Of a stretch of DNA of 64,000 bases, positions 1 through 64,000 are shown piece by piece. Source of the DNA: Dethiobacter sp. (GTDB lineage Bacteria; Bacillota; Dethiobacteria; Dethiobacterales; Dethiobacteraceae); the NCBI GenBank assembly GCA_020725465.1, contig DYEY01000074.1, positions 1-64,000 on the forward strand. The letters are read 5' to 3'. The notes under the pieces are model-generated. The model saw nothing but the letters and a program-made list of their open reading frames with translations, had not been told where the DNA came from and made no database searches. Position 1 is the stretch's first letter. Each line of letters starts with the position of its first letter. The translations under genes and the position numbers were made by a program.

Positions 1-298
1 AGGGTGGGTTAGGTTAGTATTGCCTTTTTGAGGCATACACCCCCTTGACAGCAGTAAATTGGCGAAATAATTTCCAGTTAGCTACTTGACATCACACCGC
101 TGCTCTGAAAAAAAATCTTATTGTAAATACAGTAAAAGATTTTAGCCGTGAAATCAAATGTAAATGTTACCAGCAGTTATCAAGCCTGGCAAAATAATTA
201 CATGAATGGCTGATAATAGCAACTTTCTGGTGTAGTTTCCGACCTGCAACAGTGAGCATATAATGTCAGTGAGTCTTTGATCCGGGAGTGGATAATTC
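1..298. other. Gene-free leader region before the first ATP-grasp gene
   Basis: No open frame with a credible ribosome binding site is seen here. Two TTGACA hexamers occur, at 45-50 and 86-91; the first is followed 17 bp later by TAATTT, so a weak sigma-A promoter for the gene at 299 is possible. The stretch is A/T-rich. A small inverted repeat (TGCCT/AGGCA, 21-35) is near the edge and could belong to an upstream terminator outside the window. Confidence 0.4.
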
Positions 299-1462
299 TT
301 GGGTGAAAAACGAAATCAATCAACGGGAAAAAACGTTGTGGTCGGTGTTTTTATTACAAAAAAACACGCGCAGGGCCTTATGACGATGAGTCAAAAGCTG
401 GTAAATACCCACCGGTATATTCGCTACATTGAGCTGGCTGAAGCTAACCGGGGCATGGATGTCACCCTTTATTTCTTCGCCACCGGAGACGCAGACTTTG
501 AAAAAAAATGCGTAAGGGGAATCTTTTACAATTACAGTGATGATACCTGGCAGCAAAAAATATTCCCACTCCCGCATCTGTTATATGACCGGGGAGGGGG
601 TACTTCCCGGCAATCAACGGGTGTAATCAAAAAGTTCAGGGAGCTGGGTATCAGAAATATTAACGCCCGGCATTATTTTGACAAGTGGGACCTGTTTGAC
701 CGGCTATCCGGAATTGAAACGGTTTCCCCACATTTGCCGGCTACTGTTAAAGGAGATAAATTCGACAATATTTTTCATATGCTGGACCGGTACGGCCACG
801 TATATGTAAAAACCCGCAGGGGAAGCTGCGGAACCGGGGTTATTCGTATTGAAAGAAATGGCCCTGACAGGCTCAGATATTATTATTCATATGGCGGCAG
901 GCTGTTTTCCGGAATAATTGCAAAACAGGAATTAGAGAAGATACTTAACCGCTTTTTTGCACACAAGCCGTTTATTGTTCAGGAACCTGTGGATCTTATA
1001 AAAAAAGACCAGTGCATAATTGATTTCCGCAGTGAAGTTCAAAAGAACAAAGACGGCCAGATTATGATCACCGGAACAACAGCACGTATCGGCAGGCTTT
1101 ATTCCCCGATTGCTTCTAATACCCATAAAGAGGACTATTATCCTGTTGAGAAGTTCCTGATGCAATTCGGCGCGCCAAGGTCAGACGTGCTGCAGGCAAA
1201 AATCAATGGCTTTCTGCTAACCGTATTTCGGGCCGTTGAGCAGGTTTACGGCTCGTTTGGCGAAATGGGCATAGATTTTGGCATGGATACAAAGGGGCAT
1301 CTTTGGTTGATTGAATGCAATTCCAAATCAGCCAAAGTTGCCCTGTATAATGCCTATGGCCGGCAAAAAGTAAGGGAATCATTCCGCAACCTGCTGCAAT
1401 ATGCGATTTTTCTGGTTCAAAGTCAAAACAGCAATAATACCCGGGAGAAGGTGCAACAGTAA
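299..1462 (+). CDS. YheC/YheD-family ATP-grasp protein (copy 1)
   Basis: A 387-residue ATP-grasp-fold protein of the YheC/YheD type, a family known in spore-forming Bacilli and Clostridia and linked there to the spore coat; the reaction is not established, but the fold joins a carboxylate to an amine at the cost of ATP. Seen here: an N-terminal domain opening with VVVGVFITKK, a glycine-rich ATP loop (SCGTGVIRIE) near residue 176, and the C-terminal metal/ATP signature GEMGIDFGMD...LIECNSKS at about 320-343 with the Glu and Asn expected to bind Mg. The TTG start is chosen because GGGAGTG lies just upstream. It is followed after one base by a paralogue, so the two are co-transcribed. The substrate cannot be told. 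Confidence 0.85.
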   Translation: MGEKRNQSTGKNVVVGVFITKKHAQGLMTMSQKLVNTHRYIRYIELAEANRGMDVTLYFFATGDADFEKKCVRGIFYNYSDDTWQQKIFPLPHLLYDRGGGTSRQSTGVIKKFRELGIRNINARHYFDKWDLFDRLSGIETVSPHLPATVKGDKFDNIFHMLDRYGHVYVKTRRGSCGTGVIRIERNGPDRLRYYYSYGGRLFSGIIAKQELEKILNRFFAHKPFIVQEPVDLIKKDQCIIDFRSEVQKNKDGQIMITGTTARIGRLYSPIASNTHKEDYYPVEKFLMQFGAPRSDVLQAKINGFLLTVFRAVEQVYGSFGEMGIDFGMDTKGHLWLIECNSKSAKVALYNAYGRQKVRESFRNLLQYAIFLVQSQNSNNTREKVQQ

Positions 1463-1463
1463 A

Positions 1464-2768
1464 ATGCCGGGACTGGAACCGGTTGTTCTCTTTTATGATC
1501 CTGAAAAAAGGGGCTGGCAGATCTGCTTAAATGAGCAAACTGAGGCCAGGCGTAAAAGGCTGTATTGGGGTATCCCGCTAACATGCGTCACCATGGCTGT
1601 TTGCAATAGTCCTCAGGTACCACTGGCGGCAGTGCCAATGAAAGCAAAGGTGGCCCTGGCGGACCGCCCGGTATTGGGGCCGCTGGTAGGTATATTAAGC
1701 GCTGAAAACCGGGACGGATCACTGAAAGGTAATTTCAGCAACTATAAGGCTATTATGCAGGCGGGACAAAAAATCGGTGGCATTGTTTTTGCGTTTACCC
1801 CAAGTGGCGTTAACTGGAAAAAGAGAGTTATCCGCGGATATATATTCGATAACAATAACAATAAATGGTTAACATGCTCTTTCCCCTTCCCTGACGTGGT
1901 GTATAACCGTATACAGGACCGAAACGAAGAAAACAAAAAAAGCAGCCAGTCATGTATACAGCGATTTTCTTCCTTCCCCGGAATTACGCTGTACAACCGT
2001 GGGTTTTTCAATAAAGAAGACATTATAAGAGTATTAAGCAAATCCTCCGGGATAAAAAAATATCTTCCCGAAACAAACGCACTGTTGTCGGAAAAGGACT
2101 TGGTTTACATGTTAAAACGGCATAAAGCGGTATATTTAAAGCCGGCAGACGACCGGTTAGGCTCAGGAATTATCCGTGTTGCAAAACAGCATTCATTAAA
2201 ACTGTATACGATGCATTATTATGCTGCTGGTAATGAATTGGCAAAATATAATACGCACAATGTTCAACGGTTATGGAAGAAGATTAGGCAGCAGATGATC
2301 CGGTCGCCTTACATCGTACAGCAGGCGGTCAACCTGGCCACTGTTTCCTCATGTCCGTTTGACTTTCGCGTGCTGGTTCAGAAAAACCGTCAGGGTCTCT
2401 GGAAAATATCAGGTCTGGGTATTCGCGTTGCCGGTCACTCTGAAGGTATCACCACCCATGTACCCAGGGGAGGGCGTATTGATAACCCTCAAAGCGTGCT
2501 GCCACAGGCCTTTCCATCGCAAAACCCTGCTTTAACAACACGGCGTGTAAAACGTTTATGCCTGGCGGTTGCCAAAAAACTGGAACAACAATACCGTCAT
2601 TTAGGTGAAATGAGTATTGATGTCGGGCTGGACCGTAATGGACGCCTGTGGATATTTGAAGCAAACGCCAAACCGATGAAATTCGATGAACCTGAAATCA
2701 GGGAAAAGCAACTTGAGCAAGTCATCCGCTATGCCCAGTTCCTGACATTTAACAAGATATTTCGATAA
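1464..2768 (+). CDS. YheC/YheD-family ATP-grasp protein (copy 2)
   Basis: A 434-residue paralogue of the gene ending at 1462. The ATG at 1464 is preferred over upstream in-frame codons because GGGAGAAGGTG sits right before it, overlapping the end of copy 1. It carries an N-terminal extension of about 70 residues beginning MPGLEPVVLFYDPEKRGW, which copies 1 and 4 lack, then the common N-domain (PLVGILSAEN), the ATP loop (RLGSGIIRVAK, near 231) and the signature GEMSIDVGLD...IFEANAKP at about 380-404. All expected catalytic residues look intact. The extension may make contacts special to this copy. Function inferred only from family; probably made during sporulation, though no sigma-E/G/K promoter was proven. 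Confidence 0.82.
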   Translation: MPGLEPVVLFYDPEKRGWQICLNEQTEARRKRLYWGIPLTCVTMAVCNSPQVPLAAVPMKAKVALADRPVLGPLVGILSAENRDGSLKGNFSNYKAIMQAGQKIGGIVFAFTPSGVNWKKRVIRGYIFDNNNNKWLTCSFPFPDVVYNRIQDRNEENKKSSQSCIQRFSSFPGITLYNRGFFNKEDIIRVLSKSSGIKKYLPETNALLSEKDLVYMLKRHKAVYLKPADDRLGSGIIRVAKQHSLKLYTMHYYAAGNELAKYNTHNVQRLWKKIRQQMIRSPYIVQQAVNLATVSSCPFDFRVLVQKNRQGLWKISGLGIRVAGHSEGITTHVPRGGRIDNPQSVLPQAFPSQNPALTTRRVKRLCLAVAKKLEQQYRHLGEMSIDVGLDRNGRLWIFEANAKPMKFDEPEIREKQLEQVIRYAQFLTFNKIFR

Positions 2769-2832
2769 TCCGCCAAACAGAAAAGCCCCCGCATACGGGA
2801 ACTCTCTTTCCGGCCCGGCTTAATGCCGGTTA

Positions 2833-4032
2833 TCAGGTATATTGCCTGCCACCGTCCCCGTCTGTGGCAATTTGTTCCTGACGCACGCCAGCCTCATCTG
2901 GCACTTCCGGCTGATATTTTTTTTTTGAGTACAACAGCTTGGCGTACTCCAGCGTCAACAGAAACTGCGGAGATATTCCCACGGTATCTTCAATCCTGTG
3001 TTCCGGCAACTTATCAGGTTTTGAATTTGCCTCCAACAGCCAGATCCCGCCGGTCTTATCCACAGCGATATCTATCCCGATTTCTCCGAAAGGGCCGAAT
3101 TCTTTTTCGATATAACGGGCGATTACCATGCAGGCCTCCTTTATTTTCCTGTCGCAGGGAATGCCGGGGTATCTTTTTTTTAAAGCAGGATAAATATCGC
3201 TGTAATTCATTACTTCTCCACCCAGTGAGACATTTGTTATTACCGCTCCTTTTTGTGCCAAGCGCGCCTGGTTGTAGACGGGACACCAGGCACCGTCTTT
3301 GTCTTTGACTATGAGTACACGCAAATCCAGCGGGCGGTTCTTATATTTGACCAGGCGGATCCCCTGCTGAAGAATCACCCGGTCAGGTTTAAGGCCTATA
3401 CATTTCATTTCTTGGGCCAAATTGTCCAAATTTTTTGCATAACGTTTCTGATGAGTGCCTTTGCTGTAATAACGGAAACAGAACCCCTGCTTACACTTTT
3501 CCAGGGCAAATACTTTTTTGCCGCCACTGCCACCGGAACTTTTCAGAAACAGATACCTGTATTTGAAAATCATTGCTCTGATGTGGTCCATGCCACGGCT
3601 ATAGATGGTTGCCGGCAAAAATTTTTTCACGGCCCTGTGCCTTGACAGCTTTTGATGGACCTGCCATTTTCTCAGTTTACAGCTGTTTATATGTTGAATA
3701 CCTGGAATTTTTTTAAAGCGGGCCCGCAGTGCCCTGGCTTCCGTTATTTCTTTGCCGGCCAGGCCGGCTCCCCGGTCATAAAAGATATCCGGAAACGGCA
3801 TCCGGCGCTCCAGCCATCGCTTGCCGCCGCTTTTTGACATATACCCCATGATTTCCTGTCTTTTCCAGTCAATGTTTTGCGAAGTAAAAAAATAAAGCGT
3901 ACACTTTGCCTTTTGGTTAGCCTGGATGAGCTTCCTGGCAAACATGGGTATCTTTCGTCTGCGTACAAATTTTTTTTTCACCAAGACGCCTATTAACGGC
4001 CTGGGATATGTTTTGGCGTCCTTTGGGTTCAC
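2833..4032 (-). CDS. YheC/YheD-family ATP-grasp protein (copy 3)
   Basis: A 399-residue member of the same family on the opposite strand, convergent with copies 1-2 and divergent from copy 4. The GTG start at 4032 is chosen because AAGGAG precedes it by nine bases; a longer in-frame reading reaches 4146 but has no such site and no homology to its sisters. The protein starts with a short polar tail, then PRPLIGVLVKKKFVRRRK, the ATP loop GGSGGKKVFALEK near 165 and GEIGIDIAVD...LLEANSKP near 315-338. The C-terminus has a poly-charged tail. Its inverted placement between close paralogues suggests local duplication followed by inversion. Confidence 0.84.
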   Translation of the reverse strand: MNPKDAKTYPRPLIGVLVKKKFVRRRKIPMFARKLIQANQKAKCTLYFFTSQNIDWKRQEIMGYMSKSGGKRWLERRMPFPDIFYDRGAGLAGKEITEARALRARFKKIPGIQHINSCKLRKWQVHQKLSRHRAVKKFLPATIYSRGMDHIRAMIFKYRYLFLKSSGGSGGKKVFALEKCKQGFCFRYYSKGTHQKRYAKNLDNLAQEMKCIGLKPDRVILQQGIRLVKYKNRPLDLRVLIVKDKDGAWCPVYNQARLAQKGAVITNVSLGGEVMNYSDIYPALKKRYPGIPCDRKIKEACMVIARYIEKEFGPFGEIGIDIAVDKTGGIWLLEANSKPDKLPEHRIEDTVGISPQFLLTLEYAKLLYSKKKYQPEVPDEAGVRQEQIATDGDGGRQYT

Positions 4033-4341
4033 CTCATTTGTCTCCTTTTCTTGCGCCGGACAGTATTGGGTTAAAGTAGCCGGCTGATGTAATATATTCG
4101 GACAGGTGTATATGAGTTCATCGGCTTTCCCAATATTGACCGGCATATTGAAAAGCAGGATGACCGTAAACCGGGGGAGGTTGATTTTTTCTCCATCAGG
4201 TATAACAATTTTCAGCTTTTCCGAATATACTACACCGTGTCAATACTGAGCGGGTTCAGGCACTGCCCTGTGAGGGCAGCATCAATCCGGGCTGATAATC
4301 TCTGGGAGATATAAACCAAAAAAAAAGGAGATCGTTTCACA
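4033..4341. promoter_or_regulatory. Divergent intergenic region between ATP-grasp copies 3 and 4
   Basis: About 310 bases separate the two divergent starts. The stretch contains the ribosome binding sites of both genes (AAGGAG at the left end on the minus strand, AAAGGAG at 4324-4330 on the plus strand). It must hold both promoters, but I do not see a clean sigma-A pair on either strand, which would fit use of a sporulation sigma factor; this last point is inference. Confidence 0.35.
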
Positions 4342-5475
4342 TTGCACGGTGACAAAGAGACTGCCCCAAGACCTGTAATGGCTGTGTTGGTAAAGAGTAA
4401 ATTTATATCGGATTTGCAAAAACAGGCGCCTGTCTCCCGGATCCGGCTGCTGGCAGAAGCGAACAACAAAGTTAAAAACATCCTTTACTTTTTTTCACTC
4501 AAGGATGTAAAGTTGAATGAACAAAAAATAACCGGTTACTATTGGCATAAAACAAAGAACAGGTGGCTGCGGAGAGACTTTTCATTTCCTGATATTTTAT
4601 ATATAAGATATGGAGTTGACAAAAGATTTACCCGGATTTTTGCAAAATTGTGCGATGCCATTACCGGGAATAACGGGAAACTGATTACGCATTATTGTTT
4701 TGACAAATGGAGGTTGTATCAGGTCATGAGCAAAGATCCGGTCCTGAAAAATTATCTGCCCATGACCAGGACGGTTAAGAAACGGGAACATATCAAAAAG
4801 ATGCTCCGGCGTTATCCGGTGGTTTATCTGAAAGCGCATATCGGCAGAAAAGGCGAAAATGTTTTGCGGGTGGAGGTTCTGCCCGGCGACAGTTACCGGT
4901 ACAGTTATTATCTGAACCAACAATTAACGGTAAGGACGGTATCCGGCTTTAAAGCTTTGATGAATGCGGTGTATAAGTTTTTCCGCGGTAAAAAGTTTTT
5001 GGTTCAGCAGGGCATCCAGCTTCTGAAATTTAACAACAGGCTTATCGATATGAGGGCGGAACTGCAGCGCAGGGGAGATGGAAGCCTGGATATAGTAGGC
5101 ATTTCAGTGCGGCACGGCAGGCCCGGCTCCCCCATAACCACCCACGGGGATGTTTCCAGATTTGACGATTTCTATATGAAAAATATGGGATACTCAAAAG
5201 AGCAGCTGCTAAAGTTTAAATACGCTGTTGAAAAGTTTCTGTTGGGGGTCTATGAATATATTGATAAATATTACGGCATGTACGCGGAAATCGGCATCGA
5301 TTTTGCGATTGACACCAGCAACAGAATCTGGTTTATAGAAGCGAATTCCCGCTCAACCCATGTATCCCTGAATAAGGCCTACGGCAAAGCGGCTCTTTAC
5401 AGGTACAACAGGAATATTCTGGAGTATGCCAGGTATCTGGCCAACAAAACAGGTAAAGATGTTACACCGGCATAG
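4342..5475 (+). CDS. YheC/YheD-family ATP-grasp protein (copy 4)
   Basis: A 377-residue ATP-grasp protein, closest in layout to copy 1. TTG start at 4342 with AAAGGAG eleven bases upstream. Seen: N-domain PRPVMAVLVKSKF, ATP loop GRKGENVLRVEV near 168, and AEIGIDFAID...FIEANSRS near 314-337. The internal segment KFLVQQGIQLL matches the VQ(E/Q)x(V/I)xL strand shared by all five copies in the window. It is followed by a strong factor-independent terminator, so the transcript ends before the aconitase gene. Enzymatic role unknown; family membership is clear. Confidence 0.85.
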   Translation: MHGDKETAPRPVMAVLVKSKFISDLQKQAPVSRIRLLAEANNKVKNILYFFSLKDVKLNEQKITGYYWHKTKNRWLRRDFSFPDILYIRYGVDKRFTRIFAKLCDAITGNNGKLITHYCFDKWRLYQVMSKDPVLKNYLPMTRTVKKREHIKKMLRRYPVVYLKAHIGRKGENVLRVEVLPGDSYRYSYYLNQQLTVRTVSGFKALMNAVYKFFRGKKFLVQQGIQLLKFNNRLIDMRAELQRRGDGSLDIVGISVRHGRPGSPITTHGDVSRFDDFYMKNMGYSKEQLLKFKYAVEKFLLGVYEYIDKYYGMYAEIGIDFAIDTSNRIWFIEANSRSTHVSLNKAYGKAALYRYNRNILEYARYLANKTGKDVTPA

Positions 5476-5510
5476 CTCCCCATAAAAAACAGATGTTTAA
5501 ACTAAACAAA

Positions 5511-5541
5511 CCATACACCCGGTCATGGGTGTATGGTTTTG
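5511..5541 (+). terminator. Factor-independent terminator after ATP-grasp copy 4
   Basis: A perfect 10-bp stem, CCATACACCC paired with GGGTGTATGG, closes a six-base loop and is followed by TTTT. It separates the ATP-grasp cluster from the aconitase gene. Confidence 0.85.
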
Positions 5542-5608
5542 CGCGTCGTTGACAGCCTTTTTTTTTTCTGGTAAATTCAATTAAGATATTCAAAGGGAGT
5601 TGTTGTCA

Positions 5609-7537
5609 TTGGGGGAGAATCTGACCAGGAAGATTATAGCGGCCCATCTCGTGGAAGGGGAAATGAAGGCCGGGTCCGAGGTGGCCATCAGGATAGACCA
5701 GACGCTGACCCAGGATGCCACCGGCACTATGGCTTACCTGCAGTTTGAGGCCATGGGTGTGCCCCGGGTCAGGACCGAGCTTTCAGTTTCTTATATCGAC
5801 CACAATACTTTGCAGACCGGCTTTGAAAACGCCGACGACCACCGTTTTCTGCAATCTTTTGCTGCTAAGTACGGCATTTATTTTTCAAGGCCGGGTAACG
5901 GCATTTGCCACCAGGTGCACCTGGAGCGCTTTGGCGTGCCGGGCAAAACACTGCTCGGTTCGGACAGCCACACGCCCACCGCCGGAGGTATCGGTATGCT
6001 GGCTATTGGCTCCGGTGGCCTTGATGTGGCGGTGGCTATGGCCGGCGGCCCATTCTACCTTACCATGCCCAAGGTGGTCAGGGTTGAACTGACTGGCGCT
6101 CTTCCACCCTGGGTTACCGCCAAAGATGTGATCCTGGAAGTGCTGCGCCTGCTCAGCGTCAAAGGCGGAGTTGGTAAAGTAATTGAATACGGCGGCCCTG
6201 GTGTCCGCACCCTTTCGGTGCCGGAGCGCGCCACCATTGCCAACATGGGCGCGGAACTGGGTGCCACCACTTCCATCTTCCCCAGCGATGGGGAGACGCG
6301 GCGCTTTCTGGCCGCCCAGGACCGTGAAAGGGACTGGGTGGAGCTGCTGCCTGACCAGGATGCCGCTTATGATGAGGAGCTATACATAGACTTAAGCCGC
6401 CTGGAGCCCATGGTGGCTCTGCCCCACAGTCCCGACGCTGTGGTACCGGTGAGTGAGGCGGGGGAGGTGTACGTGGACCAGGTGGCCATCGGCAGCTGCA
6501 CCAACTCTTCCTACCAGGACCTGATGCAGGTGGCCTCGATCCTGCGCGGCAAAAAAGTGCACCCCCGCACCAACTTGGTCATTTCACCCGGTTCCCGCCA
6601 GGTACTGGAAATGATGGCTCGCAACGGTGCTCTGGCCGACCTGATTGCTGCCGGAGCCCGAATCCTTGAATCCAGCTGTGGCCCTTGTATCGGCATGGGC
6701 CAGTCCCCGCCGTCCGGGGGCGTCTCGGTGCGTACCTTCAACCGCAACTTCCCCGGCCGCTCCGGCACCGCTGACGCCGGTGTCTTCCTGGCCAGCCCGG
6801 AAACGGCGGCGGCGGCCGCCCTGACCGGAAAACTTACCGACCCCCGGCAGTTGGGCGAATACAGGAAGGTTGAACAGCCACAAAAGTATCTCATCGATGA
6901 CGGCCTGATCATTCCGCCGGCGCAAGACCCAAGCCAGGTCGAAGTGTTGCGCGGTCCCAATATCAAGCCGCTGCCGGTGAACGCTCCCCTGGACGATACC
7001 CTCACCCTGAAAGTCCTGCTGGCGGTGGGAGACAATATTACCACCGACCACATAATGCCTGCGGGTCCTAAGGTGTTGCCGCTGCGGTCCAATATCCCCG
7101 CCATCAGCGAGTTCGTTTTTTACACCGTGGACCCGGATTTTTCGGGCCGGGCCAGGGAAGCCGCCGGGGGGGTTATAATCGGCGGCCACAACTACGGCCA
7201 GGGTTCCAGCCGCGAACACGCCGCGCTGGCTCCCATGTACCTGGGGGTAAAGGCAGTACTGGCCAAGTCCTTCGCCCGTATTCACCGGTCCAACCTAATT
7301 AATTTCGGCATACTGCCCGTTATTTTCGCCGATGAACAAAATTACCACAACTGTCGCCTGGGTGACATCCTGCAGATAGAGAATGTGCGCAAACAGCTGC
7401 AGGAGGGAGACGTCCTGACCATAACCAATCTGTCAACCGGGATCACCTTTGCAGCTTATCACCGCCTGTCCCCCAGGGAAGTGGCCATTGTGCTGGACGG
7501 CGGGCTGCTTAACTATACCCGGAACATAGCCGGATGA
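5609..7537 (+). CDS. Aconitate hydratase (monomeric, about 640-residue type)
   Basis: Interconverts citrate and isocitrate through cis-aconitate in the cytoplasm. The 642-residue length matches the short aconitase/homoaconitase-like form found in Clostridia and Thermotogales rather than the 900-residue AcnA. The three [4Fe-4S] cysteines are present: IGSCTNSS near 294 and SSCGPCIG near 354-361. The swivelling C-terminal domain has GSSREHAALAP near 531 with the active-site Ser-Arg. TTG at 5609 is taken as start since AAAGGGAG lies nine bases before it; an in-frame TTG at 5600 abuts that site and is less likely. It is flanked by a terminator upstream and has no citrate synthase or isocitrate dehydrogenase neighbour. 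A homoaconitase or related dehydratase is the alternative. Confidence 0.92.
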   Translation: MGENLTRKIIAAHLVEGEMKAGSEVAIRIDQTLTQDATGTMAYLQFEAMGVPRVRTELSVSYIDHNTLQTGFENADDHRFLQSFAAKYGIYFSRPGNGICHQVHLERFGVPGKTLLGSDSHTPTAGGIGMLAIGSGGLDVAVAMAGGPFYLTMPKVVRVELTGALPPWVTAKDVILEVLRLLSVKGGVGKVIEYGGPGVRTLSVPERATIANMGAELGATTSIFPSDGETRRFLAAQDRERDWVELLPDQDAAYDEELYIDLSRLEPMVALPHSPDAVVPVSEAGEVYVDQVAIGSCTNSSYQDLMQVASILRGKKVHPRTNLVISPGSRQVLEMMARNGALADLIAAGARILESSCGPCIGMGQSPPSGGVSVRTFNRNFPGRSGTADAGVFLASPETAAAAALTGKLTDPRQLGEYRKVEQPQKYLIDDGLIIPPAQDPSQVEVLRGPNIKPLPVNAPLDDTLTLKVLLAVGDNITTDHIMPAGPKVLPLRSNIPAISEFVFYTVDPDFSGRAREAAGGVIIGGHNYGQGSSREHAALAPMYLGVKAVLAKSFARIHRSNLINFGILPVIFADEQNYHNCRLGDILQIENVRKQLQEGDVLTITNLSTGITFAAYHRLSPREVAIVLDGGLLNYTRNIAG

Positions 7538-7631
7538 AGCGGATTGCTATGTTTATTGCCGGTGCAGGCAGGATAAAACTACACAATGGAGAATGAATAC
7601 TGTGAAGATACCAACAGGGAGGTGATGTACC

Positions 7632-8150
7632 ATGATGGATCCCTATCGCTGCCAGATTTGCGGTGAAACTTACTTGGGAGGCGCTGCGCCTGACCGCTGT
7701 CCTTTCTGTGGTGCCCATAGCCGGCACATGGTGAAGGCCGCTGAGTGGATTTCTTACGGTAAAGTGGAAATGTGCGAGCAGAGCCTGAAAGACTGCCAGG
7801 CTGCGCTGCAGCTTGAAGTGGGCAACGCCGGTTTTTACAAATGTGCAGAGAAAAACGCGCAAACCCAGATTACCGGGGCAATTTTCAAGCGGCTGCATAA
7901 GCAGGAGCTGGAACATGCCGAACTGATTGCGGAAATGGCCGGCGTGCCTGAACCGGAAGTGCCGGAGGTGGATTGCGCCGGTGATAATGACGCGCAGAAC
8001 CTGGCGGATGCCCATGACCGTGAACACCGGGCGGTGCGTTTTTACCTGCAGGTGGCGGAGCGGGCGCCGGAAAAAAGGGTGCAGGAGGTTTTCCGGGCAC
8101 TGGCGGAAGTGGAAGCAGAGCACCTGAAGATTTCCAATGTATACAGGTAA
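7632..8150 (+). CDS. Rubrerythrin-family protein with N-terminal rubredoxin domain
   Basis: A 172-residue peroxide- or oxygen-detoxifying di-iron protein. An N-terminal rubredoxin-like knuckle pair (CQICGE and CPFCGA, residues about 7-27) is followed by a ferritin-like four-helix bundle. Di-iron ligands are visible as ExxxYK-type and ExxH motifs: LEVGNAGFYK, LEHAE, EHRAVRFY and EAEHLK. In classical rubrerythrin the rubredoxin domain is C-terminal, so this is the reverse arrangement. It likely takes electrons from NADH through a rubredoxin reductase and reduces hydrogen peroxide to water in the cytosol. ATG start with GGGAGGTGA upstream; monocistronic, closed by a terminator. Confidence 0.88.
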   Translation: MMDPYRCQICGETYLGGAAPDRCPFCGAHSRHMVKAAEWISYGKVEMCEQSLKDCQAALQLEVGNAGFYKCAEKNAQTQITGAIFKRLHKQELEHAELIAEMAGVPEPEVPEVDCAGDNDAQNLADAHDREHRAVRFYLQVAERAPEKRVQEVFRALAEVEAEHLKISNVYR

Positions 8151-8158
8151 AAAACGGC

Positions 8159-8190
8159 AAAAAAGGGCGGGCACTGCCTGCCCTTTTTTT
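8159..8190 (+). terminator. Factor-independent terminator after rubrerythrin
   Basis: AAAAGGGCGGG pairs with CCTGCCCTTTT (one G.T wobble) around a five-base loop and runs into eight T residues. Confidence 0.85.
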
Positions 8191-8276
8191 TATTATTATG
8201 ATTTATGTCACAGCCCCGGTTAAATCCCTGTGTTACACTGGTATCAACCAGGAAAACAAACCGGGAGGTTTTCACA

Positions 8277-9017
8277 ATGAAAAGACAGATTATCAGGATT
8301 GACGAAGACAGGTGCAACGGTTGCGGTCTCTGCGTGCCGGCCTGTGCGGAAGGCGCGCTGCAAATCGTAAATGGTAAGGCACGGCTGGTGGCTGACAGGC
8401 TATGCGACGGCCTTGGCGCCTGCCTGGGTGACTGCCCGCAGGGCGCGCTGATCATTGAAGAGAGAGAAGCGGAGGCTTTTGACGAGGAAGCGGTCCACCA
8501 CCACCTGGCGCACCTGGAAGCGGGCAAAAAAGCCAAAGTTCAGGATTTTGACTGCGGCTGTCCGGGAACCCATGCCCGTGCTCTGGCTGCCAAAAAAGAG
8601 CCGGTGGCACAGGTAAGCGGTGAAACAACCCAGTCAGAACTGGGCCAGTGGCCGGTGCAGCTGAAGCTGATTAACCCCGGCGCCCCTTACTTCCGCGGCG
8701 CAGATCTTCTGGTGGCGGCTGACTGCGTGCCCTTCGCCTTTGCCGACTTTCACCGCCAACTGTTGCGCGGCCGCGCGGTGGCGGTAGGTTGCCCCAAGCT
8801 GGATGATGCGATGCAATACGTGGATAAACTGGCCGAAATTATCAGGCGTAACGACCTGAGCGCCATAACCGTGACCTATATGGAGGTGCCGTGCTGTAGC
8901 GGCCTGGTCAGCATCGTGCGGGAAGCGCTGAAGCGTTCCGGCTGCGCAGTGCCGGTCAACCTGGTCAGGGTTGCCCTGGACGGTACGGTAATGGAGGAAA
9001 AAAGGCTCTCTGCCTGA
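8277..9017 (+). CDS. 4Fe-4S ferredoxin-domain protein with Cys-rich C-terminal domain
   Basis: A 246-residue protein of the type annotated as ATP-binding or 4Fe-4S binding protein next to redox genes in Clostridia. N-terminal residues 1-65 form a ferredoxin-like domain: CNGCGLCVPAC gives one complete CxxCxxCxxxC cluster motif, while the second half CDGLGACLGDCP is altered (CxxxxxCxxxC), so one or two clusters are possible. A linker with DCGCPG follows, and the C-terminal part contains GCPKLDD and VPCCSGLV, cysteines that may bind a further cluster. The start at 8277 is set by CCGGGAGG. It sits alone between two terminators. Partner and electron donor are unknown. Confidence 0.75.
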   Translation: MKRQIIRIDEDRCNGCGLCVPACAEGALQIVNGKARLVADRLCDGLGACLGDCPQGALIIEEREAEAFDEEAVHHHLAHLEAGKKAKVQDFDCGCPGTHARALAAKKEPVAQVSGETTQSELGQWPVQLKLINPGAPYFRGADLLVAADCVPFAFADFHRQLLRGRAVAVGCPKLDDAMQYVDKLAEIIRRNDLSAITVTYMEVPCCSGLVSIVREALKRSGCAVPVNLVRVALDGTVMEEKRLSA

Positions 9018-9020
9018 GGC

Positions 9021-9055
9021 AAAAGAGGATGGCAAACACCATCCTCTTTTAATTT
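9021..9055. terminator. Bidirectional terminator between convergent genes
   Basis: A perfect 12-bp stem (AAAAGAGGATGG with CCATCCTCTTTT) with A-tract on one side and T-tract on the other lies between the convergent genes ending at 9017 and 9056. Confidence 0.85.
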
Positions 9056-9730
9056 TTAATTTTGGTCCGGGTACAGGCGCCTGCCTTCTTTGATTGTAAA
9101 GAAACGGTCCTCTGCTGAATCGTAAAACAGGGCGTGCATGGCGCCGTGCTTTTTTGTAAGGGACAACAGGTCCTCTCCGCGGCCGGCATCCGCCAGGACC
9201 CAGAGGGCAAAAGGAGCTTTAAAAAGGACAAGCCCTCCCGGCAGGGGCAGGCCGATAAAACCCCCATCCTCTCCGTAATAAAGCAGTTCATAGGCCTGGC
9301 AGAACAGCTGTTCACTAAAGTGCGGGTACTCTATATCTTCCGGGCAGGGTGCCGCCGTGGTACCGAAGACACGGCAGATGAGAGGGCGTTCCCCGTAAAC
9401 AGCACAATGTTTCACCGGATTTTCCGCCAGCAGGAATGGGCAAAGCAGCTTGCCGTCATCCGACAGCCGCCCCATACGTTCCCGGAACAGCCTGTGGAGG
9501 GGTTCTTCCTCCCAGGTTACCAGGCGTGAAAGTATGTGCACATATTCTACGTAAGACATGAGAATGGAGCCGTGGCAGCAGCTGTTGCAGTGAACGGGAC
9601 AGGAGTACGGCGGCATGGTTTTGAGCTTTTCGGCCGCCAGCGCCGCCTGCCGACCGGCATAAGCGGTCATGTCCCCGGGCTTGTTTCTCACCTGCTCCAG
9701 CAGGCAACCGAAGTCGTAGTCGATTTTCAT
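9056..9730 (-). CDS. YkgJ-family cysteine-cluster (zinc/iron-chelating) protein
   Basis: A 224-residue protein with the cysteine pattern of the YkgJ / CxxCxxCC family: PVHCNSCCHGS near 50 and later CAVYGERPLICRVFGTTAAPCPE, where the RPLICRxFG block is the family hallmark. Such proteins are thought to bind iron or zinc and are often neighbours of metal or redox enzymes; no reaction is known. The ATG at 9730 is selected because AGGAGAG precedes it by seven bases. It follows the DUF401 permease gene by 14 bases in the same direction, so the two form an operon. Confidence 0.7.
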   Translation of the reverse strand: MKIDYDFGCLLEQVRNKPGDMTAYAGRQAALAAEKLKTMPPYSCPVHCNSCCHGSILMSYVEYVHILSRLVTWEEEPLHRLFRERMGRLSDDGKLLCPFLLAENPVKHCAVYGERPLICRVFGTTAAPCPEDIEYPHFSEQLFCQAYELLYYGEDGGFIGLPLPGGLVLFKAPFALWVLADAGRGEDLLSLTKKHGAMHALFYDSAEDRFFTIKEGRRLYPDQN

Positions 9731-9744
9731 TAAAGACTCTCCTG

Positions 9745-10977
9745 TCAAAAAAGCCTTACCGAAACAAAGAAGTAAACTGCCGCCATAGCGGCCATGCCGG
9801 CTCCCAGCAAATTTATTTTTTTCATTACCTGCTGCAGTGGGGCGCCGAAATGCTCAGCAGTAAGAATGGTGCACAGATGCAGCGGGGAACCGACGTAACC
9901 GGCCAGGGAGGCGACAAAGACAAGGCTAAGGTAGTGAAGCTGCAGGCGGGGTTCACTGACGGCGGCCAGGAAAAGAGGGGCTGACATGCCAAGTGACGCG
10001 GCGTGGCTGCCGGTAATAAGACCGGACAGGTAGGGAAGCAGAACCGCCAGCAGAACCAGAGGGACTCCCCTGGTTACCAGTAGCTCGGCCAGCGCCGCCA
10101 GCGCGCCCGACTTTTCCAAAAAGTCTTTGAAGACCAGGATGAAGACGATGGACATCATCATGGACCAGTTGGCGCCCCGCCAGAGCGCCCACCCTCTCTC
10201 TTTCAGTGTTGGCAGCAGGCTCCTGTTCGGCGGGAGGTACAGAAAGAGGGCGTATACCATCCCAATGGCAATGCTTGCGGGAAAGTACATCCCAAAACCG
10301 ATGGCCAGGGTTATTATAAGCAGGAGGGGTGAGAAGCCAAGGAGCAGGGCGGGGATCTCCCTGTAATCACCGGCGCCGCTGGTGCTTGCTGCAACGCTCC
10401 GGAAAATAAAAAACCATGCTGCTATAAAGAAAAGGATGATTACCGGCAAATTAAGACGGGCAAAATACATAACGTTGGTGCCGGCCAGTTCGCCAAGCAA
10501 AATCATGGCGGAGTAAAAGGGGAATACCAGGTAGAGGATATGACGAAAGACCACATTACTTACTGCCAGGTCTGTTCTACTAATTTCCAGGCCGGCTCCC
10601 GCCTCCTCAACCATGGGCGCTGAAAAAACGGCCCCTCCCGGAAAAGCCAACAGCCCCACCATCGCCGGGATCAACATTACCTGCTGCCGCCGGTCTTTTA
10701 AGACCAAAGCCAGTTTTTCCACCAGTATTCTCAGGTTACCTGTTTCTTTCAGCAGGTTGCCGAAGGCGGTGAGTGACAATACTGTCAGGGACAGGTTGAC
10801 GGCAACAGGAGCGGTCATAGAGCGGTAAAAGAGTGAAACGGTTTCGGCGGGCGGTATTTTGCTGAAGACCGCCACTATAGCGATACCGGCCAGTATGGTC
10901 AGGTAAAGCTTAACCCCACGGCTGGAAAGAATGTTGATGGCGGCCAGCGCTGCTATCACACCGAGTATTGCCAACAC
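9745..10977 (-). CDS. DUF401-family integral membrane permease
   Basis: A 410-residue, very hydrophobic protein with about ten predicted membrane spans, starting MLAILGVIAALAAINIL. The segment LLAFPGGAVFSAPMVEEAG and the closing GSHAASLGMSAPLFLAA match the DUF401 permease family, which belongs to the ion-transporter/ArsB-GntP-like group and probably carries a small organic anion. GTG start with AAGGAGATG upstream. It is the first gene of a two-gene operon with the cysteine-cluster protein. The substrate cannot be inferred from the sequence. Confidence 0.72.
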   Translation of the reverse strand: MLAILGVIAALAAINILSSRGVKLYLTILAGIAIVAVFSKIPPAETVSLFYRSMTAPVAVNLSLTVLSLTAFGNLLKETGNLRILVEKLALVLKDRRQQVMLIPAMVGLLAFPGGAVFSAPMVEEAGAGLEISRTDLAVSNVVFRHILYLVFPFYSAMILLGELAGTNVMYFARLNLPVIILFFIAAWFFIFRSVAASTSGAGDYREIPALLLGFSPLLLIITLAIGFGMYFPASIAIGMVYALFLYLPPNRSLLPTLKERGWALWRGANWSMMMSIVFILVFKDFLEKSGALAALAELLVTRGVPLVLLAVLLPYLSGLITGSHAASLGMSAPLFLAAVSEPRLQLHYLSLVFVASLAGYVGSPLHLCTILTAEHFGAPLQQVMKKINLLGAGMAAMAAVYFFVSVRLF

Positions 10978-11133
10978 ATGAAGTCATCTCCTTTGCTATT
11001 GAAAAACATACCTTTTGGCTTCTATAAAAAATCTGATTTTCCTGTCACTGCAGCGAAATATTGTTATGGTTTGACAGCCATTGCGCCACAGTTGTACCTC
11101 ACAGGCTTTAAGTTAAATTAAAGGAGCATGCCG

Positions 11134-12195
11134 ATGCCGACTATTGATCTCCTGCGGGACCGGATACTGCTGATCCCATACCTTGGCGGGGTCTTTCCGG
11201 CGGTGGAAAAGGAACTGGACAGGTGGCGCAGAGTGGCCTGCAGCATGTCTGATCCGGAATTGTCCCGCCAGGCGCTGGCCAGCATCGGCCAAAAGCGCTT
11301 TCACTGTCAGGGGGGAGCGGTTTTTGCCCTCTACAGTAAAAAAAGCCGTGGGCTCATTCCTTTTATAGTGGCACTGCAGACCATCAGCGATTATCTGGAC
11401 AACCTGTCGGACCGCGTGAGCCAGCCGGGTGAAGAGGGCCTTTTTGCCCTGCATGAAGCAATGGTGGCGGCGGTGGATACCGAATTGCCGTTTAGCGACT
11501 GGTACCGTTATTATCCTCACCGGGAAGACAGCGGTTACCTTAAAGCCCTGGTGCAGACCTGCCGTAACTCCCTGGTTCCCATGGTAACATACAGTGATGT
11601 AAGTGGCGAAGTGGTTCGGCTGGCTGCCCTGTACAGTGAATTACAGGTCTTCAAACATCTAGCCCGCCCAGAGCGGGAAGAGCGGTTGCAGCGGTGGTAT
11701 GACCGGCATTCCGGAATGGCGCCGGGTACCCGGTGGTGGGAATTTGCCGCTGCCTGCGGTTCAACGCTGGGCATTTTCGCCCTTATGGCCCTTGCGTCGG
11801 CCGGGCCGGTCAGCCAGTCTGAAGCAGAGCAGTTGCTGGACTGCTATTTCCCCTGGCTGTGCGGGCTCCATATTCTGCTTGACTATTATCTGGACCTGGA
11901 TGAAGACCGGGAACACGGCGACCTGAACTTTGTTTCATATTACCGTTCTCCGCGGGAAGCGGTAAGCGGGCTGCTCTGGTTCCTGGAGGAGGCTGACCGC
12001 CGGGTACGGCAGCTGCCCCGCCCTTCTTTTCATCAAATGGTGGTAAAAGGATTGCTGGCCATGTACCTGTCAGACCCCAAGGCATACCTGGGAGGGCGCA
12101 AAAAAATGACGCAGCTTTTGTTGCGCCGGGGAGGCACCGGGGTGTTGGCCATGCACCGTTTTTGCCTGGCATTGCGCGGTATGGGCAAACTGTAA
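11134..12195 (+). CDS. ytpB: Tetraprenyl-beta-curcumene synthase-like terpene cyclase (YtpB/DUF2600)
   Basis: A 353-residue member of the DUF2600 family. B. subtilis YtpB turns heptaprenyl diphosphate (C35) into tetraprenyl-beta-curcumene, the precursor of sesquarterpenes in spores. Seen: the first acidic motif DYLDNLSDR near 85 and the second DYYLDLDEDRE near 249, both typical of this enzyme class rather than of classical DDxxD cyclases. The second of two close ATG codons (11134) is chosen because AAGGAG then has a seven-base spacing. It is convergent with, and two bases away from, a long-chain prenyl diphosphate synthase gene, which could supply its substrate. Confidence 0.85.
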   Translation: MPTIDLLRDRILLIPYLGGVFPAVEKELDRWRRVACSMSDPELSRQALASIGQKRFHCQGGAVFALYSKKSRGLIPFIVALQTISDYLDNLSDRVSQPGEEGLFALHEAMVAAVDTELPFSDWYRYYPHREDSGYLKALVQTCRNSLVPMVTYSDVSGEVVRLAALYSELQVFKHLARPEREERLQRWYDRHSGMAPGTRWWEFAAACGSTLGIFALMALASAGPVSQSEAEQLLDCYFPWLCGLHILLDYYLDLDEDREHGDLNFVSYYRSPREAVSGLLWFLEEADRRVRQLPRPSFHQMVVKGLLAMYLSDPKAYLGGRKKMTQLLLRRGGTGVLAMHRFCLALRGMGKL

Positions 12196-12197
12196 AT

Positions 12198-13169
12198 TCA
12201 GTGCTGCCGGTTGAGAACATGATCCGCCAGACGGGAGAGGAAGGCTCTCTCCGGTACGGCGGGAAGGCGGGCGAGGTTTTGCTTGGCCCGCATGAGCAAG
12301 AGGCTGGCCTTTCGCCTGACATCGTCCAGTATCCCGGTAGATTCCAGCGCCGCCCTGACATAATCCATGTTTGCAGCGGAAAAATCCCTTTCCTCTATCA
12401 GCCGGCGCAGGAAAGGACCGTGACTGTGGGTGCGCAAAAGACGTATTACCGGCAAAGTGAGGTATCCTTCCGCCAGGTCGTGCAGCACAGGCTTCCCGGT
12501 CACTTCACCGGTGCCGCAGTAATCCAGCAGGTCGTCGGTCAGTTGAAAGGCGTAGCCCAGCTGGAGCCCGAAGGCGGTGATGTGCCTCTGGTATACTGGT
12601 GAAAGGCCGCAGACTTCAGCGCCCGCCAGGCAGCAGGAGGACAGAAAGAAGGCGGTCTTTTTGTGCACATAAGCCATATAGTCCGCTTCTGTGAGGTTGC
12701 AGTCAAAACGCAGGGCTGACTGTTCCATTTCCCCTTCGCACATCAGGCTGATGGCCCGGGTCATATTGGCGAGGATACCGGTTTGCCCGTGCTGTGTCAA
12801 CAGGGCGAAGGCCCGTGCAAACAGGAAATCACCATAAAGCACCGCCTGGTGGTTCCCAAAGCGGGCGGAAATGGTGGGAATACCTCTCCTGTGCCCGGCA
12901 TGGTCGATGATGTCGTCGTGGACCAGGGAGGCAGTATGGATAAGTTCCACGGCGGTGGCCACGTCCACCAGCTCGGCACGGGGTGCGGGAGCAAAAGAAC
13001 CAAACAAAATAACCAGAGCCGGGCGCAGCCTTTTGCCGCCCTGCAGGACTGCGGAAAAAACCGGAGTCTGGCTGTCATTTCCCCGGCAGATCTCGTGCAG
13101 GCGCGCTTCCACCTGTTTTAGGGCCTCAAGCCCTTTCGTCCCGTATATGGGGAGCTTAACTAACGTCAA
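12198..13169 (-). CDS. Polyprenyl diphosphate synthase, heptaprenyl-type catalytic subunit
   Basis: A 323-residue trans-prenyltransferase. Seen: GGKRLRPALV (allylic substrate binding), the first Asp-rich motif HDDIIDHAGHRRG, YGDFLFARAF, GKPVLHDL and the second Asp-rich motif QLTDDLLDYCG. It extends farnesyl diphosphate with isopentenyl diphosphate to a long chain; chain length is not readable, but quinone side chains or the C35 substrate of the neighbouring YtpB-like cyclase are the plausible uses. In Bacillus the HepT subunit needs a small partner HepS, not seen here. TTG at 13169 has AAGGTGAT six bases upstream; GTG at 13178 is the alternative start. Confidence 0.88.
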   Translation of the reverse strand: MTLVKLPIYGTKGLEALKQVEARLHEICRGNDSQTPVFSAVLQGGKRLRPALVILFGSFAPAPRAELVDVATAVELIHTASLVHDDIIDHAGHRRGIPTISARFGNHQAVLYGDFLFARAFALLTQHGQTGILANMTRAISLMCEGEMEQSALRFDCNLTEADYMAYVHKKTAFFLSSCCLAGAEVCGLSPVYQRHITAFGLQLGYAFQLTDDLLDYCGTGEVTGKPVLHDLAEGYLTLPVIRLLRTHSHGPFLRRLIEERDFSAANMDYVRAALESTGILDDVRRKASLLLMRAKQNLARLPAVPERAFLSRLADHVLNRQH

Positions 13170-13303
13170 AAATATCACCTTAGGTCTTACTTAAAACTAG
13201 CGTGACCTAACAGGCGGAAAAATATTCCCTCTGGCATGGTACGGGCAGGAGACAGGGAGGATAAGTCGAAAACATAAACCCAGCAAACAGGAGGGGTGAT
13301 ACA

Positions 13304-14674
13304 ATGCAACAACCGCTGGTGGTGATAGGAGGAGTGGCAGCAGGCATGAGCGCCGCTTCCAAGGCCCGCCGCCTGATGCCGGAACTGCCTGTGATTGTCT
13401 TTGAAAAGAGCAATTTTGTTTCGTATGGCGCCTGCGGCATACCTTACTACCTGTCCGGAGTGATACCGGACCACCGTAAAATGATTATCCGTGATCCGGA
13501 ATATTATGAAAAAAAAATGGATATCAGGGTACTGGTGGGGCACGAGGTAACGGAAATTGATGCCGGCCGCAAACTGGTCAGGGTGAAAAACCTGACCGGC
13601 AGCGGGGTAATCGAGCAGCCTTACTCGAAACTGATCTATGCCACCGGTGCCCGCGCCATCATCCCTGCTGTTCCGGGGGTGGAACTGGACGGTGTGTTTG
13701 TGTTGCGCACCCTGGAGGACGGCCTGGCACTTAAAAGCAGGCTGCAAGATGAAAGGGTCAGAAAAGTGGCTGTGGTGGGCGGTGGCTACATCGGCCTTGA
13801 AGTGGCGGAGAATATGCGGTTACTTGGCAAAGAGACCTTTATCCTCGAGAAGGAAGAAAGGTGCCTGGCCAACTGTGACCCGGAATTTTCCGAGGCGGTG
13901 ATGGAGGAGCTTGTCCGGCACGGGGTGGAGGTGCGCTGCGGTGAAACCCTGCTGGCCTGTGAAGGTGAAGGCCGGCTGCAAGCGGTGGTTACCGGCAGGG
14001 GAAGCTATGATTGTGACCTGGCGATACTGTGCCTTGGGGTACGGCCTAACTCAGAGCTGGCGGATAAAGCCGGCATTAAGCTGGGCTTTAAAGGGGCGGT
14101 GGCCGTGGACCGCCGGATGAGGACCAACATACCCGATGTATATGCGGCGGGAGACTGCGCTGAAACTTATCACCGCCTGCTGGGACGGAACGTCTATATC
14201 CCTCTTGGTACCACCGCCAACCGCCAGGGCAGGCTGGCCGGAGGGGTGGCCTGCGGCGAACCGGGCCAGTTTGCCGGTGTGCTGGGCACAGCGGTAGTCA
14301 AAGTATTTGACCTGGCTGTGGCGGTGACCGGACTGACGGAGCAGGAAGCCGCCTGGAACGGTATGGATTTTATGGCCACAACCATTGAAGCCCTGGACCA
14401 TGCCGTATATTATCCCAACCCGCGGAAAATAAAAATCAAGCTGGTCTATGACCGGAAATCGTCGGTGGTGCTGGGAGGGCAGATTTCCGGCTACGAGGGG
14501 GTTGCTCACCGTGCCGACATTATTGCCACCGCCATCAGCGCCCGGCTGACTCTGGAGCAGCTTGGCGAAGTGGATATGTGCTATGCGCCGCCTTACAAGG
14601 GTGTATGGGAGGCAGTTGTGGTAGCGGCCAACGTAGCCCAGTCAGACTGGGAGGACAGCATTGAAGCCCGGTGA
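13304..14674 (+). CDS. CoA-disulfide reductase-like pyridine nucleotide-disulfide oxidoreductase
   Basis: A 456-residue FAD and NAD(P)H-binding enzyme of the CoA-disulfide reductase / NADH oxidase / persulfide reductase group. Seen: N-terminal FAD Rossmann motif VIGGVAAGMSAA, the single active cysteine in SYGACGIPYY (near residue 44), the NAD(P)H motif VVGGGYIGLEVAENM (near 162), the FAD signature DVYAAGDCAE (near 280) and a C-terminal dimerisation domain ending with PPYKGVWEA. It probably keeps CoA reduced or reduces polysulfide, useful in an anaerobe meeting oxygen. No C-terminal rhodanese domain is present. AGGAGGGGTGA ribosome binding site; divergent from the prenyl synthase. Confidence 0.85.
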   Translation: MQQPLVVIGGVAAGMSAASKARRLMPELPVIVFEKSNFVSYGACGIPYYLSGVIPDHRKMIIRDPEYYEKKMDIRVLVGHEVTEIDAGRKLVRVKNLTGSGVIEQPYSKLIYATGARAIIPAVPGVELDGVFVLRTLEDGLALKSRLQDERVRKVAVVGGGYIGLEVAENMRLLGKETFILEKEERCLANCDPEFSEAVMEELVRHGVEVRCGETLLACEGEGRLQAVVTGRGSYDCDLAILCLGVRPNSELADKAGIKLGFKGAVAVDRRMRTNIPDVYAAGDCAETYHRLLGRNVYIPLGTTANRQGRLAGGVACGEPGQFAGVLGTAVVKVFDLAVAVTGLTEQEAAWNGMDFMATTIEALDHAVYYPNPRKIKIKLVYDRKSSVVLGGQISGYEGVAHRADIIATAISARLTLEQLGEVDMCYAPPYKGVWEAVVVAANVAQSDWEDSIEAR

Positions 14675-14803
14675 GAGACGGATTTGGCAGGTGTAAAATA
14701 TACCGGCAAACCGGCAAAATGTTCATAAAAAGTTCAAACTTTTTGAGGGTGCTTGTGTTAGAATTAACACAGAGGTCAGGAGTCTGGCTGTTGGAGGATA
14801 TAC

Positions 14804-15478
14804 ATGAAAGGAAACAATATGTCCGGGCGGGTGAGAAGGAACAGGAAATTTGCCATGGCTGTTATCATCGTGGCCGCTTCCGCACTGGTCCTGACCAGTG
14901 TTTTGGGTTATATTGAACTTCATTCCCGGGCTTTGCCGCCCAGGGGTTCCGACCCGGTGGCAAAAGAAATAGCTGAGCTTGAGTACCGGATAGCTCAGCT
15001 GAAAGAGAGCCTGGAGAGAAACCCCAATGAAGAATATTTTCTCACCCAGCTGGGGAACACCTACTACGACCTCGGCCGCATCTACCAGTATCTGAACAAC
15101 GAACCGAAATGGGTGGAAAGCTTTGCCGCCGCCATCGAACCCTACGGTAAAGTGCTGGAGTCTAAGCCGGACAACGTTGATATACGCGTGGACCGGGCGG
15201 TAGCAGCCTTCTGGTCCGGCAATCTGGAGCTGGCTGGGGAGGAATTTGAGCGTGCCCTCGAAATTAACCCAAACCACCTGAACGCCAATTACAATTATGG
15301 TGTCTTCCTTTTTTTCGGCCTCAACAGGCCGGCCGAAGCCATATCTAGATTTGCAAGGGTGTTGGAGCTTAATCCCTCCGATTCACAACTGGTCGCAGCC
15401 GCACAGATGCTGATAACGCAGGCGGAGCAGGCACTGAAGAATCCTGTCTTTGACGCCATACCCCAGGGAAACAAATAA
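14804..15478 (+). CDS. Membrane-anchored TPR-repeat protein
   Basis: A 224-residue protein with a basic N-terminus, one membrane helix at about 17-39 (AMAVIIVAASALVLTSVLG) and an outside or soluble part. Residues 50-70 form a short amphipathic coiled coil (KEIAELEYRIAQLKESLE). Three tetratricopeptide repeats follow; NAVAAFWSG-like and ALEINPNHLNANYNYGVFL are the clearest. TPR domains bind other proteins; the partner is unknown. GGAGG lies six bases before the ATG. It is monocistronic, closed by a terminator. Confidence 0.78.
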   Translation: MKGNNMSGRVRRNRKFAMAVIIVAASALVLTSVLGYIELHSRALPPRGSDPVAKEIAELEYRIAQLKESLERNPNEEYFLTQLGNTYYDLGRIYQYLNNEPKWVESFAAAIEPYGKVLESKPDNVDIRVDRAVAAFWSGNLELAGEEFERALEINPNHLNANYNYGVFLFFGLNRPAEAISRFARVLELNPSDSQLVAAAQMLITQAEQALKNPVFDAIPQGNK

Positions 15479-15485
15479 GAAAACG

Positions 15486-15519
15486 GCAGGCCGGCGCTAT
15501 ACCGGTCTGTGCTTTTTTC
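15486..15519 (+). terminator. Factor-independent terminator after TPR gene
   Basis: GCAGGCCGG pairs with CCGGTCTGT (two G.T wobbles) around CGCTATA, followed by GCTTTTTT. Confidence 0.75.
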
Positions 15520-15605
15520 TGCGGTGTGATTTCGGACACAGTGGGCCGGCCAACCGGTGCTTTATGATAGCTATAGGAAAAAACAAAAGAAAGGAGCCGG
15601 AAGGC

Positions 15606-16628
15606 ATGAACAGGTACGGAGGTTGTAAAACCTCGGCAATGGGCATACTGCCGCACAGAGATATAGACAGAGCGCTGGAGATGGCCTTCTCGCTGGATAT
15701 TCCCTTTTGGCCCCAGCTGCCCAACGTCTCTTTTTATGAAGACATGTACGTCCAGTTTTCGGAACACTTCCCGGGCATCATCATAGATGAATCAGAAAAG
15801 AGAGTATCATTCAATACATCCCTGTTCTACCAACAGCTGCCGGAGTACCTGGAAAGGAGCGCCGACCCGTCTCTTTTTGACCTCTCGGCCAAATTTTCCA
15901 ACGTTTTCCACCGCTTTCTCGCCCGCGACCTCAGTGGTTACCCCGCCATAAAAGGCCAGGTTATCGGTCCGGTATCATTTGGGCTGCGCATCGCCGATGA
16001 AAATCTAAAGCCCATGATATTCCATGACGATGTGCGCCTGCTGTTGTTTGAGTTCACCCGGGAGAAAATCAACAACCAGTACCGGATCTTGCGCCGCCAC
16101 AACCCCTTCCCCATAGTTTTTTTTGATGAGCCGGGGCTGGAGTTTGTTTTTAACAGTATGTCCGGCTATACCAGCGACGCCGCCAAACAGGATGTATCCG
16201 CAATGCTAAACGGCGTGGAAGGGCTGAAAGGCGTTCACCTCTGCGGTAACCCGGACTGGGACTTTCTCCTTAATGCCGGCATTGATGCATTATCCTTCGA
16301 TGCCTACCGGCGTGGCGAAGTCATCGTACGCTACGACAGCCTGCGCCGCTTTATTGAAGAAGAAAAGGTGCTGGAGTGGGGGATTGTCCCCACCCAGATC
16401 GAACTGCTGGAACAGGAAAGCGAAGATTCCCTCATCGCCCGCCTGGAAGCACTGTGGGATTACCTGGTGGCCAAAGGCACCGATAAAGATTTGATCGTAA
16501 AAAACGCCCGCCTCGCGCCGGCCACCTGCAACCTGGTGGGGCCGCGGAGCGAAGAGGCGGTGGAGTTGGCCTACGGTATGCTGCGCCGTATTTCCGCCCG
16601 TCTTAAAGAAAAATATCAACTGGAATAA
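15606..16628 (+). CDS. UroD/MetE-superfamily zinc methyltransferase-like protein
   Basis: A 340-residue TIM-barrel protein of the uroporphyrinogen decarboxylase / cobalamin-independent methionine synthase superfamily. MetE-like landmarks: VFFDEPGLEF (acidic substrate site, near 178), VHLCGNPDW (His-x-Cys zinc pair, near 213), WGIVPTQ, and a late cysteine in APATCNLVG that could be the third zinc ligand. No N-terminal MetE half is present, so it resembles archaeal-type or stand-alone methyl-transfer domains that use a corrinoid or folate donor. AAAGGAG precedes the ATG at 15606 by eight bases. No corrinoid protein is adjacent; the methyl donor and acceptor are unknown. Confidence 0.65.
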   Translation: MNRYGGCKTSAMGILPHRDIDRALEMAFSLDIPFWPQLPNVSFYEDMYVQFSEHFPGIIIDESEKRVSFNTSLFYQQLPEYLERSADPSLFDLSAKFSNVFHRFLARDLSGYPAIKGQVIGPVSFGLRIADENLKPMIFHDDVRLLLFEFTREKINNQYRILRRHNPFPIVFFDEPGLEFVFNSMSGYTSDAAKQDVSAMLNGVEGLKGVHLCGNPDWDFLLNAGIDALSFDAYRRGEVIVRYDSLRRFIEEEKVLEWGIVPTQIELLEQESEDSLIARLEALWDYLVAKGTDKDLIVKNARLAPATCNLVGPRSEEAVELAYGMLRRISARLKEKYQLE

Positions 16629-16654
16629 CCCGCCCAACCAAAACAAAAGTGGTT

Positions 16655-16725
16655 GCCACGGGTGCCACGGGTGACACGGGGACGGTTCTTTTGTCATCTC
16701 ATTTTGGACGAGCACAGGAACCGTC
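16655..16725. repeat. REP-like element with 9-bp tandem copies and an inverted repeat
   Basis: Two exact copies and one near copy of GCCACGGGT run at 9-bp steps from 16655. They are followed by GGGGACGGTTC, whose GACGGTTC (16681-16688) is matched by GAACCGTC at 16718-16725. The GGGGACGG core is shared with the palindromes at 41.3 and 58.6-58.9 kb. No gene is seen between 16629 and 16822. Confidence 0.6.
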
Positions 16726-16822
16726 ATTTAAAAGTTTAAAAGCAGAAACCTGACCCAGGCAGGAAAGAGAGGCGGGCAGAGCGAAAACTCCCGGCATAAG
16801 GAAGCGGGGCGGGGGGAAGTGT

Positions 16823-18670
16823 ATGCCGGAAGATATCCTGACGGTGCCTGACGAGTCAACGAGACGGGAGACGCTGCTTTTAACCGGAAACGAATATTTG
16901 TCGTTTCCTGAGATACTGCCGCGGGACGGCTCGCTCCGGACTCTGAATGTCCTGCACATGGGTACGGCTGGGCTGATTGAATTTGCCGGCCCGCAAAGGA
17001 AACCGTTGCTTCGGCCTTATTTCTGTTTACAGGGGCAGGAAATACAGCCTGCCAAGGTATGGAGCTACCGTCACCACTGGCTGCCTACTTTTACCGCCGC
17101 CGCCAGAGCGCTGAAAATCAGGGGAACCGTCTTTGCTCCGCCGGGGCACCGCGGTGGTATTTACCTGCTGGAACTGGATAACCTGGACACCGCTCCGGCG
17201 GAAGTGGAAGCGGGCTTTATTGTTGAGTGGGGGGAAGTATACCACCATATTTTCAGGCCGCGCCAAATAGCCGGCGCCAGGGAGGCTGCCTTTGACCCCT
17301 GGACCGGGACGCTTCTCCTGGAAGCGGGAGGGGGTCTGCCCCTGGTCAGCCTGGCCCTGGGCTTTGACGATGGCCGTCAATGGGAGTGGCAGCAAACACC
17401 GGAAGCGGTACGGGCCTGTGCAGTAAAGAAGCTGACTCTTGGCCCCAGGCAAAAGGCGGCACTGCCGCTCTACCTGGCTGTAAACCGGGAGGGAAGCGGC
17501 GCCGGTACCACAGTTACAGACCTGCGCCGGCACGGCTTTGCTTCTCTTCTGGCAGAAACGGAGAACTGGCTTGCGGCGCGAAAAATCTATCTCAGCGCAC
17601 ATGAAGCGCTTGCCAACCGCAACCTGTTTTTCAATCTTTTTTTTGCCACCGGCCGCGCCATCGATACGGATGACACGGTTCCTGTAACTTCCCGCAGCCC
17701 CCGTTATTATGTCAGTGCCGCTTTCTGGTCCCGGGACACACTGCTTTGGAGCCTTCCTGGGCTGCTGCTGGCCTGCCCGGCAACCGCGAGGCGGGTACTG
17801 CTGGCTGTGTTCGGGCGCCACCTGGATAAGGCGGGGGAGCACGCCCATTATATCAATGGTGTCTTGTTATATCCCGGCTTTGAACTTGACCAGCTGGCTG
17901 CCTATGTGCTGGCCCTTAAAAACTATCTGGCTGCCACCGGGGACAGGACAATTTTAAGGGAATCCCTGGTCAAAAAGGGCCTGACTGGGGTAGCTGGAAA
18001 ACTGCTGGCTCAAAAAGACAGCGAAACCGGTCTTTTTGCCACGTTTCTTGATCCCTCCGACGACCCGGTGAAATATCCCTTTCTGATTTATAATAATGTC
18101 CTGGCGCTAAAGGCGCTGGAATTTCTCTCCGGACTGCAAAGGGAAGGAAGCTGGCGGTACAGGCCAACCCTGGCCCGACAGGCCGCCGCCCTGCACAAAG
18201 CCATCTGCAGGCACGGAATAGTTGAAGGCCCTTACGGCCCTATGTTTGCTTATGCGGTGGACGGGAGAGGCAACTTCCAGTTATATGACAACCCGCCGGG
18301 CAGCCTGCAGCTGCTTGCCCATTACGGCTTCTGCCGGCCGGACGAGCCGACTTTTGTCAATACGGTGCGCTGGATTCACTCCAGCCATAATGAATACTAC
18401 CATGGCACCGGGGACATCCGGGCAGCGGCCTCACGTCACTCTCCCAATCCCTGGCCAATGTCGGCAGCCAATGACCTCCTGGCCCTGAACATCAACCGGG
18501 GCCGGTTATTCCGGCTTGCTCCCATGGACAGCGGTTTTTGCTGTGAAACGGTAAATCCCGGTTCCGGCTGGGCTTCCACCGGCCATGCCTTTGCCACTGC
18601 CGCAGGCTTTCTGGCGTTTTCTCTCTGGCATGCCTTCAGGAAAAACAAGCAGGGAGGAGAGAAAAGATAA
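16823..18670 (+). CDS. Six-hairpin glycosidase (glycogen-debranching / GH63-GH125-like)
   Basis: A 615-residue protein with an N-terminal beta-sandwich part (to about 270) and a C-terminal (alpha/alpha)6 barrel. The barrel entry ALANRNLFFNLFFATGR and the block SAAFWSRDTLLWSLPG (near 295, with a candidate catalytic Asp) followed by GFELDQLAAYVLAL resemble the amylo-alpha-1,6-glucosidase and GH125/GH63 families. No signal peptide is seen, so it should act in the cytosol on an imported oligosaccharide. The next gene, a GPH-type sugar symporter, overlaps its stop by one base (TAATG), implying coupled translation. Exact linkage specificity is not readable. Confidence 0.7.
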   Translation: MPEDILTVPDESTRRETLLLTGNEYLSFPEILPRDGSLRTLNVLHMGTAGLIEFAGPQRKPLLRPYFCLQGQEIQPAKVWSYRHHWLPTFTAAARALKIRGTVFAPPGHRGGIYLLELDNLDTAPAEVEAGFIVEWGEVYHHIFRPRQIAGAREAAFDPWTGTLLLEAGGGLPLVSLALGFDDGRQWEWQQTPEAVRACAVKKLTLGPRQKAALPLYLAVNREGSGAGTTVTDLRRHGFASLLAETENWLAARKIYLSAHEALANRNLFFNLFFATGRAIDTDDTVPVTSRSPRYYVSAAFWSRDTLLWSLPGLLLACPATARRVLLAVFGRHLDKAGEHAHYINGVLLYPGFELDQLAAYVLALKNYLAATGDRTILRESLVKKGLTGVAGKLLAQKDSETGLFATFLDPSDDPVKYPFLIYNNVLALKALEFLSGLQREGSWRYRPTLARQAAALHKAICRHGIVEGPYGPMFAYAVDGRGNFQLYDNPPGSLQLLAHYGFCRPDEPTFVNTVRWIHSSHNEYYHGTGDIRAAASRHSPNPWPMSAANDLLALNINRGRLFRLAPMDSGFCCETVNPGSGWASTGHAFATAAGFLAFSLWHAFRKNKQGGEKR

Positions 18671-19989
18671 TGGCCAGGAAACTGCCGCTTCACGGTAAAA
18701 TTCTCTATGCGGCTTCATCGGCGGGTTGGGCCATGACAGACAGGATAGTGGTGACCTGGCTGTTGTTCTACTACGTTTCGGCGGAAGGAGGCGGGCCCTT
18801 CCTTGGTTCCCTGGCGTTCGGAAGCGTAATGATCCTGGGCAGGGTGGTAGACGCCGTTGCTGACCCGCTGGTAGCTCTCTGGTCGGATAATTTCCGTGGC
18901 CGGCTTGGCCGCCGCATGCCGTTTTTGCTGGCCGGTGGTATGCTTTATGTGGCGGTGTTTATTGCCCTCTTTCATCCACCTGCCGCCGCTCCGGGTATCA
19001 TTAATGCCGTCTACCTGACGGTCCTTACCGGCGCTTATTACTTTTTCTTTACGGTTTATGTCTGCCCCTACCTGGCCCTGATGCCGGAGCTGGCACGCAC
19101 ACCGGACGACCGGGTTGACTTGGCTACGCTGCGGGCGGTTTTTTCGCTCCTGGGTGTGGCCGCGGCCCTGGTCGGTTCCGGCCGGCTGATCGGCAGTTTG
19201 GGTTTTTCCGGCATGGTGCTGGGCATGGGCCTGTCCGGCATGCTTTTAATGTACCTGCCGGCGCTGATAAAGGAAAAAGATTATGCCAGCGCCGAACCTG
19301 CCAGCCTGGGACTGGTGGAGGCGATAACCACTACCTTAAAAAACCAGGCGTTTCGCATTTACCTGGCCGGCAATGCCACCTTTTGGTTCGGCTTTAATAT
19401 AGTCACTCTGGGGCTGCCTTTTTACGTGACCGTCTTGCTCAGCCTTGACAAGGAAGCAACTTCCATCTTTTTTGCCGCCACCTTCGGTGTGGCCGTGCTT
19501 TGTTTCCCGCTGGTCAATATCCTGGCCAAAAGAATTGGCCACAAAGCAGTGATGCTGGGTTCACTGTTTCTGTTTGTGCTGGTGTTGCCCTGTTTCTTTT
19601 TCCTCGGCCGGCCGCTGTTTTGCCTTTCCTCCTACAGCTTTGCCATGCTGCTGTTAGCTTTGGCCGGGGTGCCGCTGTCCAGCCTGTTTGTGCTTCCGGA
19701 TGCCATGGTGGCTTCCATAACCGACCTGGAGGAAGGCCTGTCCGGGCAACGGCGCGAGGCCATGTATTTTGGCACCCAGGGGCTGGTGCTGAAGGTGGTT
19801 TTGGGCCTTTCCACCTTTGTAACCGGCGTGATACTGCAGATCTTCGGCAGCACCGCCGCTACCCCGCTGGGTGTCAGGCTGACCGGGGTTGTGGCTGCTT
19901 TCTTTGTGCTGATTGGATTTTTTATCTTTCTTCGTTACCCGGAAAAAGAAGTGCTGGCTCCCGCCGGGTCAAAAAACGCCTCCATTTAA
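18670..19989 (+). CDS. GPH-family sugar:cation symporter (MFS)
   Basis: A 439-residue transporter with twelve predicted membrane helices. The early block GRVVDAVADPLVALWSDN is the hallmark of the glycoside-pentoside-hexuronide:cation symporters such as MelB, where the aspartates couple Na+ or H+ to sugar uptake; GRRMPFLLAGG follows in the next loop. It begins inside the stop of the glycosidase gene, so the pair probably imports and cleaves one glycoside. The 3' end overlaps the convergent nitrilase-family gene by four bases. Confidence 0.82.
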   Translation: MARKLPLHGKILYAASSAGWAMTDRIVVTWLLFYYVSAEGGGPFLGSLAFGSVMILGRVVDAVADPLVALWSDNFRGRLGRRMPFLLAGGMLYVAVFIALFHPPAAAPGIINAVYLTVLTGAYYFFFTVYVCPYLALMPELARTPDDRVDLATLRAVFSLLGVAAALVGSGRLIGSLGFSGMVLGMGLSGMLLMYLPALIKEKDYASAEPASLGLVEAITTTLKNQAFRIYLAGNATFWFGFNIVTLGLPFYVTVLLSLDKEATSIFFAATFGVAVLCFPLVNILAKRIGHKAVMLGSLFLFVLVLPCFFFLGRPLFCLSSYSFAMLLLALAGVPLSSLFVLPDAMVASITDLEEGLSGQRREAMYFGTQGLVLKVVLGLSTFVTGVILQIFGSTAATPLGVRLTGVVAAFFVLIGFFIFLRYPEKEVLAPAGSKNASI

Positions 19990-21053
19990 CCCGGAGCCCC
20001 GCGCCGTAAAAATCCGGGTTTGCTTCTGTCATAGATTGAGGGGAAATACCTGCGTTCCAGCTCCGGGTTCCTGTCGCCCAGGTAAGGATGGTTTGCCCGC
20101 AGCTCCTGCAGTGCTTCCAGGTCCAGTTCCGCGGTGACCAGGGCTTCCCGGTCATGTCCGGGCGCCTCCGCCAGCACGCCGTCGCGGCCCGGCGTCAGTT
20201 CCAGCGGAGCGAACACTCCCGCTTTTCCGGTAAAAGGCTCACCCAGGAACTCCCCGACCAGTGCCGCTTTTATGCCGTAGACCAGGCTCTCCTGAACTCT
20301 GGGCCAGATCCCCCGCAAAGCCAGCCAGCAGTTATACCGCTGCGGGTCGGCAATGGGCAGCATCACGATTTCCGCCCCTTTGGCGGACAGTATGCGGAAA
20401 GTTTCAAAATAGGTGGCGTCCATGCAAACCGGCATGGCCAGCCGGCCCAGTCCGGTTTCACAGACCTCAAACCTGTGGCCGGCGGAAAGCCCTTCCTTGT
20501 GTTCCCGCAGGGTCAGGTGTATCTTGTCTTGGCTGCCGAGCAGTGTGCCGTCAGGGGCAAAAAGGACGGCCCGGTTGGTTACACGGTCCCCTGTGGCGGT
20601 GGGAAAACTGCCCGCCATGATATAAATGCCATATTCCCCGGCCAGGCGGGAAAAAACGGTATAGGCGAACTGTACAAAAGGCGGGGCCAGGAAGAATAAA
20701 AGGTCAAGTATTTTGTGCTTAAAAGCCGTGCCTCCGCCGTCATCGCCCAGGCTCATTGACTCAATTCCGGGCAGAAGACCAAAGAGCTGGTTATAGTTAT
20801 ATTCGGGGAAGACAAGTAGCTGCACGCCCAGTCCGGAGGCTTCCCTGACAAACCCGTGCATTTCTTCCACATAATCCAGCGGGTTTTTTACCAGTTTTAT
20901 CCTGACCTGGGCTGCCCCCACCCTGACGTGCCGCCGGTCAATCCGGAACGGTTTGCCGGACCGGATTTTTTGCCCTTTAAGGAATTTTTCTACCAGGGAA
21001 GGTCTGGTCCGCCAGTACAGGTGCTTTAAAAACAATTTTTCCCTAAAATTCAT
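19986..21053 (-). CDS. Carbon-nitrogen hydrolase (nitrilase superfamily), catalytic residues intact
   Basis: A 355-residue nitrilase-superfamily enzyme that hydrolyses an amide or nitrile C-N bond. The full Glu-Lys-Cys triad is present: E84 in LLVFPEYNYN, K177 in SQDKIHLT and C210 in LAMPVCMDATYF. There is an N-terminal extension of about 40 basic residues before the first strand VRVGAAQV. GGGGAGG seven bases upstream sets the ATG at 21053. The start lies inside the end of the upstream paralogue (11-base overlap), so both are made from one message. Substrate unknown; no ammonia-channel or glutaminase partner domain is seen. Confidence 0.82.
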   Translation of the reverse strand: MNFREKLFLKHLYWRTRPSLVEKFLKGQKIRSGKPFRIDRRHVRVGAAQVRIKLVKNPLDYVEEMHGFVREASGLGVQLLVFPEYNYNQLFGLLPGIESMSLGDDGGGTAFKHKILDLLFFLAPPFVQFAYTVFSRLAGEYGIYIMAGSFPTATGDRVTNRAVLFAPDGTLLGSQDKIHLTLREHKEGLSAGHRFEVCETGLGRLAMPVCMDATYFETFRILSAKGAEIVMLPIADPQRYNCWLALRGIWPRVQESLVYGIKAALVGEFLGEPFTGKAGVFAPLELTPGRDGVLAEAPGHDREALVTAELDLEALQELRANHPYLGDRNPELERRYFPSIYDRSKPGFLRRGAPG

Positions 21054-21921
21054 TTTCACGCCTCCCCCCGTAGAGTTCACCGTAAGCAGCGGGGTTAAGC
21101 AGTTCCATGAGAGGATAGCCTGCTATAACCTGCTTGCGCAACCCGTTAGCCAAAACCGCGGCAACCGGCTTTCCGTCCGTTCCCCCCCTGCTTAAAATTC
21201 CCGTATAATTCTCCGTCATCTCACATGGTGCATGAACCAGTGATTCGGCACTGAATTCGGTACCAGCAATGCGGCCCACCAGCTGGCTTTCCACGCAGAA
21301 GAACTGGTTTTGCTGTACCTGCTGCCACATACCGGCCAGCTGCCGCCACCTGTTTTCCCCGGCAGCTTCCATAGCTCCGCAGTGGCAGACGATTTCCGCG
21401 CCTTTCAGGGCCAAGATACGCCCCACTTCCGGGTACCAGGCATCAGTCCCCACCATCATGGCGACCTTCCCCAGTTCGGTGGGGAAAACCCGGGCATCGT
21501 CGCCCCGTATCAATCCCCATTGCCTCTCCTGCCGGGAAAGGTAAAGCTGTTCCTGGTATCCTGCCAGCTCGCCCCGGGGGGAGAACAGGCAGGCGACGTG
21601 GCTTATTCCCCGTTCACCGGGTAAAAAATCCGTTCCCGCCACCAGGTATACGGAAAAATCAGCGGCCAGGCTGGCATGAAGCTGCCGGAAGTCTTCGTGC
21701 CAACTGCCGGGAAGCAGCAAAAATGCTGACAGTGATTCTGCCAGGGTTCCCGGGTTTCCCAGTTCCCCCCACCGGTAGGCTGCCAGCAGGGCCAGCCAGG
21801 CCGGCAGTACCACCAGCTGTACTTTGCCTTTTTCCGCCTGCAGGTTTTTTTTAAGGCAGGCCAGATACTCTCCGGGAGAGGAAAACCTGCAGCCCGCCAG
21901 GCTCAGGGCTGCTGCCTTCAT
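21043..21921 (-). CDS. Nitrilase-superfamily paralogue lacking the catalytic triad
   Basis: A 292-residue protein that aligns along its length with the next gene. All three catalytic positions are changed: Glu to Ala41 (LVVLPAWLAL in place of LLVFPEYNYN), Lys to Gln125 (YQEQLYLS in place of SQDKIHLT) and Cys to Gly158 (AMMVGTDAWYP in place of AMPVCMDATYF), while surrounding structural residues (RILALKGAEIV) are kept. It should therefore fold but not hydrolyse. ATG at 21921 is used since AAAGGGATGTG lies before it; the reading frame extends further upstream to 22008 without support. A regulatory or scaffolding partner of the intact enzyme is likely. Confidence 0.78.
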   Translation of the reverse strand: MKAAALSLAGCRFSSPGEYLACLKKNLQAEKGKVQLVVLPAWLALLAAYRWGELGNPGTLAESLSAFLLLPGSWHEDFRQLHASLAADFSVYLVAGTDFLPGERGISHVACLFSPRGELAGYQEQLYLSRQERQWGLIRGDDARVFPTELGKVAMMVGTDAWYPEVGRILALKGAEIVCHCGAMEAAGENRWRQLAGMWQQVQQNQFFCVESQLVGRIAGTEFSAESLVHAPCEMTENYTGILSRGGTDGKPVAAVLANGLRKQVIAGYPLMELLNPAAYGELYGGRRENEF

Positions 21922-22080
21922 CGCATCACATCCCTTTCCATTTCCATGTAGTCCTGAATGCTTCTGCACAAAAAAAATAAACCCTGTTTTTACATTTCCG
22001 CCAAGCAAAAATCTGAGGGCAATATTGTCCGCCTTTCTGAATAGGTTGAATTAAAAACAATAAATATTGGAGGGAACCAG

Positions 22081-22713
22081 ATGAATAATTTGTACAGTCT
22101 GACCAGATTATTTGTCGCGGCGGTGACCACCAACATTTGCATGCTGATTATAATTACCCGGTTTTACGCCGGCTCCTTTTCTCTGCTGCTGGACCCCTTC
22201 AGCTGGCTGGGCGCACTGGTCACTGAAAGCGGTTTGCGCAATAATACCGCTGCCTTTATGTTTACTGCCACCCAGTTGTGTAACGTCGTTTTCTGGCGAC
22301 GCGCCCGGACTCTGCTGCTTGAATTCCGAACCGGCAGGCATCCTCTGGTCAGGTTTTTGGGAGGCTTGGTCCAGGCCGGTTTTATCCTGATGGCCTTTCC
22401 CTGTGACCGGTTTGTTTTCATCCACAGCCTGGGCGCCGGTTTTACCGTGGGAGGCCTGTGGGCGCTGACTTCCGGGCTTCTATACAATGTCAGGGAACGT
22501 TTGGGTCGCGGTACCCATATTCTTATGCAGTTCCTCCTGCAGCTGTCAGCGGTTTATTGCGGTGTTAATTTCGTGCTTGACAGCCCGTTGAAAGGTTTTA
22601 GCCAGAGGCCGCTGCTTATCGCCTTTATAGCGGAAACAGGCCTTTGCCTGAAAATGCTGTTAAGGGCGCAGGCAGGGCGGCGCGCCGCCTGGCATCAGAC
22701 GGAAGCTTATTAA
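22081..22713 (+). CDS. Hypothetical integral membrane protein
   Basis: A 210-residue protein with about six hydrophobic segments, for example LTRLFVAAVTTNICMLIII, AAFMFTATQLCNVVFW, LGGLVQAGFILMAFPC and ILMQFLLQLSAVYCGVNFVL. The layout recalls DUF998-like membrane proteins but I do not recognise a diagnostic motif. GGAGGGAACCAG precedes the ATG. It stands alone between divergent nitrilase genes and the short ATP-grasp gene. Confidence 0.6.
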   Translation: MNNLYSLTRLFVAAVTTNICMLIIITRFYAGSFSLLLDPFSWLGALVTESGLRNNTAAFMFTATQLCNVVFWRRARTLLLEFRTGRHPLVRFLGGLVQAGFILMAFPCDRFVFIHSLGAGFTVGGLWALTSGLLYNVRERLGRGTHILMQFLLQLSAVYCGVNFVLDSPLKGFSQRPLLIAFIAETGLCLKMLLRAQAGRRAAWHQTEAY

Positions 22714-22886
22714 AGGCCGGCATCATTACTCATATTTTATAGCTGAAATTATGTAGGTTGCAGTATACCATTTGGCGGGGGAAGACATATACTGATGCAG
22801 CAAACATTTTTTGGCTTGATAAACTAACCTCTTAACAGGGGAAAAGGCTTTGGGTCAGGATTGAGTACAGGGGAGATACCGCTTAA

Positions 22887-23633
22887 ATGCATCCTTATCA
22901 GATAGTACGCAGTAAGATGGCGAAAATAAGCGTTTTGACTGCAGACCCGGAACTGGCCTGCTATGTACCGAAATCTGTTGTTTTTTCTGCGGAAACGCTT
23001 AAAGAAATGCTAAGAGTCTATAATTACGTTTATGTTAAACCCGATTATGGCAGGGGCGGCAAAAGGGTAATCTCTGTGGCTTCGGAAGATTCTGAGCATT
23101 ATAGGGTTCATTATAAAGCTGAGATAATGACCGGCAAAACATTTGAAGAAACTGCTTCCTATATTGACAGGGTGGCTGCAGGAGACCGCTTTCTCATCCA
23201 GCAGGGCATATACCTGCAATGTGTCAATGATTTACCTTTTGATTTAAGGGTAAATGTGCAGAAACCTTACAGTAAATGGGAAGTAACCGCCATGATTGCC
23301 AAGTTAGCGGCACCGGGTAATGCCGTTACCAATTACAGCTCCGGGGGAACCCTGGTTGATGTAACTGAAACACTTCTGGCAGCAGGTTATGATGATGTTA
23401 AAATCCAAAAAATAATTGCCTTATTTATTGAGTTGGGTGAGAAAACCGCCTCTGCTCTGAGTAAAAGGTACCCTAATCTGAGAGAGTTGGGGTTGGATAT
23501 TGCCCTTGACCTTAATGACAGGCCTTGGATCCTCGAGGTTAACACGTCTCCCCAGCTACCGCGGGGACTGCACCGGAAGTTTGATAACTATCGCCGCATC
23601 ATACGGCGTAATACTTATAAAACCATAACCTGA
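22887..23633 (+). CDS. Short YheC/YheD-type ATP-grasp protein (copy 5)
   Basis: A 248-residue relative of the four proteins at the left of the window, lacking their first ~115 residues. It enters directly at the region SKMAKISVLTADPELACYVPKS and keeps the ATP loop (GRGGKRVISV near 54), RFLIQQGIYL near 100 and the metal signature RELGLDIALD...ILEVNTSP near 198-221. So the ATP-grasp core is complete but the N-terminal domain is missing: either a genuine minimal form or a truncated gene. The spacing of GGGGAG to the ATG is rather long (13 bases). Surroundings are A/T-rich like those of the other copies. Confidence 0.75.
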   Translation: MHPYQIVRSKMAKISVLTADPELACYVPKSVVFSAETLKEMLRVYNYVYVKPDYGRGGKRVISVASEDSEHYRVHYKAEIMTGKTFEETASYIDRVAAGDRFLIQQGIYLQCVNDLPFDLRVNVQKPYSKWEVTAMIAKLAAPGNAVTNYSSGGTLVDVTETLLAAGYDDVKIQKIIALFIELGEKTASALSKRYPNLRELGLDIALDLNDRPWILEVNTSPQLPRGLHRKFDNYRRIIRRNTYKTIT

Positions 23634-23705
23634 TTTTTGTCTGGAGGATTTTTTCTGTCCTATTCTGTTTTCCGCCAAAAACCATCTTTGAAGAAATTAA
23701 AGGGG

Positions 23706-23724
23706 TTTGGGGCAGCGCCCCAAA
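23706..23724 (+). terminator. Perfect hairpin after short ATP-grasp gene
   Basis: TTTGGGGC and GCCCCAAA form a perfect 8-bp stem with a three-base loop, 73 bases after the stop of the ATP-grasp gene. A short T-rich stretch follows only after TGGG, so termination is possible but not certain. It lies between convergent genes. Confidence 0.5.
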
Positions 23725-23772
23725 TGGGTATTATTTTGATGTAACTGATTTGCAGGCAATGTAAAGCGTGGG

Positions 23773-24168
23773 TCAGACTGTCCAGCTTTCTGTCTTGAGG
23801 TTGGAAATATCATTAAAATGTTTATCCCTGGAAGCCAGTATTAATGAATGTTGTTTTGCTACTGCGGCAATCCATACATCATTTTCAGGAATCAGCTTAC
23901 CTTTGTTCTTTAGCTCTCTTTTTATTTCTCCGTAAAACAGCGCCGTTATACTGTCACAAGGCATTACAGGGAAATCAGATGAGAAATCTCTGATAATTTT
24001 TATATTTTCATTGTGCCTTTCTGATTTTAATGCACCGTAGTATAATTCACCCAAAGCTATTGATGGTATAAGAACTTCACCGGCCCAATGAAGGTGTTTT
24101 TGTATAACGGTGTCTCCCTGGAAAATTCCAATTATTATATTCGTATCAAGCAGGTATCTACCACTCAT
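23773..24168 (-). CDS. vapC: VapC-type PIN-domain toxin
   Basis: A 131-residue PIN-domain ribonuclease. The acidic residues of the Mg site are all visible: D in YLLDTNIIIGIF (near 8), E in IALGELYYGA (near 43), D in PENDVWIAAVA (near 97) and D in LASRDKHF (near 115). Such toxins cut tRNA or other RNA when freed from the antitoxin. It overlaps the upstream antitoxin gene by 11 bases, the usual VapBC arrangement. Expressed from the promoter at 24485-24513. Confidence 0.9.
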   Translation of the reverse strand: MSGRYLLDTNIIIGIFQGDTVIQKHLHWAGEVLIPSIALGELYYGALKSERHNENIKIIRDFSSDFPVMPCDSITALFYGEIKRELKNKGKLIPENDVWIAAVAKQHSLILASRDKHFNDISNLKTESWTV

Positions 24169-24454
24169 TTACATCAACCTGTCCACACCCATTTTCAATA
24201 GCTTCTTTTATTTGTTCCAGGCTTTTATCATCAATTGCTCTGGAGAATTTCAGCAATTCTTTTCCTGGCACTCCTTGGGGATTTAGCAGATTATTGCGTT
24301 TTTCCTCTTCTTTTTTTAATCTGTAAACAGCGACCATTTCCCTGAAAAGTTCGCTTTTTGTCATCTTTTCTCTTTTTGCATAGCTTATTACCTCCTCATA
24401 AATCTCAGGAGGAACGGAGAAACCGATTACTTTAGTTGTTCTGCCAGTCACCAT
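24158..24454 (-). CDS. vapB: Ribbon-helix-helix antitoxin (VapB/CopG-like)
   Basis: A 98-residue protein whose first ~45 residues (TTKVIGFSVPPEIYEEV...KREKMTKSELFREMV) match the ribbon-helix-helix fold that binds operator DNA as a dimer; the acidic C-terminal tail should wrap and block the PIN toxin. ATG at 24454. It overlaps vapC by 11 bases. Upstream lie two 10-bp-spaced copies of GTTTAACT (24465 and 24475) and a strong promoter, which fits autoregulation by the toxin-antitoxin complex. Confidence 0.85.
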   Translation of the reverse strand: MVTGRTTKVIGFSVPPEIYEEVISYAKREKMTKSELFREMVAVYRLKKEEEKRNNLLNPQGVPGKELLKFSRAIDDKSLEQIKEAIENGCGQVDVNEW

Positions 24455-24484
24455 AACCGCCCCCGTTTAACTAAGTTTAACTCT

Positions 24485-24513
24485 ATTGTATATTATGTGA
24501 ATACAATTGTCAA
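24485..24513 (-). promoter_or_regulatory. Sigma-A promoter of vapBC
   Basis: On the minus strand TTGACA (24508-24513) and TACAAT (24485-24490) are 17 bp apart. The spacer also contains ATTGTA facing the TACAAT, an inverted repeat that could be an operator. Direct repeats GTTTAACT at 24465-24472 and 24475-24482 lie between promoter and start codon. Confidence 0.7.
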
Positions 24514-24561
24514 AGATTACCGCTCCCTTTTTGTAATTTCATATAACGAAAATTAATTTCG

Positions 24562-24590
24562 TTGACAGTGCTATTAAACAGCTTTATAAT
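24562..24590 (+). promoter_or_regulatory. Consensus sigma-A promoter of carAB
   Basis: TTGACA (24562-24567) and TATAAT (24585-24590) match the consensus fully with a 17-bp spacer. An inverted repeat AACGAAA/TTTCGTT (24545-24563) overlaps the -35 box and might bind a repressor. The predicted message would have a leader of about 160 bases before carA. Confidence 0.8.
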
Positions 24591-24621
24591 TTTAATACAA
24601 CGGGGCATATTGTTGCAAGCA

Positions 24622-24667
24622 ACAGGCACCTCTGTCTTAGTCCTGTGCGGCTAAAAAGGGGTGCCTT
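24622..24667 (+). promoter_or_regulatory. PyrR-type RNA regulatory element in the carA leader
   Basis: AGGCACC (24624-24630) can pair with GGGTGCCT (24658-24665). The enclosed segment TTAGTCCTGTGCGGCTAA closely follows the known PyrR-binding loop pattern AGUCCnGnGAGGCU flanked by a short stem. In Firmicutes PyrR with UMP stabilises this anti-antiterminator so that pyrimidine genes are shut off. I could not find a convincing downstream terminator hairpin, so the way the signal is read out (attenuation or translation) is open. Confidence 0.6.
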
Positions 24668-24757
24668 ACTTTAAAGTGCTTTTGTCAACACTGGCAGGCA
24701 GGTTCCCGGGGCCGCCGCTTTTTATGCCCAGAATAAAAGGAAAGGGAGGTTGAGCGG

Positions 24758-25888
24758 ATGAACAAGGCGCTGCTGGTCCTGGCTGACGGAACCGTATTTG
24801 AAGGGTCAAGCTTTGGGTCAGAAGGGGAAACCATAGGTGAAGTTGTCTTTAACACTGCTATGACCGGTTACCAGGAAATCCTGACCGATCCTTCCTATAA
24901 AGGTCAGATTGTCACAATGACTTTTCCCCAGATTGGTAATTACGGAGTAAACGATGAAGACTCTGAATCAGCAAGCGGGCCACAGGTGGAGGGTTTTATT
25001 GTTAAAGAATACCTTGACTTTCCCAGCAACTGGCGGTCCCGTACCGCCTTCGCCGGTAAGCTGGGTGCCTACCTGAAAGAGCACGGCATAATTGCCATTG
25101 AAGGGGTGGATACCAGGGCGCTTACCGGGCAACTGCGCAGTTACGGTTCTCAGATGGGGATTATCTCTACCAGGGATTTCGACGTTAGGAGCCTGCTGTA
25201 TAAGGTGCGCTCACATCCGGGGATATCAGCACTGGATCTTGTGACGGAAGTGTCCACCAACCGGCCTTTTTCCTGGAGTGAAGGCTGCCGGCCCTGGCGC
25301 AGGCCGCCAGAAGCAGTGGATAAGCCGCTAAGTGTGGCGGTTTATGACTTTGGGGTGAAGCTTAGTATCCTGAGAAGCCTGGTAGACGCCGGCTTTAAGG
25401 TTACTGTGGTACCGGCGGCGACTCCGGCTGAGGAAATACTGGAGGGTAATTTTGACGGTGTGCTCCTTTCCAACGGGCCGGGAGACCCGGAAAAGGCAGT
25501 TTATGCCATTGCCAACACAAAGAAGATGTTGGGTAAAAAACCAATACTTGGCATTTGCCTAGGCCACCAGATCCTCGGCCTGGCCATGGGAGGCCGGACA
25601 TATAAACTGAAATTCGGCCACCATGGTGGAAACCACCCGGTTATGGACCTGGAAACGGGCCGGGTGGAGATTACCGCGCAGAACCATAACTACTGTGTAG
25701 ATATTGCGAGCCTTAAAGGACAGGTACGGCTGACTCGCAAAAACCTGTATGACGGGACTGAGGAAGGCATGGTTCATGCGGAACTGCCGGTTATGTCGGT
25801 ACAGTACCATCCGGAAGCCGGGCCAGGACCCAATGACGCTGTGTATCTGTTTGAAAAATTCAGGACGCTGATAGGGGGTGGGCAGTAA
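24758..25888 (+). CDS. carA: Carbamoyl-phosphate synthase small (glutaminase) subunit
   Basis: A 376-residue subunit that hydrolyses glutamine and passes ammonia to CarB for carbamoyl phosphate, the precursor of arginine and pyrimidines. N-terminal CPSase_sm_chain domain ([17 protein letters not shown]), then a class I glutamine amidotransferase domain with the nucleophile in [12 protein letters not shown] (near 266) and the His-Glu pair in [10 protein letters not shown] (near 350). AAGGGAGGTTGAG before the ATG. Stop and carB start overlap by one base (TAATG). Pyrimidine control is suggested by the leader element. Confidence 0.97.
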
Positions 25889-28800
25889 TGCCAGCGCGGA
25901 CGGATATCAGGAAAATACTGGTGATTGGTTCAGGCCCCATTATTATCGGCCAGGCCTGTGAATTTGACTATTCGGGCACTCAGGCCTGCAAAGCCTTAAG
26001 GGAAGAAGGGTATAAAATTGTCCTGGTTAATTCCAACCCGGCCACCATTATGACGGACCCGGAAATGGCGGACGCGGTTTATATCGAGCCCTTAAAAGCC
26101 GATACTCTGGAGCAGATAATCGCCAGGGAAAAACCGGATGCTGTTCTCCCCACCATCGGCGGTCAGACAGCTTTGAACCTGGCGGTGGAGCTGGCGGAAA
26201 AAGGTATCCTGGCCAAATATAACGTGGAGCTGATTGGTGCCGGCATAGACGCCATAAAAAAAGCCGAGGACCGGAGTCTGTTTAAGGAAGCGGTAAAGAG
26301 GGTGGGGCTGGAAGTGCCACGCAGCTTTGCTGTCAGCTCACTTAATGAAGGCCTGGCAATCACCGGGGAAATCGGTTTTCCCTCTATCCTGCGCCCCGCC
26401 TTCACCCTGGGTGGAACCGGAGGGGGCATTGCCTACAATATAGAAGAGTTTAAGGAAATTCTTGAAAGGGGCCTGGAACTCAGCCCGGCAGGGCAGGTAC
26501 TGGTGGAAGAGTCGGTCCTGGGCTGGAAAGAATACGAGCTGGAGGTCATGCGTGACCGGAAAGACAACGTGGTAATCATTTGCTCCATCGAAAACCTTGA
26601 CCCTATGGGAGTTCACACCGGAGACAGCATTACCGTGGCTCCCGCCCAGACACTCACCGACAAGGAGTACCAGCGGATGAGGGACGCCTCAATTGCCATC
26701 ATCCGGGAAATCGGCGTGGCTACCGGTGGCTCCAATATACAGTTTGCTGTCAACCCGCGGGACGGGCGCATGGTGGTGATTGAAATGAACCCGAGGGTTT
26801 CGCGAAGCTCGGCGCTGGCTTCCAAAGCCACCGGCTTCCCTATCGCCAGGATTGCCGCCAAGTTGGCTGTGGGACTGACGCTGGACGAAATACCCAACGA
26901 TATCACCAGGGAAACACCGGCCTGCTTTGAACCGGCCATCGACTATGTGGTGGTCAAGTGTCCCCGGTTTGCTTTTGAAAAATTTCCTGAAGCGGATGGC
27001 ACACTGACAACACAGATGAAATCGGTGGGGGAGGTCATGGCCATCGGCAGAACTTTTAAAGAAGCGCTGAACAAAGCTGTCAGGAGCCTGGAGCTGGACC
27101 GGTCCGGACTGGAGGGCAGGGAAGCCGGTATTAATGAGCTTCGTTTAAAGCTGTCGACACCAAACAGTGAAAGGTTATTCTTCATTGCTGCAGCGTTCAG
27201 GCGCGGATTTGATATCGCTGAGATTCATGAGTTGTCGCGGATCGACCCGTGGTTTCTTTACAATATCAGGCAAATTGTGGAGCTGGAAGATGAAATCGGC
27301 GGCTTTGCCACCGCGGGCGGCCTGGCGTCGTTGCCGGTGGAGCTTTTACGCAAGGCGAAGGAATACGGTTTGTCAGACAAAAGAATAGGTGACCTTCTGG
27401 GTGCTGGTGAAGGCACCGTCCGCAACCGCCGCAGGGAGCTCAAAATTCTGCCGGTTTACAAAATGGTGGACACCTGTGCCGCCGAATTTAAGGCCTACAC
27501 GCCGTATTTCTATTCCACTTACGAAAGGCCGTATCAACCCGCCGCCTCGCGGGAATCCGCCGGTTGCGAAGCGTTGCCGGGTGGGCGCAAAAAAATTGTT
27601 ATCCTGGGCTCCGGGCCAAACAGGATCGGGCAGGGCATTGAGTTTGACTACTGCTGTGTCCACGCCGTCCTGGCCTGCCGGGAGCTGGGGTATGAAACCA
27701 TAATGGTTAACTGCAATCCCGAAACGGTCAGTACCGATTTTGACACGGCGGACCGGCTTTACTTCGAGCCTCTGACCGTAGAGGATGTACTTAATATTAT
27801 TGAGCTGGAGAAGCCGGATGGTGTTATCTTACAGTTCGGTGGCCAGACACCGCTGAAGCTGGCCGTGCCGCTGTGGCAGGCAGGGGTTAAGATATTGGGC
27901 ACCACCCCTGACGCTGTTGACCGTGCCGAAGACAGGAAACGCTTTAAGGAAATGCTGCATAAACTTAACCTGAAGCAGCCGGCCAGCGTTACGGCCGCTT
28001 CGGTGCAGGAAGCGATGGACATGGTGCAAAGGCTAAGTTATCCGGTCATCGTCCGCCCTTCTTATGTGCTGGGTGGAAGGGCCATGGAAATCATCTACAG
28101 CGACATCAACCTGAAAAACTATTTTAAGCAGGCACTCGACGTTTCCCCGGAACACCCGGTGCTGATTGAAAAATACCTGGAAGACGCCGTCGAGGTGGAC
28201 GTGGATGCGGTATCTGACGGAAAAGACACTGTAATCGCCGGCATTATGGAACATATTGAAGAGGCCGGCATTCATTCCGGCGATTCCGCCTGCTCACTGC
28301 CACCGTACTCCATCAGCCCCGGTACCATTGAAAAAATCAGGAAGCAGACGAAGGAGCTGGCCAAAGAGCTGGGTGTCCGCGGCCTGATGAATGTTCAGTA
28401 CGCGGTAAAAGACGGTGATGTTTTTGTCCTGGAGGTGAACCCCCGCGCCTCAAGGACTATTCCCTTCGTCAGCAAAGCCACGGGAATTCCTTTTGCCCGG
28501 CTGGCCACCCGGGCCATAACCGGCTGCAGCCTCGCTGGCCTGGGCCTGACCGGTGAAACAGAAATCCCGCATGTGGCGGTAAAGGAGGCTGTGTTCCCTT
28601 TTAACAGGTTTCCGGGCGTTGATGTCATACTCGGGCCGGAAATGAAGTCCACCGGTGAGGTGATGGGCATTGACCATGATTTTGGCCTGGCTTATGCCAA
28701 ATCACAGATAGCGGCTGATAATATGATTCCCACTGCCGGTAGGGTATTTATCAGCGTGAAAGATAAAGACAAGAAATCATGCGTTTCCATCGCTGCCCGG

Positions 28801-29154
28801 CTGCAGGCACTGGGCATGAAAATTGTGGCTACCGGAGGAACCGCCAGGTACCTGGAGAAGCACGGCATTAATGCAGATAAGGTCCACAAAGTGGGCGAAG
28901 GCAGGCCCCATGTGGTGGATATGATTAAAAACAGGGAAGTGGATTTCATAATCAACACCGTGACCGGAACCCGGGCACAGCAGGACTCACTGCTCATCAG
29001 GAGAAGCGCCCTGCAGTACAGGATACCCTTTACAACCACCGTCACCGGCGCACTGGCAACGGTTACGGCGATGGAAAGGCTGAAACATAAACAGATACAC
29101 GTTAAATCAATTCAGGAATACCACGCACAAATAAATTGGCTTAAACCAGATTAA
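25888..29154 (+). CDS. carB: Carbamoyl-phosphate synthase large subunit
   Basis: A 1088-residue synthetase subunit. It has the usual duplicated structure: first half with ATP-grasp motifs ([20 protein letters not shown] at the start; [16 protein letters not shown] near 170) and second half repeating them ([19 protein letters not shown] near 570; [17 protein letters not shown] near 720), followed by a C-terminal MGS allosteric domain ([11 protein letters not shown] onward) that binds UMP, IMP or ornithine. The first half makes carboxyphosphate and then carbamate, the second phosphorylates carbamate. Translationally coupled to carA. Length is normal for the family. Confidence 0.97.
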
Positions 29155-29218
29155 TCCACATTTGCCAAAAAACTTGACTTAACGCCGGTTATCAGTTTTG
29201 GATGGGTGGTTTTGCTTA

Positions 29219-29247
29219 TTGATTTCAGGGGATATTTCCGGTATAAA
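29219..29247 (+). promoter_or_regulatory. Promoter directly upstream of selC
   Basis: TTGATT (29219-29224) and TATAAA (29242-29247) are separated by 17 bp. The -10 box ends seven bases before the first base of the mature tRNA, so transcription would begin at or within a base or two of the tRNA 5' end, leaving little or no 5' leader for RNase P. Confidence 0.6.
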
Positions 29248-29254
29248 TATATGT

Positions 29255-29350
29255 GGGAGTAGATGTCTGTCTGGTGAGGGCCCCGGACTTCAAATCCGGT
29301 GGCGGGCGCGACCCGTCCGTGGTGGGTTCGATTCCCACCTACTCCCGCCA
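29255..29350 (+). tRNA. selC: tRNA-Sec (anticodon TCA)
   Basis: A 96-base selenocysteine tRNA. The acceptor stem has 8 bp (GGGAGTAG with CTACTCCC), followed by the discriminator G and an encoded CCA. The anticodon arm CCGGACTTCAAATCCGG carries anticodon TCA at 29290-29292, which reads UGA. The long variable arm (GCGGGCGCGACCCGTC-like) and a T arm GTGGGTTCGATTCCCAC are present, as is the GGTGAGG D-loop seen in other bacterial SelC. With selA at the right end of the window this shows that the organism makes selenoproteins. Confidence 0.97.
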
Positions 29351-29528
29351 AATAAGGAAGTTGGTTTTCCGCTTTGTGAGCGGAATCCGGGTTCCCTGAG
29401 CAAACATCAAATCAAGGAAGAAATAGGAATTCCCTTCTTGCTAAGTTTTATTAAAGCAGGGAGGGTATTTTTATTGTCAAATTAAGAGCGATGGAACTCT
29501 TTCCGTAGAGACAGGAATTGGCTTGAGT

Positions 29529-29993
29529 TTAGTCAGAGCTGTCTTGTTGCGTTGTTTTATCAACCAGAAAGGCGGTGACTGTGGCGAAGAAGAGATGAGC
29601 CACATAAAAGGCTGCTATTGCCGGCGGATTATCCCTTGTTTTGGTAGCCAGGCTTAATGTATTCATCATCAGTCCGGCCATGAAAATCCAGGTGGCGCTG
29701 ACCACAATGACAGCTTTCAGCCAGAGTTGTCTCCAGCCTGTCCAATCCAGTACCAATATATAGATAAATGTGTAGACACCGCCGATGACCAGGCTCCATA
29801 AAAAGCCAAGGACGCGTTGCAGAACCGTATACGCCCCTGTGTTAAGAAATATTTCCAGCGTCAGCTGAGGCATGTTAACTGTTTCTCCGGGCAGAAACAG
29901 GTTTAGCAAGTACAAAAACAGATTAGCGGCCACTGCGGCCACAGAACCGGCCAGGGCGGCAATCAGCAGCCGGTCCCCGCTCTTTTTTTCCAC
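29529..29993 (-). CDS. Hypothetical four-helix membrane protein
   Basis: About 154 residues with four hydrophobic segments: LIAALAGSVAAVAANLFLYLL, FLWSLVIGGVYTFIYILVL, VIVVSATWIFMAGLMM and AFYVAHLFFATVTAFLV. No known motif is recognised. The GTG at 29993 has AAAGGTG nine bases upstream; GTG at 30005 is another possible start. It is alone between selC and a chemoreceptor gene, transcribed against both. Confidence 0.55.
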   Translation of the reverse strand: MEKKSGDRLLIAALAGSVAAVAANLFLYLLNLFLPGETVNMPQLTLEIFLNTGAYTVLQRVLGFLWSLVIGGVYTFIYILVLDWTGWRQLWLKAVIVVSATWIFMAGLMMNTLSLATKTRDNPPAIAAFYVAHLFFATVTAFLVDKTTQQDSSD

Positions 29994-30161
29994 TGTTGTT
30001 CGCACCTTTCCTGGTTTTAGGTATAATTTGTCCCTTTACTGTTGGGAGAATGCAATGCTATGCCGGCCTTGTAAATCTTTGTTCCAGGCTTCCCTCAGGC
30101 CTTTCTTGTTTTTTGGGGTGCCAGGCAGAGGTGGCGAAAAGATTGCAGCAGCAACGGATGT

Positions 30162-30187
30162 TAAGTTTTTTTGCTTACAGTCGATAA
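30162..30187 (+). promoter_or_regulatory. Possible sigma-28 (SigD) promoter of the chemoreceptor
   Basis: GTCGATAA (30180-30187) matches the flagellar sigma -10 pattern GCCGATAA at seven of eight bases, and TAAG (30162-30165) sits 14 bases upstream where TAAA is expected. Motility genes including chemoreceptors are commonly read by this sigma factor. Not proven. Confidence 0.45.
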
Positions 30188-30213
30188 AAATATATAGTGA
30201 ATGATGGGGGGAG

Positions 30214-32172
30214 ATGCCGTTGTTTAAAAAAACGAGCCTGAAAGTTAAGCTGATCGCTTTATTCCTGTTGGTTGGACTTATTCCCGTGGTTGTTATCAGT
30301 TTTCTCAGCTTTTACAGTTCCTCACGCAATTCTCAGGAAATGGCTTACGATTCCATGCGGATGTTCGCTGCGGTGACAGGGCATAGCCTGGAAGCTTTTT
30401 TCAAAGAGCGGCAGTCGGACGTCAAAGTGCTGTCCACCACCCGTGATGTTTACAACAGCATGGTGATTCTGAGGGATGTTGGCTGGGATACCGCCCACCC
30501 CCGCTGGCTGGAAAGGGTGAACATGCTGGCCGATTTGCTCCCTGTGGCCGTAAAGGAATACGGGTATGGCTTCGTATTTTTGACCAACCCAACCGGGACG
30601 GTGGTTTACAGCACGGAAGCAAGCGTAATCGGAGCAGATTTGTCCGGCCGCGACTACATCCAGGCATCACTGCGCGGTAATGCCAACTGGTCAGATTTGT
30701 TCTATTCCGGCGTTATCAATGCCAACGCCATGGTGGTGTCAGCTCCGGTACTAAGCAGGGGGACCTCGGGGGATATTATCGGTACTCTAAACATTGTTTT
30801 TGGCGACAGCCTTCTTGCCAGGATAGTTCATGAAGGGCTGGACCGGCTTGGCCAAAGCGCCGACGCCTATTTAACAGACGCGGACGGGCTGCTTCTTACC
30901 AACACCCGCCTTGGCCAATACAGGAACGACGCCGCCCTGAAAGAAAGTATCAGGACCAGGGCGGTGGAACTTTTGGCTCCCGCCATCAGCCGCGGCGCCC
31001 TTAATTACGAGCAGGTGGAAAGGTATAAGAGCTATTCTGGCAATGAAGTGCTGGGAGCTTTGCAAGTGGTGATGTTTGGCAAAAGGCCCGTGGGGCTGGT
31101 TGTGGAAATCGATGCTGCAGAGGCGCTGGCTGGCCTGGGTGTGATGAGAAATTACATGTTCCTGGTGGGAATTTTAGCGGCGCTTGCCATTGCCGCCTGC
31201 GGTTATTTTATCGCCCTGACAATCGCCCGTCCCGTGGAAAGTGTTACCAGGGTGGCCAAAAAGGTAGCTTCGGGGGACTTCACGGTGCAGGTGGCTTTGG
31301 ATAAACGTAAAGATGAAATCGGCCAACTGGCCGCCGCTTTTAACAATATGAACGAAACCCTGAGGGAATTGATGAAAAAAGCGGTGGAGACAGCCACGGG
31401 GGTAACCCAGGCGGCCGACGGCCTGGGGAGTTCGGTGGAATCCACCACCAGCTCCATTGACCAGGTTGCCGCCAGCGCCGGTGAGTTTGCCAGCAATACA
31501 CAACAACTGAGCGGAAATGCCCAGGAGATGGCCAGGATTTCCACCGAGGTTTCGTCCCGGGCCAGAGAAGGCGAAAAAACAATAATGGACGTGACCGCAC
31601 AAATGAAAGAAATCAACAAGATTGTGGAGGGGCTGCGGACTTCTATCCAGAACCTGGGCAAAAGGTCCGAAGAAATAGGCAACATTGTAAACATCATTAC
31701 CACTGTGGCCGGGCAGACCAACCTGCTGGCCCTGAACGCCGCCATCGAGGCGGCAAGGGCCGGAGAACACGGACGAGGCTTTGCGGTGGTGGCGGAAGAA
31801 GTGCGCAAGTTGGCGGAACAGACAGCCAAAGCAGCCGAGGACATTTCCACCCTGATCGAGGCTACCCAGCAAGAAACCAGGCAGACCATGGAGAGCATGT
31901 CGGCGGCGGTGGAAGAGGTCCGCTCCGGTTCAGAGGTGGTTTATGGCAGCGGCAAGATATTCCAGGACATTGTGAAGAGCGTGGAACAGATAGCCGGTCG
32001 TATCCAGGAAATATCGGCGGCGGCCCAGGAGCTTAGCGCTGGCAGTGAGGAAGTGGCGGCCTCCACTGAAGAGCAGTCGGCGGCCATGCAGGAAATAAAC
32101 GCTACTGTGGAGGAACTGCGCGCTGCGGCGGGAGAACTGTTCTCCGCACTGGGGAAGTTCAGGTACGCCTAG
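30214..32172 (+). CDS. Methyl-accepting chemotaxis protein with extracellular Cache-type sensor
   Basis: A 652-residue chemoreceptor. Order: cytoplasmic basic start, TM1 at about 12-34, an extracytoplasmic double-Cache-like sensor domain ([26 protein letters not shown] is typical), TM2 at about 311-333, HAMP ([18 protein letters not shown] onward), then the MCP signalling coiled coil with the conserved hairpin tip near 505 ([20 protein letters not shown]). Likely methylation sites are Glu/Gln-rich heptads either side. It signals to CheA/CheW at the pole. ATG at 30214 touches the GGGGGGAG site; TTG at 30220 gives better spacing. CheB is encoded 225 bases downstream. Confidence 0.92.
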
Positions 32173-32175
32173 CAA

Positions 32176-32212
32176 GCCTGAGCGGGGCCGCTTGGGGCGG
32201 CCCCGCTCAGGC
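32176..32212 (+). terminator. Long perfect hairpin after the chemoreceptor gene
   Basis: A 16-bp perfect stem (GCCTGAGCGGGGCCGC with its complement) closes a five-base loop four bases after the stop codon. There is no T-tract, so it may terminate weakly or protect the 3' end of the message. Confidence 0.65.
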
Positions 32213-32396
32213 CAGAGATTGTAGTCGCTGGAGCGGGTTTGACCGGTGTAAAGCAGAAGGCAATGGTACTCAGGTGGGACACAACGCCGCAGAGATGTAG
32301 TTAAAAAAACGTCGTGTATAATCGGACTGTTGCCAAAATGCCTGATAACAGATGCTTGGCTGATACTGATACAACATTCGCAGGCGGGAGGATGCC

Positions 32397-33419
32397 ATGA
32401 GCCGGATCAGAGTTATGGTTGTGGATGATTCAGCCTTTATGCGCCGGGTTATCAGTGATATACTGTCGGAAAGCGAGGATTTGCATGTTATAGCCACCGC
32501 CAGGGACGGGCGGGACGCTTTGTCCAAGCTGGAGAAGCTGAAACCGGATGTAATTACCCTTGATCTGGAAATGCCCGTATTGAACGGCCTTGAAGTTTTA
32601 AAAGAAATAATGTCAGGCAAGCCTATCCCCGTGGTGATGCTGAGCAGCCACACGCACCATGGCAGCAGGGCGACCATTGATGCCCTCGCCCTGGGGGCCG
32701 TTGATTTTGTAGCCAAACCGGCGCCTGGCAAGGAGATGACAAGCGTCGGGGAAGATCTGAAAAGGAAAATAAGAATGGCTGCCCGGGCAACTTTTTCTTC
32801 TCAGTCCAAAAAGCCGCAGCAGCCAGGAAATGACAGCCAGGCAGCCGTTCACCCAAAATTCCAGTGCGCGCTGGTGGCAATAGGCGCTTCCACCGGCGGG
32901 CCCGGTGCCCTGGAAAAGGTCTTAACCGCCCTTCCCGCCGACTTTCCTGTTCCTGTTATCGTCACGCAACATATGCCGGCCGGGTTTACAGGGGCTTTTG
33001 CTGACAGGCTGGACAGCCTGTGTAAAATCAAGGTCAAAGAGGCAAAGCATGGGGAAAAGCTGCAGAAAGGAACCGCCTATATTGCTCCCGGCGGTTTTCA
33101 CATGGAGATAAACAACGATGCCAGGATTGATTTAAATCAGAATCCGCCGGTTGAACACGTAAGGCCTTCAGTAAATGTGATGCTGGCATCAGCCATAAAA
33201 GTGTACGGCGGCAAAATCATCGGAGTTATCCTGACAGGGATGGGCAAAGACGGGGCAGACGCCATGGCTGCCCTGAAAAAATGCGGTGGGAAAACAGTGG
33301 TACAGGATGAAACCACTTCGGTAATTTTCAGCATGCCAAAAGCGGTTATCGAGCGGAATGCGGCGGATGTTATTGCCCCGATTCAGGAAATAGCCGACAT
33401 CCTTATTCAGTGGGTATAA
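32397..33419 (+). CDS. cheB: Chemotaxis methylesterase/glutamine deamidase CheB
   Basis: A 340-residue two-domain protein. Residues 1-120 are a response-regulator receiver with phosphorylated D56 in TLDLEMPVLNG; residues about 155-340 are the methylesterase with serine in IGASTGGPGAL (near 165), histidine in VTQHMPAGFTGAF (near 191) and aspartate in TGMGKDGADAM (near 285). It removes methyl groups from chemoreceptors and deamidates glutamines when phosphorylated by CheA. GGGAGGATG precedes the ATG. CheA, CheR and CheW are not in the window. Confidence 0.95.
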   Translation: MSRIRVMVVDDSAFMRRVISDILSESEDLHVIATARDGRDALSKLEKLKPDVITLDLEMPVLNGLEVLKEIMSGKPIPVVMLSSHTHHGSRATIDALALGAVDFVAKPAPGKEMTSVGEDLKRKIRMAARATFSSQSKKPQQPGNDSQAAVHPKFQCALVAIGASTGGPGALEKVLTALPADFPVPVIVTQHMPAGFTGAFADRLDSLCKIKVKEAKHGEKLQKGTAYIAPGGFHMEINNDARIDLNQNPPVEHVRPSVNVMLASAIKVYGGKIIGVILTGMGKDGADAMAALKKCGGKTVVQDETTSVIFSMPKAVIERNAADVIAPIQEIADILIQWV

Positions 33420-33479
33420 ATGCCTATGCGATGGGCCGGACTTGGCCGGGGGGCAAAAATACCTGTCCCCTTTTTGGCT

Positions 33480-34973
33480 TTAATGCTGGTGTCCGGCCGG
33501 CCTGGTTGCGGTTAAAAAATACCGGTAATGTTCGTCCCAGCCGGTACCGGGCTTTGGCCGGTACTCTGCCGGCGGGAAGGATTGCCATACCAGCTGCCTT
33601 GCTTGGGCCAGGCCGGAGAGTTCCCCGAGGGTGATCAGCTGGGTCAGGGCGTTGCCGAGGGCGGTTGCTTCGGCGGGGCCGGCAAGGACAGGGCGCTTGC
33701 AGTAGTTGGCTGTGAGCTGGTTGAGCAGGCGGTTGTTTGAGCCGCCGCCTACGATGTGGATACTGCTGTAAGAGCGTTTGGTAATATCTTCCATGGCCTG
33801 GATTACATAGCGGTATTTCAGGGCCAGGCTTTCCAGCGCGCACCGTATTATTCCCGCGTCTGTATCCGGTACCTCCTGTCTGGTGCGGTGACAGTAGTTG
33901 CGGATTGTTTCTGCCATGGGGGAAGGTTCATAGAAGGAGGGATGGTCCGGGTCGATAACCGGGCCGAAGGGCTTTGTGCCATCCGCCAGGGCGCACATCT
34001 GGTCGAATGAGTATTTTCTGCCCAGCGCTGCGAAGTGGCGTTGTAATTCCTGCAGTAGCCACAGGCCCATGACGTTTTTGTTAAGACGGTTTCTGCCGCC
34101 GGCACCGCCTTCGTTGGAGAAGTTGCAGGTAAAAGTCTCACGGTTGATGAGTGGTGCGGCGGTTTCTGCGCCGACAATGGACCAGGTGCCACTGCTGATA
34201 TAAATAAAGGGTTCTTCGACTGCGGGGACGGCGGCCACAGCGGAGGCGGTATCATGGGCACAGACGGTCAGCAGAGGGATGGCGCTGATATTCAGGTCGC
34301 TGCAGACGGAGGGGAGGATGGCGCCGCGCCCGGCGCCGGGCCGGACAATGGCGGGAAACAGGCGGGAGGGAATACCAAGCAGGCTCATCAGTTCAAAGTC
34401 CCAGTCTTCCCGGCTATAACTGTAAAGCTGGGAGATGGTGGCTAAGGTGTATTCGCAGGCCGCGCCACCGGTTAACAGGTAGACCAGGAAGTCGGGTATA
34501 AAAAGAAAGAGGCCTGCTGTGTCGAAAATATAGGGGCGGTGTCGGGTGAGGGATACCAGCTGGTACAGGGTGTTCATACGCACCTGCTGGATCCCGTTTC
34601 TTGTATACAGGTCAAAGGGAGATATCAGGCCGCTGACATAGGCCGGCATGCCTACGGTACGTGAATCGCGGTAAGAATAAGGGTTTTCCAGCAGGTAACC
34701 CTGCTTGTCCAGAAGCACAAAATCATTGCCCCAGGCATCTATGCCCAGGGAAGAAGGCTTGATGCCGCAGGCGGAGGCTTTGGCCAGGCCCGCCAGCAGG
34801 TTCCGGTAAATGCCAAGCACATCCCAGTACAGGCTGTCACCGGCCCTGACGGCGCCGTTGTCAAAGCGTATTATCTCTGCCAGGGCAAGGTTGTCCCCGT
34901 TATATGCCACCTGCAACAGCCGGCCGCTGCCGGCGCCCACATCACAGGCAAGTACACTCAGGACTGGTTTCAC
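33480..34973 (-). CDS. FGGY-family carbohydrate kinase, rhamnulokinase-like
   Basis: A 497-residue sugar kinase. The N-terminal phosphate loop reads ACDVGAGSGRLLQVAY, the substrate loop LGIDAWGNDFVLLD and the C-terminal ATP site HIVGGGSNNRLLNQLTA; ISSGTWSIVGAET and NEGGAGG are rhamnulokinase-like blocks. It should phosphorylate a ketose at C1. GTG at 34973 is taken because AGGAGG lies six bases before it, inside the end of the regulator gene (32-base overlap). Last gene of the leftward operon with DeoR, class II aldolase, PfkB kinase and flavin reductase. L-rhamnulose, L-fuculose or a related ketose is the likely substrate. Confidence 0.85.
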   Translation of the reverse strand: MKPVLSVLACDVGAGSGRLLQVAYNGDNLALAEIIRFDNGAVRAGDSLYWDVLGIYRNLLAGLAKASACGIKPSSLGIDAWGNDFVLLDKQGYLLENPYSYRDSRTVGMPAYVSGLISPFDLYTRNGIQQVRMNTLYQLVSLTRHRPYIFDTAGLFLFIPDFLVYLLTGGAACEYTLATISQLYSYSREDWDFELMSLLGIPSRLFPAIVRPGAGRGAILPSVCSDLNISAIPLLTVCAHDTASAVAAVPAVEEPFIYISSGTWSIVGAETAAPLINRETFTCNFSNEGGAGGRNRLNKNVMGLWLLQELQRHFAALGRKYSFDQMCALADGTKPFGPVIDPDHPSFYEPSPMAETIRNYCHRTRQEVPDTDAGIIRCALESLALKYRYVIQAMEDITKRSYSSIHIVGGGSNNRLLNQLTANYCKRPVLAGPAEATALGNALTQLITLGELSGLAQARQLVWQSFPPAEYRPKPGTGWDEHYRYFLTATRPAGHQH

Positions 34974-35760
34974 CGGCAGCCTCCTGTTTGGCAATAATCA
35001 GCTCAAGGTTAGGGTTTGACTGCATCATCTGCAGCCGGAAATCTTCCGGGGGGGCCTGATCGGTGATTATCACATCGCAGATGTTAAAATCGCCGAGGTG
35101 GATGGGACCCAGCTTGCCGAACTTGGTGTGGTCCACCAGGAAAAAGGCTTTGCCGGTTTTGTTGATAATGTCCCGCTTGAAACCCAGTTCGTGCAGGTTG
35201 CCGTCGGTGAATCCGTATTCCGGTGAAATGCCGTGGCAGGATACAAACGCTTTATTGGGGAAGAAGTTGGCGGCATACTGGCTGGCGATGGCGCCGGACA
35301 GAGACATATTGTACTTGTTGAATACACCGCCGGTACAGATCATGGTAATGTTTTCATTGCTGTGATTGGCATAAGTGTGGATGATTTCCAGCGAATTGGT
35401 CAGAATGGTGAGCCGGCTGTTTCTATCAATATATTTAAGCAGGTGCAGCAGGGTTGAGCTGCTGTCTATGAAAATCAAATCACCGTCTTCGATGAAGCGG
35501 GCGGCCCGGCGGCAGATCCGGTCTTTTTCCAGGCTGTTTTTCATGGCCCTGATTTCGTATGGGAAATCGGCTTCTTTTTTATTTTTCAGTAACGCGCCGC
35601 CGTGGGTCCGTGTGAGCACACCCTGTTTTTCCAGCTCCCGCAGGTCCCGGCGGATTGTTTCGGGCACCACGTTTAAAAGGGTTGCCAGTTCGGTAACCCC
35701 GGCTTTGCCGTTTTGTTCAAGATACTGGATTACCCTGCTCTTTCTTTCAAAGGCCAGCAT
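34942..35760 (-). CDS. DeoR-family transcriptional regulator
   Basis: A 272-residue regulator. The N-terminal winged helix-turn-helix reads RKSRVIQYLEQNGKAGVTEL with the DeoR signature VVPETIRRDLRELEKQGVLTRTHGGALL (residues about 28-55). The C-terminal sugar-phosphate sensor domain has FIDSSSTLLHLLKYI and FVSCHGISPEYGFTD. Such proteins usually repress and let go when a phosphorylated sugar intermediate binds. It is embedded in the catabolic operon it probably controls; candidate sites are the AAACAAAA octamers at 38671-38735. Confidence 0.92.
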   Translation of the reverse strand: MLAFERKSRVIQYLEQNGKAGVTELATLLNVVPETIRRDLRELEKQGVLTRTHGGALLKNKKEADFPYEIRAMKNSLEKDRICRRAARFIEDGDLIFIDSSSTLLHLLKYIDRNSRLTILTNSLEIIHTYANHSNENITMICTGGVFNKYNMSLSGAIASQYAANFFPNKAFVSCHGISPEYGFTDGNLHELGFKRDIINKTGKAFFLVDHTKFGKLGPIHLGDFNICDVIITDQAPPEDFRLQMMQSNPNLELIIAKQEAAGETSPECTCL

Positions 35761-35789
35761 GGTTAATTCCCCGCAGTGTAATTGTTATA

Positions 35790-36395
35790 TTATATAAGCT
35801 TGCTGAAGATATTGCACCTGGCGTCACACTCCACTCTTTCCACTACGCTGAAAGCCTGCTCCAGGTTTTTCCCCACCGCCACCGTCCCATGCCGGGGCAA
35901 AATGGCGCACAGGCCGGTTTGTTTAAGCAGGTCCCGCTTGTGCTTAAAAAAGTCATACACGTGCTCCGCCAGGTCGGCGGAATATGCCTCTGCCTGCTTT
36001 ACCAGCCCGCAGTCTCCCATTTTTTGTGTGGCTTCGGTTACAGAAGGGACGGGCTTACAGGCGGCGGCAAAGACCATGGTGTATTCCGGGTGGGCATGGA
36101 TAACAGCACCGATTTCCGGGATGTTTCTCAGGAGCAGGGCATGCATGCGGCATTCCCGGGACAGGACACCTTCACCGTCTGTTATGTTGAGGTCATAATC
36201 ACAGAGCAGGATGTTTTCCGGGCCGATATTGCAGTGTTTATACTCCGACATCAGTGACGGTGTTACCAAGATCCGATTATCGGCTACCCGTACTGCGGCA
36301 TTGCCACCGGCGGCATTGGTAAGCTTTCGGTCAAAAAGAAGCTTCATGGTGGCGGCCAGCTTACAGCGTTCCTCATGAAAATTGCTCACTGACAA
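35790..36395 (-). CDS. Class II aldolase/adducin-family aldolase (FucA/RhaD/AraD-like)
   Basis: A 201-residue zinc aldolase or epimerase-like protein. Family blocks: LTNAAGGNAAVRVADNRILVTPS at the start (phosphate binding; NAAGGNA replaces the common TSGNxS), ALLRNIPEIGAVIHAHPEYTMVF with the HAH zinc pair, and the late histidine in ILPRHGTVAVGKNL. TTG start with AAGGAGG seven bases upstream. In a pathway with the neighbouring ketose kinase it would split a ketose-1-phosphate into dihydroxyacetone phosphate and an aldehyde. Confidence 0.85.
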   Translation of the reverse strand: MSVSNFHEERCKLAATMKLLFDRKLTNAAGGNAAVRVADNRILVTPSLMSEYKHCNIGPENILLCDYDLNITDGEGVLSRECRMHALLLRNIPEIGAVIHAHPEYTMVFAAACKPVPSVTEATQKMGDCGLVKQAEAYSADLAEHVYDFFKHKRDLLKQTGLCAILPRHGTVAVGKNLEQAFSVVERVECDARCNIFSKLI

Positions 36396-36420
36396 TCACA
36401 GGCCTCCTTTAAGAAAATTT

Positions 36421-37356
36421 TCAGAGGGTAAGAGGCTCAACCAGAACCTCATTTAGCAACTGTTGTACCGTGTCTGCGTTGAAGCCGGCTGTCAGTTCGG
36501 TCATAGCGGCGGCGGCGGCTATGGCGGTTGCCTGTTTCAGGTTTGTTTCAACGTCAAGGCCCTGGGTAAAACCGGCCAAAATTCCCGCCAGAAGGGCGTC
36601 ACCGCAACCCACGGTATTCTTTGTTCTGACTTTGGGCGCAATAACCCGGAAGTAACGCCCCCCGGCCAAAGCCAGGCTTCCCCCGCTGCCCAGTGACACG
36701 ATGACATTCTGGGTGCCAAGTTCCGCCAGGCCGGTAATAGCGGTGAGAATCTCTGTTTCTGAAGAAGGTTTGCCGCCCAGTAAAAATTCCAGTTCCGCCA
36801 GGTTGGGCTTTACCAGAAAAGGTCCTTTACGCACTCCCCGGGTCAGGCTCTCTCCGCTGGTATCAAGGCAGACCCTGGCTTTTTTCTGCCTGGCGATATC
36901 AAACAGGGCATCCTGCAGCAACCTGCCTTTTTCACCCGGAGTATCGCCGGATATGACAACAAAATCATTTTCGCTTACCAGCTCCCAGTAACGTCGTACC
37001 AGGGCTTCCGTGGCGGCGTCAGGCAGCTCCGGACCTTTTTCGGCCAGCAAAGTACTGTTGCCGTCGCAGTCCAGCAGCACATAGTTGGTCCGGGAACTGC
37101 CCTCCGGGAGATGGACGAATTGTATATCAATATTCCGGGAGGAAAGAAAGTCCAGAATTTCCCGTCCCACTTCCCCCATCACAATACCCAGGGCGATACT
37201 CCGGATTCCCAGCAGGCTGAGGTTTATGGAAACGTGGGTGCCTTTCCCGCCCACACAGGAGAAATGCCTTTTGATCCGGTTGGTTTCATTCGGTGTGAAT
37301 CTGTCCAGGACCAGTACTTTGTCCATGGCCGGGTTAATGGTCACTGTAATAATCAT
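36421..37356 (-). CDS. PfkB-family sugar kinase (1-phosphofructokinase / tagatose-6-phosphate kinase type)
   Basis: A 311-residue ribokinase-fold kinase. ITVTINPAMDKVLVLDRF at the start is typical of the FruK/LacC subgroup, GGKGTHVSINLSLLG binds the substrate phosphate side, and NTVGCGDALLAGILAGF near 250 holds the catalytic Asp and anion hole. It phosphorylates a sugar phosphate to the bisphosphate. Its start lies seven bases after the stop of the flavin reductase gene, so translation is likely coupled. Substrate is probably the phosphorylated product of this locus rather than fructose 1-phosphate, as no PTS gene is present. Confidence 0.85.
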   Translation of the reverse strand: MIITVTINPAMDKVLVLDRFTPNETNRIKRHFSCVGGKGTHVSINLSLLGIRSIALGIVMGEVGREILDFLSSRNIDIQFVHLPEGSSRTNYVLLDCDGNSTLLAEKGPELPDAATEALVRRYWELVSENDFVVISGDTPGEKGRLLQDALFDIARQKKARVCLDTSGESLTRGVRKGPFLVKPNLAELEFLLGGKPSSETEILTAITGLAELGTQNVIVSLGSGGSLALAGGRYFRVIAPKVRTKNTVGCGDALLAGILAGFTQGLDVETNLKQATAIAAAAAMTELTAGFNADTVQQLLNEVLVEPLTL

Positions 37357-37362
37357 AGGCTG

Positions 37363-38598
37363 TTAAGTGTGGGAAACTTTCAGCTTGCCTTTTTCTTGGC
37401 GGGTGTTGACCAACACTTCAGTATAGTACTTATTGTAAGTGCTGCAGCCGATCTGACTCTGCTGGATGAGGAGCTCAAGGCAGTTATCACAGAGCGTGCA
37501 GTAATTAATTTCTTCTTCCCGGCCTTCACTGAGCTTCAGCGGCAGCAGGGGATCGGCCAGTGACTGGCGGCCGAGGCCAATCATGTCGGTTACACCGTTT
37601 AGAATGTTTTTGGCAGCTACGGTAAGCAGGGAACTGTCTTCAACGGCGAACAGGCCGTTTTTGCCGTCCCTGTATACCGAGTAGTTGGAGCCGATAACCA
37701 CCGTCTCCGGCTTTAGGTTATCCCGGAAAGCCTTGGAGAATGTTGGGTGCAGGTAAGCGAAATAGGGAGCCCTTTTATCCACCTGGGTCAGGCTGATGGT
37801 GATGGAGGGACTGCCGGCTGACTGGATGAAGAAAGACGCCCCCCGCTCTTCCAGCCCTTTAATCAGGTCGATGGGTTCGGTGAGGTCGATAACGGGAGAA
37901 TCGCTGCCGGCTGTTCCAAAACCTCCGGGGAAACCTTCCCAGGCGGAAATCTTGGCGCCGATCAGGAAGTTACTGTCGTTTACTTCTCTTTTTATCCTTT
38001 CAAACAGGTCGAAGGCGAATTGCCGGCGGTTTTCCCAGGAACCGCCGTATTTCCAGGGGCGGTCGTTATAGGGGCGCAGGATCTGGGAACCGAGGTAGCC
38101 GTGACAGAGTTTGAGGTCAATCCCGTCGGCGCCGGCTTCATAAGCGATTTTGGCCGACAGTACGAATTCCTCCATAATCCGGTCCAGCTCCTCTTCGCTT
38201 AAAACGTCCCCGCCGTAACCGGGCAGCGGTTTAATGCAGACCTTGCGTGAAAAATCGGACTTGCTCAGTTCCCCCGAGTGGGTGAGCTGGAAAATAAATA
38301 CAGTCTCAGGGTTTATTTCTTTCATCTTTTGCACAAAGTTGGTTAAGGGCTTGATGTTCCGCGGCATGATGGTAAGCTGGTTTTTGCGGGACCTGCTCTT
38401 GTCTGTAATGGTGATGGCCTCCAGCGACACCATGCCACTTTGGCCGCGGAACAGGTTTTCATAGCGTTGGTAAGTCAGGTCTGTGGGATTGCCTTCGGTA
38501 TCGGCATCGTTGCATTCCATAGCCTGCATAAAAAAGCGGTTGGGGCAGGTGCGGTTACCTATTTTAATGGGTGAAAGAAGAACTTTTCTCGGGTCCAT
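37363..38598 (-). CDS. Old-yellow-enzyme-type NADH:flavin oxidoreductase with Fe-S motif
   Basis: A 411-residue FMN TIM-barrel enzyme of the OYE / 2,4-dienoyl-CoA reductase N-domain type. Seen: LLSPIKIGNRTCPNRFFMQAM start, HSGELS, GADGIDLKLCHGYLGSQ with YNDRPWKYGGSWENRRQF (family hallmark), and a cysteine set NYCTLCDNCLELL plus a following QIGC that fits the [4Fe-4S] of the anaerobic members. The C-terminal FAD/NAD domain of dienoyl-CoA reductase is absent. It may reduce an enal or enone formed from a deoxysugar. First gene of the operon, read from the promoter at 38628-38656; GAGGGAGG before the ATG. Confidence 0.82.
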   Translation of the reverse strand: MDPRKVLLSPIKIGNRTCPNRFFMQAMECNDADTEGNPTDLTYQRYENLFRGQSGMVSLEAITITDKSRSRKNQLTIMPRNIKPLTNFVQKMKEINPETVFIFQLTHSGELSKSDFSRKVCIKPLPGYGGDVLSEEELDRIMEEFVLSAKIAYEAGADGIDLKLCHGYLGSQILRPYNDRPWKYGGSWENRRQFAFDLFERIKREVNDSNFLIGAKISAWEGFPGGFGTAGSDSPVIDLTEPIDLIKGLEERGASFFIQSAGSPSITISLTQVDKRAPYFAYLHPTFSKAFRDNLKPETVVIGSNYSVYRDGKNGLFAVEDSSLLTVAAKNILNGVTDMIGLGRQSLADPLLPLKLSEGREEEINYCTLCDNCLELLIQQSQIGCSTYNKYYTEVLVNTRQEKGKLKVSHT

Positions 38599-38627
38599 TG
38601 GTTTCCCTCCCTCTTTAAATTAATAAT

Positions 38628-38656
38628 AGTATAGCACGCTCTGTTATTGTCATCAA
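38628..38656 (-). promoter_or_regulatory. Promoter of the leftward sugar operon
   Basis: On the minus strand TTGATG (38651-38656) and TATACT (38628-38633) are 17 bp apart, about 30 bases ahead of the flavin reductase start codon. Confidence 0.6.
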
Positions 38657-38670
38657 CTATTAAACAACAA

Positions 38671-38735
38671 AAACAAAAAGAAGCAAACAAAATTATAAAC
38701 AAAAATGAGGGACATAAGTTGACAAACAAACAAAA
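38671..38735. promoter_or_regulatory. Repeated AAACAAAA boxes, candidate DeoR operator
   Basis: Four exact AAACAAAA octamers lie at 38671, 38685, 38697 and 38728, all on the same strand. They sit just upstream of the leftward -35 box and run into the rightward promoter. DeoR-family proteins often bind direct repeats, so one regulator could govern both directions. The remaining part of the 38599-38915 interval has no gene. Confidence 0.45.
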
Positions 38736-38747
38736 ACGGACTAACAT
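38719..38747 (+). promoter_or_regulatory. Promoter of the rightward isomerase/epimerase gene
   Basis: TTGACA (38719-38724) and TAACAT (38742-38747) with a 17-bp spacer; the message would have a leader of roughly 160 bases before the start at 38916. Confidence 0.6.
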
Positions 38748-38915
38748 ATAAATATGCAGCTGTTTCAGTTTTCAGGGTTCCGGGTTATCCGTGTGGGAGC
38801 GAAGTGTACCTGCTTCCTCAGGCTATTTTAACAAATTTCTACGGGCTGCGGGTGGCACAATCGGTTTCATATCCTTTTGTGCCTTGAAGAGCAGCAGAAA
38901 GGAATGGTCAAAACA

Positions 38916-39899
38916 ATGAAACTTGGTTTCTTTACGGCCAACTTTACCGAAAAGCCGCTGGAGGAAGTGGCGCGCCTGGCGGCGGAAAACGGCTACGAAG
39001 CTCTGGAGATTCCCGCTTACGAAGGAAACGGCCAGTTTGATGTCAGGGAAGTAATCCGGGGTAACAATGCCGCGAAGCTGAGAGCTATGGTTGAAAATAT
39101 GGGGCTTTTCATTTCCGCTCTCAGTAATCACGCCGACTCGCTCTTAATAATGGGTCCTTACGGGGTTGATACCGACACCATTTACAAAGGTACCAAGGAG
39201 GAGAAGATTAAGTTCGGCACGGAGAGCCTCCTTAGGACCGCACAGGCGGCTAACGCGCTTGAAGTACCTGTTGTTAACGGTTTTACCGGGATTGAGAATT
39301 TCGGCAGGTATTTTCCGTTTCCCTATGCCCAGGGCTGGTCGGAAATGGAAAAAGAATTTGTGGAAAAGTTTGTCCCTATCCTGGACAGGTTTAAGGAATA
39401 CGGAGTTAAATTCGCCGTGGAACCCCACCCCAATAACTTTATTTATGATATCCACACCGCGGAGCGGGCGATCCGGCTGGTGGACGGGCACCCCTGCCTT
39501 GGCTTTAACCTGGACCCGGCCAACATTATCTACCTGGGCCTGAAGGTGGAGAATTTCATTAACCGGCTGAAGGACAGGATCTTCCACGTCCACGCCAAAG
39601 ACGGTGAAATCGTGGAACATAATATCCAAAGCGGCGGCATCCTGATGCAGGGCGACTGGCAGCGCCTGGACCGGGCTTTCCGCTTCCGGATCCCCGGCTG
39701 GGGCAGTGTTGACTGGAAAAAGGTTATTACCGAGCTTTCCATGATCGGTTACAATTATGTGCTGAGTTACGAACACGAAGACGTGACCATGAGCCGGGCC
39801 GACGGAGTAAAGAAAACAGCCGCTTACCTGAAGCCCATGCTTATCGAGGCTCCTTACGAAGGGCGCAAGGACAAACTGTTCCAGGGCAAATCAGAATAA
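38916..39899 (+). CDS. Sugar phosphate isomerase/epimerase, xylose-isomerase-like TIM barrel (paralogue A)
   Basis: A 327-residue AP-endonuclease-2-superfamily protein. Metal-site candidates: VEPHPNNF, FNLDPANI, HVHAKDGEI and SYEHEDV, giving Glu/Asp/His/Glu ligands. The long aligned stretches shared with the protein at 56563 (DRIFHVHAKDGEIV, FRFRIPGWGSVDWK) show that the two are paralogues. Start at 38916 (MKLGFFTANF) is chosen by that alignment. It diverges from the kinase/aldolase operon and is closed by a strong terminator. It most likely isomerises or epimerises the sugar before phosphorylation; oxidoreduction roles are known in this superfamily too. Confidence 0.82.
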   Translation: MKLGFFTANFTEKPLEEVARLAAENGYEALEIPAYEGNGQFDVREVIRGNNAAKLRAMVENMGLFISALSNHADSLLIMGPYGVDTDTIYKGTKEEKIKFGTESLLRTAQAANALEVPVVNGFTGIENFGRYFPFPYAQGWSEMEKEFVEKFVPILDRFKEYGVKFAVEPHPNNFIYDIHTAERAIRLVDGHPCLGFNLDPANIIYLGLKVENFINRLKDRIFHVHAKDGEIVEHNIQSGGILMQGDWQRLDRAFRFRIPGWGSVDWKKVITELSMIGYNYVLSYEHEDVTMSRADGVKKTAAYLKPMLIEAPYEGRKDKLFQGKSE

Positions 39900-39917
39900 C
39901 GCAATTAGCAAAAACAC

Positions 39918-39955
39918 AGAGACGCCCGCGCCAAAGCAAGCGCGGGCGTCTCTAA
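39918..39955 (+). terminator. Factor-independent terminator after paralogue A
   Basis: A perfect 13-bp stem (AGAGACGCCCGCG with its complement) around a ten-base loop, followed by AATTT. Confidence 0.8.
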
Positions 39956-39959
39956 TTTG

Positions 39960-40040
39960 GTGGCGTGACGGCATGGTCGATATCTTAACGGTGAAAGTCC
40001 GCTATGCACCTGGTATTGGGAACCATTAGCCAAAGAAGGA
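39960..40040 (+). mobile_element. Probable group II intron fragment (5' domain I relic)
   Basis: The stretch contains TTAACGGTGAAAGTCC, then GCACCTGGTA and GGGAACCATTAGCC at the usual spacing, which is the pattern I know from domain I near the 5' end of bacterial group II introns (GGTGAAAGTCC ... CCTGGTA ... GGAACC ... AGCC). There is no reverse transcriptase or domain V nearby, and the convergent ligase gene ends at 40077, so only a short relic remains. Confidence 0.45.
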
Positions 40041-40076
40041 GACGAAAAAGTCAATCACCGCCCCTATTCCGCTTTT

Positions 40077-41249
40077 TCAGCCCAGTATGCCCTTAACCAC
40101 GATTACCGGAGTGCCGGCATCGGCTGAACCGCTGACCAGGTCAGCCAGGCTGGCGATGACGTCTTCAACCCGCCTTGGCGTGGTTCCCCCGGTCAAAATG
40201 TTATCGAAGCCAAAGGATTCCCGGCTTTTTTCCGCCAGGTACCGCTCTGTTTCCTCTGGCGTCTTCCCCTCAAAGTGACAGATATCGGCGACATATTTGT
40301 ACTTGATGCCTTCGCGGAAACGGTAGGCAAAGCCGTCGGTCATGCCAAAAACGGGCATGGGGTCTGCCAGCTCATAGATGCCGGTGCTGGGGTCTTTATA
40401 GGCGCCGTCGCCGTAGACCAGCACTTCCACGGTGCGGCCGGTAGCCAAAAGAACTGCCTCCTGCAGCTGGCGGGCGAATGAGGAGGCTTCCCGCGGCGCC
40501 AGTTTCAGCCGTTTGTTGGCTGACATGTTGCTGCCAAGCAACCCCCACTCGCTCCAGCTTTCTCCCTGGCGGCAGAGATCCTGTAATGTAATGCAGTTAT
40601 TTGTCTCCCTGCTGAGAATGCTGTGGGTCCTCCAGCGGCTGTGAATATCCGCGGCTATAACGCCGTCGGGAGCAAAATCCATAATCTTTCTTGGATCGTT
40701 GCTTAGGAATATGCTGGCCCTGGCTCCCTGTGACTCTATGATTTCGCGGTACATTTCCAGGTAATTAACCCGGGTAATGGGGTGAAGGCAGGCAAAGCCG
40801 TTAAGGTCCTCGGCGCGAATTATACCTTTTGAAAGATCAAGTTCATCCATGACTTCCAGGGGTATTATCTGGTTACCCACTTCGTCACAGGGGAAGGACA
40901 TCTGGACCACAACTTCCCCCGCGGGCACGGCGCGGGCGATGCCCTCCAGGATTAACGAGAAGCGGTTGCGGCTGGTGATGGGAAAGACCACGCCCACTTT
41001 GCTGTCTTTGTTAAGGCTGAGTTTGTGCCGCAGTTCCAAAGCTATGTCATCTACCGACACATAATTGTTCTGCGCGCGTGCCACCACCGATTCGGTGACA
41101 CAGATTACATCATTATCGTCAAGCAGGCCGTCTCCGGCCACTTTGCCCAGGGCGGATACTATCATTTCCTGCAGGTCGGTCCCCGGCACCACCACACCCA
41201 TTTTTATGCCAAATGCCATGGGGCCGATATAGTCTGGCAGCTTAAGCAT
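40077..41249 (-). CDS. Coenzyme F420-0:gamma-glutamyl ligase-like (CofE-family) protein
   Basis: A 390-residue protein of the F420_ligase family. Landmarks: DVICVTESVVARAQNNYVSVDD (N-terminal), PITSRNRFSLILEGIAR, LLGSNMSANKRLKLAP and VLVYGDGAYKDPSTGIYELADP. It is longer than archaeal CofE (about 250 residues), with an added C-terminal part ending DAGTPVIVVKGILG. In F420 producers CofE adds glutamates to the cofactor; no other cof gene is in the window and the organism may not make F420, so ligation of glutamate to another acceptor is equally possible. CGGAGG precedes the ATG. Confidence 0.72.
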   Translation of the reverse strand: MLKLPDYIGPMAFGIKMGVVVPGTDLQEMIVSALGKVAGDGLLDDNDVICVTESVVARAQNNYVSVDDIALELRHKLSLNKDSKVGVVFPITSRNRFSLILEGIARAVPAGEVVVQMSFPCDEVGNQIIPLEVMDELDLSKGIIRAEDLNGFACLHPITRVNYLEMYREIIESQGARASIFLSNDPRKIMDFAPDGVIAADIHSRWRTHSILSRETNNCITLQDLCRQGESWSEWGLLGSNMSANKRLKLAPREASSFARQLQEAVLLATGRTVEVLVYGDGAYKDPSTGIYELADPMPVFGMTDGFAYRFREGIKYKYVADICHFEGKTPEETERYLAEKSRESFGFDNILTGGTTPRRVEDVIASLADLVSGSADAGTPVIVVKGILG

Positions 41250-41348
41250 CTGTTTTGCCTCCGTTTAAAAAATAGCTTTTACTAATTCTTTGGCAATGCC
41301 CCGGATTCCTGCCTGGCACCCTTCCCTCCGGAAAAATGTCGCCTGCCT

Positions 41349-41375
41349 GTGTCACCTCCCCCGTCCCCCTGACAC
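41349..41375. repeat. 27-bp palindromic REP-like element
   Basis: GTGTCA and TGACAC flank 15 bases with the core CTCCCCCGTCCCC. The same 27 bases occur without a difference at 58863-58889, and the tandem array at 58633 carries the complementary form. The interval 41250-41608 has no gene; besides this repeat it holds the promoter of the next gene. Confidence 0.75.
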
Positions 41376-41535
41376 GCCTGCCTGACACATCCCTGCGCCC
41401 ACATCCTCAGGCGCTTTGCCCGGAGTCAAAGTGGATAATATCTCCATGTTGCCAAATAACTGAGAACAGGTAAAGAAAGGTTAACATATTTTAAGTTTGC
41501 TTAACATTTGTCCTGGTAAGGCCGGAATTAAGGTT

Positions 41536-41565
41536 TTGCCAGGGCTTTGGTTTTTTGCCTATAAT
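41536..41565 (+). promoter_or_regulatory. Sigma-A-like promoter of the LysM-SleB gene
   Basis: TTGCCA (41536-41541) and a perfect TATAAT (41560-41565) are 18 bp apart, 43 bases before the GTG start. Confidence 0.6.
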
Positions 41566-41608
41566 AGTGGCAAGGTTAACATAACTACCTACGGGGAGGG
41601 ATTGGGAA

Positions 41609-42409
41609 GTGAAGAGAATGACTATGCTCACTGTTATTCTTGTTATCCTGCTCGCACCGGCGCTGGCTGCAGCTTCGTCCGGTTACCTGGTCCAGCCGGG
41701 GGATACCCTGTGGCTGATTTCCCAGCGTTATAACACCACTGTCAGTGCCATAGTCCAGGCCAATAATCTCGCTAACCAGAACTATATAGAGGTTGGCTGG
41801 CGCCTGACCATACCGGGGAATGAGCCGGTTGAGCCGGTACAGAGGGTACATGTGGTACGGCCCGGTGAAACCCTCTGGATTATCTCGCGCTTGTACAACA
41901 CAACCGTCCACAGTATTGCCGGGGCAAACCATATCACCAATGTAAACCTGATTGAAGTGGGGGACAGGCTGGTGGTACCGGACCCTTCCGCCCCTGCTCC
42001 TGCTCCCCAGCAACCACTGCCTTCCCGCGGCGGCTTTGAGTTTAGCGCCGCTGACCTTGACCTTTTCGCCCGTTTGGTCCACGCCGAAGCGGCCGGGGAA
42101 CCATATACCGGCCAGGTGGCGGTGGCCGCCACGGTGCTGAACCGGATAAAGAGCACACGTTATCCCGACACCCTGCGCGCTGTTATCTACCAGATTGAGA
42201 GCGGCTACTACCAGTATAGCCCGGTTCTGGACGGGCGGATTAACCTGCCCGCGGGCGACAGCGCCCGCCGGGCGGTGAGGGACGCCATAGCCGGCCAGGA
42301 CCCGTCCCTGGGTGCCACCGGTTTCTACAACCCGCGCAAGACCAGCAACCTCTGGGTGCGCCAGCAACCGGTTACCACCGTTATCGGTAACCACGTATTC
42401 TTCCGGTAA
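41609..42409 (+). CDS. Secreted LysM-SleB cell-wall hydrolase
   Basis: A 266-residue exported protein. A signal peptide (MLTVILVILLAPALAAAS) is followed by two LysM peptidoglycan-binding repeats (YLVQPGDTLWLISQRYNTTV near 26 and HVVRPGETLWIISRLYNTTV near 80), a proline/alanine linker and a C-terminal Hydrolase_2/SleB domain: DLDLFARLVHAEAAGEPYTG with the catalytic Glu, VAVAATVLNRI and GATGFYNP. SleB-type enzymes are lytic transglycosylases for spore cortex; vegetative relatives exist. GTG start with GGGGAGGG upstream. Confidence 0.9.
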   Translation: MKRMTMLTVILVILLAPALAAASSGYLVQPGDTLWLISQRYNTTVSAIVQANNLANQNYIEVGWRLTIPGNEPVEPVQRVHVVRPGETLWIISRLYNTTVHSIAGANHITNVNLIEVGDRLVVPDPSAPAPAPQQPLPSRGGFEFSAADLDLFARLVHAEAAGEPYTGQVAVAATVLNRIKSTRYPDTLRAVIYQIESGYYQYSPVLDGRINLPAGDSARRAVRDAIAGQDPSLGATGFYNPRKTSNLWVRQQPVTTVIGNHVFFR

Positions 42410-42422
42410 AGCGGCAAAGAGG

Positions 42423-42480
42423 AAAGGGGACATGCCAGGGAGCAGTGCTTTGCTTTGTGCTGGGGAATGTCCCCTTTTTG
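42423..42480 (+). terminator. Terminator after the LysM-SleB gene
   Basis: AAAGGGGACAT (42423-42433) pairs with ATGTCCCCTTT (42467-42477) and runs into TTTTT; the loop is long (33 bases). Confidence 0.65.
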
Positions 42481-42577
42481 GGTTGGCCGACGGCCGGAAT
42501 TTAAGGCGTTGCGGCTTTTTAAAGCAGCCCGGCTGTGGTAATATTGATTAAGGAATATCAGCCGGGAGGCTATGCAT

Positions 42578-43906
42578 ATGACGGATTCAGCTGCTGTGGT
42601 TATTATCATGCTGCTGCTGGCAAATATTCTCCTGACGGTAGCGGTGGCCGGGAAAAAGAGCGGGGAGAGCTCTGCCCTGAAAGACAGGCTTGACACTCTG
42701 GAGCAGGGGTGGCAGAGGACTGACGCGTTGCTCAGGGAAGAGCTGGCCAGGAGCAGGGATGAAGCCGGCAGCAATGCCCGCCACACCCGGGAAGAGCTGT
42801 CCGGGGCGCTCCGGGCTTTCAATGAAACGGTGATGAACCGCCTGGTGGAGTCTGCCCACATGCTAAAGACACAGCTTGATTCTTTTGCTGTCGTGCTGGA
42901 GAGAATTTTTGCAACCAACGAACAAAGGATGGAGAGAATGAGGGAAACGGTGGAGGCCGGCTTAAAATCCCTCCGTGAAGAGAACAGCCAGAAGCTGGAG
43001 CAGATGCGGGCTACGGTGGACGAGAAGCTGAACGACACACTGGAGAAGAGGTTGGGGGAAACGTTTAAGCTGGTCAGCGACCGACTGGAGCAGGTACATA
43101 AGGGGTTGGGTGAGATGCAGTCCCTGGCCGCCGGTGTGGGTGATCTGAAAAAAGTGCTTTCCAACGTCAGGGCCCGGGGTACGCTGGGCGAGATACAGCT
43201 GAAAACAATCTTGGAGCAGATTCTCTCTCCGGAGCAGTATGCCTGCAACGTAGCCACCCGCAAAAGTGGCGAGCGGGTGGAATTTGCCATCCGCCTGCCC
43301 GGGCGTAACGGAGGCGCGCCGGTATGGCTGCCGCTTGATGCCAAGTTTCCCCTGGAGGATTACCAGCGGCTCCTGGATGCCTATGAGCAGGCCAACCCGG
43401 CGGCGGTGGAAGAGGCGGCCAGGCAGCTGGAGACCAGCATAAAAACTTCGGCCCGGGCTATCAGGGACAAGTATCTGGAGCCGCCGGCCACCACCGACTT
43501 TGGCATCATGTTCCTGCCGGTGGAAGGGCTTTATGCCGAGGTACTGCGCAGGACCGGGCTGTTTGAGCTCTTACAGAAAGAGTACCGGGTCATTGTCACC
43601 GGCCCCACCACCCTGGCGGCGCTTCTAAACAGCCTGCAAATGGGCTTTCGCACCCTGGCCATCGAGAAAAGATCGGGAGAGGTCTGGGAGCTGCTTGGCG
43701 CTGTCAAAACCGAATTCGGAAAGTTTGGGGCTATTTTGGACAAGACCCATAAAAAGTTGCAGGAGGCCAGCAACACCATAGAAGAAGCGGGCAGAAAATC
43801 ACGCAGCATAGAGCGCAGGCTGAAAAGCGTCCAGGAACTGCCGGCGCCGGAAGCGGCGCTGTTGCTTGGCGGAACCGGGGATGAAACCGGTGAGGAAGCA
43901 GGCTGA
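42578..43906 (+). CDS. rmuC: DNA recombination protein RmuC-like
   Basis: A 442-residue protein. An N-terminal membrane helix (VVIIMLLLANILLTVAVAG) is followed by a coiled-coil of about 160 residues rich in Glu/Arg (MERMRETVEAGLKSLREEN) and the C-terminal RmuC domain, marked by RARGTLGEIQLKTILEQIL, WLPLDAKFPLEDYQRLL and FLPVEGLYAEVLR. RmuC limits inversion of short inverted repeats in E. coli and is a nuclease-fold membrane-tethered protein. The second of two close ATG codons (42578) gives GGGAGG an eight-base spacing. Confidence 0.9.
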   Translation: MTDSAAVVIIMLLLANILLTVAVAGKKSGESSALKDRLDTLEQGWQRTDALLREELARSRDEAGSNARHTREELSGALRAFNETVMNRLVESAHMLKTQLDSFAVVLERIFATNEQRMERMRETVEAGLKSLREENSQKLEQMRATVDEKLNDTLEKRLGETFKLVSDRLEQVHKGLGEMQSLAAGVGDLKKVLSNVRARGTLGEIQLKTILEQILSPEQYACNVATRKSGERVEFAIRLPGRNGGAPVWLPLDAKFPLEDYQRLLDAYEQANPAAVEEAARQLETSIKTSARAIRDKYLEPPATTDFGIMFLPVEGLYAEVLRRTGLFELLQKEYRVIVTGPTTLAALLNSLQMGFRTLAIEKRSGEVWELLGAVKTEFGKFGAILDKTHKKLQEASNTIEEAGRKSRSIERRLKSVQELPAPEAALLLGGTGDETGEEAG

Positions 43907-44043
43907 AAAACGCCCTGTGCCTGATGCCGGGCCTTGACAATCCCTGTCACCGGTGTTATAAATACGTTGAACTGATTTTTTTTGGCAATATCGGGACATA
44001 AAAGATACCGTGGGACAGCAATGTTCCCACAAGGAGTGGTCAG

Positions 44044-45081
44044 GTGGGGGAAATCCTTGAGCACTTAAAGCAGCTGGCGCCGGAGGCGGTGGCCATTTTA
44101 AAAAGGCGCTACCACATCTTAAACGAGGTGCAGTTTAGTCAACCGGTGGGAAGGCGGGCGCTGGCGGCAAAGCTTAACCTCAGTGAACGGCAGCTGCGCA
44201 GAGAGCTGGACTTCTTGCGCAAAGAGGAGCTGCTGGCGGTGGTACCGGGAGGCGTCGTCCTCACCGCCAGGGCTGAGCAGCTGCTTTTTGCGGTTCAGCC
44301 TTTGATCAGCGAGGCTATGGGCTTATCCAACATCGCCGCTGAGCTGGCGGCGGGACTGAACCTTTGTAAGGCGGTTGTGGTGCCTGGCGATAGTGACAGC
44401 GACGCGGCGGTGATGCTGGATATGGGCCGCGTGGCGGCCGGGCTTTTACTGAAGGCACTGCAGCAGAACTCGGTTGTTGCCGTGATGGGGGGCTGGACTG
44501 TGGCCGGGGTTACGGAGATGGTCAGGGGCAGTTACCCCGGCGTGACTGTGGTGCCGGCACGCGGCGGCCTGGGGGAAGACGTGGAAACCCAGGCCAACAC
44601 CATCGCTGCCAGGCTGGCCGGGCGGTTGGGCGGAGCCTACCGCCTGCTGCACGTGCCGGAGAACCTTGACCCGCGGGCGCTGGAAGAATTGCTGCGTGAC
44701 CAGAGGGTGCGCGGCGTGCTGGATACCATCAGGCAGGCCGACATCCTGTTATACGGGATCGGCCGGGCGGATGTCATGGCCCGCCGCCGGGGCCTGTCCG
44801 GCAATGATACTGCCAGGCTGCTTACCAGGGGTGCGGTGGCCGAGGCGCTGGGGAATTATTTCAATGCCAGTGGTGAACCGGTGGGTAAAGCGCCGAGCCT
44901 AGGTATAGAAGTGTCGGATCAGCCCAGGCTGACCCTGTCACTGGCCGTGGCCGGAGGCAGGAGCAAGGCGCAGGCGGTGATGGCGGCTTTAAGGCGCAGC
45001 AAAGGCCAGGTCCTGGTAACCGACGAGGGTGCCGCCCTCGAAATCAGGGCGATACTACGAAAAATCAATGAAGAAAGGTGA
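44044..45081 (+). CDS. cggR: CggR-type SorC-family transcriptional regulator
   Basis: A 345-residue regulator. N-terminal winged helix (LKRRYHILNEVQFSQPVGRRALAAKLNLSERQLRRELD shows the CggR start with its PVGRR-LA block) and a C-terminal sugar-phosphate binding domain (VVAVMGGWTVAGV..., ADILLYGIGRADVMARRRG). CggR represses glycolytic genes and is released by fructose 1,6-bisphosphate. It lies six bases before a GAPDH gene as in Bacillus, but the usual pgk-tpi-pgm-eno genes do not follow. GTG start with AAGGAG seven bases ahead. Confidence 0.9.
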   Translation: MGEILEHLKQLAPEAVAILKRRYHILNEVQFSQPVGRRALAAKLNLSERQLRRELDFLRKEELLAVVPGGVVLTARAEQLLFAVQPLISEAMGLSNIAAELAAGLNLCKAVVVPGDSDSDAAVMLDMGRVAAGLLLKALQQNSVVAVMGGWTVAGVTEMVRGSYPGVTVVPARGGLGEDVETQANTIAARLAGRLGGAYRLLHVPENLDPRALEELLRDQRVRGVLDTIRQADILLYGIGRADVMARRRGLSGNDTARLLTRGAVAEALGNYFNASGEPVGKAPSLGIEVSDQPRLTLSLAVAGGRSKAQAVMAALRRSKGQVLVTDEGAALEIRAILRKINEER

Positions 45082-45087
45082 GATGAG

Positions 45088-46119
45088 ATGAAAGCTGTAA
45101 TTGGTATCAACGGATTCGGCGCCATTGGACGCAGGGTGCTACGCATTGCCCTGCGCCACCCGGTGGTGGAAGTGGCGGCCGTTAATGATCTGGGCAATCC
45201 CGAGGTGCTGGCACACCTGCTTAAATACGACTCAACCTATGGCACGCTGCCAGAGGAAATAACCTACCGTGAAGGCAGGCTGCTGGTGGGCGGACGGGAA
45301 ATAGCCATGTTTGCCGAAAAGGATCCCTCCCGGATTCCCTGGGGGAAAACAGGGGTGGAGACGGTGGTGGAGGCAACCGGAGTCTTTACCGACGGGACAA
45401 AGGCCGCCGCTCACCTGCAGGGTGGCGCCGGCCGGGTTATTATCACCGCTCCGGCCCGGAACCACGACCTGACTGTGGTAATGGGCATTAACCAAAGCTG
45501 GTACGATCCCGCCTGCCACCGTATTATCTCCAACGCCTCCTGTACCACCAACTGCCTGGCGCCCATGGCCATGGTGCTGGACAGGGAGTTTGGTATTATT
45601 AGCGGGCTGATGTGCACCATCCACTCCTATACCAACGACCAGCAGATCCTGGATTACCCGCACAGGGACTGGCGGCGTGCCCGGGCCGGCACCATGGCTA
45701 TTATCCCTACCACCACCGGCGCCGCCTCCGCGGTGGCGGAAGTGCTGCCACACCTGAAAGGCAAACTGAACGGGCTGGCCATGCGGGTACCAACCCCGGC
45801 GGTATCCGTGGTGGATTTTACAGCCAGGCTGCAGAAAAAAACCACAGCGTCTGCTATCAACGACGCTTTCCGCCAGGCTGCCGCCGGCGATTTAAAGGGT
45901 ATTATGGCGGTCTGCGACCAGCCCCTGGTTTCCCCCGACTTTAAAGGGGCGCCGGAATCCGTTATTGTGGACGCCCTTTGTACCCAGGTGGTTACAGACA
46001 TGGTTAAGGTGGTAGGCTGGTATGACAATGAATGGGGCTACGCCAGCAGGGTGGTGGACCTGGCCGGATATATCCATGCGGCGCAAAACAGGCCGGAGCA
46101 CTGCCGGGCCGGCCTGTAA
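45088..46119 (+). CDS. gap: Glyceraldehyde-3-phosphate dehydrogenase
   Basis: A 343-residue phosphorylating GAPDH. Active site C152 in SNASCTTNCLAP and the histidine in CTIHSYTNDQ are present; GINGFGAIGRRVLR is the NAD motif and AVNDLGN carries the Asp that prefers NAD over NADP. The NAD motif has Ala where nearly all GAPDHs have Arg (NGFGRIGR). It is co-transcribed with cggR and ends at a terminator, followed by the GntR gene. Given the KDPG-type aldolase 9 kb downstream it may also serve GAP made by the AOR operon; that is inference. Confidence 0.94.
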   Translation: MKAVIGINGFGAIGRRVLRIALRHPVVEVAAVNDLGNPEVLAHLLKYDSTYGTLPEEITYREGRLLVGGREIAMFAEKDPSRIPWGKTGVETVVEATGVFTDGTKAAAHLQGGAGRVIITAPARNHDLTVVMGINQSWYDPACHRIISNASCTTNCLAPMAMVLDREFGIISGLMCTIHSYTNDQQILDYPHRDWRRARAGTMAIIPTTTGAASAVAEVLPHLKGKLNGLAMRVPTPAVSVVDFTARLQKKTTASAINDAFRQAAAGDLKGIMAVCDQPLVSPDFKGAPESVIVDALCTQVVTDMVKVVGWYDNEWGYASRVVDLAGYIHAAQNRPEHCRAGL

Positions 46120-46135
46120 TTGGAAAAAGTCATTG

Positions 46136-46182
46136 ATTCCTGCCTCTTGGAAAAAAATTTTTCTGTGAGGCAGGAATTTTTA
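46136..46182 (+). terminator. Terminator after gap
   Basis: ATTCCTGCCTC pairs perfectly with GAGGCAGGAAT around a 20-base A/T-rich loop and is followed by TTTTA. It insulates cggR-gap from gntR. Confidence 0.8.
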
Positions 46183-46202
46183 CAGGGAGGTCGAAGTAAA
46201 CA

Positions 46203-46216
46203 TTATAACGTTATAA
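46203..46216. promoter_or_regulatory. GntR operator palindrome upstream of gntR
   Basis: A perfect 14-bp palindrome, TTATAACGTTATAA, 30 bases ahead of the gntR start codon. The same sequence with one and two changes recurs before the AOR gene. GntR/HutC-type proteins bind such A/T-rich dyads. Confidence 0.75.
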
Positions 46217-46245
46217 CCTATGCACGGCCCTATGGAGGAATATTT

Positions 46246-46998
46246 ATGCTTGACAGGCAGAGTCCTGTACCGCTTTACCGGCAGCTGAAAGATACCCTCA
46301 GGCAGTGGATTGAAAATGGCGTTTACAGGCCGGGAGACGCCCTGCCACCTGAGCCTACCCTGGAAGCCCAGTTCGATGTAAGCAGGATTACCGTACGCCA
46401 GGCCATCATTGACCTGGTCCAGGAAGGGTTGCTGGTGAGAGAACGGGGCCGGGGCACCTTTGTCAAAGAGCCGAAGATTACGCAGAACCTGAACCAGATT
46501 ACCAGCTGGGCCGAAACTATAATGGCCATGGGCATGACGGCCAAGACTGTGGAGTGCCGCCTGGAAGAAACCGTTCCCCCGGTTTGGGTGGCCCGGCTGC
46601 TTGACATTGACCCGGACCAGCATGTAACCGTGTTAAAGCGGGTAAGGTATGCCAACGATGAACCGATGTGCATCATGACCAATTATATTGTTTCCAGGTA
46701 CGTCCCGGGTCTGGTGGAAGAAGGGCTTAGCAGTGAATCGTTGTACGAAGTGATCGAAACCAGGTTTAACGTGGTGCTTAGCCGGGCTGAAGAGACGGTG
46801 GAGGCGGTGGTGGCGGACGAGTACCAGGCCAAAACTCTGAAGACGTACGTGGGGGCACCGCTGCTCAGTGTGACCCGGGTGACGTATGATCATAACGAAC
46901 TGCCCTTCGAGGTGGTCAAGGCGGTGTCCCGTGGCGACCGTTACCAGTATTCGGCTACCCTGACAGGCCGCCCCAGGCAGAGCGGCGCCGGCAAATAG
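46246..46998 (+). CDS. GntR-family (HutC subfamily) transcriptional regulator
   Basis: A 250-residue regulator. N-terminal winged helix: PLYRQLKDTLRQWIENGVYRPGDALPPEPTLEAQFDVSRITVRQAI is a textbook GntR domain; the C-terminal UTRA effector domain follows (QITSWAETIMAMGMTAKTVE... PLLSVTRVTYDHNELPFEVVKAV). Start at 46246 set by GGAGGAATATTT. A palindrome lies in its own leader and two more before the following operon, so it most likely represses itself and the AOR-sugar operon and is released by a sugar or sugar phosphate bound to UTRA. Confidence 0.92.
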   Translation: MLDRQSPVPLYRQLKDTLRQWIENGVYRPGDALPPEPTLEAQFDVSRITVRQAIIDLVQEGLLVRERGRGTFVKEPKITQNLNQITSWAETIMAMGMTAKTVECRLEETVPPVWVARLLDIDPDQHVTVLKRVRYANDEPMCIMTNYIVSRYVPGLVEEGLSSESLYEVIETRFNVVLSRAEETVEAVVADEYQAKTLKTYVGAPLLSVTRVTYDHNELPFEVVKAVSRGDRYQYSATLTGRPRQSGAGK

Positions 46999-47029
46999 GC
47001 GGAAGTGGCGATTTTTCCCGGAGTATACA

Positions 47030-47059
47030 TTATAACATTATATCTTAATAACGTTATAA
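47030..47059. promoter_or_regulatory. Tandem GntR operators before the AOR operon
   Basis: Two near-copies of the palindrome TTATAACGTTATAA: site 1 at 47030-47043 (two changes) and site 2 at 47046-47059 (one change). Their centres are 16 bp apart. Site 2 overlaps TATAAT (47055-47060), a likely -10 box, so binding should block transcription of the eleven-gene operon. Confidence 0.72.
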
Positions 47060-47111
47060 TTTTACATTTTTAGATACAGGAGTTAAAAATGAAAAACGGG
47101 GAGGCGTTTCT

Positions 47112-48938
47112 ATGGGCGAAATAATGGGTGGCATGACAGGCAGGGTTTTGCTGGTTGACCTGACAACCAGGCAGTACCGGGTGGAACAGGTTGACCGGGA
47201 AGACTACCTAAACTATCTTGGGGCCAGGGGCCTGGCCGCCCGGTACTATGAGCGCCTCATCCAGCCTACGGTAAAGCCTTTTGATCCGGAGAACCGGCTG
47301 ATTTTCTTTGCCGGCCCGCTCACCGGCACCCGGGTACCGGCGGGAACCAAGTTCGGCCTGGCCACCAAGTCACCGGAAACCGGCCGTTACATGTGTTCCA
47401 ACTCCAGCGGGAACTTCGGCCCTTACCTGAAACAAAACGGCTATGACGGGTTGATAATGGCCGGTGAAGCGGCGGTGCCGGTATCCCTGCTGATAACCCC
47501 GCAGGGGGTGGAATTTAGGGAGGCGGCGGACCTGTGGGGCCTCACGGTGGATGAAACCGTTGCCAGGGCGCGGGAACTGTACGGCAGGCAGGTATCCACC
47601 ATGGCTGTGGGCCCGGCGGGTGAAAACCTTGTCCGCTTTTCCAGCATCCAGGTTGACGGCCGCAGTTTCGGCCGCGGCGGCGGCGGGGCCGTGATGGGTC
47701 ACAAGAAAGTCAAGCTGGTGGCGGTCGGCCGCGGCGAGGAAGTGCCGGTTCACGACAGTGAAGGTATTAAGGCGGTGGCCGCTGAGCTTGGCCGGCTGGC
47801 CAGGGAACAGAAAAAAGGACTGGTGGACTACGGCACTGCCCAGCTGACCGAAGTGTTAAACAGCTTCGGCGCCTATCCCACCCGCAATTTTGCCGGCGCC
47901 GAGTTTGAAGGGACTTCCTCTATCGATGCCCATGCCATGAAACGGGACTTTTGGGTCAAAAACACCGCCTGCTTTCGCTGCCCGTTGGGCTGCAGCAAAC
48001 TCTGTAGGGTAAAAGAAGGAAAATACGCCGGTGCTGTCAGCGATCCGGAATATGAAACCATCTGGGCGTTCGGGGCACACTGCGGCATCAGTGACTTCGC
48101 GGTGATTGTCCGGGCCAACCAGTTGTGCGACGACCTGGGAATGGATACCATGACCGCCGGTTACCTGGCGGGGGTAGCCATGGAACTGTGGGAAAAAGGG
48201 CTGATTGCACCGGAGGAAACCCGTGGCTGCCGGCTGGCTTTCGGGGACGGCGACTCACTGCTCCTGATGCTTGAGCTAATGGCCCGGGGCGAAGGCTTGG
48301 GTCGCCTGTTTGCCAAGGGGGTGCTTGGCATCCTTGCGGAACGCCCGGACTGGGAACCGTTCCTGGTTCACGTCAAGGGTATGCCCTTTGCCGCTTATGA
48401 CCCGCGGGCACTGAAAGGGATGGGGCTGGCTTTTGGCACCTCCAGCCGTGGTGCCTGTCACAACGTGGGCGGTTGGACCATCAGCGATGAGCTGGGGTCG
48501 GGTAAGTACGACCGTTTCTCCCTGGAAGGCAAAGGCGGCCTGATAAAAACCCTGCAGGACACCCGCGCCTATATCGATTCCCTTGGCGTGTGCACTCAGG
48601 TGCGCAAGGCACTGGGGTTCACTGACAAGCCGGAAGAAGTGGTCCTTAAAATGGTCACCGGCCTGGAACTTACAGGGCGCCTGATGGAAATCGGTGAGCG
48701 GGTTTATAACCTGGAGCGGTTGATTCTGGTCTCCGAGGGCGTAACCAGCGAGCAGGACCGGATGCCGCCCCGCATGGCTTGTGCGCTGCCGTCTGGCCAG
48801 GCCAAAGGACAGGCGCTGGGGGATGAGGACTACAGGGTTATGCTGCTGGATTATTACCGCGAACGCGGCTGGGATGAAAACGGTGTGCCCGGCAAAGATG
48901 TAAGATCCAGGCTGGGGCTGGATCGGATACGAAATTAA
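47112..48938 (+). CDS. Aldehyde:ferredoxin oxidoreductase (tungsten/molybdopterin)
   Basis: A 608-residue enzyme oxidising aldehydes to carboxylates with ferredoxin as acceptor, using a bis-pterin tungsten centre and one [4Fe-4S]. N-domain start GRVLLVDLTTRQYRVEQV and LIFFAGPLTGTRVPAGTK are family hallmarks. The cluster cysteines are C287, C290, C294 (CFRCPLGC) and C494 (SLGVCTQ), a spacing nearly equal to that of Pyrococcus AOR. FGRGGGGAVMGHKK binds pterin. First gene of an eleven-gene operon with a sugar ABC importer and a MoaD-like protein. The aldehyde may be an aldose or glyceraldehyde-3-phosphate; subfamily cannot be fixed from reading. Confidence 0.92.
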   Translation: MGEIMGGMTGRVLLVDLTTRQYRVEQVDREDYLNYLGARGLAARYYERLIQPTVKPFDPENRLIFFAGPLTGTRVPAGTKFGLATKSPETGRYMCSNSSGNFGPYLKQNGYDGLIMAGEAAVPVSLLITPQGVEFREAADLWGLTVDETVARARELYGRQVSTMAVGPAGENLVRFSSIQVDGRSFGRGGGGAVMGHKKVKLVAVGRGEEVPVHDSEGIKAVAAELGRLAREQKKGLVDYGTAQLTEVLNSFGAYPTRNFAGAEFEGTSSIDAHAMKRDFWVKNTACFRCPLGCSKLCRVKEGKYAGAVSDPEYETIWAFGAHCGISDFAVIVRANQLCDDLGMDTMTAGYLAGVAMELWEKGLIAPEETRGCRLAFGDGDSLLLMLELMARGEGLGRLFAKGVLGILAERPDWEPFLVHVKGMPFAAYDPRALKGMGLAFGTSSRGACHNVGGWTISDELGSGKYDRFSLEGKGGLIKTLQDTRAYIDSLGVCTQVRKALGFTDKPEEVVLKMVTGLELTGRLMEIGERVYNLERLILVSEGVTSEQDRMPPRMACALPSGQAKGQALGDEDYRVMLLDYYRERGWDENGVPGKDVRSRLGLDRIRN

Positions 48939-48953
48939 AGCAGGAGGCAAGTC

Positions 48954-49340
48954 ATGGAAAAATACCTGGCAAACATTGAAACCGTAAAAGGGGACAACAG
49001 CGCCCACAGTCTCGCCAAGCTTCTGGAGCACAAGCCGGATAAGGTGCTGAGGGATTCCTTTATCCTCCTTTCCAAAGAAAACACCGGTACTGAGAACCTG
49101 ACAGTGGGTTACACCGTGGTCTATCCGGGTGCCCGCACCGGCGGCCACTCCCACCCGGAAGTGGAGGAAGTCTACCATATCACCAAGGGCAAGGGCAGGA
49201 TGTTGATCGACGACACCGAGTTTGAGATTAAGGCCGGAGACACTTTCTGGGTAAGGCCGGGCGCTGCTCACACCACTTTTAACACCGGCGCCGGTCCTCT
49301 GGAGTACCTGTGGATCCTGTCCAAGTGGGACAGGAAGTAA
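48954..49340 (+). CDS. Cupin-domain protein
   Basis: A 128-residue single-domain cupin. Motif 1 GARTGGHSHPEVEEVYHITKGKG holds the His-His-Glu metal ligands, motif 2 GDTFWVRPGAAHTTFN the last His. It is 15 bases after the AOR gene and 21 before the permease gene. Small cupins in sugar operons act as isomerases, epimerases or lyases; here it may mutarotate, isomerise or bind the substrate of the operon. Exact role unknown. Confidence 0.85.
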   Translation: MEKYLANIETVKGDNSAHSLAKLLEHKPDKVLRDSFILLSKENTGTENLTVGYTVVYPGARTGGHSHPEVEEVYHITKGKGRMLIDDTEFEIKAGDTFWVRPGAAHTTFNTGAGPLEYLWILSKWDRK

Positions 49341-49361
49341 ACTTAAAGGGGTGAGCGAGCC

Positions 49362-50330
49362 ATGCCTGGTTTGGGCGCTGGCCTGAGTGCATTCTGGCCC
49401 CGGTTGCGTACCAGGGCGAAACCTGTCTTCAGTATCTATACCGCTTTCCTGCTGCTGGTAATTATCGCTTCCTTCCTCTCCCCCACCTTCCTGCTGCGCA
49501 CCAATATTTTCAACGTCCTGCGCCAGGCCAGCGCGCTTGGCATCTTAAGCGTGGGCATGACCTTTGTAATACTGAGCGGCAACGGCGGGGTGGACCTGAG
49601 TGTGGGTGCGGTGGTGTCTTTGACCACTTGCCTGGCCGCCGGGATTATGATGAACCAGTCGTCGATGGTCCTGCCGGCGGTGCTGGCTGTGATGGGAGTG
49701 GGGCTTTTAATCGGCCTTTTTAACGGGACGATGATTACCAGGTTTAAGACCGATCCGTTCATCACCACCCTGGGCACCATGACCGTTACCCAGGGCCTGG
49801 CCATGTACTATACCAAGGGCGCGCCCTTCGGTGGCACTCCCCCGGGCTTTCGGATGATAGCGGAAGGGTACGTGGGTTTTGTGCCTGTCCCTGTGATTAT
49901 CTTCCTCGCGGTGTTTGCCATCGGCCTGTTCGTGCTGCGCCAGACCGTATTCGGCCGCTACATCTATGCCATAGGCGGCAACCAGGAAGTGGCCAGGCTG
50001 TCCGGCATCAGGGTAAACCGGTATAAGATGGCGGTTTATGTCATCAGCTCCATGCTGGCCGTCCTGGCTGGGCTGATCATGGTGGCCAGGGTGAGCATAG
50101 GCGATCCCAAGCTGGGTTACGGTTTTGAGCTGGACGCCATTGCCGCTACTATTATCGGCGGTACCAGTTTTGCCGGCGGCGTGGGCGGCATGGCCGGCAC
50201 CATTGTGGGTGTGATGATTATCGCCGTGATGAACAACCTGCTCAACTTGCTAAACGTTTCCCCTTTTCTGCACGGTGTGGTCAAAGGCCTGATTATCCTG
50301 GTCGCCATCATCATGCAGCGCAAAAAGTAA
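49362..50330 (+). CDS. CUT2-family sugar ABC transporter permease (RbsC-like)
   Basis: A 322-residue membrane protein with about ten helices. LRQASALGILSVGMTFVILSGNGGVDLSVGAVVSL is the typical RbsC/AraH block, and GGNQEVARLSGIRVNRYKM the cytoplasmic coupling loop. GTTSFAGGVGGMAGTIVGV-like sequence closes the family signature. With the binding protein and the double ATPase encoded next it forms an importer for a monosaccharide or polyol. The order permease - binding protein - ATPase differs from rbsDACB. Confidence 0.9.
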   Translation: MPGLGAGLSAFWPRLRTRAKPVFSIYTAFLLLVIIASFLSPTFLLRTNIFNVLRQASALGILSVGMTFVILSGNGGVDLSVGAVVSLTTCLAAGIMMNQSSMVLPAVLAVMGVGLLIGLFNGTMITRFKTDPFITTLGTMTVTQGLAMYYTKGAPFGGTPPGFRMIAEGYVGFVPVPVIIFLAVFAIGLFVLRQTVFGRYIYAIGGNQEVARLSGIRVNRYKMAVYVISSMLAVLAGLIMVARVSIGDPKLGYGFELDAIAATIIGGTSFAGGVGGMAGTIVGVMIIAVMNNLLNLLNVSPFLHGVVKGLIILVAIIMQRKK

Positions 50331-50430
50331 GTTGAAACCGGGCACAAAAATTATTGAAGGAGGTGAGATCCTGAAGGAGGCAGGGGTTCTTGTTCCGGAA
50401 TCAAAAAAAAAATTAAGTACTGGGGGGTTT

Positions 50431-51447
50431 ATGTTGAGTAAAAAGTTCTTTGGCAGATTTCTGGTTGTTTGTATCGTTGCGATTCTGCTGGTCGGCATAT
50501 TGGGTGGTTGCGGCCAGAAGCCACAGCCGCCGGCCACTCCCGGCGAGCCTGCTCCCAAGAAGTACGTAATCGGTTTCAGCAACTCCGGGGTAAGTAACAG
50601 CTGGGCTGCCGCCTACTTCAGAGCGGCGGTCAACGCCCTGGGGGAACTGGATAATGTAAAGTTTTACACCGCTGACGGCAACGACACCGTTGCCAAGCAG
50701 ATTGCCGACGTTGAAGACCTGCTGGCCAAGAACATCGACCTGCTGATGATCCGGCCGGAGAACCCGGAGGCGCTGTCCAGCGTAGTGGAAAAGGCCTTCA
50801 ATTCCGGTATCCCCGTGGTGGTTACCGGCCGCAGCATCGCCACCGACAAGTACACCACCTTTGTGATGCTGGATGACAAGGAACTGGGCCGCAAAGCCGC
50901 CGAGCACGCGGTTAAGCTCCTGACTGAAAAATTCGGCGAGCCCAAGGGTAAAGTTTTTGAGCTGCAGGGCAACATGGCCGCCGGTTCGGCCCGCGGCCGC
51001 AATGCCGGTATCACCGAAGTATTCAGCAAGTACCCCAACATCGAGGTGGTTGCCCAGCAGCCGGCCAACTACCAGCGCGCCATGGGCAAATCGGTTATGG
51101 AAAACGTCCTGCAGGCCCATCCCCAGCTGGACCTGATCATCTCTCACAGTGGCGAATCCCTGGCAGGCGCCATTGAGGCCATTGAAGCGGCCGGCCGCAT
51201 GGGCGAAGCTTTCCTGGTCGGTATCGATGGCTATAACGGCCTGCTGAAAGCCATTAAGGCGGGCAAAGCTCACTATACCGTCCTCTATCCCGTGGAACTC
51301 GGCGCTGAGTCAGTCCGGGTCGCCATGAAGATCCTGCAAGGGGAACAGGTGCCCAAGCTGTGGCCCATGCCCATCTTCGAAGTTTTCCCCGACAACGTGG
51401 ACCAGTACGTTGACATGAATGCTCCCGACTCTGCCTGGACTTTCTAA
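50431..51447 (+). CDS. Sugar-binding lipoprotein of the ABC importer (RbsB-like)
   Basis: A 338-residue periplasmic-binding-protein-like I lipoprotein. The signal peptide ends with the lipobox ILGGCG, so it is anchored to the outer face of the membrane; YVIGFSNSGVSNSWAAAYFRA and VEDLLAKNIDLLMIRPEN are CUT2 binding-protein blocks. ATG at 50431 has GGGGGG before it. Oddly, the frame stays open upstream and a stronger Shine-Dalgarno (AAGGAGGTGAG) lies at 50357, so a longer N-terminus from a rare start codon cannot be excluded. Ligand unknown. Confidence 0.9.
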   Translation: MLSKKFFGRFLVVCIVAILLVGILGGCGQKPQPPATPGEPAPKKYVIGFSNSGVSNSWAAAYFRAAVNALGELDNVKFYTADGNDTVAKQIADVEDLLAKNIDLLMIRPENPEALSSVVEKAFNSGIPVVVTGRSIATDKYTTFVMLDDKELGRKAAEHAVKLLTEKFGEPKGKVFELQGNMAAGSARGRNAGITEVFSKYPNIEVVAQQPANYQRAMGKSVMENVLQAHPQLDLIISHSGESLAGAIEAIEAAGRMGEAFLVGIDGYNGLLKAIKAGKAHYTVLYPVELGAESVRVAMKILQGEQVPKLWPMPIFEVFPDNVDQYVDMNAPDSAWTF

Positions 51448-51461
51448 GCAGTCCCAAACCG

Positions 51462-51489
51462 CGGGCGGGGCCCCTGCCGGCCCCGCCCG
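51462..51489 (+). other. GC-rich hairpin between binding-protein and ATPase genes
   Basis: CGGGCGGGGCC pairs perfectly with GGCCCCGCCCG around CCTGCC. No T-tract follows. Such intergenic stems often protect the 3' end of the binding-protein message, giving more binding protein than ATPase. Confidence 0.6.
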
Positions 51490-51510
51490 TATAACACAGA
51501 GGTGAGTTCC

Positions 51511-52992
51511 GTGTTGGAAATGTTGGGTATCAATAAGAGTTTCCCCGGGGTTAAGGCGCTGGACGATGTAACCTTTGCCGTAAGGCGCGGGGAAGTTCAC
51601 GCCCTGGTGGGGGGCAACGGCGCCGGCAAATCTACCCTGATGAAGATACTGGCGGGCGCTACTTTGCCTGACTCGGGAGAAATTTCCATAAGGGGCGAAA
51701 AGGTCAGCATCACCGACCCGGAAACCGCAAGAAAGCTGGGCATTGCCATTATCTACCAGGAGCTTAACCTGGTACCTGTTCTCAATGCAGTGGAAAACGT
51801 ATTCCTTGGCTGTGAAATAAGGAAAAAAGGCGGCCTGCTGGATAAGGCGGCTATGGAAAAAGCCGCAGCCGGGCTGTTCCGGCGGCTGGAGCTGAAGGTG
51901 AGCCTGAAAGAGCCGGTGGGCAACCTCAGCGTTGCCCAGCAGCAGATGATTGAAATTGCCAAGGCGCTGCACCTGAACGCGGAAATACTGGTTATGGATG
52001 AACCCACTGCGGCGCTCACCGACCATGATATCGACACACTCTTTGACATAGTTCTCCGCCTTAAGGAAAAGGGAGTTACCATAATTTACATCTCCCACCG
52101 CCTGGAGGAAATATACCGTATCTGTGACCGGGTCACCGTGATGCGGGACGGTAAGATTGTCGGCACCAGGGATACGGATAAACTGAGCCAGCAGGAACTT
52201 ATCAGGATGATGATAAACCGGGATCTGACCCAGGTATTTCCTGCATCGGCCTGCTCCGGTGGCAGGGAAGTCCTGAGGATAGAAAATCTCACCAGAAAAG
52301 GTGTCCTGCATAATATAAACCTGCGCGTCTGCGCCGGTGAGGTGGTGGGCATCACCGGCCTGGTCGGTTCCGGCCGGACGGAGCTGGTCCGGGCCATTTA
52401 CGGCGCGGACCCCGTGGACAGCGGTACCGTCTGGATCGACGGCGAAAAAGTAAGCATCAAAAGTCCCCACTGCGCCGTCCGGTGTGGGGTAGGGTTTGTC
52501 CCGGAAGACCGCAAAGAACAGGGAGTCATTCTGCGCATGGCCGTCAAGGACAACATGACCCTGGCCTGCCTGCCCCTCATTGCCAGGTCCGGTGTGGTCA
52601 ACGACCGGCAGGAGCGCCGGCAGGCGCTACAACTGGTGGAAAAGCTCAATGTAAAAACCTCCGGCCTGACGCAGCTGGTAGGCAACCTGAGCGGTGGCAA
52701 CCAGCAGAAAGTGGCTTTGGCCAAATGGCTCGCCACCAACGCCAAACTCCTTATTTTTGACGAGCCTACACGGGGTATTGACGTGGGCGCCAAGACGGAA
52801 ATTTACAGCTTCCTGCGGGAACTGGCCCGTGAGGGCCTGGCGGTAATCATGGTTTCTTCTGACTTGCTGGAAATACTGGGGCTATCTGACCGGATATATG
52901 TGATGTACAACGGTACCATTACAGGCGAGCTGCCGGGGACCGGAGCTTGCCAGGAAAAGATTATGTCCCTGGCCATGGGGGCTGCTATCTGA
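51511..52992 (+). CDS. CUT2-family sugar ABC transporter ATP-binding protein (RbsA-like)
   Basis: A 493-residue tandem ATPase. First cassette: Walker A GGNGAGKSTLMK (near 38), signature NLSVAQQQM, Walker B ILVMDEPTAAL. Second cassette: a degenerate Walker A (GLVGSGRTELVR, lacking the GKS lysine), signature LSGGNQQK and Walker B LLIFDEPTRGID. This asymmetry is normal in CUT2 ATPases. The GTG at 51511 is preferred as AGAGGTGA lies just upstream; GTG at 51502 overlaps that site. Works with the permease and binding lipoprotein. Confidence 0.92.
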   Translation: MLEMLGINKSFPGVKALDDVTFAVRRGEVHALVGGNGAGKSTLMKILAGATLPDSGEISIRGEKVSITDPETARKLGIAIIYQELNLVPVLNAVENVFLGCEIRKKGGLLDKAAMEKAAAGLFRRLELKVSLKEPVGNLSVAQQQMIEIAKALHLNAEILVMDEPTAALTDHDIDTLFDIVLRLKEKGVTIIYISHRLEEIYRICDRVTVMRDGKIVGTRDTDKLSQQELIRMMINRDLTQVFPASACSGGREVLRIENLTRKGVLHNINLRVCAGEVVGITGLVGSGRTELVRAIYGADPVDSGTVWIDGEKVSIKSPHCAVRCGVGFVPEDRKEQGVILRMAVKDNMTLACLPLIARSGVVNDRQERRQALQLVEKLNVKTSGLTQLVGNLSGGNQQKVALAKWLATNAKLLIFDEPTRGIDVGAKTEIYSFLRELAREGLAVIMVSSDLLEILGLSDRIYVMYNGTITGELPGTGACQEKIMSLAMGAAI

Positions 52993-53012
52993 GAAGAATT
53001 GGGGGGTATGTA

Positions 53013-54557
53013 ATGTCCGGACAGGATATTTACCTGCTTGGTATCGACGTTGGTACGGAGAGCGCCCGTGTGGCGCTGGTCAACCAGGACGGTGAGGTGG
53101 TGGCAGGCTCCCGGCAGGGTTATGACCTCTCCTGCCCGCGTCCCGGCTGGGCACAGCAGGATCCGGAGCTGTGGTGGGAGGCTACGGTAAAAAACATCAG
53201 GGCTGTGCTGGAGCAAAGCGGTATCCGCCCGGAAAGAATCGCCGCCATTGGTTCAGCGGGCCAAATGCATGCACCCGTGCCCATCGACGGCAGGGGCCGG
53301 CTGATTTCCCGCGAGGTCCTGCTCTGGTGTGACAAGAGGAGCGATCCGCAGTGCGAAGAGTTAAAGCCCCGGTTGCGGGAAGCGGGGAGCCTCCAGGTTA
53401 CCGGCAACCCGGTGGTCCCCGCCTGGACCGGCTTTAAGATGAGGTGGTTAAAAGAAAATGAACCCGACCTGTACCGGCGTACCCACCGGTTCCTCAGCTG
53501 CAACGGCTATATCAATTACCGCCTGACCGGTGAAATGTACAATGACCCGTCCGAAGCATCCGGCAGTTACCTTTTTGACGCCCGAACCGGCGTCTGGTCG
53601 CCGGAACTCTGCGACATCCTTGGCATCGACGCCGGGAAATTGCCCCCCATCGCCGGCTCCAGCCTGGTAATCGGCCGGGTAACCCCGGAAGCAGCCGCCC
53701 TGACCGGCCTGGCGGCAGGTACCCCGGTGGTGGCGGGAGGCGGCGACATGATGTGTCTGATCCTTGGCGCAGGCATTGCTACTCCCGGCATGGCCTGCGA
53801 TATCGGCGGTACCGCCTGCGACGTTTCGGTTTTTGTCCCCGAGCCCCTGTATGACCAGCGGCTCATGCACCTGCACCACGTGGCTCCTGGCGGCTGGATT
53901 TCTTTTGGTATCCTGGATTCCGGCGCCTTTAAGTGGTTCCGGGATGAGTTCTGCGCCGCCGAAGTTACCCAAGCCGTGGTAAAAGGCATATCGGCTTACG
54001 ACCTGCTTACCGCCCGGGCGGCCGAAGTTCCCGCCGGTGGCGAAGGCCTGCTGTTTCTGCCCTACCTGCTGGGAGAGCGGACCCTTGGCACCAGCGCCAG
54101 CCGCGCCGTCTTTTTCGGCCTGACGCCCCGGCACGGTATCGCCCACTGTACCCGTGCCATCCTGGAAGGAATAGCCTTTGACCTGCGCCAAAGCCTGGAA
54201 ATCATTACCGCCAAGGGAGTAGTGGTGGACAGTATCCGGACCGTGGGCGGCAGCGCCAAAAGCCCGCTGTGGAACCAGATCAAGGCGGACATCTATAAGA
54301 ACCGGATGGTGACACTGGCCAATTTTGAGGGTGGGGTAATGGGTGCCGTTATCCTGGCAGCGGTGGGTGCCGGCATTTACCCGTATGCCGCGGCGGCAAC
54401 CGCCGGAATGGTTAAGGTTGACCAGGTTTTTGAACCGTGCCCGGAAACAGCGCAGGTGTACGACCGGTTCTACCGGATGTTTAAGGAACTGCACGACGGC
54501 CTGCAGCCATATTTTGTCCGAATGGCCCGTACAGTGCGGGGTGACGGCCATGAGTAA
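53013..54557 (+). CDS. FGGY-family carbohydrate kinase (xylulokinase/gluconokinase-like)
   Basis: A 514-residue sugar kinase. LGIDVGTESARVALVNQDG is the N-terminal phosphate loop, IGSAGQMHAPVPID with WCDKRSD the substrate site, VVAGGGDMMCLILGAG the central motif and VGGSAKSPLWNQIKADIYK the C-terminal ATP site. It phosphorylates a ketose, polyol or sugar acid. ATG at 53013 with GGGGGG. It overlaps the hydroxyacid dehydrogenase start by eight bases. Compared with the rhamnulokinase-like protein at 33.5 kb it belongs to a different FGGY branch (xylulokinase/gluconate type). Confidence 0.9.
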   Translation: MSGQDIYLLGIDVGTESARVALVNQDGEVVAGSRQGYDLSCPRPGWAQQDPELWWEATVKNIRAVLEQSGIRPERIAAIGSAGQMHAPVPIDGRGRLISREVLLWCDKRSDPQCEELKPRLREAGSLQVTGNPVVPAWTGFKMRWLKENEPDLYRRTHRFLSCNGYINYRLTGEMYNDPSEASGSYLFDARTGVWSPELCDILGIDAGKLPPIAGSSLVIGRVTPEAAALTGLAAGTPVVAGGGDMMCLILGAGIATPGMACDIGGTACDVSVFVPEPLYDQRLMHLHHVAPGGWISFGILDSGAFKWFRDEFCAAEVTQAVVKGISAYDLLTARAAEVPAGGEGLLFLPYLLGERTLGTSASRAVFFGLTPRHGIAHCTRAILEGIAFDLRQSLEIITAKGVVVDSIRTVGGSAKSPLWNQIKADIYKNRMVTLANFEGGVMGAVILAAVGAGIYPYAAAATAGMVKVDQVFEPCPETAQVYDRFYRMFKELHDGLQPYFVRMARTVRGDGHE

Positions 54558-55563
54558 ACACAAGGTAGTGGTAACCGCCCGTTCCTTTGCCCGTGACAGC
54601 GCGGAGGCAATAATGCTGCTGGAGAAGGAAGGCTGCCTGGTTATCCGCAGTGCCTGGGACCGCCCTCACAGCGCGCGGGAAATAATAGCGGCGGGGGCGG
54701 AGGCGGAGGCGCTTATTGTGGGCAACGACACGGTCAGTGCCGAAGTGATTGCCGCCCTGCCCAGGCTTAAAGTAATATCACGCTACGGTGTGGGCTACGA
54801 CAATGTGGACCTGGCGGCGGCGACTGCCAGGGGTATTCCGGTAACCAACACGCCCGGCACCAATGACGAATCGGTGGCTGACCTGGTGTTTGGCCTGCTG
54901 CTGGCCCTGGCCAGGCAAATTCCGGCCGTGGCGGCCCTGACCAGGCAGGGGCGCTGGGAGCGGCTGCCAGGAACCCAGGTATACGGCAAAACTTTGGGAA
55001 TTATCGGTTTTGGCCGCATTGGCCGGGGAGTGGCCAGACGGGCCGCCGGTTTTTCCATGCGCGTCCTGGTAGATGATCCTTACGTGGATGCCGTGGTGGC
55101 GGAAGGACTTGGCGCTTCCCCGGTAACCAGGGAAGAGCTGCTGGCAGCCTCCGACTTCGTTACCCTGCATGTGCCTTTTACCAAAGAAAATGTCAACTTG
55201 ATCGGCAGGGCGGAACTGGCGCTGATGAAGCCGGCGGCGCTGCTGATCAATACCGCCCGCGGCGGCCTGGTGGATGAAAAGGCGCTGGCGGAAGCTTTAA
55301 AAAACGGCCGGTTGGCCGGAGCGGCGCTGGACGTGCTGGAACATGAGCCGCCGCAAAGCCGTGAACTGCTGGACCTGGACAACGTCCTGATTACTGCCCA
55401 CATCGGGGGCTTTACCCGGGAGGCCACCGCCGCCATGTCTGGCCTTGCGGCACGGAACGTTGTGGAAGCTCTTAGCGGGCGGGAACCGGAACATACCGTC
55501 AACCCGCAGGTCTTTGCCACCCACCGGTGGCGGCAATGGGTAAAAAGCAAAGAGGTGAGGTAA
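54550..55563 (+). CDS. D-isomer-specific 2-hydroxyacid dehydrogenase (phosphoglycerate dehydrogenase-like)
   Basis: A 337-residue NAD-dependent enzyme. SRYGVGYDNVDLAAATARG precedes the Rossmann motif GIIGFGRIGRGVARRAAGF (near 145); catalytic Arg in NTARGGLVDE (near 235), Glu in DVLEHEPP and His in ITAHIGGFT (near 285). No ACT regulatory domain, so it is the short form rather than SerA of serine synthesis. It starts within the kinase gene end. It may reduce or oxidise a 2-keto/2-hydroxy acid intermediate of the operon. Confidence 0.9.
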   Translation: MSKHKVVVTARSFARDSAEAIMLLEKEGCLVIRSAWDRPHSAREIIAAGAEAEALIVGNDTVSAEVIAALPRLKVISRYGVGYDNVDLAAATARGIPVTNTPGTNDESVADLVFGLLLALARQIPAVAALTRQGRWERLPGTQVYGKTLGIIGFGRIGRGVARRAAGFSMRVLVDDPYVDAVVAEGLGASPVTREELLAASDFVTLHVPFTKENVNLIGRAELALMKPAALLINTARGGLVDEKALAEALKNGRLAGAALDVLEHEPPQSRELLDLDNVLITAHIGGFTREATAAMSGLAARNVVEALSGREPEHTVNPQVFATHRWRQWVKSKEVR

Positions 55564-55564
55564 C

Positions 55565-56212
55565 ATGAAACCGGAACAGACGATGGGCCTTATCAGGGAA
55601 ACGGGGATTGTGGCCATTGTGCGGGGCACTTCCGCCGCCACCCTCTCTGCGACGGCGAACGCCCTTAAAAAAGGCGGTATCCGCGCCATCGAGGTAACTC
55701 TTAACACGCCGGGCGCCCTGGACATGATAAAAGAGCTGGTACGGCTGCAGGGAGACGACATGCTGGTAGGCGCCGGCACCGTGCTGGATGCGGAAACGGC
55801 CAGGGCGGCGGTACTGGCCGGAGCCCGTTTTATATTGGGACCCACGTTAAACCTGGAGGTAAGCAAACTGTGCAGGCGCTACAACACGGTCTATGTGCCC
55901 GGCGTCTTTACCCCCACCGAAATTGTAGCCGCCTGGGAAATGGGCGTGCCGGTGGTAAAAATTTTCCCGGCCGGTTCTGTTGGCCCGCGCTACATTAAAG
56001 AGTTGCGCGGCCCACTGCCGCAGGTGGAGATGATGCCGGTGGGAGGCGTGGATCTCACCAATGCTGCCGACTTTATCCGGGCCGGCGCTGTGGCGCTTGG
56101 TATCGGTGGCGAACTGGTGGATAAAAAAGTGGTGGCCGAAGGCCGCTTTGACCTGCTGGCAGAAAAAGCGCGGCAGTTTGTTGCCGCGGTGCAACAGGGA
56201 CGCTCTCTTTAA
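55565..56212 (+). CDS. KDPG/KHG-type aldolase
   Basis: A 215-residue class I aldolase. E43 in IEVTLNTPG, GAGTVLDAETA, PGVFTPTEIV and Schiff-base K132 in VVKIFPAG mark the 2-keto-3-deoxy-6-phosphogluconate / 4-hydroxy-2-oxoglutarate aldolases. It would yield pyruvate and an aldehyde such as glyceraldehyde-3-phosphate. One base after the dehydrogenase stop, so tightly coupled. No sugar-acid dehydratase, normally needed to form its substrate, is encoded in this operon. Confidence 0.92.
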   Translation: MKPEQTMGLIRETGIVAIVRGTSAATLSATANALKKGGIRAIEVTLNTPGALDMIKELVRLQGDDMLVGAGTVLDAETARAAVLAGARFILGPTLNLEVSKLCRRYNTVYVPGVFTPTEIVAAWEMGVPVVKIFPAGSVGPRYIKELRGPLPQVEMMPVGGVDLTNAADFIRAGAVALGIGGELVDKKVVAEGRFDLLAEKARQFVAAVQQGRSL

Positions 56213-56230
56213 CAAAGCGGGGTGAAGACC

Positions 56231-56482
56231 GTGCGGGTGACTGTAAAGTATTTCGGTATTATATCGGACCTGGCCGGGAAACGGGAAGAGGTTCTGGAAA
56301 CCGGCGAAAAGACAACTCTGGCCGATTTAAGGGCGCGCATACTCAACCAGTATAATACCGGGCGGCAGACCGCGGCCCAGATTGCGGTGAACGGCAAGGG
56401 TGTATCGCCTTCGCTTTACGGTGACTATGTCCTTAAGGACGGCGATGTGATCATGTTTTTACCCCCCATGTCGGGAGGCTGA
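56231..56482 (+). CDS. MoaD/ThiS-like sulfur carrier protein
   Basis: An 83-residue ubiquitin-fold protein: VRVTVKYFGIISDLAGKREE at the start and the essential C-terminal Gly-Gly in FLPPMSGG. The terminal glycine is thiocarboxylated and gives sulfur to the pterin dithiolene. AOR gene clusters often contain such a protein, so it probably serves the tungsten cofactor of the AOR encoded nine kilobases upstream in the same operon. GTG at 56231 preferred, GGGGTGA ahead; GTG at 56222 possible. Confidence 0.85.
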   Translation: MRVTVKYFGIISDLAGKREEVLETGEKTTLADLRARILNQYNTGRQTAAQIAVNGKGVSPSLYGDYVLKDGDVIMFLPPMSGG

Positions 56483-56562
56483 TACAGGGAGGTGAGCTGT
56501 CAGTACGGTTTCCTATCCTTATCCAATAAGCCCTTACTTGCTGAAAAAAGGAGGAATGCAGT

Positions 56563-57534
56563 ATGAAACTGGGGATTTTCACCGCCAATTACCTGGACCG
56601 GCCGTTGGAGGAGGTGTGCAGGTTTGTCGCCGGGATGGGCTTTGAGGCGGTAGAGCTGCCCGCCTTTAAAGGCAGCGCCCACCTGGACGTAGACGAGGTC
56701 ATCAAAGGAGACAACGCCAAAAAACTGAAGCAGATGATTAACAGCTACGGCCTGGAGATTTCCGCTCTCAGCAATCACCCGGAAGGACAGATTATCCTCG
56801 GACCCTTTGGCAAAGATACCGACGGCATCTACCAAGGCACTCCGGAAGAAAAGATAAAGTACGGCATGGAGCGGATGAGGATCACCGCCCAGGCGGCCAA
56901 TGCCCTGGAGGTACCCGTGGTATGTGGCTTTATCGGCTGTGAAAACTTCGGCCGCTTCTTCCCCTGGCCCTACTCCAGGGGCTGGGCGGAGATGGAGGAG
57001 CAGTTTGTGGAGCGCTGGGGCAAAGTCCTGGATTACTTTAAGGAATACGGCGTCAGGTTCGCCCACGAACCGCACCCCAACGAGCTGGTCTACGACATCG
57101 AGACGGCGCTGCGTAGCGTGGAACTGATGGGCGGTCGTCCCGAGTGGGGCTTTAACTACGACCCCGCCAACCTGATTTACCTCGGCATCGACGTGGTAAA
57201 CTTCATCCAGGAGCTGGGCGACCGCATTTTCCACGTCCACGCCAAGGACGGCGAAATTGTCCCGCACAATGTGAAACGCTCCGGCCTGATTCCCACCGGT
57301 CCCTGGGGACGCATCGACCGCGGCTTCCGTTTCCGCATCCCCGGCTGGGGTTCGGTGGACTGGAAGAGGGTAATCACCGAACTGACCCTGGTGGGTTATA
57401 AGCACGTTCTCAGCTACGAGCATGAAGACGTGATCATGAGCAGGCAGGACGGCATCGAAAAGACCGTGGAATACTTAAAACCCCTCCTGATCAAGAGCCG
57501 CTACGAAGGCCGTAACGACATCCTGTTCCAGTAA
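56563..57534 (+). CDS. Sugar phosphate isomerase/epimerase, xylose-isomerase-like TIM barrel (paralogue B)
   Basis: A 323-residue protein clearly paralogous to the one at 38916, with the same likely metal ligands: HEPHPNEL, FNYDPANL, HVHAKDGEI and SYEHEDV. N-terminus MKLGIFTANYLDRP and shared blocks run the whole length with no gaps of note. AAAAGGAGG ahead of the ATG. It lies between the MoaD-like and the zinc dehydrogenase genes. It should isomerise or epimerise the imported sugar or its oxidised form; having two copies in two catabolic loci hints at related substrates. Confidence 0.85.
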   Translation: MKLGIFTANYLDRPLEEVCRFVAGMGFEAVELPAFKGSAHLDVDEVIKGDNAKKLKQMINSYGLEISALSNHPEGQIILGPFGKDTDGIYQGTPEEKIKYGMERMRITAQAANALEVPVVCGFIGCENFGRFFPWPYSRGWAEMEEQFVERWGKVLDYFKEYGVRFAHEPHPNELVYDIETALRSVELMGGRPEWGFNYDPANLIYLGIDVVNFIQELGDRIFHVHAKDGEIVPHNVKRSGLIPTGPWGRIDRGFRFRIPGWGSVDWKRVITELTLVGYKHVLSYEHEDVIMSRQDGIEKTVEYLKPLLIKSRYEGRNDILFQ

Positions 57535-57562
57535 AATGTGAAGAACCGTGAGGTGAATCAAA

Positions 57563-58633
57563 ATGACAGTACCGGCCAAGATGAAGGCCGCCGTGGTAAC
57601 CAAGCCAGGCGAAATGAAGATAATGCAGGTGGATGTACCGGCCGTCGGGCCAAACGACGTCCTGGTCAAAGTTAAGGCTACCGGCATCTGCGGCACCGAC
57701 ATAAGCATCTATACCGGCAAATACTCCGCCGACAAGCTGCCGCTTATCCCCGGCCACGAGTTTTCCGGTGTTATCGCCGCCGCGGGTGAGAACGTAAAAG
57801 GTTTTGCCGTGGGCGATGCCGTCACCGCCGACATCAACATGTCCTGCGACGGCTGCTTCTACTGCAGCCGCGGCCGCAAGCTGATGTGCCCCCAGTTCCA
57901 CCAGCTCGGCATCCACGTCCACGGCTCCTACGCCGAATACGTCAAAGCTCCCGCCGCCCAGCTGCACAGGATCCCCAAGGGCATGTCCTTTGAACACGCT
58001 GCCTTTATCGAACCCCTTTCCTGCTCTATCCACGCCTTTAAAGCCACCGATATAACCATCGGCAGCAGCGTGGTGATCATTGGCGCCGGCGGCCTGGGCA
58101 TTATGCATACCCAGGTGGCGAAACTCAGGGGCGCTGCCCCCATCATCCTCGTCTCGCGTAACCAGAAGCGCAACGAAATCGCGGTAAAAATGGGCGCTGT
58201 TGATTTTCTCATTGACCCCACCAAGGTTGATGCTGTGGCTGAAGTCAGGAAACTTACCGGCGGCCGCGGCGCCGACTATGTCATCGAGTCCGTCGGCACG
58301 CCGGAAACCTACGGGCAGGCGTTCAGGATGGTCCGCCCCGGCGGTTCAATCGCCGCCTTCGGTATAACCGAGGGAGACGCCACCATCCCGGTCAACACCT
58401 TTGACCTGGTCTTAAGCGAGCTTACCGTAACCGGTTCCTGCGCCGGCGTGGGCACCGACTGGCAGGACGCCATCGCCCTGCTGCAGTACGGCCGCATCAA
58501 CCCTGACCCCCTCTTCTCTCTGAAAGTGCCACTGGAAGAGCTGGAAGACGCCCTGAAGCTCCTCATGACCGACAAGAACATCATGAAAATCTTCGTTTGC
58601 CCCGAGCTCACCGAGCGTGTCGTCATGGCGTAG
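57563..58633 (+). CDS. Zinc-dependent alcohol/polyol dehydrogenase (sorbitol-dehydrogenase-like MDR)
   Basis: A 356-residue medium-chain dehydrogenase. Catalytic zinc: C and D/H in GICGTDISIYTG and GHEFSG; structural zinc: four cysteines in CDGCFYCSRGRKLMC (near 95-109); NAD motif VVIIGAGGLGIMHTQVA (near 175). It oxidises a secondary hydroxyl of a polyol, sugar or sugar acid to a ketone. Last gene of the operon, followed at once by the tandem repeat array, whose first base is the last base of its stop codon, and then a terminator. Confidence 0.9.
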   Translation: MTVPAKMKAAVVTKPGEMKIMQVDVPAVGPNDVLVKVKATGICGTDISIYTGKYSADKLPLIPGHEFSGVIAAAGENVKGFAVGDAVTADINMSCDGCFYCSRGRKLMCPQFHQLGIHVHGSYAEYVKAPAAQLHRIPKGMSFEHAAFIEPLSCSIHAFKATDITIGSSVVIIGAGGLGIMHTQVAKLRGAAPIILVSRNQKRNEIAVKMGAVDFLIDPTKVDAVAEVRKLTGGRGADYVIESVGTPETYGQAFRMVRPGGSIAAFGITEGDATIPVNTFDLVLSELTVTGSCAGVGTDWQDAIALLQYGRINPDPLFSLKVPLEELEDALKLLMTDKNIMKIFVCPELTERVVMA

Positions 58634-58772
58634 TGTCAAGGGGACGGGGGAACTGACACCCTGCTTAGTGTCAAGGGGACGGGGGAACTGACACCCTGTT
58701 TTGTGTCAAGGGGACGGGGGAACTGACACCCTGTTTTGTGTCAAGGGGACGGGGGAACTGACACCCTGCTTT
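58633..58772 (+). repeat. Four tandem 35-bp units carrying REP-like palindromes
   Basis: Four head-to-tail copies begin at 58633, 58668, 58703 and 58738. Each holds GTGTCA-N15-TGACAC with core GGGGACGGGGGA, then a linker CCTGCTTA, CCTGTTTT or similar. Units differ only in the linker. There are no unique spacers, so it is not a CRISPR array. Each unit can fold as a hairpin right behind the operon stop codon. Confidence 0.9.
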
Positions 58773-58813
58773 GGAACGTAGTCTCCGTGGATAATTTTTC
58801 CCCTTTAAAATGT

Positions 58814-58855
58814 AAAGTGCCCGCATCCCTTAATGGGAACGGGTACTTTCTTTTT
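58814..58855 (+). terminator. Terminator after the AOR-sugar operon
   Basis: AAAGTGCCCG pairs with CGGGTACTTT (one G.T) and TCCC with GGGA inside it, followed by CTTTTT. Located 180 bases after the last stop, beyond the repeat array, so the array is part of the transcript. Confidence 0.65.
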
Positions 58856-58862
58856 ACTCCTT

Positions 58863-58889
58863 GTGTCACCTCCCCCGTCCCCCTGACAC
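58863..58889. repeat. 27-bp palindromic REP-like element, inverted relative to the tandem array
   Basis: Same 27 bases as at 41349-41375 and in complementary orientation to the four tandem units at 58633-58772. With them it gives the head-to-head pair typical of REPIN/BIME structures. No gene is present from 58634 to 58989. Confidence 0.75.
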
Positions 58890-58989
58890 TCTTTAATCTC
58901 CACAACATCTCCACAATTGCTCCATAGGTTTTTCAAAACAGGGAGGTATGATAAGAGTGAAGTTAAAACAAACAAAGGAGGTGTAGACG

Positions 58990-59355
58990 ATGAAGAAAGG
59001 ATTGGTTATCGGCCTGGTGGCGGTGCTGGTGCTGCTGGCCGCGGTGCCCATGGCCCTGGCGCTGACCGACAGCCAGAAATCGGAGCTGCAGGAGTTGTAC
59101 CGGCAGCAGCACGAGCTGCGTTTGCGTATACTGGAGAAACAGGCGGAGTTTGGCCTGGTTGATCCGGAAGACGCCCAAAACTTCCGTCAGCGGATGCAGG
59201 AGCGCTGGGAGATAATGCGGCAGCGCATGGAGGAGGGCGATTTTCCTTTCGGGCCCGGCAAGATGGGCCGTCGCGGTGGGTTCGGCCGTATGGGCCGCGG
59301 TGGTTGCGGGAACTGTCCCGCGCCAACCGGATTTAATAACAGGCCGGAGCTTTAA
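58990..59355 (+). CDS. Exported DUF2680-like small protein
   Basis: A 121-residue protein. Signal peptide LVIGLVAVLVLLAAVPMALA, then helical Glu/Arg/Gln-rich segments (ELQELYRQQHELRLRILEKQ; FRQRMQERWEIMRQRMEEG) as in the DUF2680 family, and a Gly/Arg/Cys-rich tail (GRGGCGNCPAP). Reminiscent of Spy/CpxP-like envelope-stress helpers, but that is only a resemblance. AAAGGAGG ahead of the ATG. It precedes a two-component system and is separated from it by a terminator. Confidence 0.7.
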   Translation: MKKGLVIGLVAVLVLLAAVPMALALTDSQKSELQELYRQQHELRLRILEKQAEFGLVDPEDAQNFRQRMQERWEIMRQRMEEGDFPFGPGKMGRRGGFGRMGRGGCGNCPAPTGFNNRPEL

Positions 59356-59377
59356 CGCTCCGGCTTTTCCTTTCTTT
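59343..59377 (+). terminator. Terminator overlapping the end of the DUF2680 gene
   Basis: GCCGGAGC and GCTCCGGC form a perfect 8-bp stem with loop TTTAAC, followed by TTTTCCTTTCTTTTT. The stop codon lies in the loop. Confidence 0.8.
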
Positions 59378-59433
59378 TTGCCAGTAACTGAATTATAATG
59401 GCGGTAACCGGAGAAAGCACGGAGGTGAATGGG

Positions 59434-60135
59434 TTGGGTAAGGTACTGGTTGTGGATGACGAAAAAAAAATAACACAGGTGGTACAGGCCTACCTGGAAA
59501 AAGATGGGTTTGTGGTCACCAATGTACATGACGGCCGCGAAGCGCTGCAACTGGCGCTGGAAGAGGCATTCGACCTGATAGTCCTTGACCTGATGCTGCC
59601 CGGGCTCTCCGGTGAAGAGGTCTGCAAAAAGCTGAGACAGTCCGGCAAAGACGTTCCCATTATTATGCTTACCGCCAGGGGGGCGGAAGAAGAAAGAATT
59701 CAGGGACTGGCGCTGGGTGCCGACGATTATATGGTTAAACCGTTCAGCCCGGGCGAGCTGGTGGCCCGGGTACACGCCGTGCTGCGCCGGAGCGGGCGCC
59801 GTAAGGCGGGCTTTTTGGCCGACGTGCTGGAGTTTGACGGCAGCGGCCTGGTGATCGACACCCTGCGGCACCAGGTTACTGTTGAGGGGAAGAAACTGGA
59901 GCTTACCTCCACCGAGTACAAGCTGCTGGTAGCTATGGCCAGGAATCCCGGCCGGGTTTTTACCCGCGGCGAGCTGCTGGAGGTGGCCCAGGGGGCGCTG
60001 CCCACCGGCTATGACCGGACCATAGACAGCCACATCAAAAACCTGCGCCAGAAATTGGAGCCGGTACCGGAACAGCCGCGGTTTATAAAAACAGTTTACG
60101 GGGTGGGCTATAAATTCGAGGGGGACCTGCGGTGA
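59434..60135 (+). CDS. OmpR/PhoB-family response regulator
   Basis: A 233-residue DNA-binding response regulator. Receiver domain: VLVVDDEKK at the start, phosphorylation Asp in LIVLDLMLPGLSG (near 51), MLTARG and the lysine in MVKPFSPGELVARV. The C-terminal winged helix reads LELTSTEYKLLVAMARNPGRVFTRGELL... and ends RFIKTVYGVGYKFE. TTG at 59434 with GGAGGTGA upstream. Overlaps the kinase gene by four bases. Its targets likely include the exported DUF2680 protein just upstream; inference. Confidence 0.94.
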   Translation: MGKVLVVDDEKKITQVVQAYLEKDGFVVTNVHDGREALQLALEEAFDLIVLDLMLPGLSGEEVCKKLRQSGKDVPIIMLTARGAEEERIQGLALGADDYMVKPFSPGELVARVHAVLRRSGRRKAGFLADVLEFDGSGLVIDTLRHQVTVEGKKLELTSTEYKLLVAMARNPGRVFTRGELLEVAQGALPTGYDRTIDSHIKNLRQKLEPVPEQPRFIKTVYGVGYKFEGDLR

Positions 60136-61511
60136 AAAACAGTCTTTCCGGGCGGTTTACGCTGACCCTGATTATACTGGCCGTGAGCGGCATAATGCTG
60201 AGCGGCATGCTGGCCAACCTGGCCCTTTCCTACAACTTCCGCCGTTACCTGCGCAATACGGAGGAAGCGCAAAACCGGAGGATTGTGGAAACGCTGGAAG
60301 AGCTCTACAGCGAGGCTACTTCCTGGCTTGCCATCCGGCGTTCCACCATGCACGTGGGTGCAACCACCGGGACACAGATCAGGGTGTTTGACTTAAACGG
60401 CCAGTTAATCGCCGATTCGCTTGCCGGCATGGTGCAGGGAATGCACGGCAGACGCTGGCAGCGGGCGGGAGAGCAGCGTGGCAACACCTATAACTACGCC
60501 CTGGAGCTGAACGGCCGGCGGGTCGGCACGGTGGAAATAACCCACCTGGGGCAAAGCGGCCTTTTTACGGGGGAGGCACTGGTGTTTCGCCGTGCCGTAA
60601 ACCAGGCCATGCTGCTGACCGGGCTGACTACCGTTCTGGCGGCGCTTTTGACCGGTAACTTCCTGGCCCGGCGCCTGACCGGGCGCCTGGATAAGATGGC
60701 TGAGGCGGCCGAAAAGCTTGGCCGGGGCGAATTTGAAACAAGGGTGGACGATACGGGTGATGACGAGCTGGCGGTGTTGGCCGGCACCATGAACAGGATG
60801 GCGGAGCGCCTGCAGGAGCAGACAAAGCTGCGCCGTAAGCTGACAGGTGACATCTCCCATGAACTGCGCACTCCGCTTACCACTATCCAGAGTTTTGTGG
60901 AAGCCTTTCTTGACCGGGTTATGCCGCCGGATGAGCAAAACCTGGCTGCTGTACTGGAGGAGACCCAACGACTGGGACAGCTGGTCAGCGATTTGCAGGA
61001 GCTCTCCAGCGCCGAGTGCCGCGACCGGGAACTTTGCCTTGAGGAAACAGACCTGGAGGCGGTGTTGGCCCGGGAAACGGAGCGGGTAAAACCGCTTTTC
61101 AGGCAAAAAGAAATCGATCTTGTCTTTATACGCAGGGAACCGGGCGCCGGGGTCCTGGCCGACGAAACAATGCTGGAGCGGGTTATCGGCAACCTGCTGG
61201 TGAATGCCTGGAAATATACGCCGGAGGGCGGCAGGGTGGAAGTGACCGCTTTCTCCCGTCCCCGTACAGCCGGTTTTACCGTAGCCGACACCGGCATCGG
61301 CATAGCTGAAGAACACCTGCCCTATATTTTTGAGCGTTTCTACCGCGCTGACCCCTCCCGGTCCCGGGCAACGGGGGGGACAGGCATCGGCCTTTCCATC
61401 GTTTCGGAGCTGGTGCGGGCCATGGGGGGGAGTATAGAAGTAAAAAGCGCTCCCGGCGAGGGAAGCGCTTTCACCGTAATTTTGCGGGCAACGCAAAAAC
61501 GGACAGATTAG
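60132..61511 (+). CDS. Sensor histidine kinase
   Basis: A 459-residue membrane kinase paired with the preceding regulator. TM1 near 8-30, an extracytoplasmic part of about 130 residues, TM2 near 158-178, HAMP (RLTGRLDKMAEAAEKLGRGEFE), HisKA with the phosphorylated His in DISHELRTPLTTIQ (near 242), and HATPase with N box NLLVNAWKYTPEGG, G1 VADTGIGIAEEHLPYIFERF and G2 GTGIGLSIV. GTG start inside the regulator stop. Signal unknown; envelope stress or metal would suit the exported neighbour. Its stop overlaps the convergent PIN gene by four bases. Confidence 0.94.
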   Translation: MKNSLSGRFTLTLIILAVSGIMLSGMLANLALSYNFRRYLRNTEEAQNRRIVETLEELYSEATSWLAIRRSTMHVGATTGTQIRVFDLNGQLIADSLAGMVQGMHGRRWQRAGEQRGNTYNYALELNGRRVGTVEITHLGQSGLFTGEALVFRRAVNQAMLLTGLTTVLAALLTGNFLARRLTGRLDKMAEAAEKLGRGEFETRVDDTGDDELAVLAGTMNRMAERLQEQTKLRRKLTGDISHELRTPLTTIQSFVEAFLDRVMPPDEQNLAAVLEETQRLGQLVSDLQELSSAECRDRELCLEETDLEAVLARETERVKPLFRQKEIDLVFIRREPGAGVLADETMLERVIGNLLVNAWKYTPEGGRVEVTAFSRPRTAGFTVADTGIGIAEEHLPYIFERFYRADPSRSRATGGTGIGLSIVSELVRAMGGSIEVKSAPGEGSAFTVILRATQKRTD

Positions 61512-61882
61512 TTCTTTTTAATAAAAATTACATTATCCAAACCCGAGAAATGGTGGTCGCTTGTTATAATTCTGCAACGCTCTGATAAAGCAGTGGCATA
61601 AACACAGGCATCCGCCATCGGAATCGAATGTTGCAAACTTAAATCTGCTGCAAATAACGCCAGGCTGTTTGTCAGTGACTTTATTTTAGTGGTTTGCATC
61701 AATGCAGCGGCCAGCATGGCATCTTCTTCATTTCTTTCTCTCTTGATTTTTTTGTAGACTTCGTAAACCACGATAGTTGGGGTTACAATGTCTTCAATCT
61801 GCTCGAAAAAAGGCTCATAAGCAGAGGATAATGCACCATCTGCCAGAAATTCAATCCACCCACAGGAATCAATGAGTATCAT
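61508..61882 (-). CDS. PIN-domain toxin of a VapBC-type module
   Basis: A 124-residue PIN ribonuclease. Acidic residues: D in ILIDSCGWIEFL (near 5), E in IVVYEVYKKIK (near 42), D in PMADACVYATA (near 91) and D in IITSDHHFSG (near 109). Overlaps the antitoxin gene by four bases (ATGA). A different branch from the VapC at 23.8 kb, paired with a different antitoxin fold. Confidence 0.88.
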   Translation of the reverse strand: MILIDSCGWIEFLADGALSSAYEPFFEQIEDIVTPTIVVYEVYKKIKRERNEEDAMLAAALMQTTKIKSLTNSLALFAADLSLQHSIPMADACVYATALSERCRIITSDHHFSGLDNVIFIKKN

Positions 61883-62088
61883 ACCCGCTCGTTTTCTTCC
61901 CTGACGAAGTTGGTGTCCATACCTTTAAACATGTTACGCAGTTTATACGGTGGATAGACGGGTACCATTGTTATTGTATTTCCTCTGGCGATGACCTGCA
62001 TCTTTTGGCCGGCCTGAAGGTTTAATTGTTCACGAACCTCTTTGGGAATAACGACCTGAAACTTGCTGCTCAAGGTAACTTCACTCAA
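61879..62088 (-). CDS. AbrB/SpoVT-fold antitoxin
   Basis: A 69-residue swapped-hairpin AbrB-type DNA-binding protein: VTLSSKFQVVIPKEVREQLNL followed by GQKMQVIARGNTITMVPV. The short C-terminal tail (KGMDTNFVREENERV) should bind the PIN toxin encoded next. TTG start. Together they make a complete second toxin-antitoxin pair in the window. Confidence 0.85.
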   Translation of the reverse strand: MSEVTLSSKFQVVIPKEVREQLNLQAGQKMQVIARGNTITMVPVYPPYKLRNMFKGMDTNFVREENERV

Positions 62089-62171
62089 AGAAAAGCCCCC
62101 TTTACAAAATATATATCGATAATACTATTGTACAACAGTGAGCAGCCTTATGCAACCATAAAATGTAAATA

Positions 62172-62630
62172 CTAAGCTGCCGCCCTCCTGGCCTCGCTGT
62201 GGTCCAGCCAGGCGGCAAAGACACGGGTAATGATAAAGGCCATCAGGAAACGCAGCGGAAAAATTATAAATATATTGGCGCCCATGGAGACAAACAGCAG
62301 GTTATCTTCAAAAATACTGTGGTTGATGGCAAGGTAAACGCCGCACAGCTTCATATCCCTCCTGCTGATTATACCCCGGTTGGCATATTCGATAATAACG
62401 GCGGCGCCGTAAAATACACCGATAACCATACCCACAATAAGAGGAAAAGCTGCTTGGGGCGACATGTCGAAAGCCCTGGGTAACCAGCCGAAGAAAACCG
62501 ACACTTTTTCAAGCAGCCTGAAATGGCCGGCATACTCGATAAGCAACATGACGGGAATCAGGATAAGGGCGAGATAAAATACGGTGGTTCCGCCCCTGAC
62601 CAGTGTCTGGAGAATTATTTCCGCCGGCAT
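62172..62630 (-). CDS. Nucleoside-recognition (GATE) domain membrane protein, second of a pair
   Basis: A 152-residue membrane protein with about four helices. FYLALILIPVMLLIEYAGHF and AAFPLIVGMVIGVFYGAAVI match the GATE domain shared by SpmA/SpmB, FeoB and nucleoside carriers. Its partner, encoded two bases upstream, carries the other half. GGGAGG before the ATG. In Bacillus SpmA/SpmB help dehydrate the spore core; whether this pair does so is open. Confidence 0.72.
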   Translation of the reverse strand: MPAEIILQTLVRGGTTVFYLALILIPVMLLIEYAGHFRLLEKVSVFFGWLPRAFDMSPQAAFPLIVGMVIGVFYGAAVIIEYANRGIISRRDMKLCGVYLAINHSIFEDNLLFVSMGANIFIIFPLRFLMAFIITRVFAAWLDHSEARRAAA

Positions 62631-62632
62631 GG

Positions 62633-63100
62633 TTAACCTCCCAGCCCCAGGTATATCAGATTCAGAAGCAGGGCGAAAAACAGGCCGCTCAAAAGGCGCA
62701 GAGGCACCGAGACAAGGGGGGAGAGGCCGGCGATTTTAAGTACCGGGCCTTCCATCATCAGCGAGTGACAGGTAAGGATAATCAGGGCGATCAGGGTTAT
62801 CTCCCTGGGGGAGAGGGAAAGTACGGCGATGGCTCCCATGGCGGCGTAGATGTTGGAGATAAACCCAAGAAAGAGCGGCAGCGCCGCCTCCCCCGGCAGG
62901 CCCACCACCCCGAGAAAAGGCCTGAAAACACCGGCCACTGCCGGCAGCCAGCCGGTTTTCTCCAGGAGAATTAAGACAAATGTGACAGGAAAAATAATTT
63001 TGGACATGCGGAAAGTGGTTTGCAACCCTTTCCGGGCGCCGTTTACGGCGGGCTGCAGATAGCCGGGCAATTCCGGCTTTTTTTTGTCGCCCTCCTCCAT
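62633..63100 (-). CDS. Nucleoside-recognition (GATE) domain membrane protein, first of a pair
   Basis: A 155-residue membrane protein with a polar N-terminus (MEEGDKKKPELPGYLQPAV) and about four helices, including KIIFPVTFVLILLEKTGWL and LPLFLGFISNIYAAMGAIAVL. Forms a two-gene operon with the following GATE protein (two-base gap). AAGGAGG ahead of the ATG. The two halves probably assemble into one channel or transporter. Confidence 0.72.
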   Translation of the reverse strand: MEEGDKKKPELPGYLQPAVNGARKGLQTTFRMSKIIFPVTFVLILLEKTGWLPAVAGVFRPFLGVVGLPGEAALPLFLGFISNIYAAMGAIAVLSLSPREITLIALIILTCHSLMMEGPVLKIAGLSPLVSVPLRLLSGLFFALLLNLIYLGLGG

Positions 63101-63254
63101 GGCAGCAACCTCCTTACCATCAGGGATATTAATGTAATTCCCGCCAGGCTGTAAAAATCCTTGTTTGCTTCAGATTGGCAAAAAAGATATAATTATGCCA
63201 GCAGGCTTCGCTTTACGGGGAACATGTCATTTTAATTGCCGGCAGGTGAGGTAA

Positions 63255-64000
63255 ATGGGCGAAAACTGGCGGGGAACCTGCCTGAGGTCGCTGCCCGCGG
63301 TGGATGCGGTGGTCAACGCGTACCGCCGTCAGGCAAACAATACCTGCTATTCACATGCCCTGGTGGTAGATGTGGCCCAGGAAGTAATAGCAGGGCTGCG
63401 CAGCGGTATACTGGCGGCGGGCACAGAAGAAGAAGCGAAAGAGTACGGGCTTGACGCGCAAAAGGCCGCCCGCCGGGTGGAAGATATACTGAGTCGGTTG
63501 GGGCAGCCGTCGCTGCGGCCGGTGATCAATGCCACCGGCACTGTGCTGCACACCAATATGGGGCGGGCCCCGTTGGCCAGAGCGGCCCGGGAGGCTATGC
63601 TGCGGGCCGCCGGTTTTTGCAATCTTGAGATGGACCTGGAAGAAGGAAAGCGCGGGTCCCGTCACGACCACGTGGTCCAGTTGCTGGTAAGGCTGACCGG
63701 GGCGGAGGCCGCCTGTGTGGTGAACAATAACGCCGCGGCGGTGATGCTCTGCCTGAACACGGTGGCGGCGGGAAAAAAAGTGATCGTCTCTCGGGGTGAA
63801 TTGGTGGAGATCGGTGGCAGTTTTCGCATCCCTGACGTGATGGCGGCCAGCGGGGCGGTTTTACGCGAGGTGGGAACCACCAACAAGACCCACCCCCGGG
63901 ATTACCGGCAGGCTGTTGATGCCGATACCGCCCTGCTTTTGAAAGTTCACACCAGCAACTACAAGGTGGTGGGCTTCACCGCGGCGGTGGACACGCCGGA
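63255..64000 (+). CDS. selA: L-seryl-tRNA(Sec) selenium transferase, 5' part
   Basis: The window holds the first 248 codons; the frame is open to the last base. SelA is a PLP enzyme that turns seryl-tRNA(Sec) into selenocysteinyl-tRNA(Sec) using selenophosphate. Seen: LPAVDAVVNAYRR at the start, RPVINATGTVLHTNMGRAPL (near 91), EMDLEEGKRGSRHDHV and NNNAAAVMLCLNTVAAGKKVIVSRGELVEIGGSFRIPDVM, all family hallmarks. The PLP-binding lysine (near residue 295 in relatives) lies beyond the edge. AGGTGAGG precedes the ATG. selC lies 34 kb upstream on the same strand. Confidence 0.95.
   Translation, partial: MGENWRGTCLRSLPAVDAVVNAYRRQANNTCYSHALVVDVAQEVIAGLRSGILAAGTEEEAKEYGLDAQKAARRVEDILSRLGQPSLRPVINATGTVLHTNMGRAPLARAAREAMLRAAGFCNLEMDLEEGKRGSRHDHVVQLLVRLTGAEAACVVNNNAAAVMLCLNTVAAGKKVIVSRGELVEIGGSFRIPDVMAASGAVLREVGTTNKTHPRDYRQAVDADTALLLKVHTSNYKVVGFTAAVDTP

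Follow-up and report, generated by a model that had tools for sequence, protein, structure and literature searches.

The locus described here raises the question of what a protein that has kept an enzyme fold and lost its catalytic residues does beside an intact paralogue. Several enzyme families are well known to have pseudoenzyme subunits; members of the nitrilase superfamily are normally homo-oligomers. In the window, that is, the whole stretch of Dethiobacter sp. DNA analysed (64,000 nucleotides), two nitrilase-superfamily proteins, A and B, are encoded as follows.

21043..21921, stop codon included, (-) strand: A, a triad-less nitrilase-superfamily paralogue of 292 aa, with its ATG at 21921.
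19986..21053, stop codon included, (-) strand: B, a nitrilase-superfamily hydrolase of 355 aa with intact E84-K177-C210 and E184, and with its ATG at 21053.
21043..21053, (-) strand: overlap of 11 bases between the end of A and the start of B.

Reading the open reading frames confirmed the coordinates and the overlap given in the preliminary description. The ATG of B is consistent with its relatives, and an 11-base overlap is also found at loci L036/L007, L037 and L056. On the A-B alignment, the residues opposite E84, K177 and C210 of B were A41, Q125 and G158 of A, exactly as numbered in that description. Both proteins matched the Pfam CN_hydrolase family (PF00795; 42.6 bits for A and 70.1 bits for B, curated cut-off 23.2), accounting for two of the four such matches in the whole genome, and this shared annotation masks the difference between them. 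Attempts to identify the enzyme through NCBIfam equivalogs (nitrilase, AguB, and deaminated glutathione amidase) or through PDB relatives were rejected, as nothing was close: neither protein reached an equivalog cut-off, the best score being 69.7 bits where 500 is required.

The single-chain AlphaFold models of A and B both have the alpha-beta-beta-alpha fold of nitrilases. The model of A is a complete nitrilase fold (mean pLDDT 88.1) whose best PDB matches are nitrilase-superfamily enzymes (E 1e-19). The model of B (pLDDT 81) likewise matches nitrilase-superfamily structures best and carries two additional helices at its N-terminus and another, long one at residues 110-141. Conservation in A is highest in the stretch AGMWQQVQQNQ, which is modelled as a helix and aligns with an equally conserved helix of B, LRGIWPRVQES.

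The pair recurs widely. In a first search of 60 relatives, A had a match in 40 genomes and a clear orthologue in approximately 28. At the loci read out, B directly followed A, with overlaps or short gaps, wherever the contig continued, except in genome G008. Using profiles of A and B, we then surveyed 299 genomes sampled across the phylum and obtained 56 strong B loci, spread over about 29 clostridia-related families. At 53 of these, A lay within 1.5 kb on the same contig; the remaining three B genes start less than 340 bases from a contig end. Named carriers include Dethiobacter sp. (L056) and Petroclostridium sp. X23 (L062). A chance pairing was rejected, as dozens of genomes carry this pair and show this loss. 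The exceptions are few. Genus g9 has A without detectable B (G008, with a fragment in G015), so A can occur apart from B; the g9 copy at L042:9328-10131 also has a shortened C-terminus. Family f31 carries an additional, divergent A+B-type pair in which catalytic residues have been lost from both proteins (L144 and L145; partly in L127), with the following B-type triads.

L145:3242-5184: divergent f31 pair, B-type triad P-Q-P.
L144:2904-4863: divergent f31 pair, B-type triad T-K-A.
L127:1916-3848: divergent f31 pair, B-type triad P-K-C.

In genome G083, a divergent pair sits beside a normal one (L100). At L146, B has Gly in place of the catalytic Cys. The f31 pair, with its damaged B-type partner, indicates that the module can be kept when this catalysis is gone, and its sequences make a double-pseudoenzyme pair possible. 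Taken together, these departures (g9, f31, and L146) indicate that A, or the assembly, can remain after catalysis is lost.

Residue counts were based on an alignment of more than 70 loci, two of which are near-copies of others. In B, the triad was retained at essentially every scorable locus: Glu in 69/70, Lys in 71/71, and Cys in 71/71. In A, by contrast, the Lys site was occupied by Gln in 71 of 72 aligned loci, Glu was lost in 67/71 (replaced by Ala, Gly, Pro, Ser, Gln, or Arg), and Cys was lost in 68/74 (replaced by Gly, Ala, or Ser). Glu and Cys were thus kept in 4/71 and 6/74 loci, respectively, and the triad loss is strict for the lysine only. None of the A orthologues at the more than 70 aligned loci had a complete Glu-Lys-Cys triad. 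E132 of A, which corresponds to the second tetrad glutamate of nitrilases, was conserved in 67/72 A sequences, and residues that are invariant and specific to A include Q125, D160, R168, Q203, N205, and E211. Based on these A-specific residues and the conserved loss, the site in A has undergone a specific alteration and not random erosion.

Five of the Cys-keeping A proteins (L093-L095, L097, and L103) form a group that carries the motif CEDAWYPE and is basal in the A tree; all have Gln at the Lys site and Ala at the Glu site. The sixth, L046, is a scattered member whose Cys looks like a single change. As the Cys-keeping group branches near the base of A, the change of Lys to Gln apparently predates the loss of Cys. 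This deepest order of loss, Lys first and Cys later, fits the trees, in which the branches it depends on have moderate support.

In the trees, A formed one clade (SH-aLRT 99) and B another (97), and the A+B group was set apart from single nitrilases with a support of 92; single nitrilases with an intact triad, such as the paralogue at L001, fell outside it. A is a member of the nitrilase superfamily by fold and descent, without the status of an active enzyme. Distances within A and within B were correlated over 66 loci (0.89, against a permuted maximum of 0.13), which shows co-inheritance and not, by itself, contact. For species pairs with usable dS, dN/dS was 0.08-0.28 for A and 0.06-0.18 for B. 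The preliminary description had proposed that A is a non-catalytic subunit; in keeping with this, the aligned A orthologues neither retained the triad nor showed decay, and the loss is conserved and under purifying selection across some 29 families. A is a functional pseudoenzyme in the sense that its catalytic residues are gone and its gene is under purifying selection. The stop codons in a few A matches were considered as damage and rejected: they are the genes' own ends, overrun by the aligner. A pseudogene or sequencing artefact was likewise rejected, based on the conserved loss pattern and dN/dS.

Natural fusions join the two proteins directly. Four loci, L093, L094, L095, and L096, encode A and B as domains of a single open frame of 734-834 codons (734 at L095). 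The frame at L118:325-3558 has 1078 codons and combines B with a GH125-like domain; A lies immediately upstream of it. When neighbouring genes have fused in different lineages, the usual Rosetta-stone reading is that their products share a complex or pathway.

We propose, at a probability of roughly two in three, that A and B would constitute a nitrilase-superfamily heteromer of ancient origin, one partner an enzyme and the other a pseudoenzyme, that acts in glycoside metabolism. They would be two subunits of one hydrolase, in which B would perform the chemistry using its Glu-Lys-Cys triad. A would be the ancient paralogue that has kept the fold, with a near-invariant Gln in place of the catalytic Lys and with Glu and Cys gone, and should on account of these changes be unable to hydrolyse. 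Most likely, A would occupy on B the position of the second subunit in the usual nitrilase homodimer, where it may shape, stabilise, or gate the entrance to the active site of B; it may also bind a ligand in its own altered pocket. Dimers are universal in the nitrilase family, and in N-carbamoylputrescine amidohydrolase the partner subunit of the dimer fences the entrance to the active site (PMC4812014), which makes it plausible that a dead partner shapes or gates a live site. The pair would most likely act on an amide, N-acyl, or nitrile group borne by a sugar derivative that the GPH-type transporter and the GH125-like glycosidase encoded nearby handle. A narrower version of this proposal is that the pair represents an ancient, near-obligate class of heteromers in Bacillota, with the triad-less subunit, its invariant Gln at the catalytic Lys site, as a ligand-sensing or active-site-completing partner for an amide-bearing glycoside; we advance it tentatively, at somewhat less than even odds.

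The link to glycosides comes from the genes next to the pair.

18670..19989, (+) strand: MFS_2/GPH-type sugar:cation symporter (PF13347, 174.9 bits), the convergent neighbour of the pair.
16823..18670, (+) strand: GH125-like glycosidase of 615 aa (PF06824, 81.1 bits over residues 399-552).

The profile of GH125, a family of exo-alpha-mannosidases, matches over only some 150 residues of the latter protein, hence "GH125-like", and the analysis yielded no substrate for it. Among 50 loci compared, many of them shortened by contig ends, a GH125-like homologue lay beside the pair in 31 and an MFS_2/GPH homologue in 17. Six loci (L108, L113, L116, L123, L125, and L126) have a PIG-L type deacetylase between the pair and the GH125-like gene, a neighbour that suggests chemistry on N-acetylated sugars. 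A GH125-like gene was present in 46 of the 299 genomes, 42 with B and four without, and 14 genomes with B had no GH125-like gene at the threshold used (Fisher p 2e-34 for co-occurrence, related genomes not being independent). In genomes with an A-B fusion, the GH125-like gene, where found, sits on another contig, so the association with B does not arise from linkage alone. Overall, the gene context suggests that the substrate is an amide or N-acyl compound derived from a sugar; the label "amidase" for B, as used in the preliminary description, is a guess.

The same context can be read differently. The heteromer could be real and have a role outside glycoside metabolism; its neighbours, the transporter and the GH125-like gene, would then be passengers of a conserved neighbourhood. 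The separate contigs in the A-B fusion genomes and the different neighbours of the Petroclostridium pair fit such a history, and the 14 of 56 B genomes without a detected GH125-like gene count against a glycoside role. Nevertheless, B and a GH125-like domain are fused at L118, and the co-occurrence holds for unlinked genes; we regard passengers as rather unlikely.

Unlikely, too, is that A works in the same pathway as B but outside any complex with it, as an enzyme or ligand-binding protein in its own right that uses the invariant Gln, Glu132, and Asp160, with adjacency reflecting co-regulation only. The invariant A-specific residues lie in and around the former active site, so this pocket is not neutral, and G008 has A without B. 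Together with the g9 exception, the f31 pair with both partners damaged also counts against a heteromer, and congruent trees are expected from co-inheritance. Against a free-standing A are the A-B fusions, the near-perfect co-occurrence, and the construction of nitrilases from dimers (PMC4812014). The fusions, the 53/56 adjacency, and the congruent trees give a shared assembly of A and B strong, if indirect, support.

It is highly improbable that some A proteins are still catalytic. This would have the basal Cys-keeping group, with CEDAWYPE and the conserved second Glu, perform transfer or slow hydrolysis, and the fusions contain two active sites. The basal motif does include the Cys; however, the whole group has Gln for Lys and Ala for Glu, Cys is absent from most A proteins, and that of L046 looks like a single change. 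Finally, that A is a functionless, decaying duplicate of B has next to no chance: the loss of three catalytic residues would itself fit, but the frames are open in the sampled genomes, dN/dS is low, A is one clade over some 29 families, and it has invariant residues of its own.

If the enzyme-pseudoenzyme heteromer is real, the pair would amount to a phylum-wide natural experiment, in which A occurs at differing stages of loss (Gln with Cys retained, Gln with Glu retained, and all lost) and to which the second pair, with both proteins apparently dead, would also belong. The natural A-B fusions could fix a one-to-one ratio of the subunits. The pair would further suggest that Bacillota have an uncharacterised pathway for sugar-linked amides, to which the transporter and glycosidase offer handles.

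Several other genes in the window were noted. Four YheC/D-like ATP-grasp genes are clustered at 299-5475, and a fifth, at 22887-23633, lies beside the nitrilase pair; this family is tied to spore coats. Based on such spore-type genes elsewhere in the window, a link of the pair to sporulation was considered and dropped: Spo0A is found in 257 of the 299 sampled genomes, which makes its presence uninformative. A DUF2600 protein (404 bits) is encoded at 11128-12195, adjoining a polyprenyl-diphosphate-synthase-like open reading frame at 12198-13178 on the (-) strand. At 23773-24454, (-) strand, a PIN-domain gene is preceded by a small open reading frame, a candidate antitoxin, and the two are likely to be a VapBC-type pair.

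The closest solved relatives of both chains, by sequence and fold, are nitrilase-superfamily amidases: PH0642 (1j31), the Helicobacter pylori enzyme (6mg6), and N-carbamoylputrescine amidohydrolase (5h8i). B shares with them the E-K-C triad and the second Glu and differs in an N-terminal extension of about 40 residues and in a long helix that precedes the Lys; A differs in being without the triad. Heteromeric nitrilases have been described in sorghum as NIT4A/NIT4B1 and NIT4A/NIT4B2 (PMC5154151). There, two paralogous nitrilases make up one enzyme, as we propose for A and B. Neither plant paralogue is known to lack the triad, whereas here one partner is without it across the entire lineage. 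In the mycobacterial Lnt homologue BCG_2279c (Rv2262c-2261c), the catalytic Cys is changed to Ser and a contributive role has been suggested (PMC3850990). Like A, this protein and Streptomyces Lnt2 are superfamily paralogues in which a catalytic residue has changed; unlike A, Lnt is a membrane acyltransferase with a single residue changed and with no adjacent, fused, or phylum-wide pair. The preliminary description had known of no non-catalytic subunit in this superfamily. In its narrower form this stood, as no conserved subunit without the triad turned up in a literature search, which is weak evidence given the partial coverage of the search; in its broader form it has to be qualified, given the sorghum heteromers and the Cys-less Lnt homologue. 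What we propose as new is an enzyme-pseudoenzyme heteromer, a known kind of assembly, in a superfamily for which that search returned no conserved case. In trypanosomal S-adenosylmethionine decarboxylase and its prozyme, a dead paralogue activates the live one as a heterodimer. The fold and chemistry are unrelated to those of A and B, for which an activation of B by A would be hypothetical. Finally, NitFhit is a Rosetta-stone fusion of Nit and Fhit that points to a partner (PMC9913352); it and the A-B fusions both involve nitrilase-superfamily proteins, and differ in that Fhit is no nitrilase paralogue.
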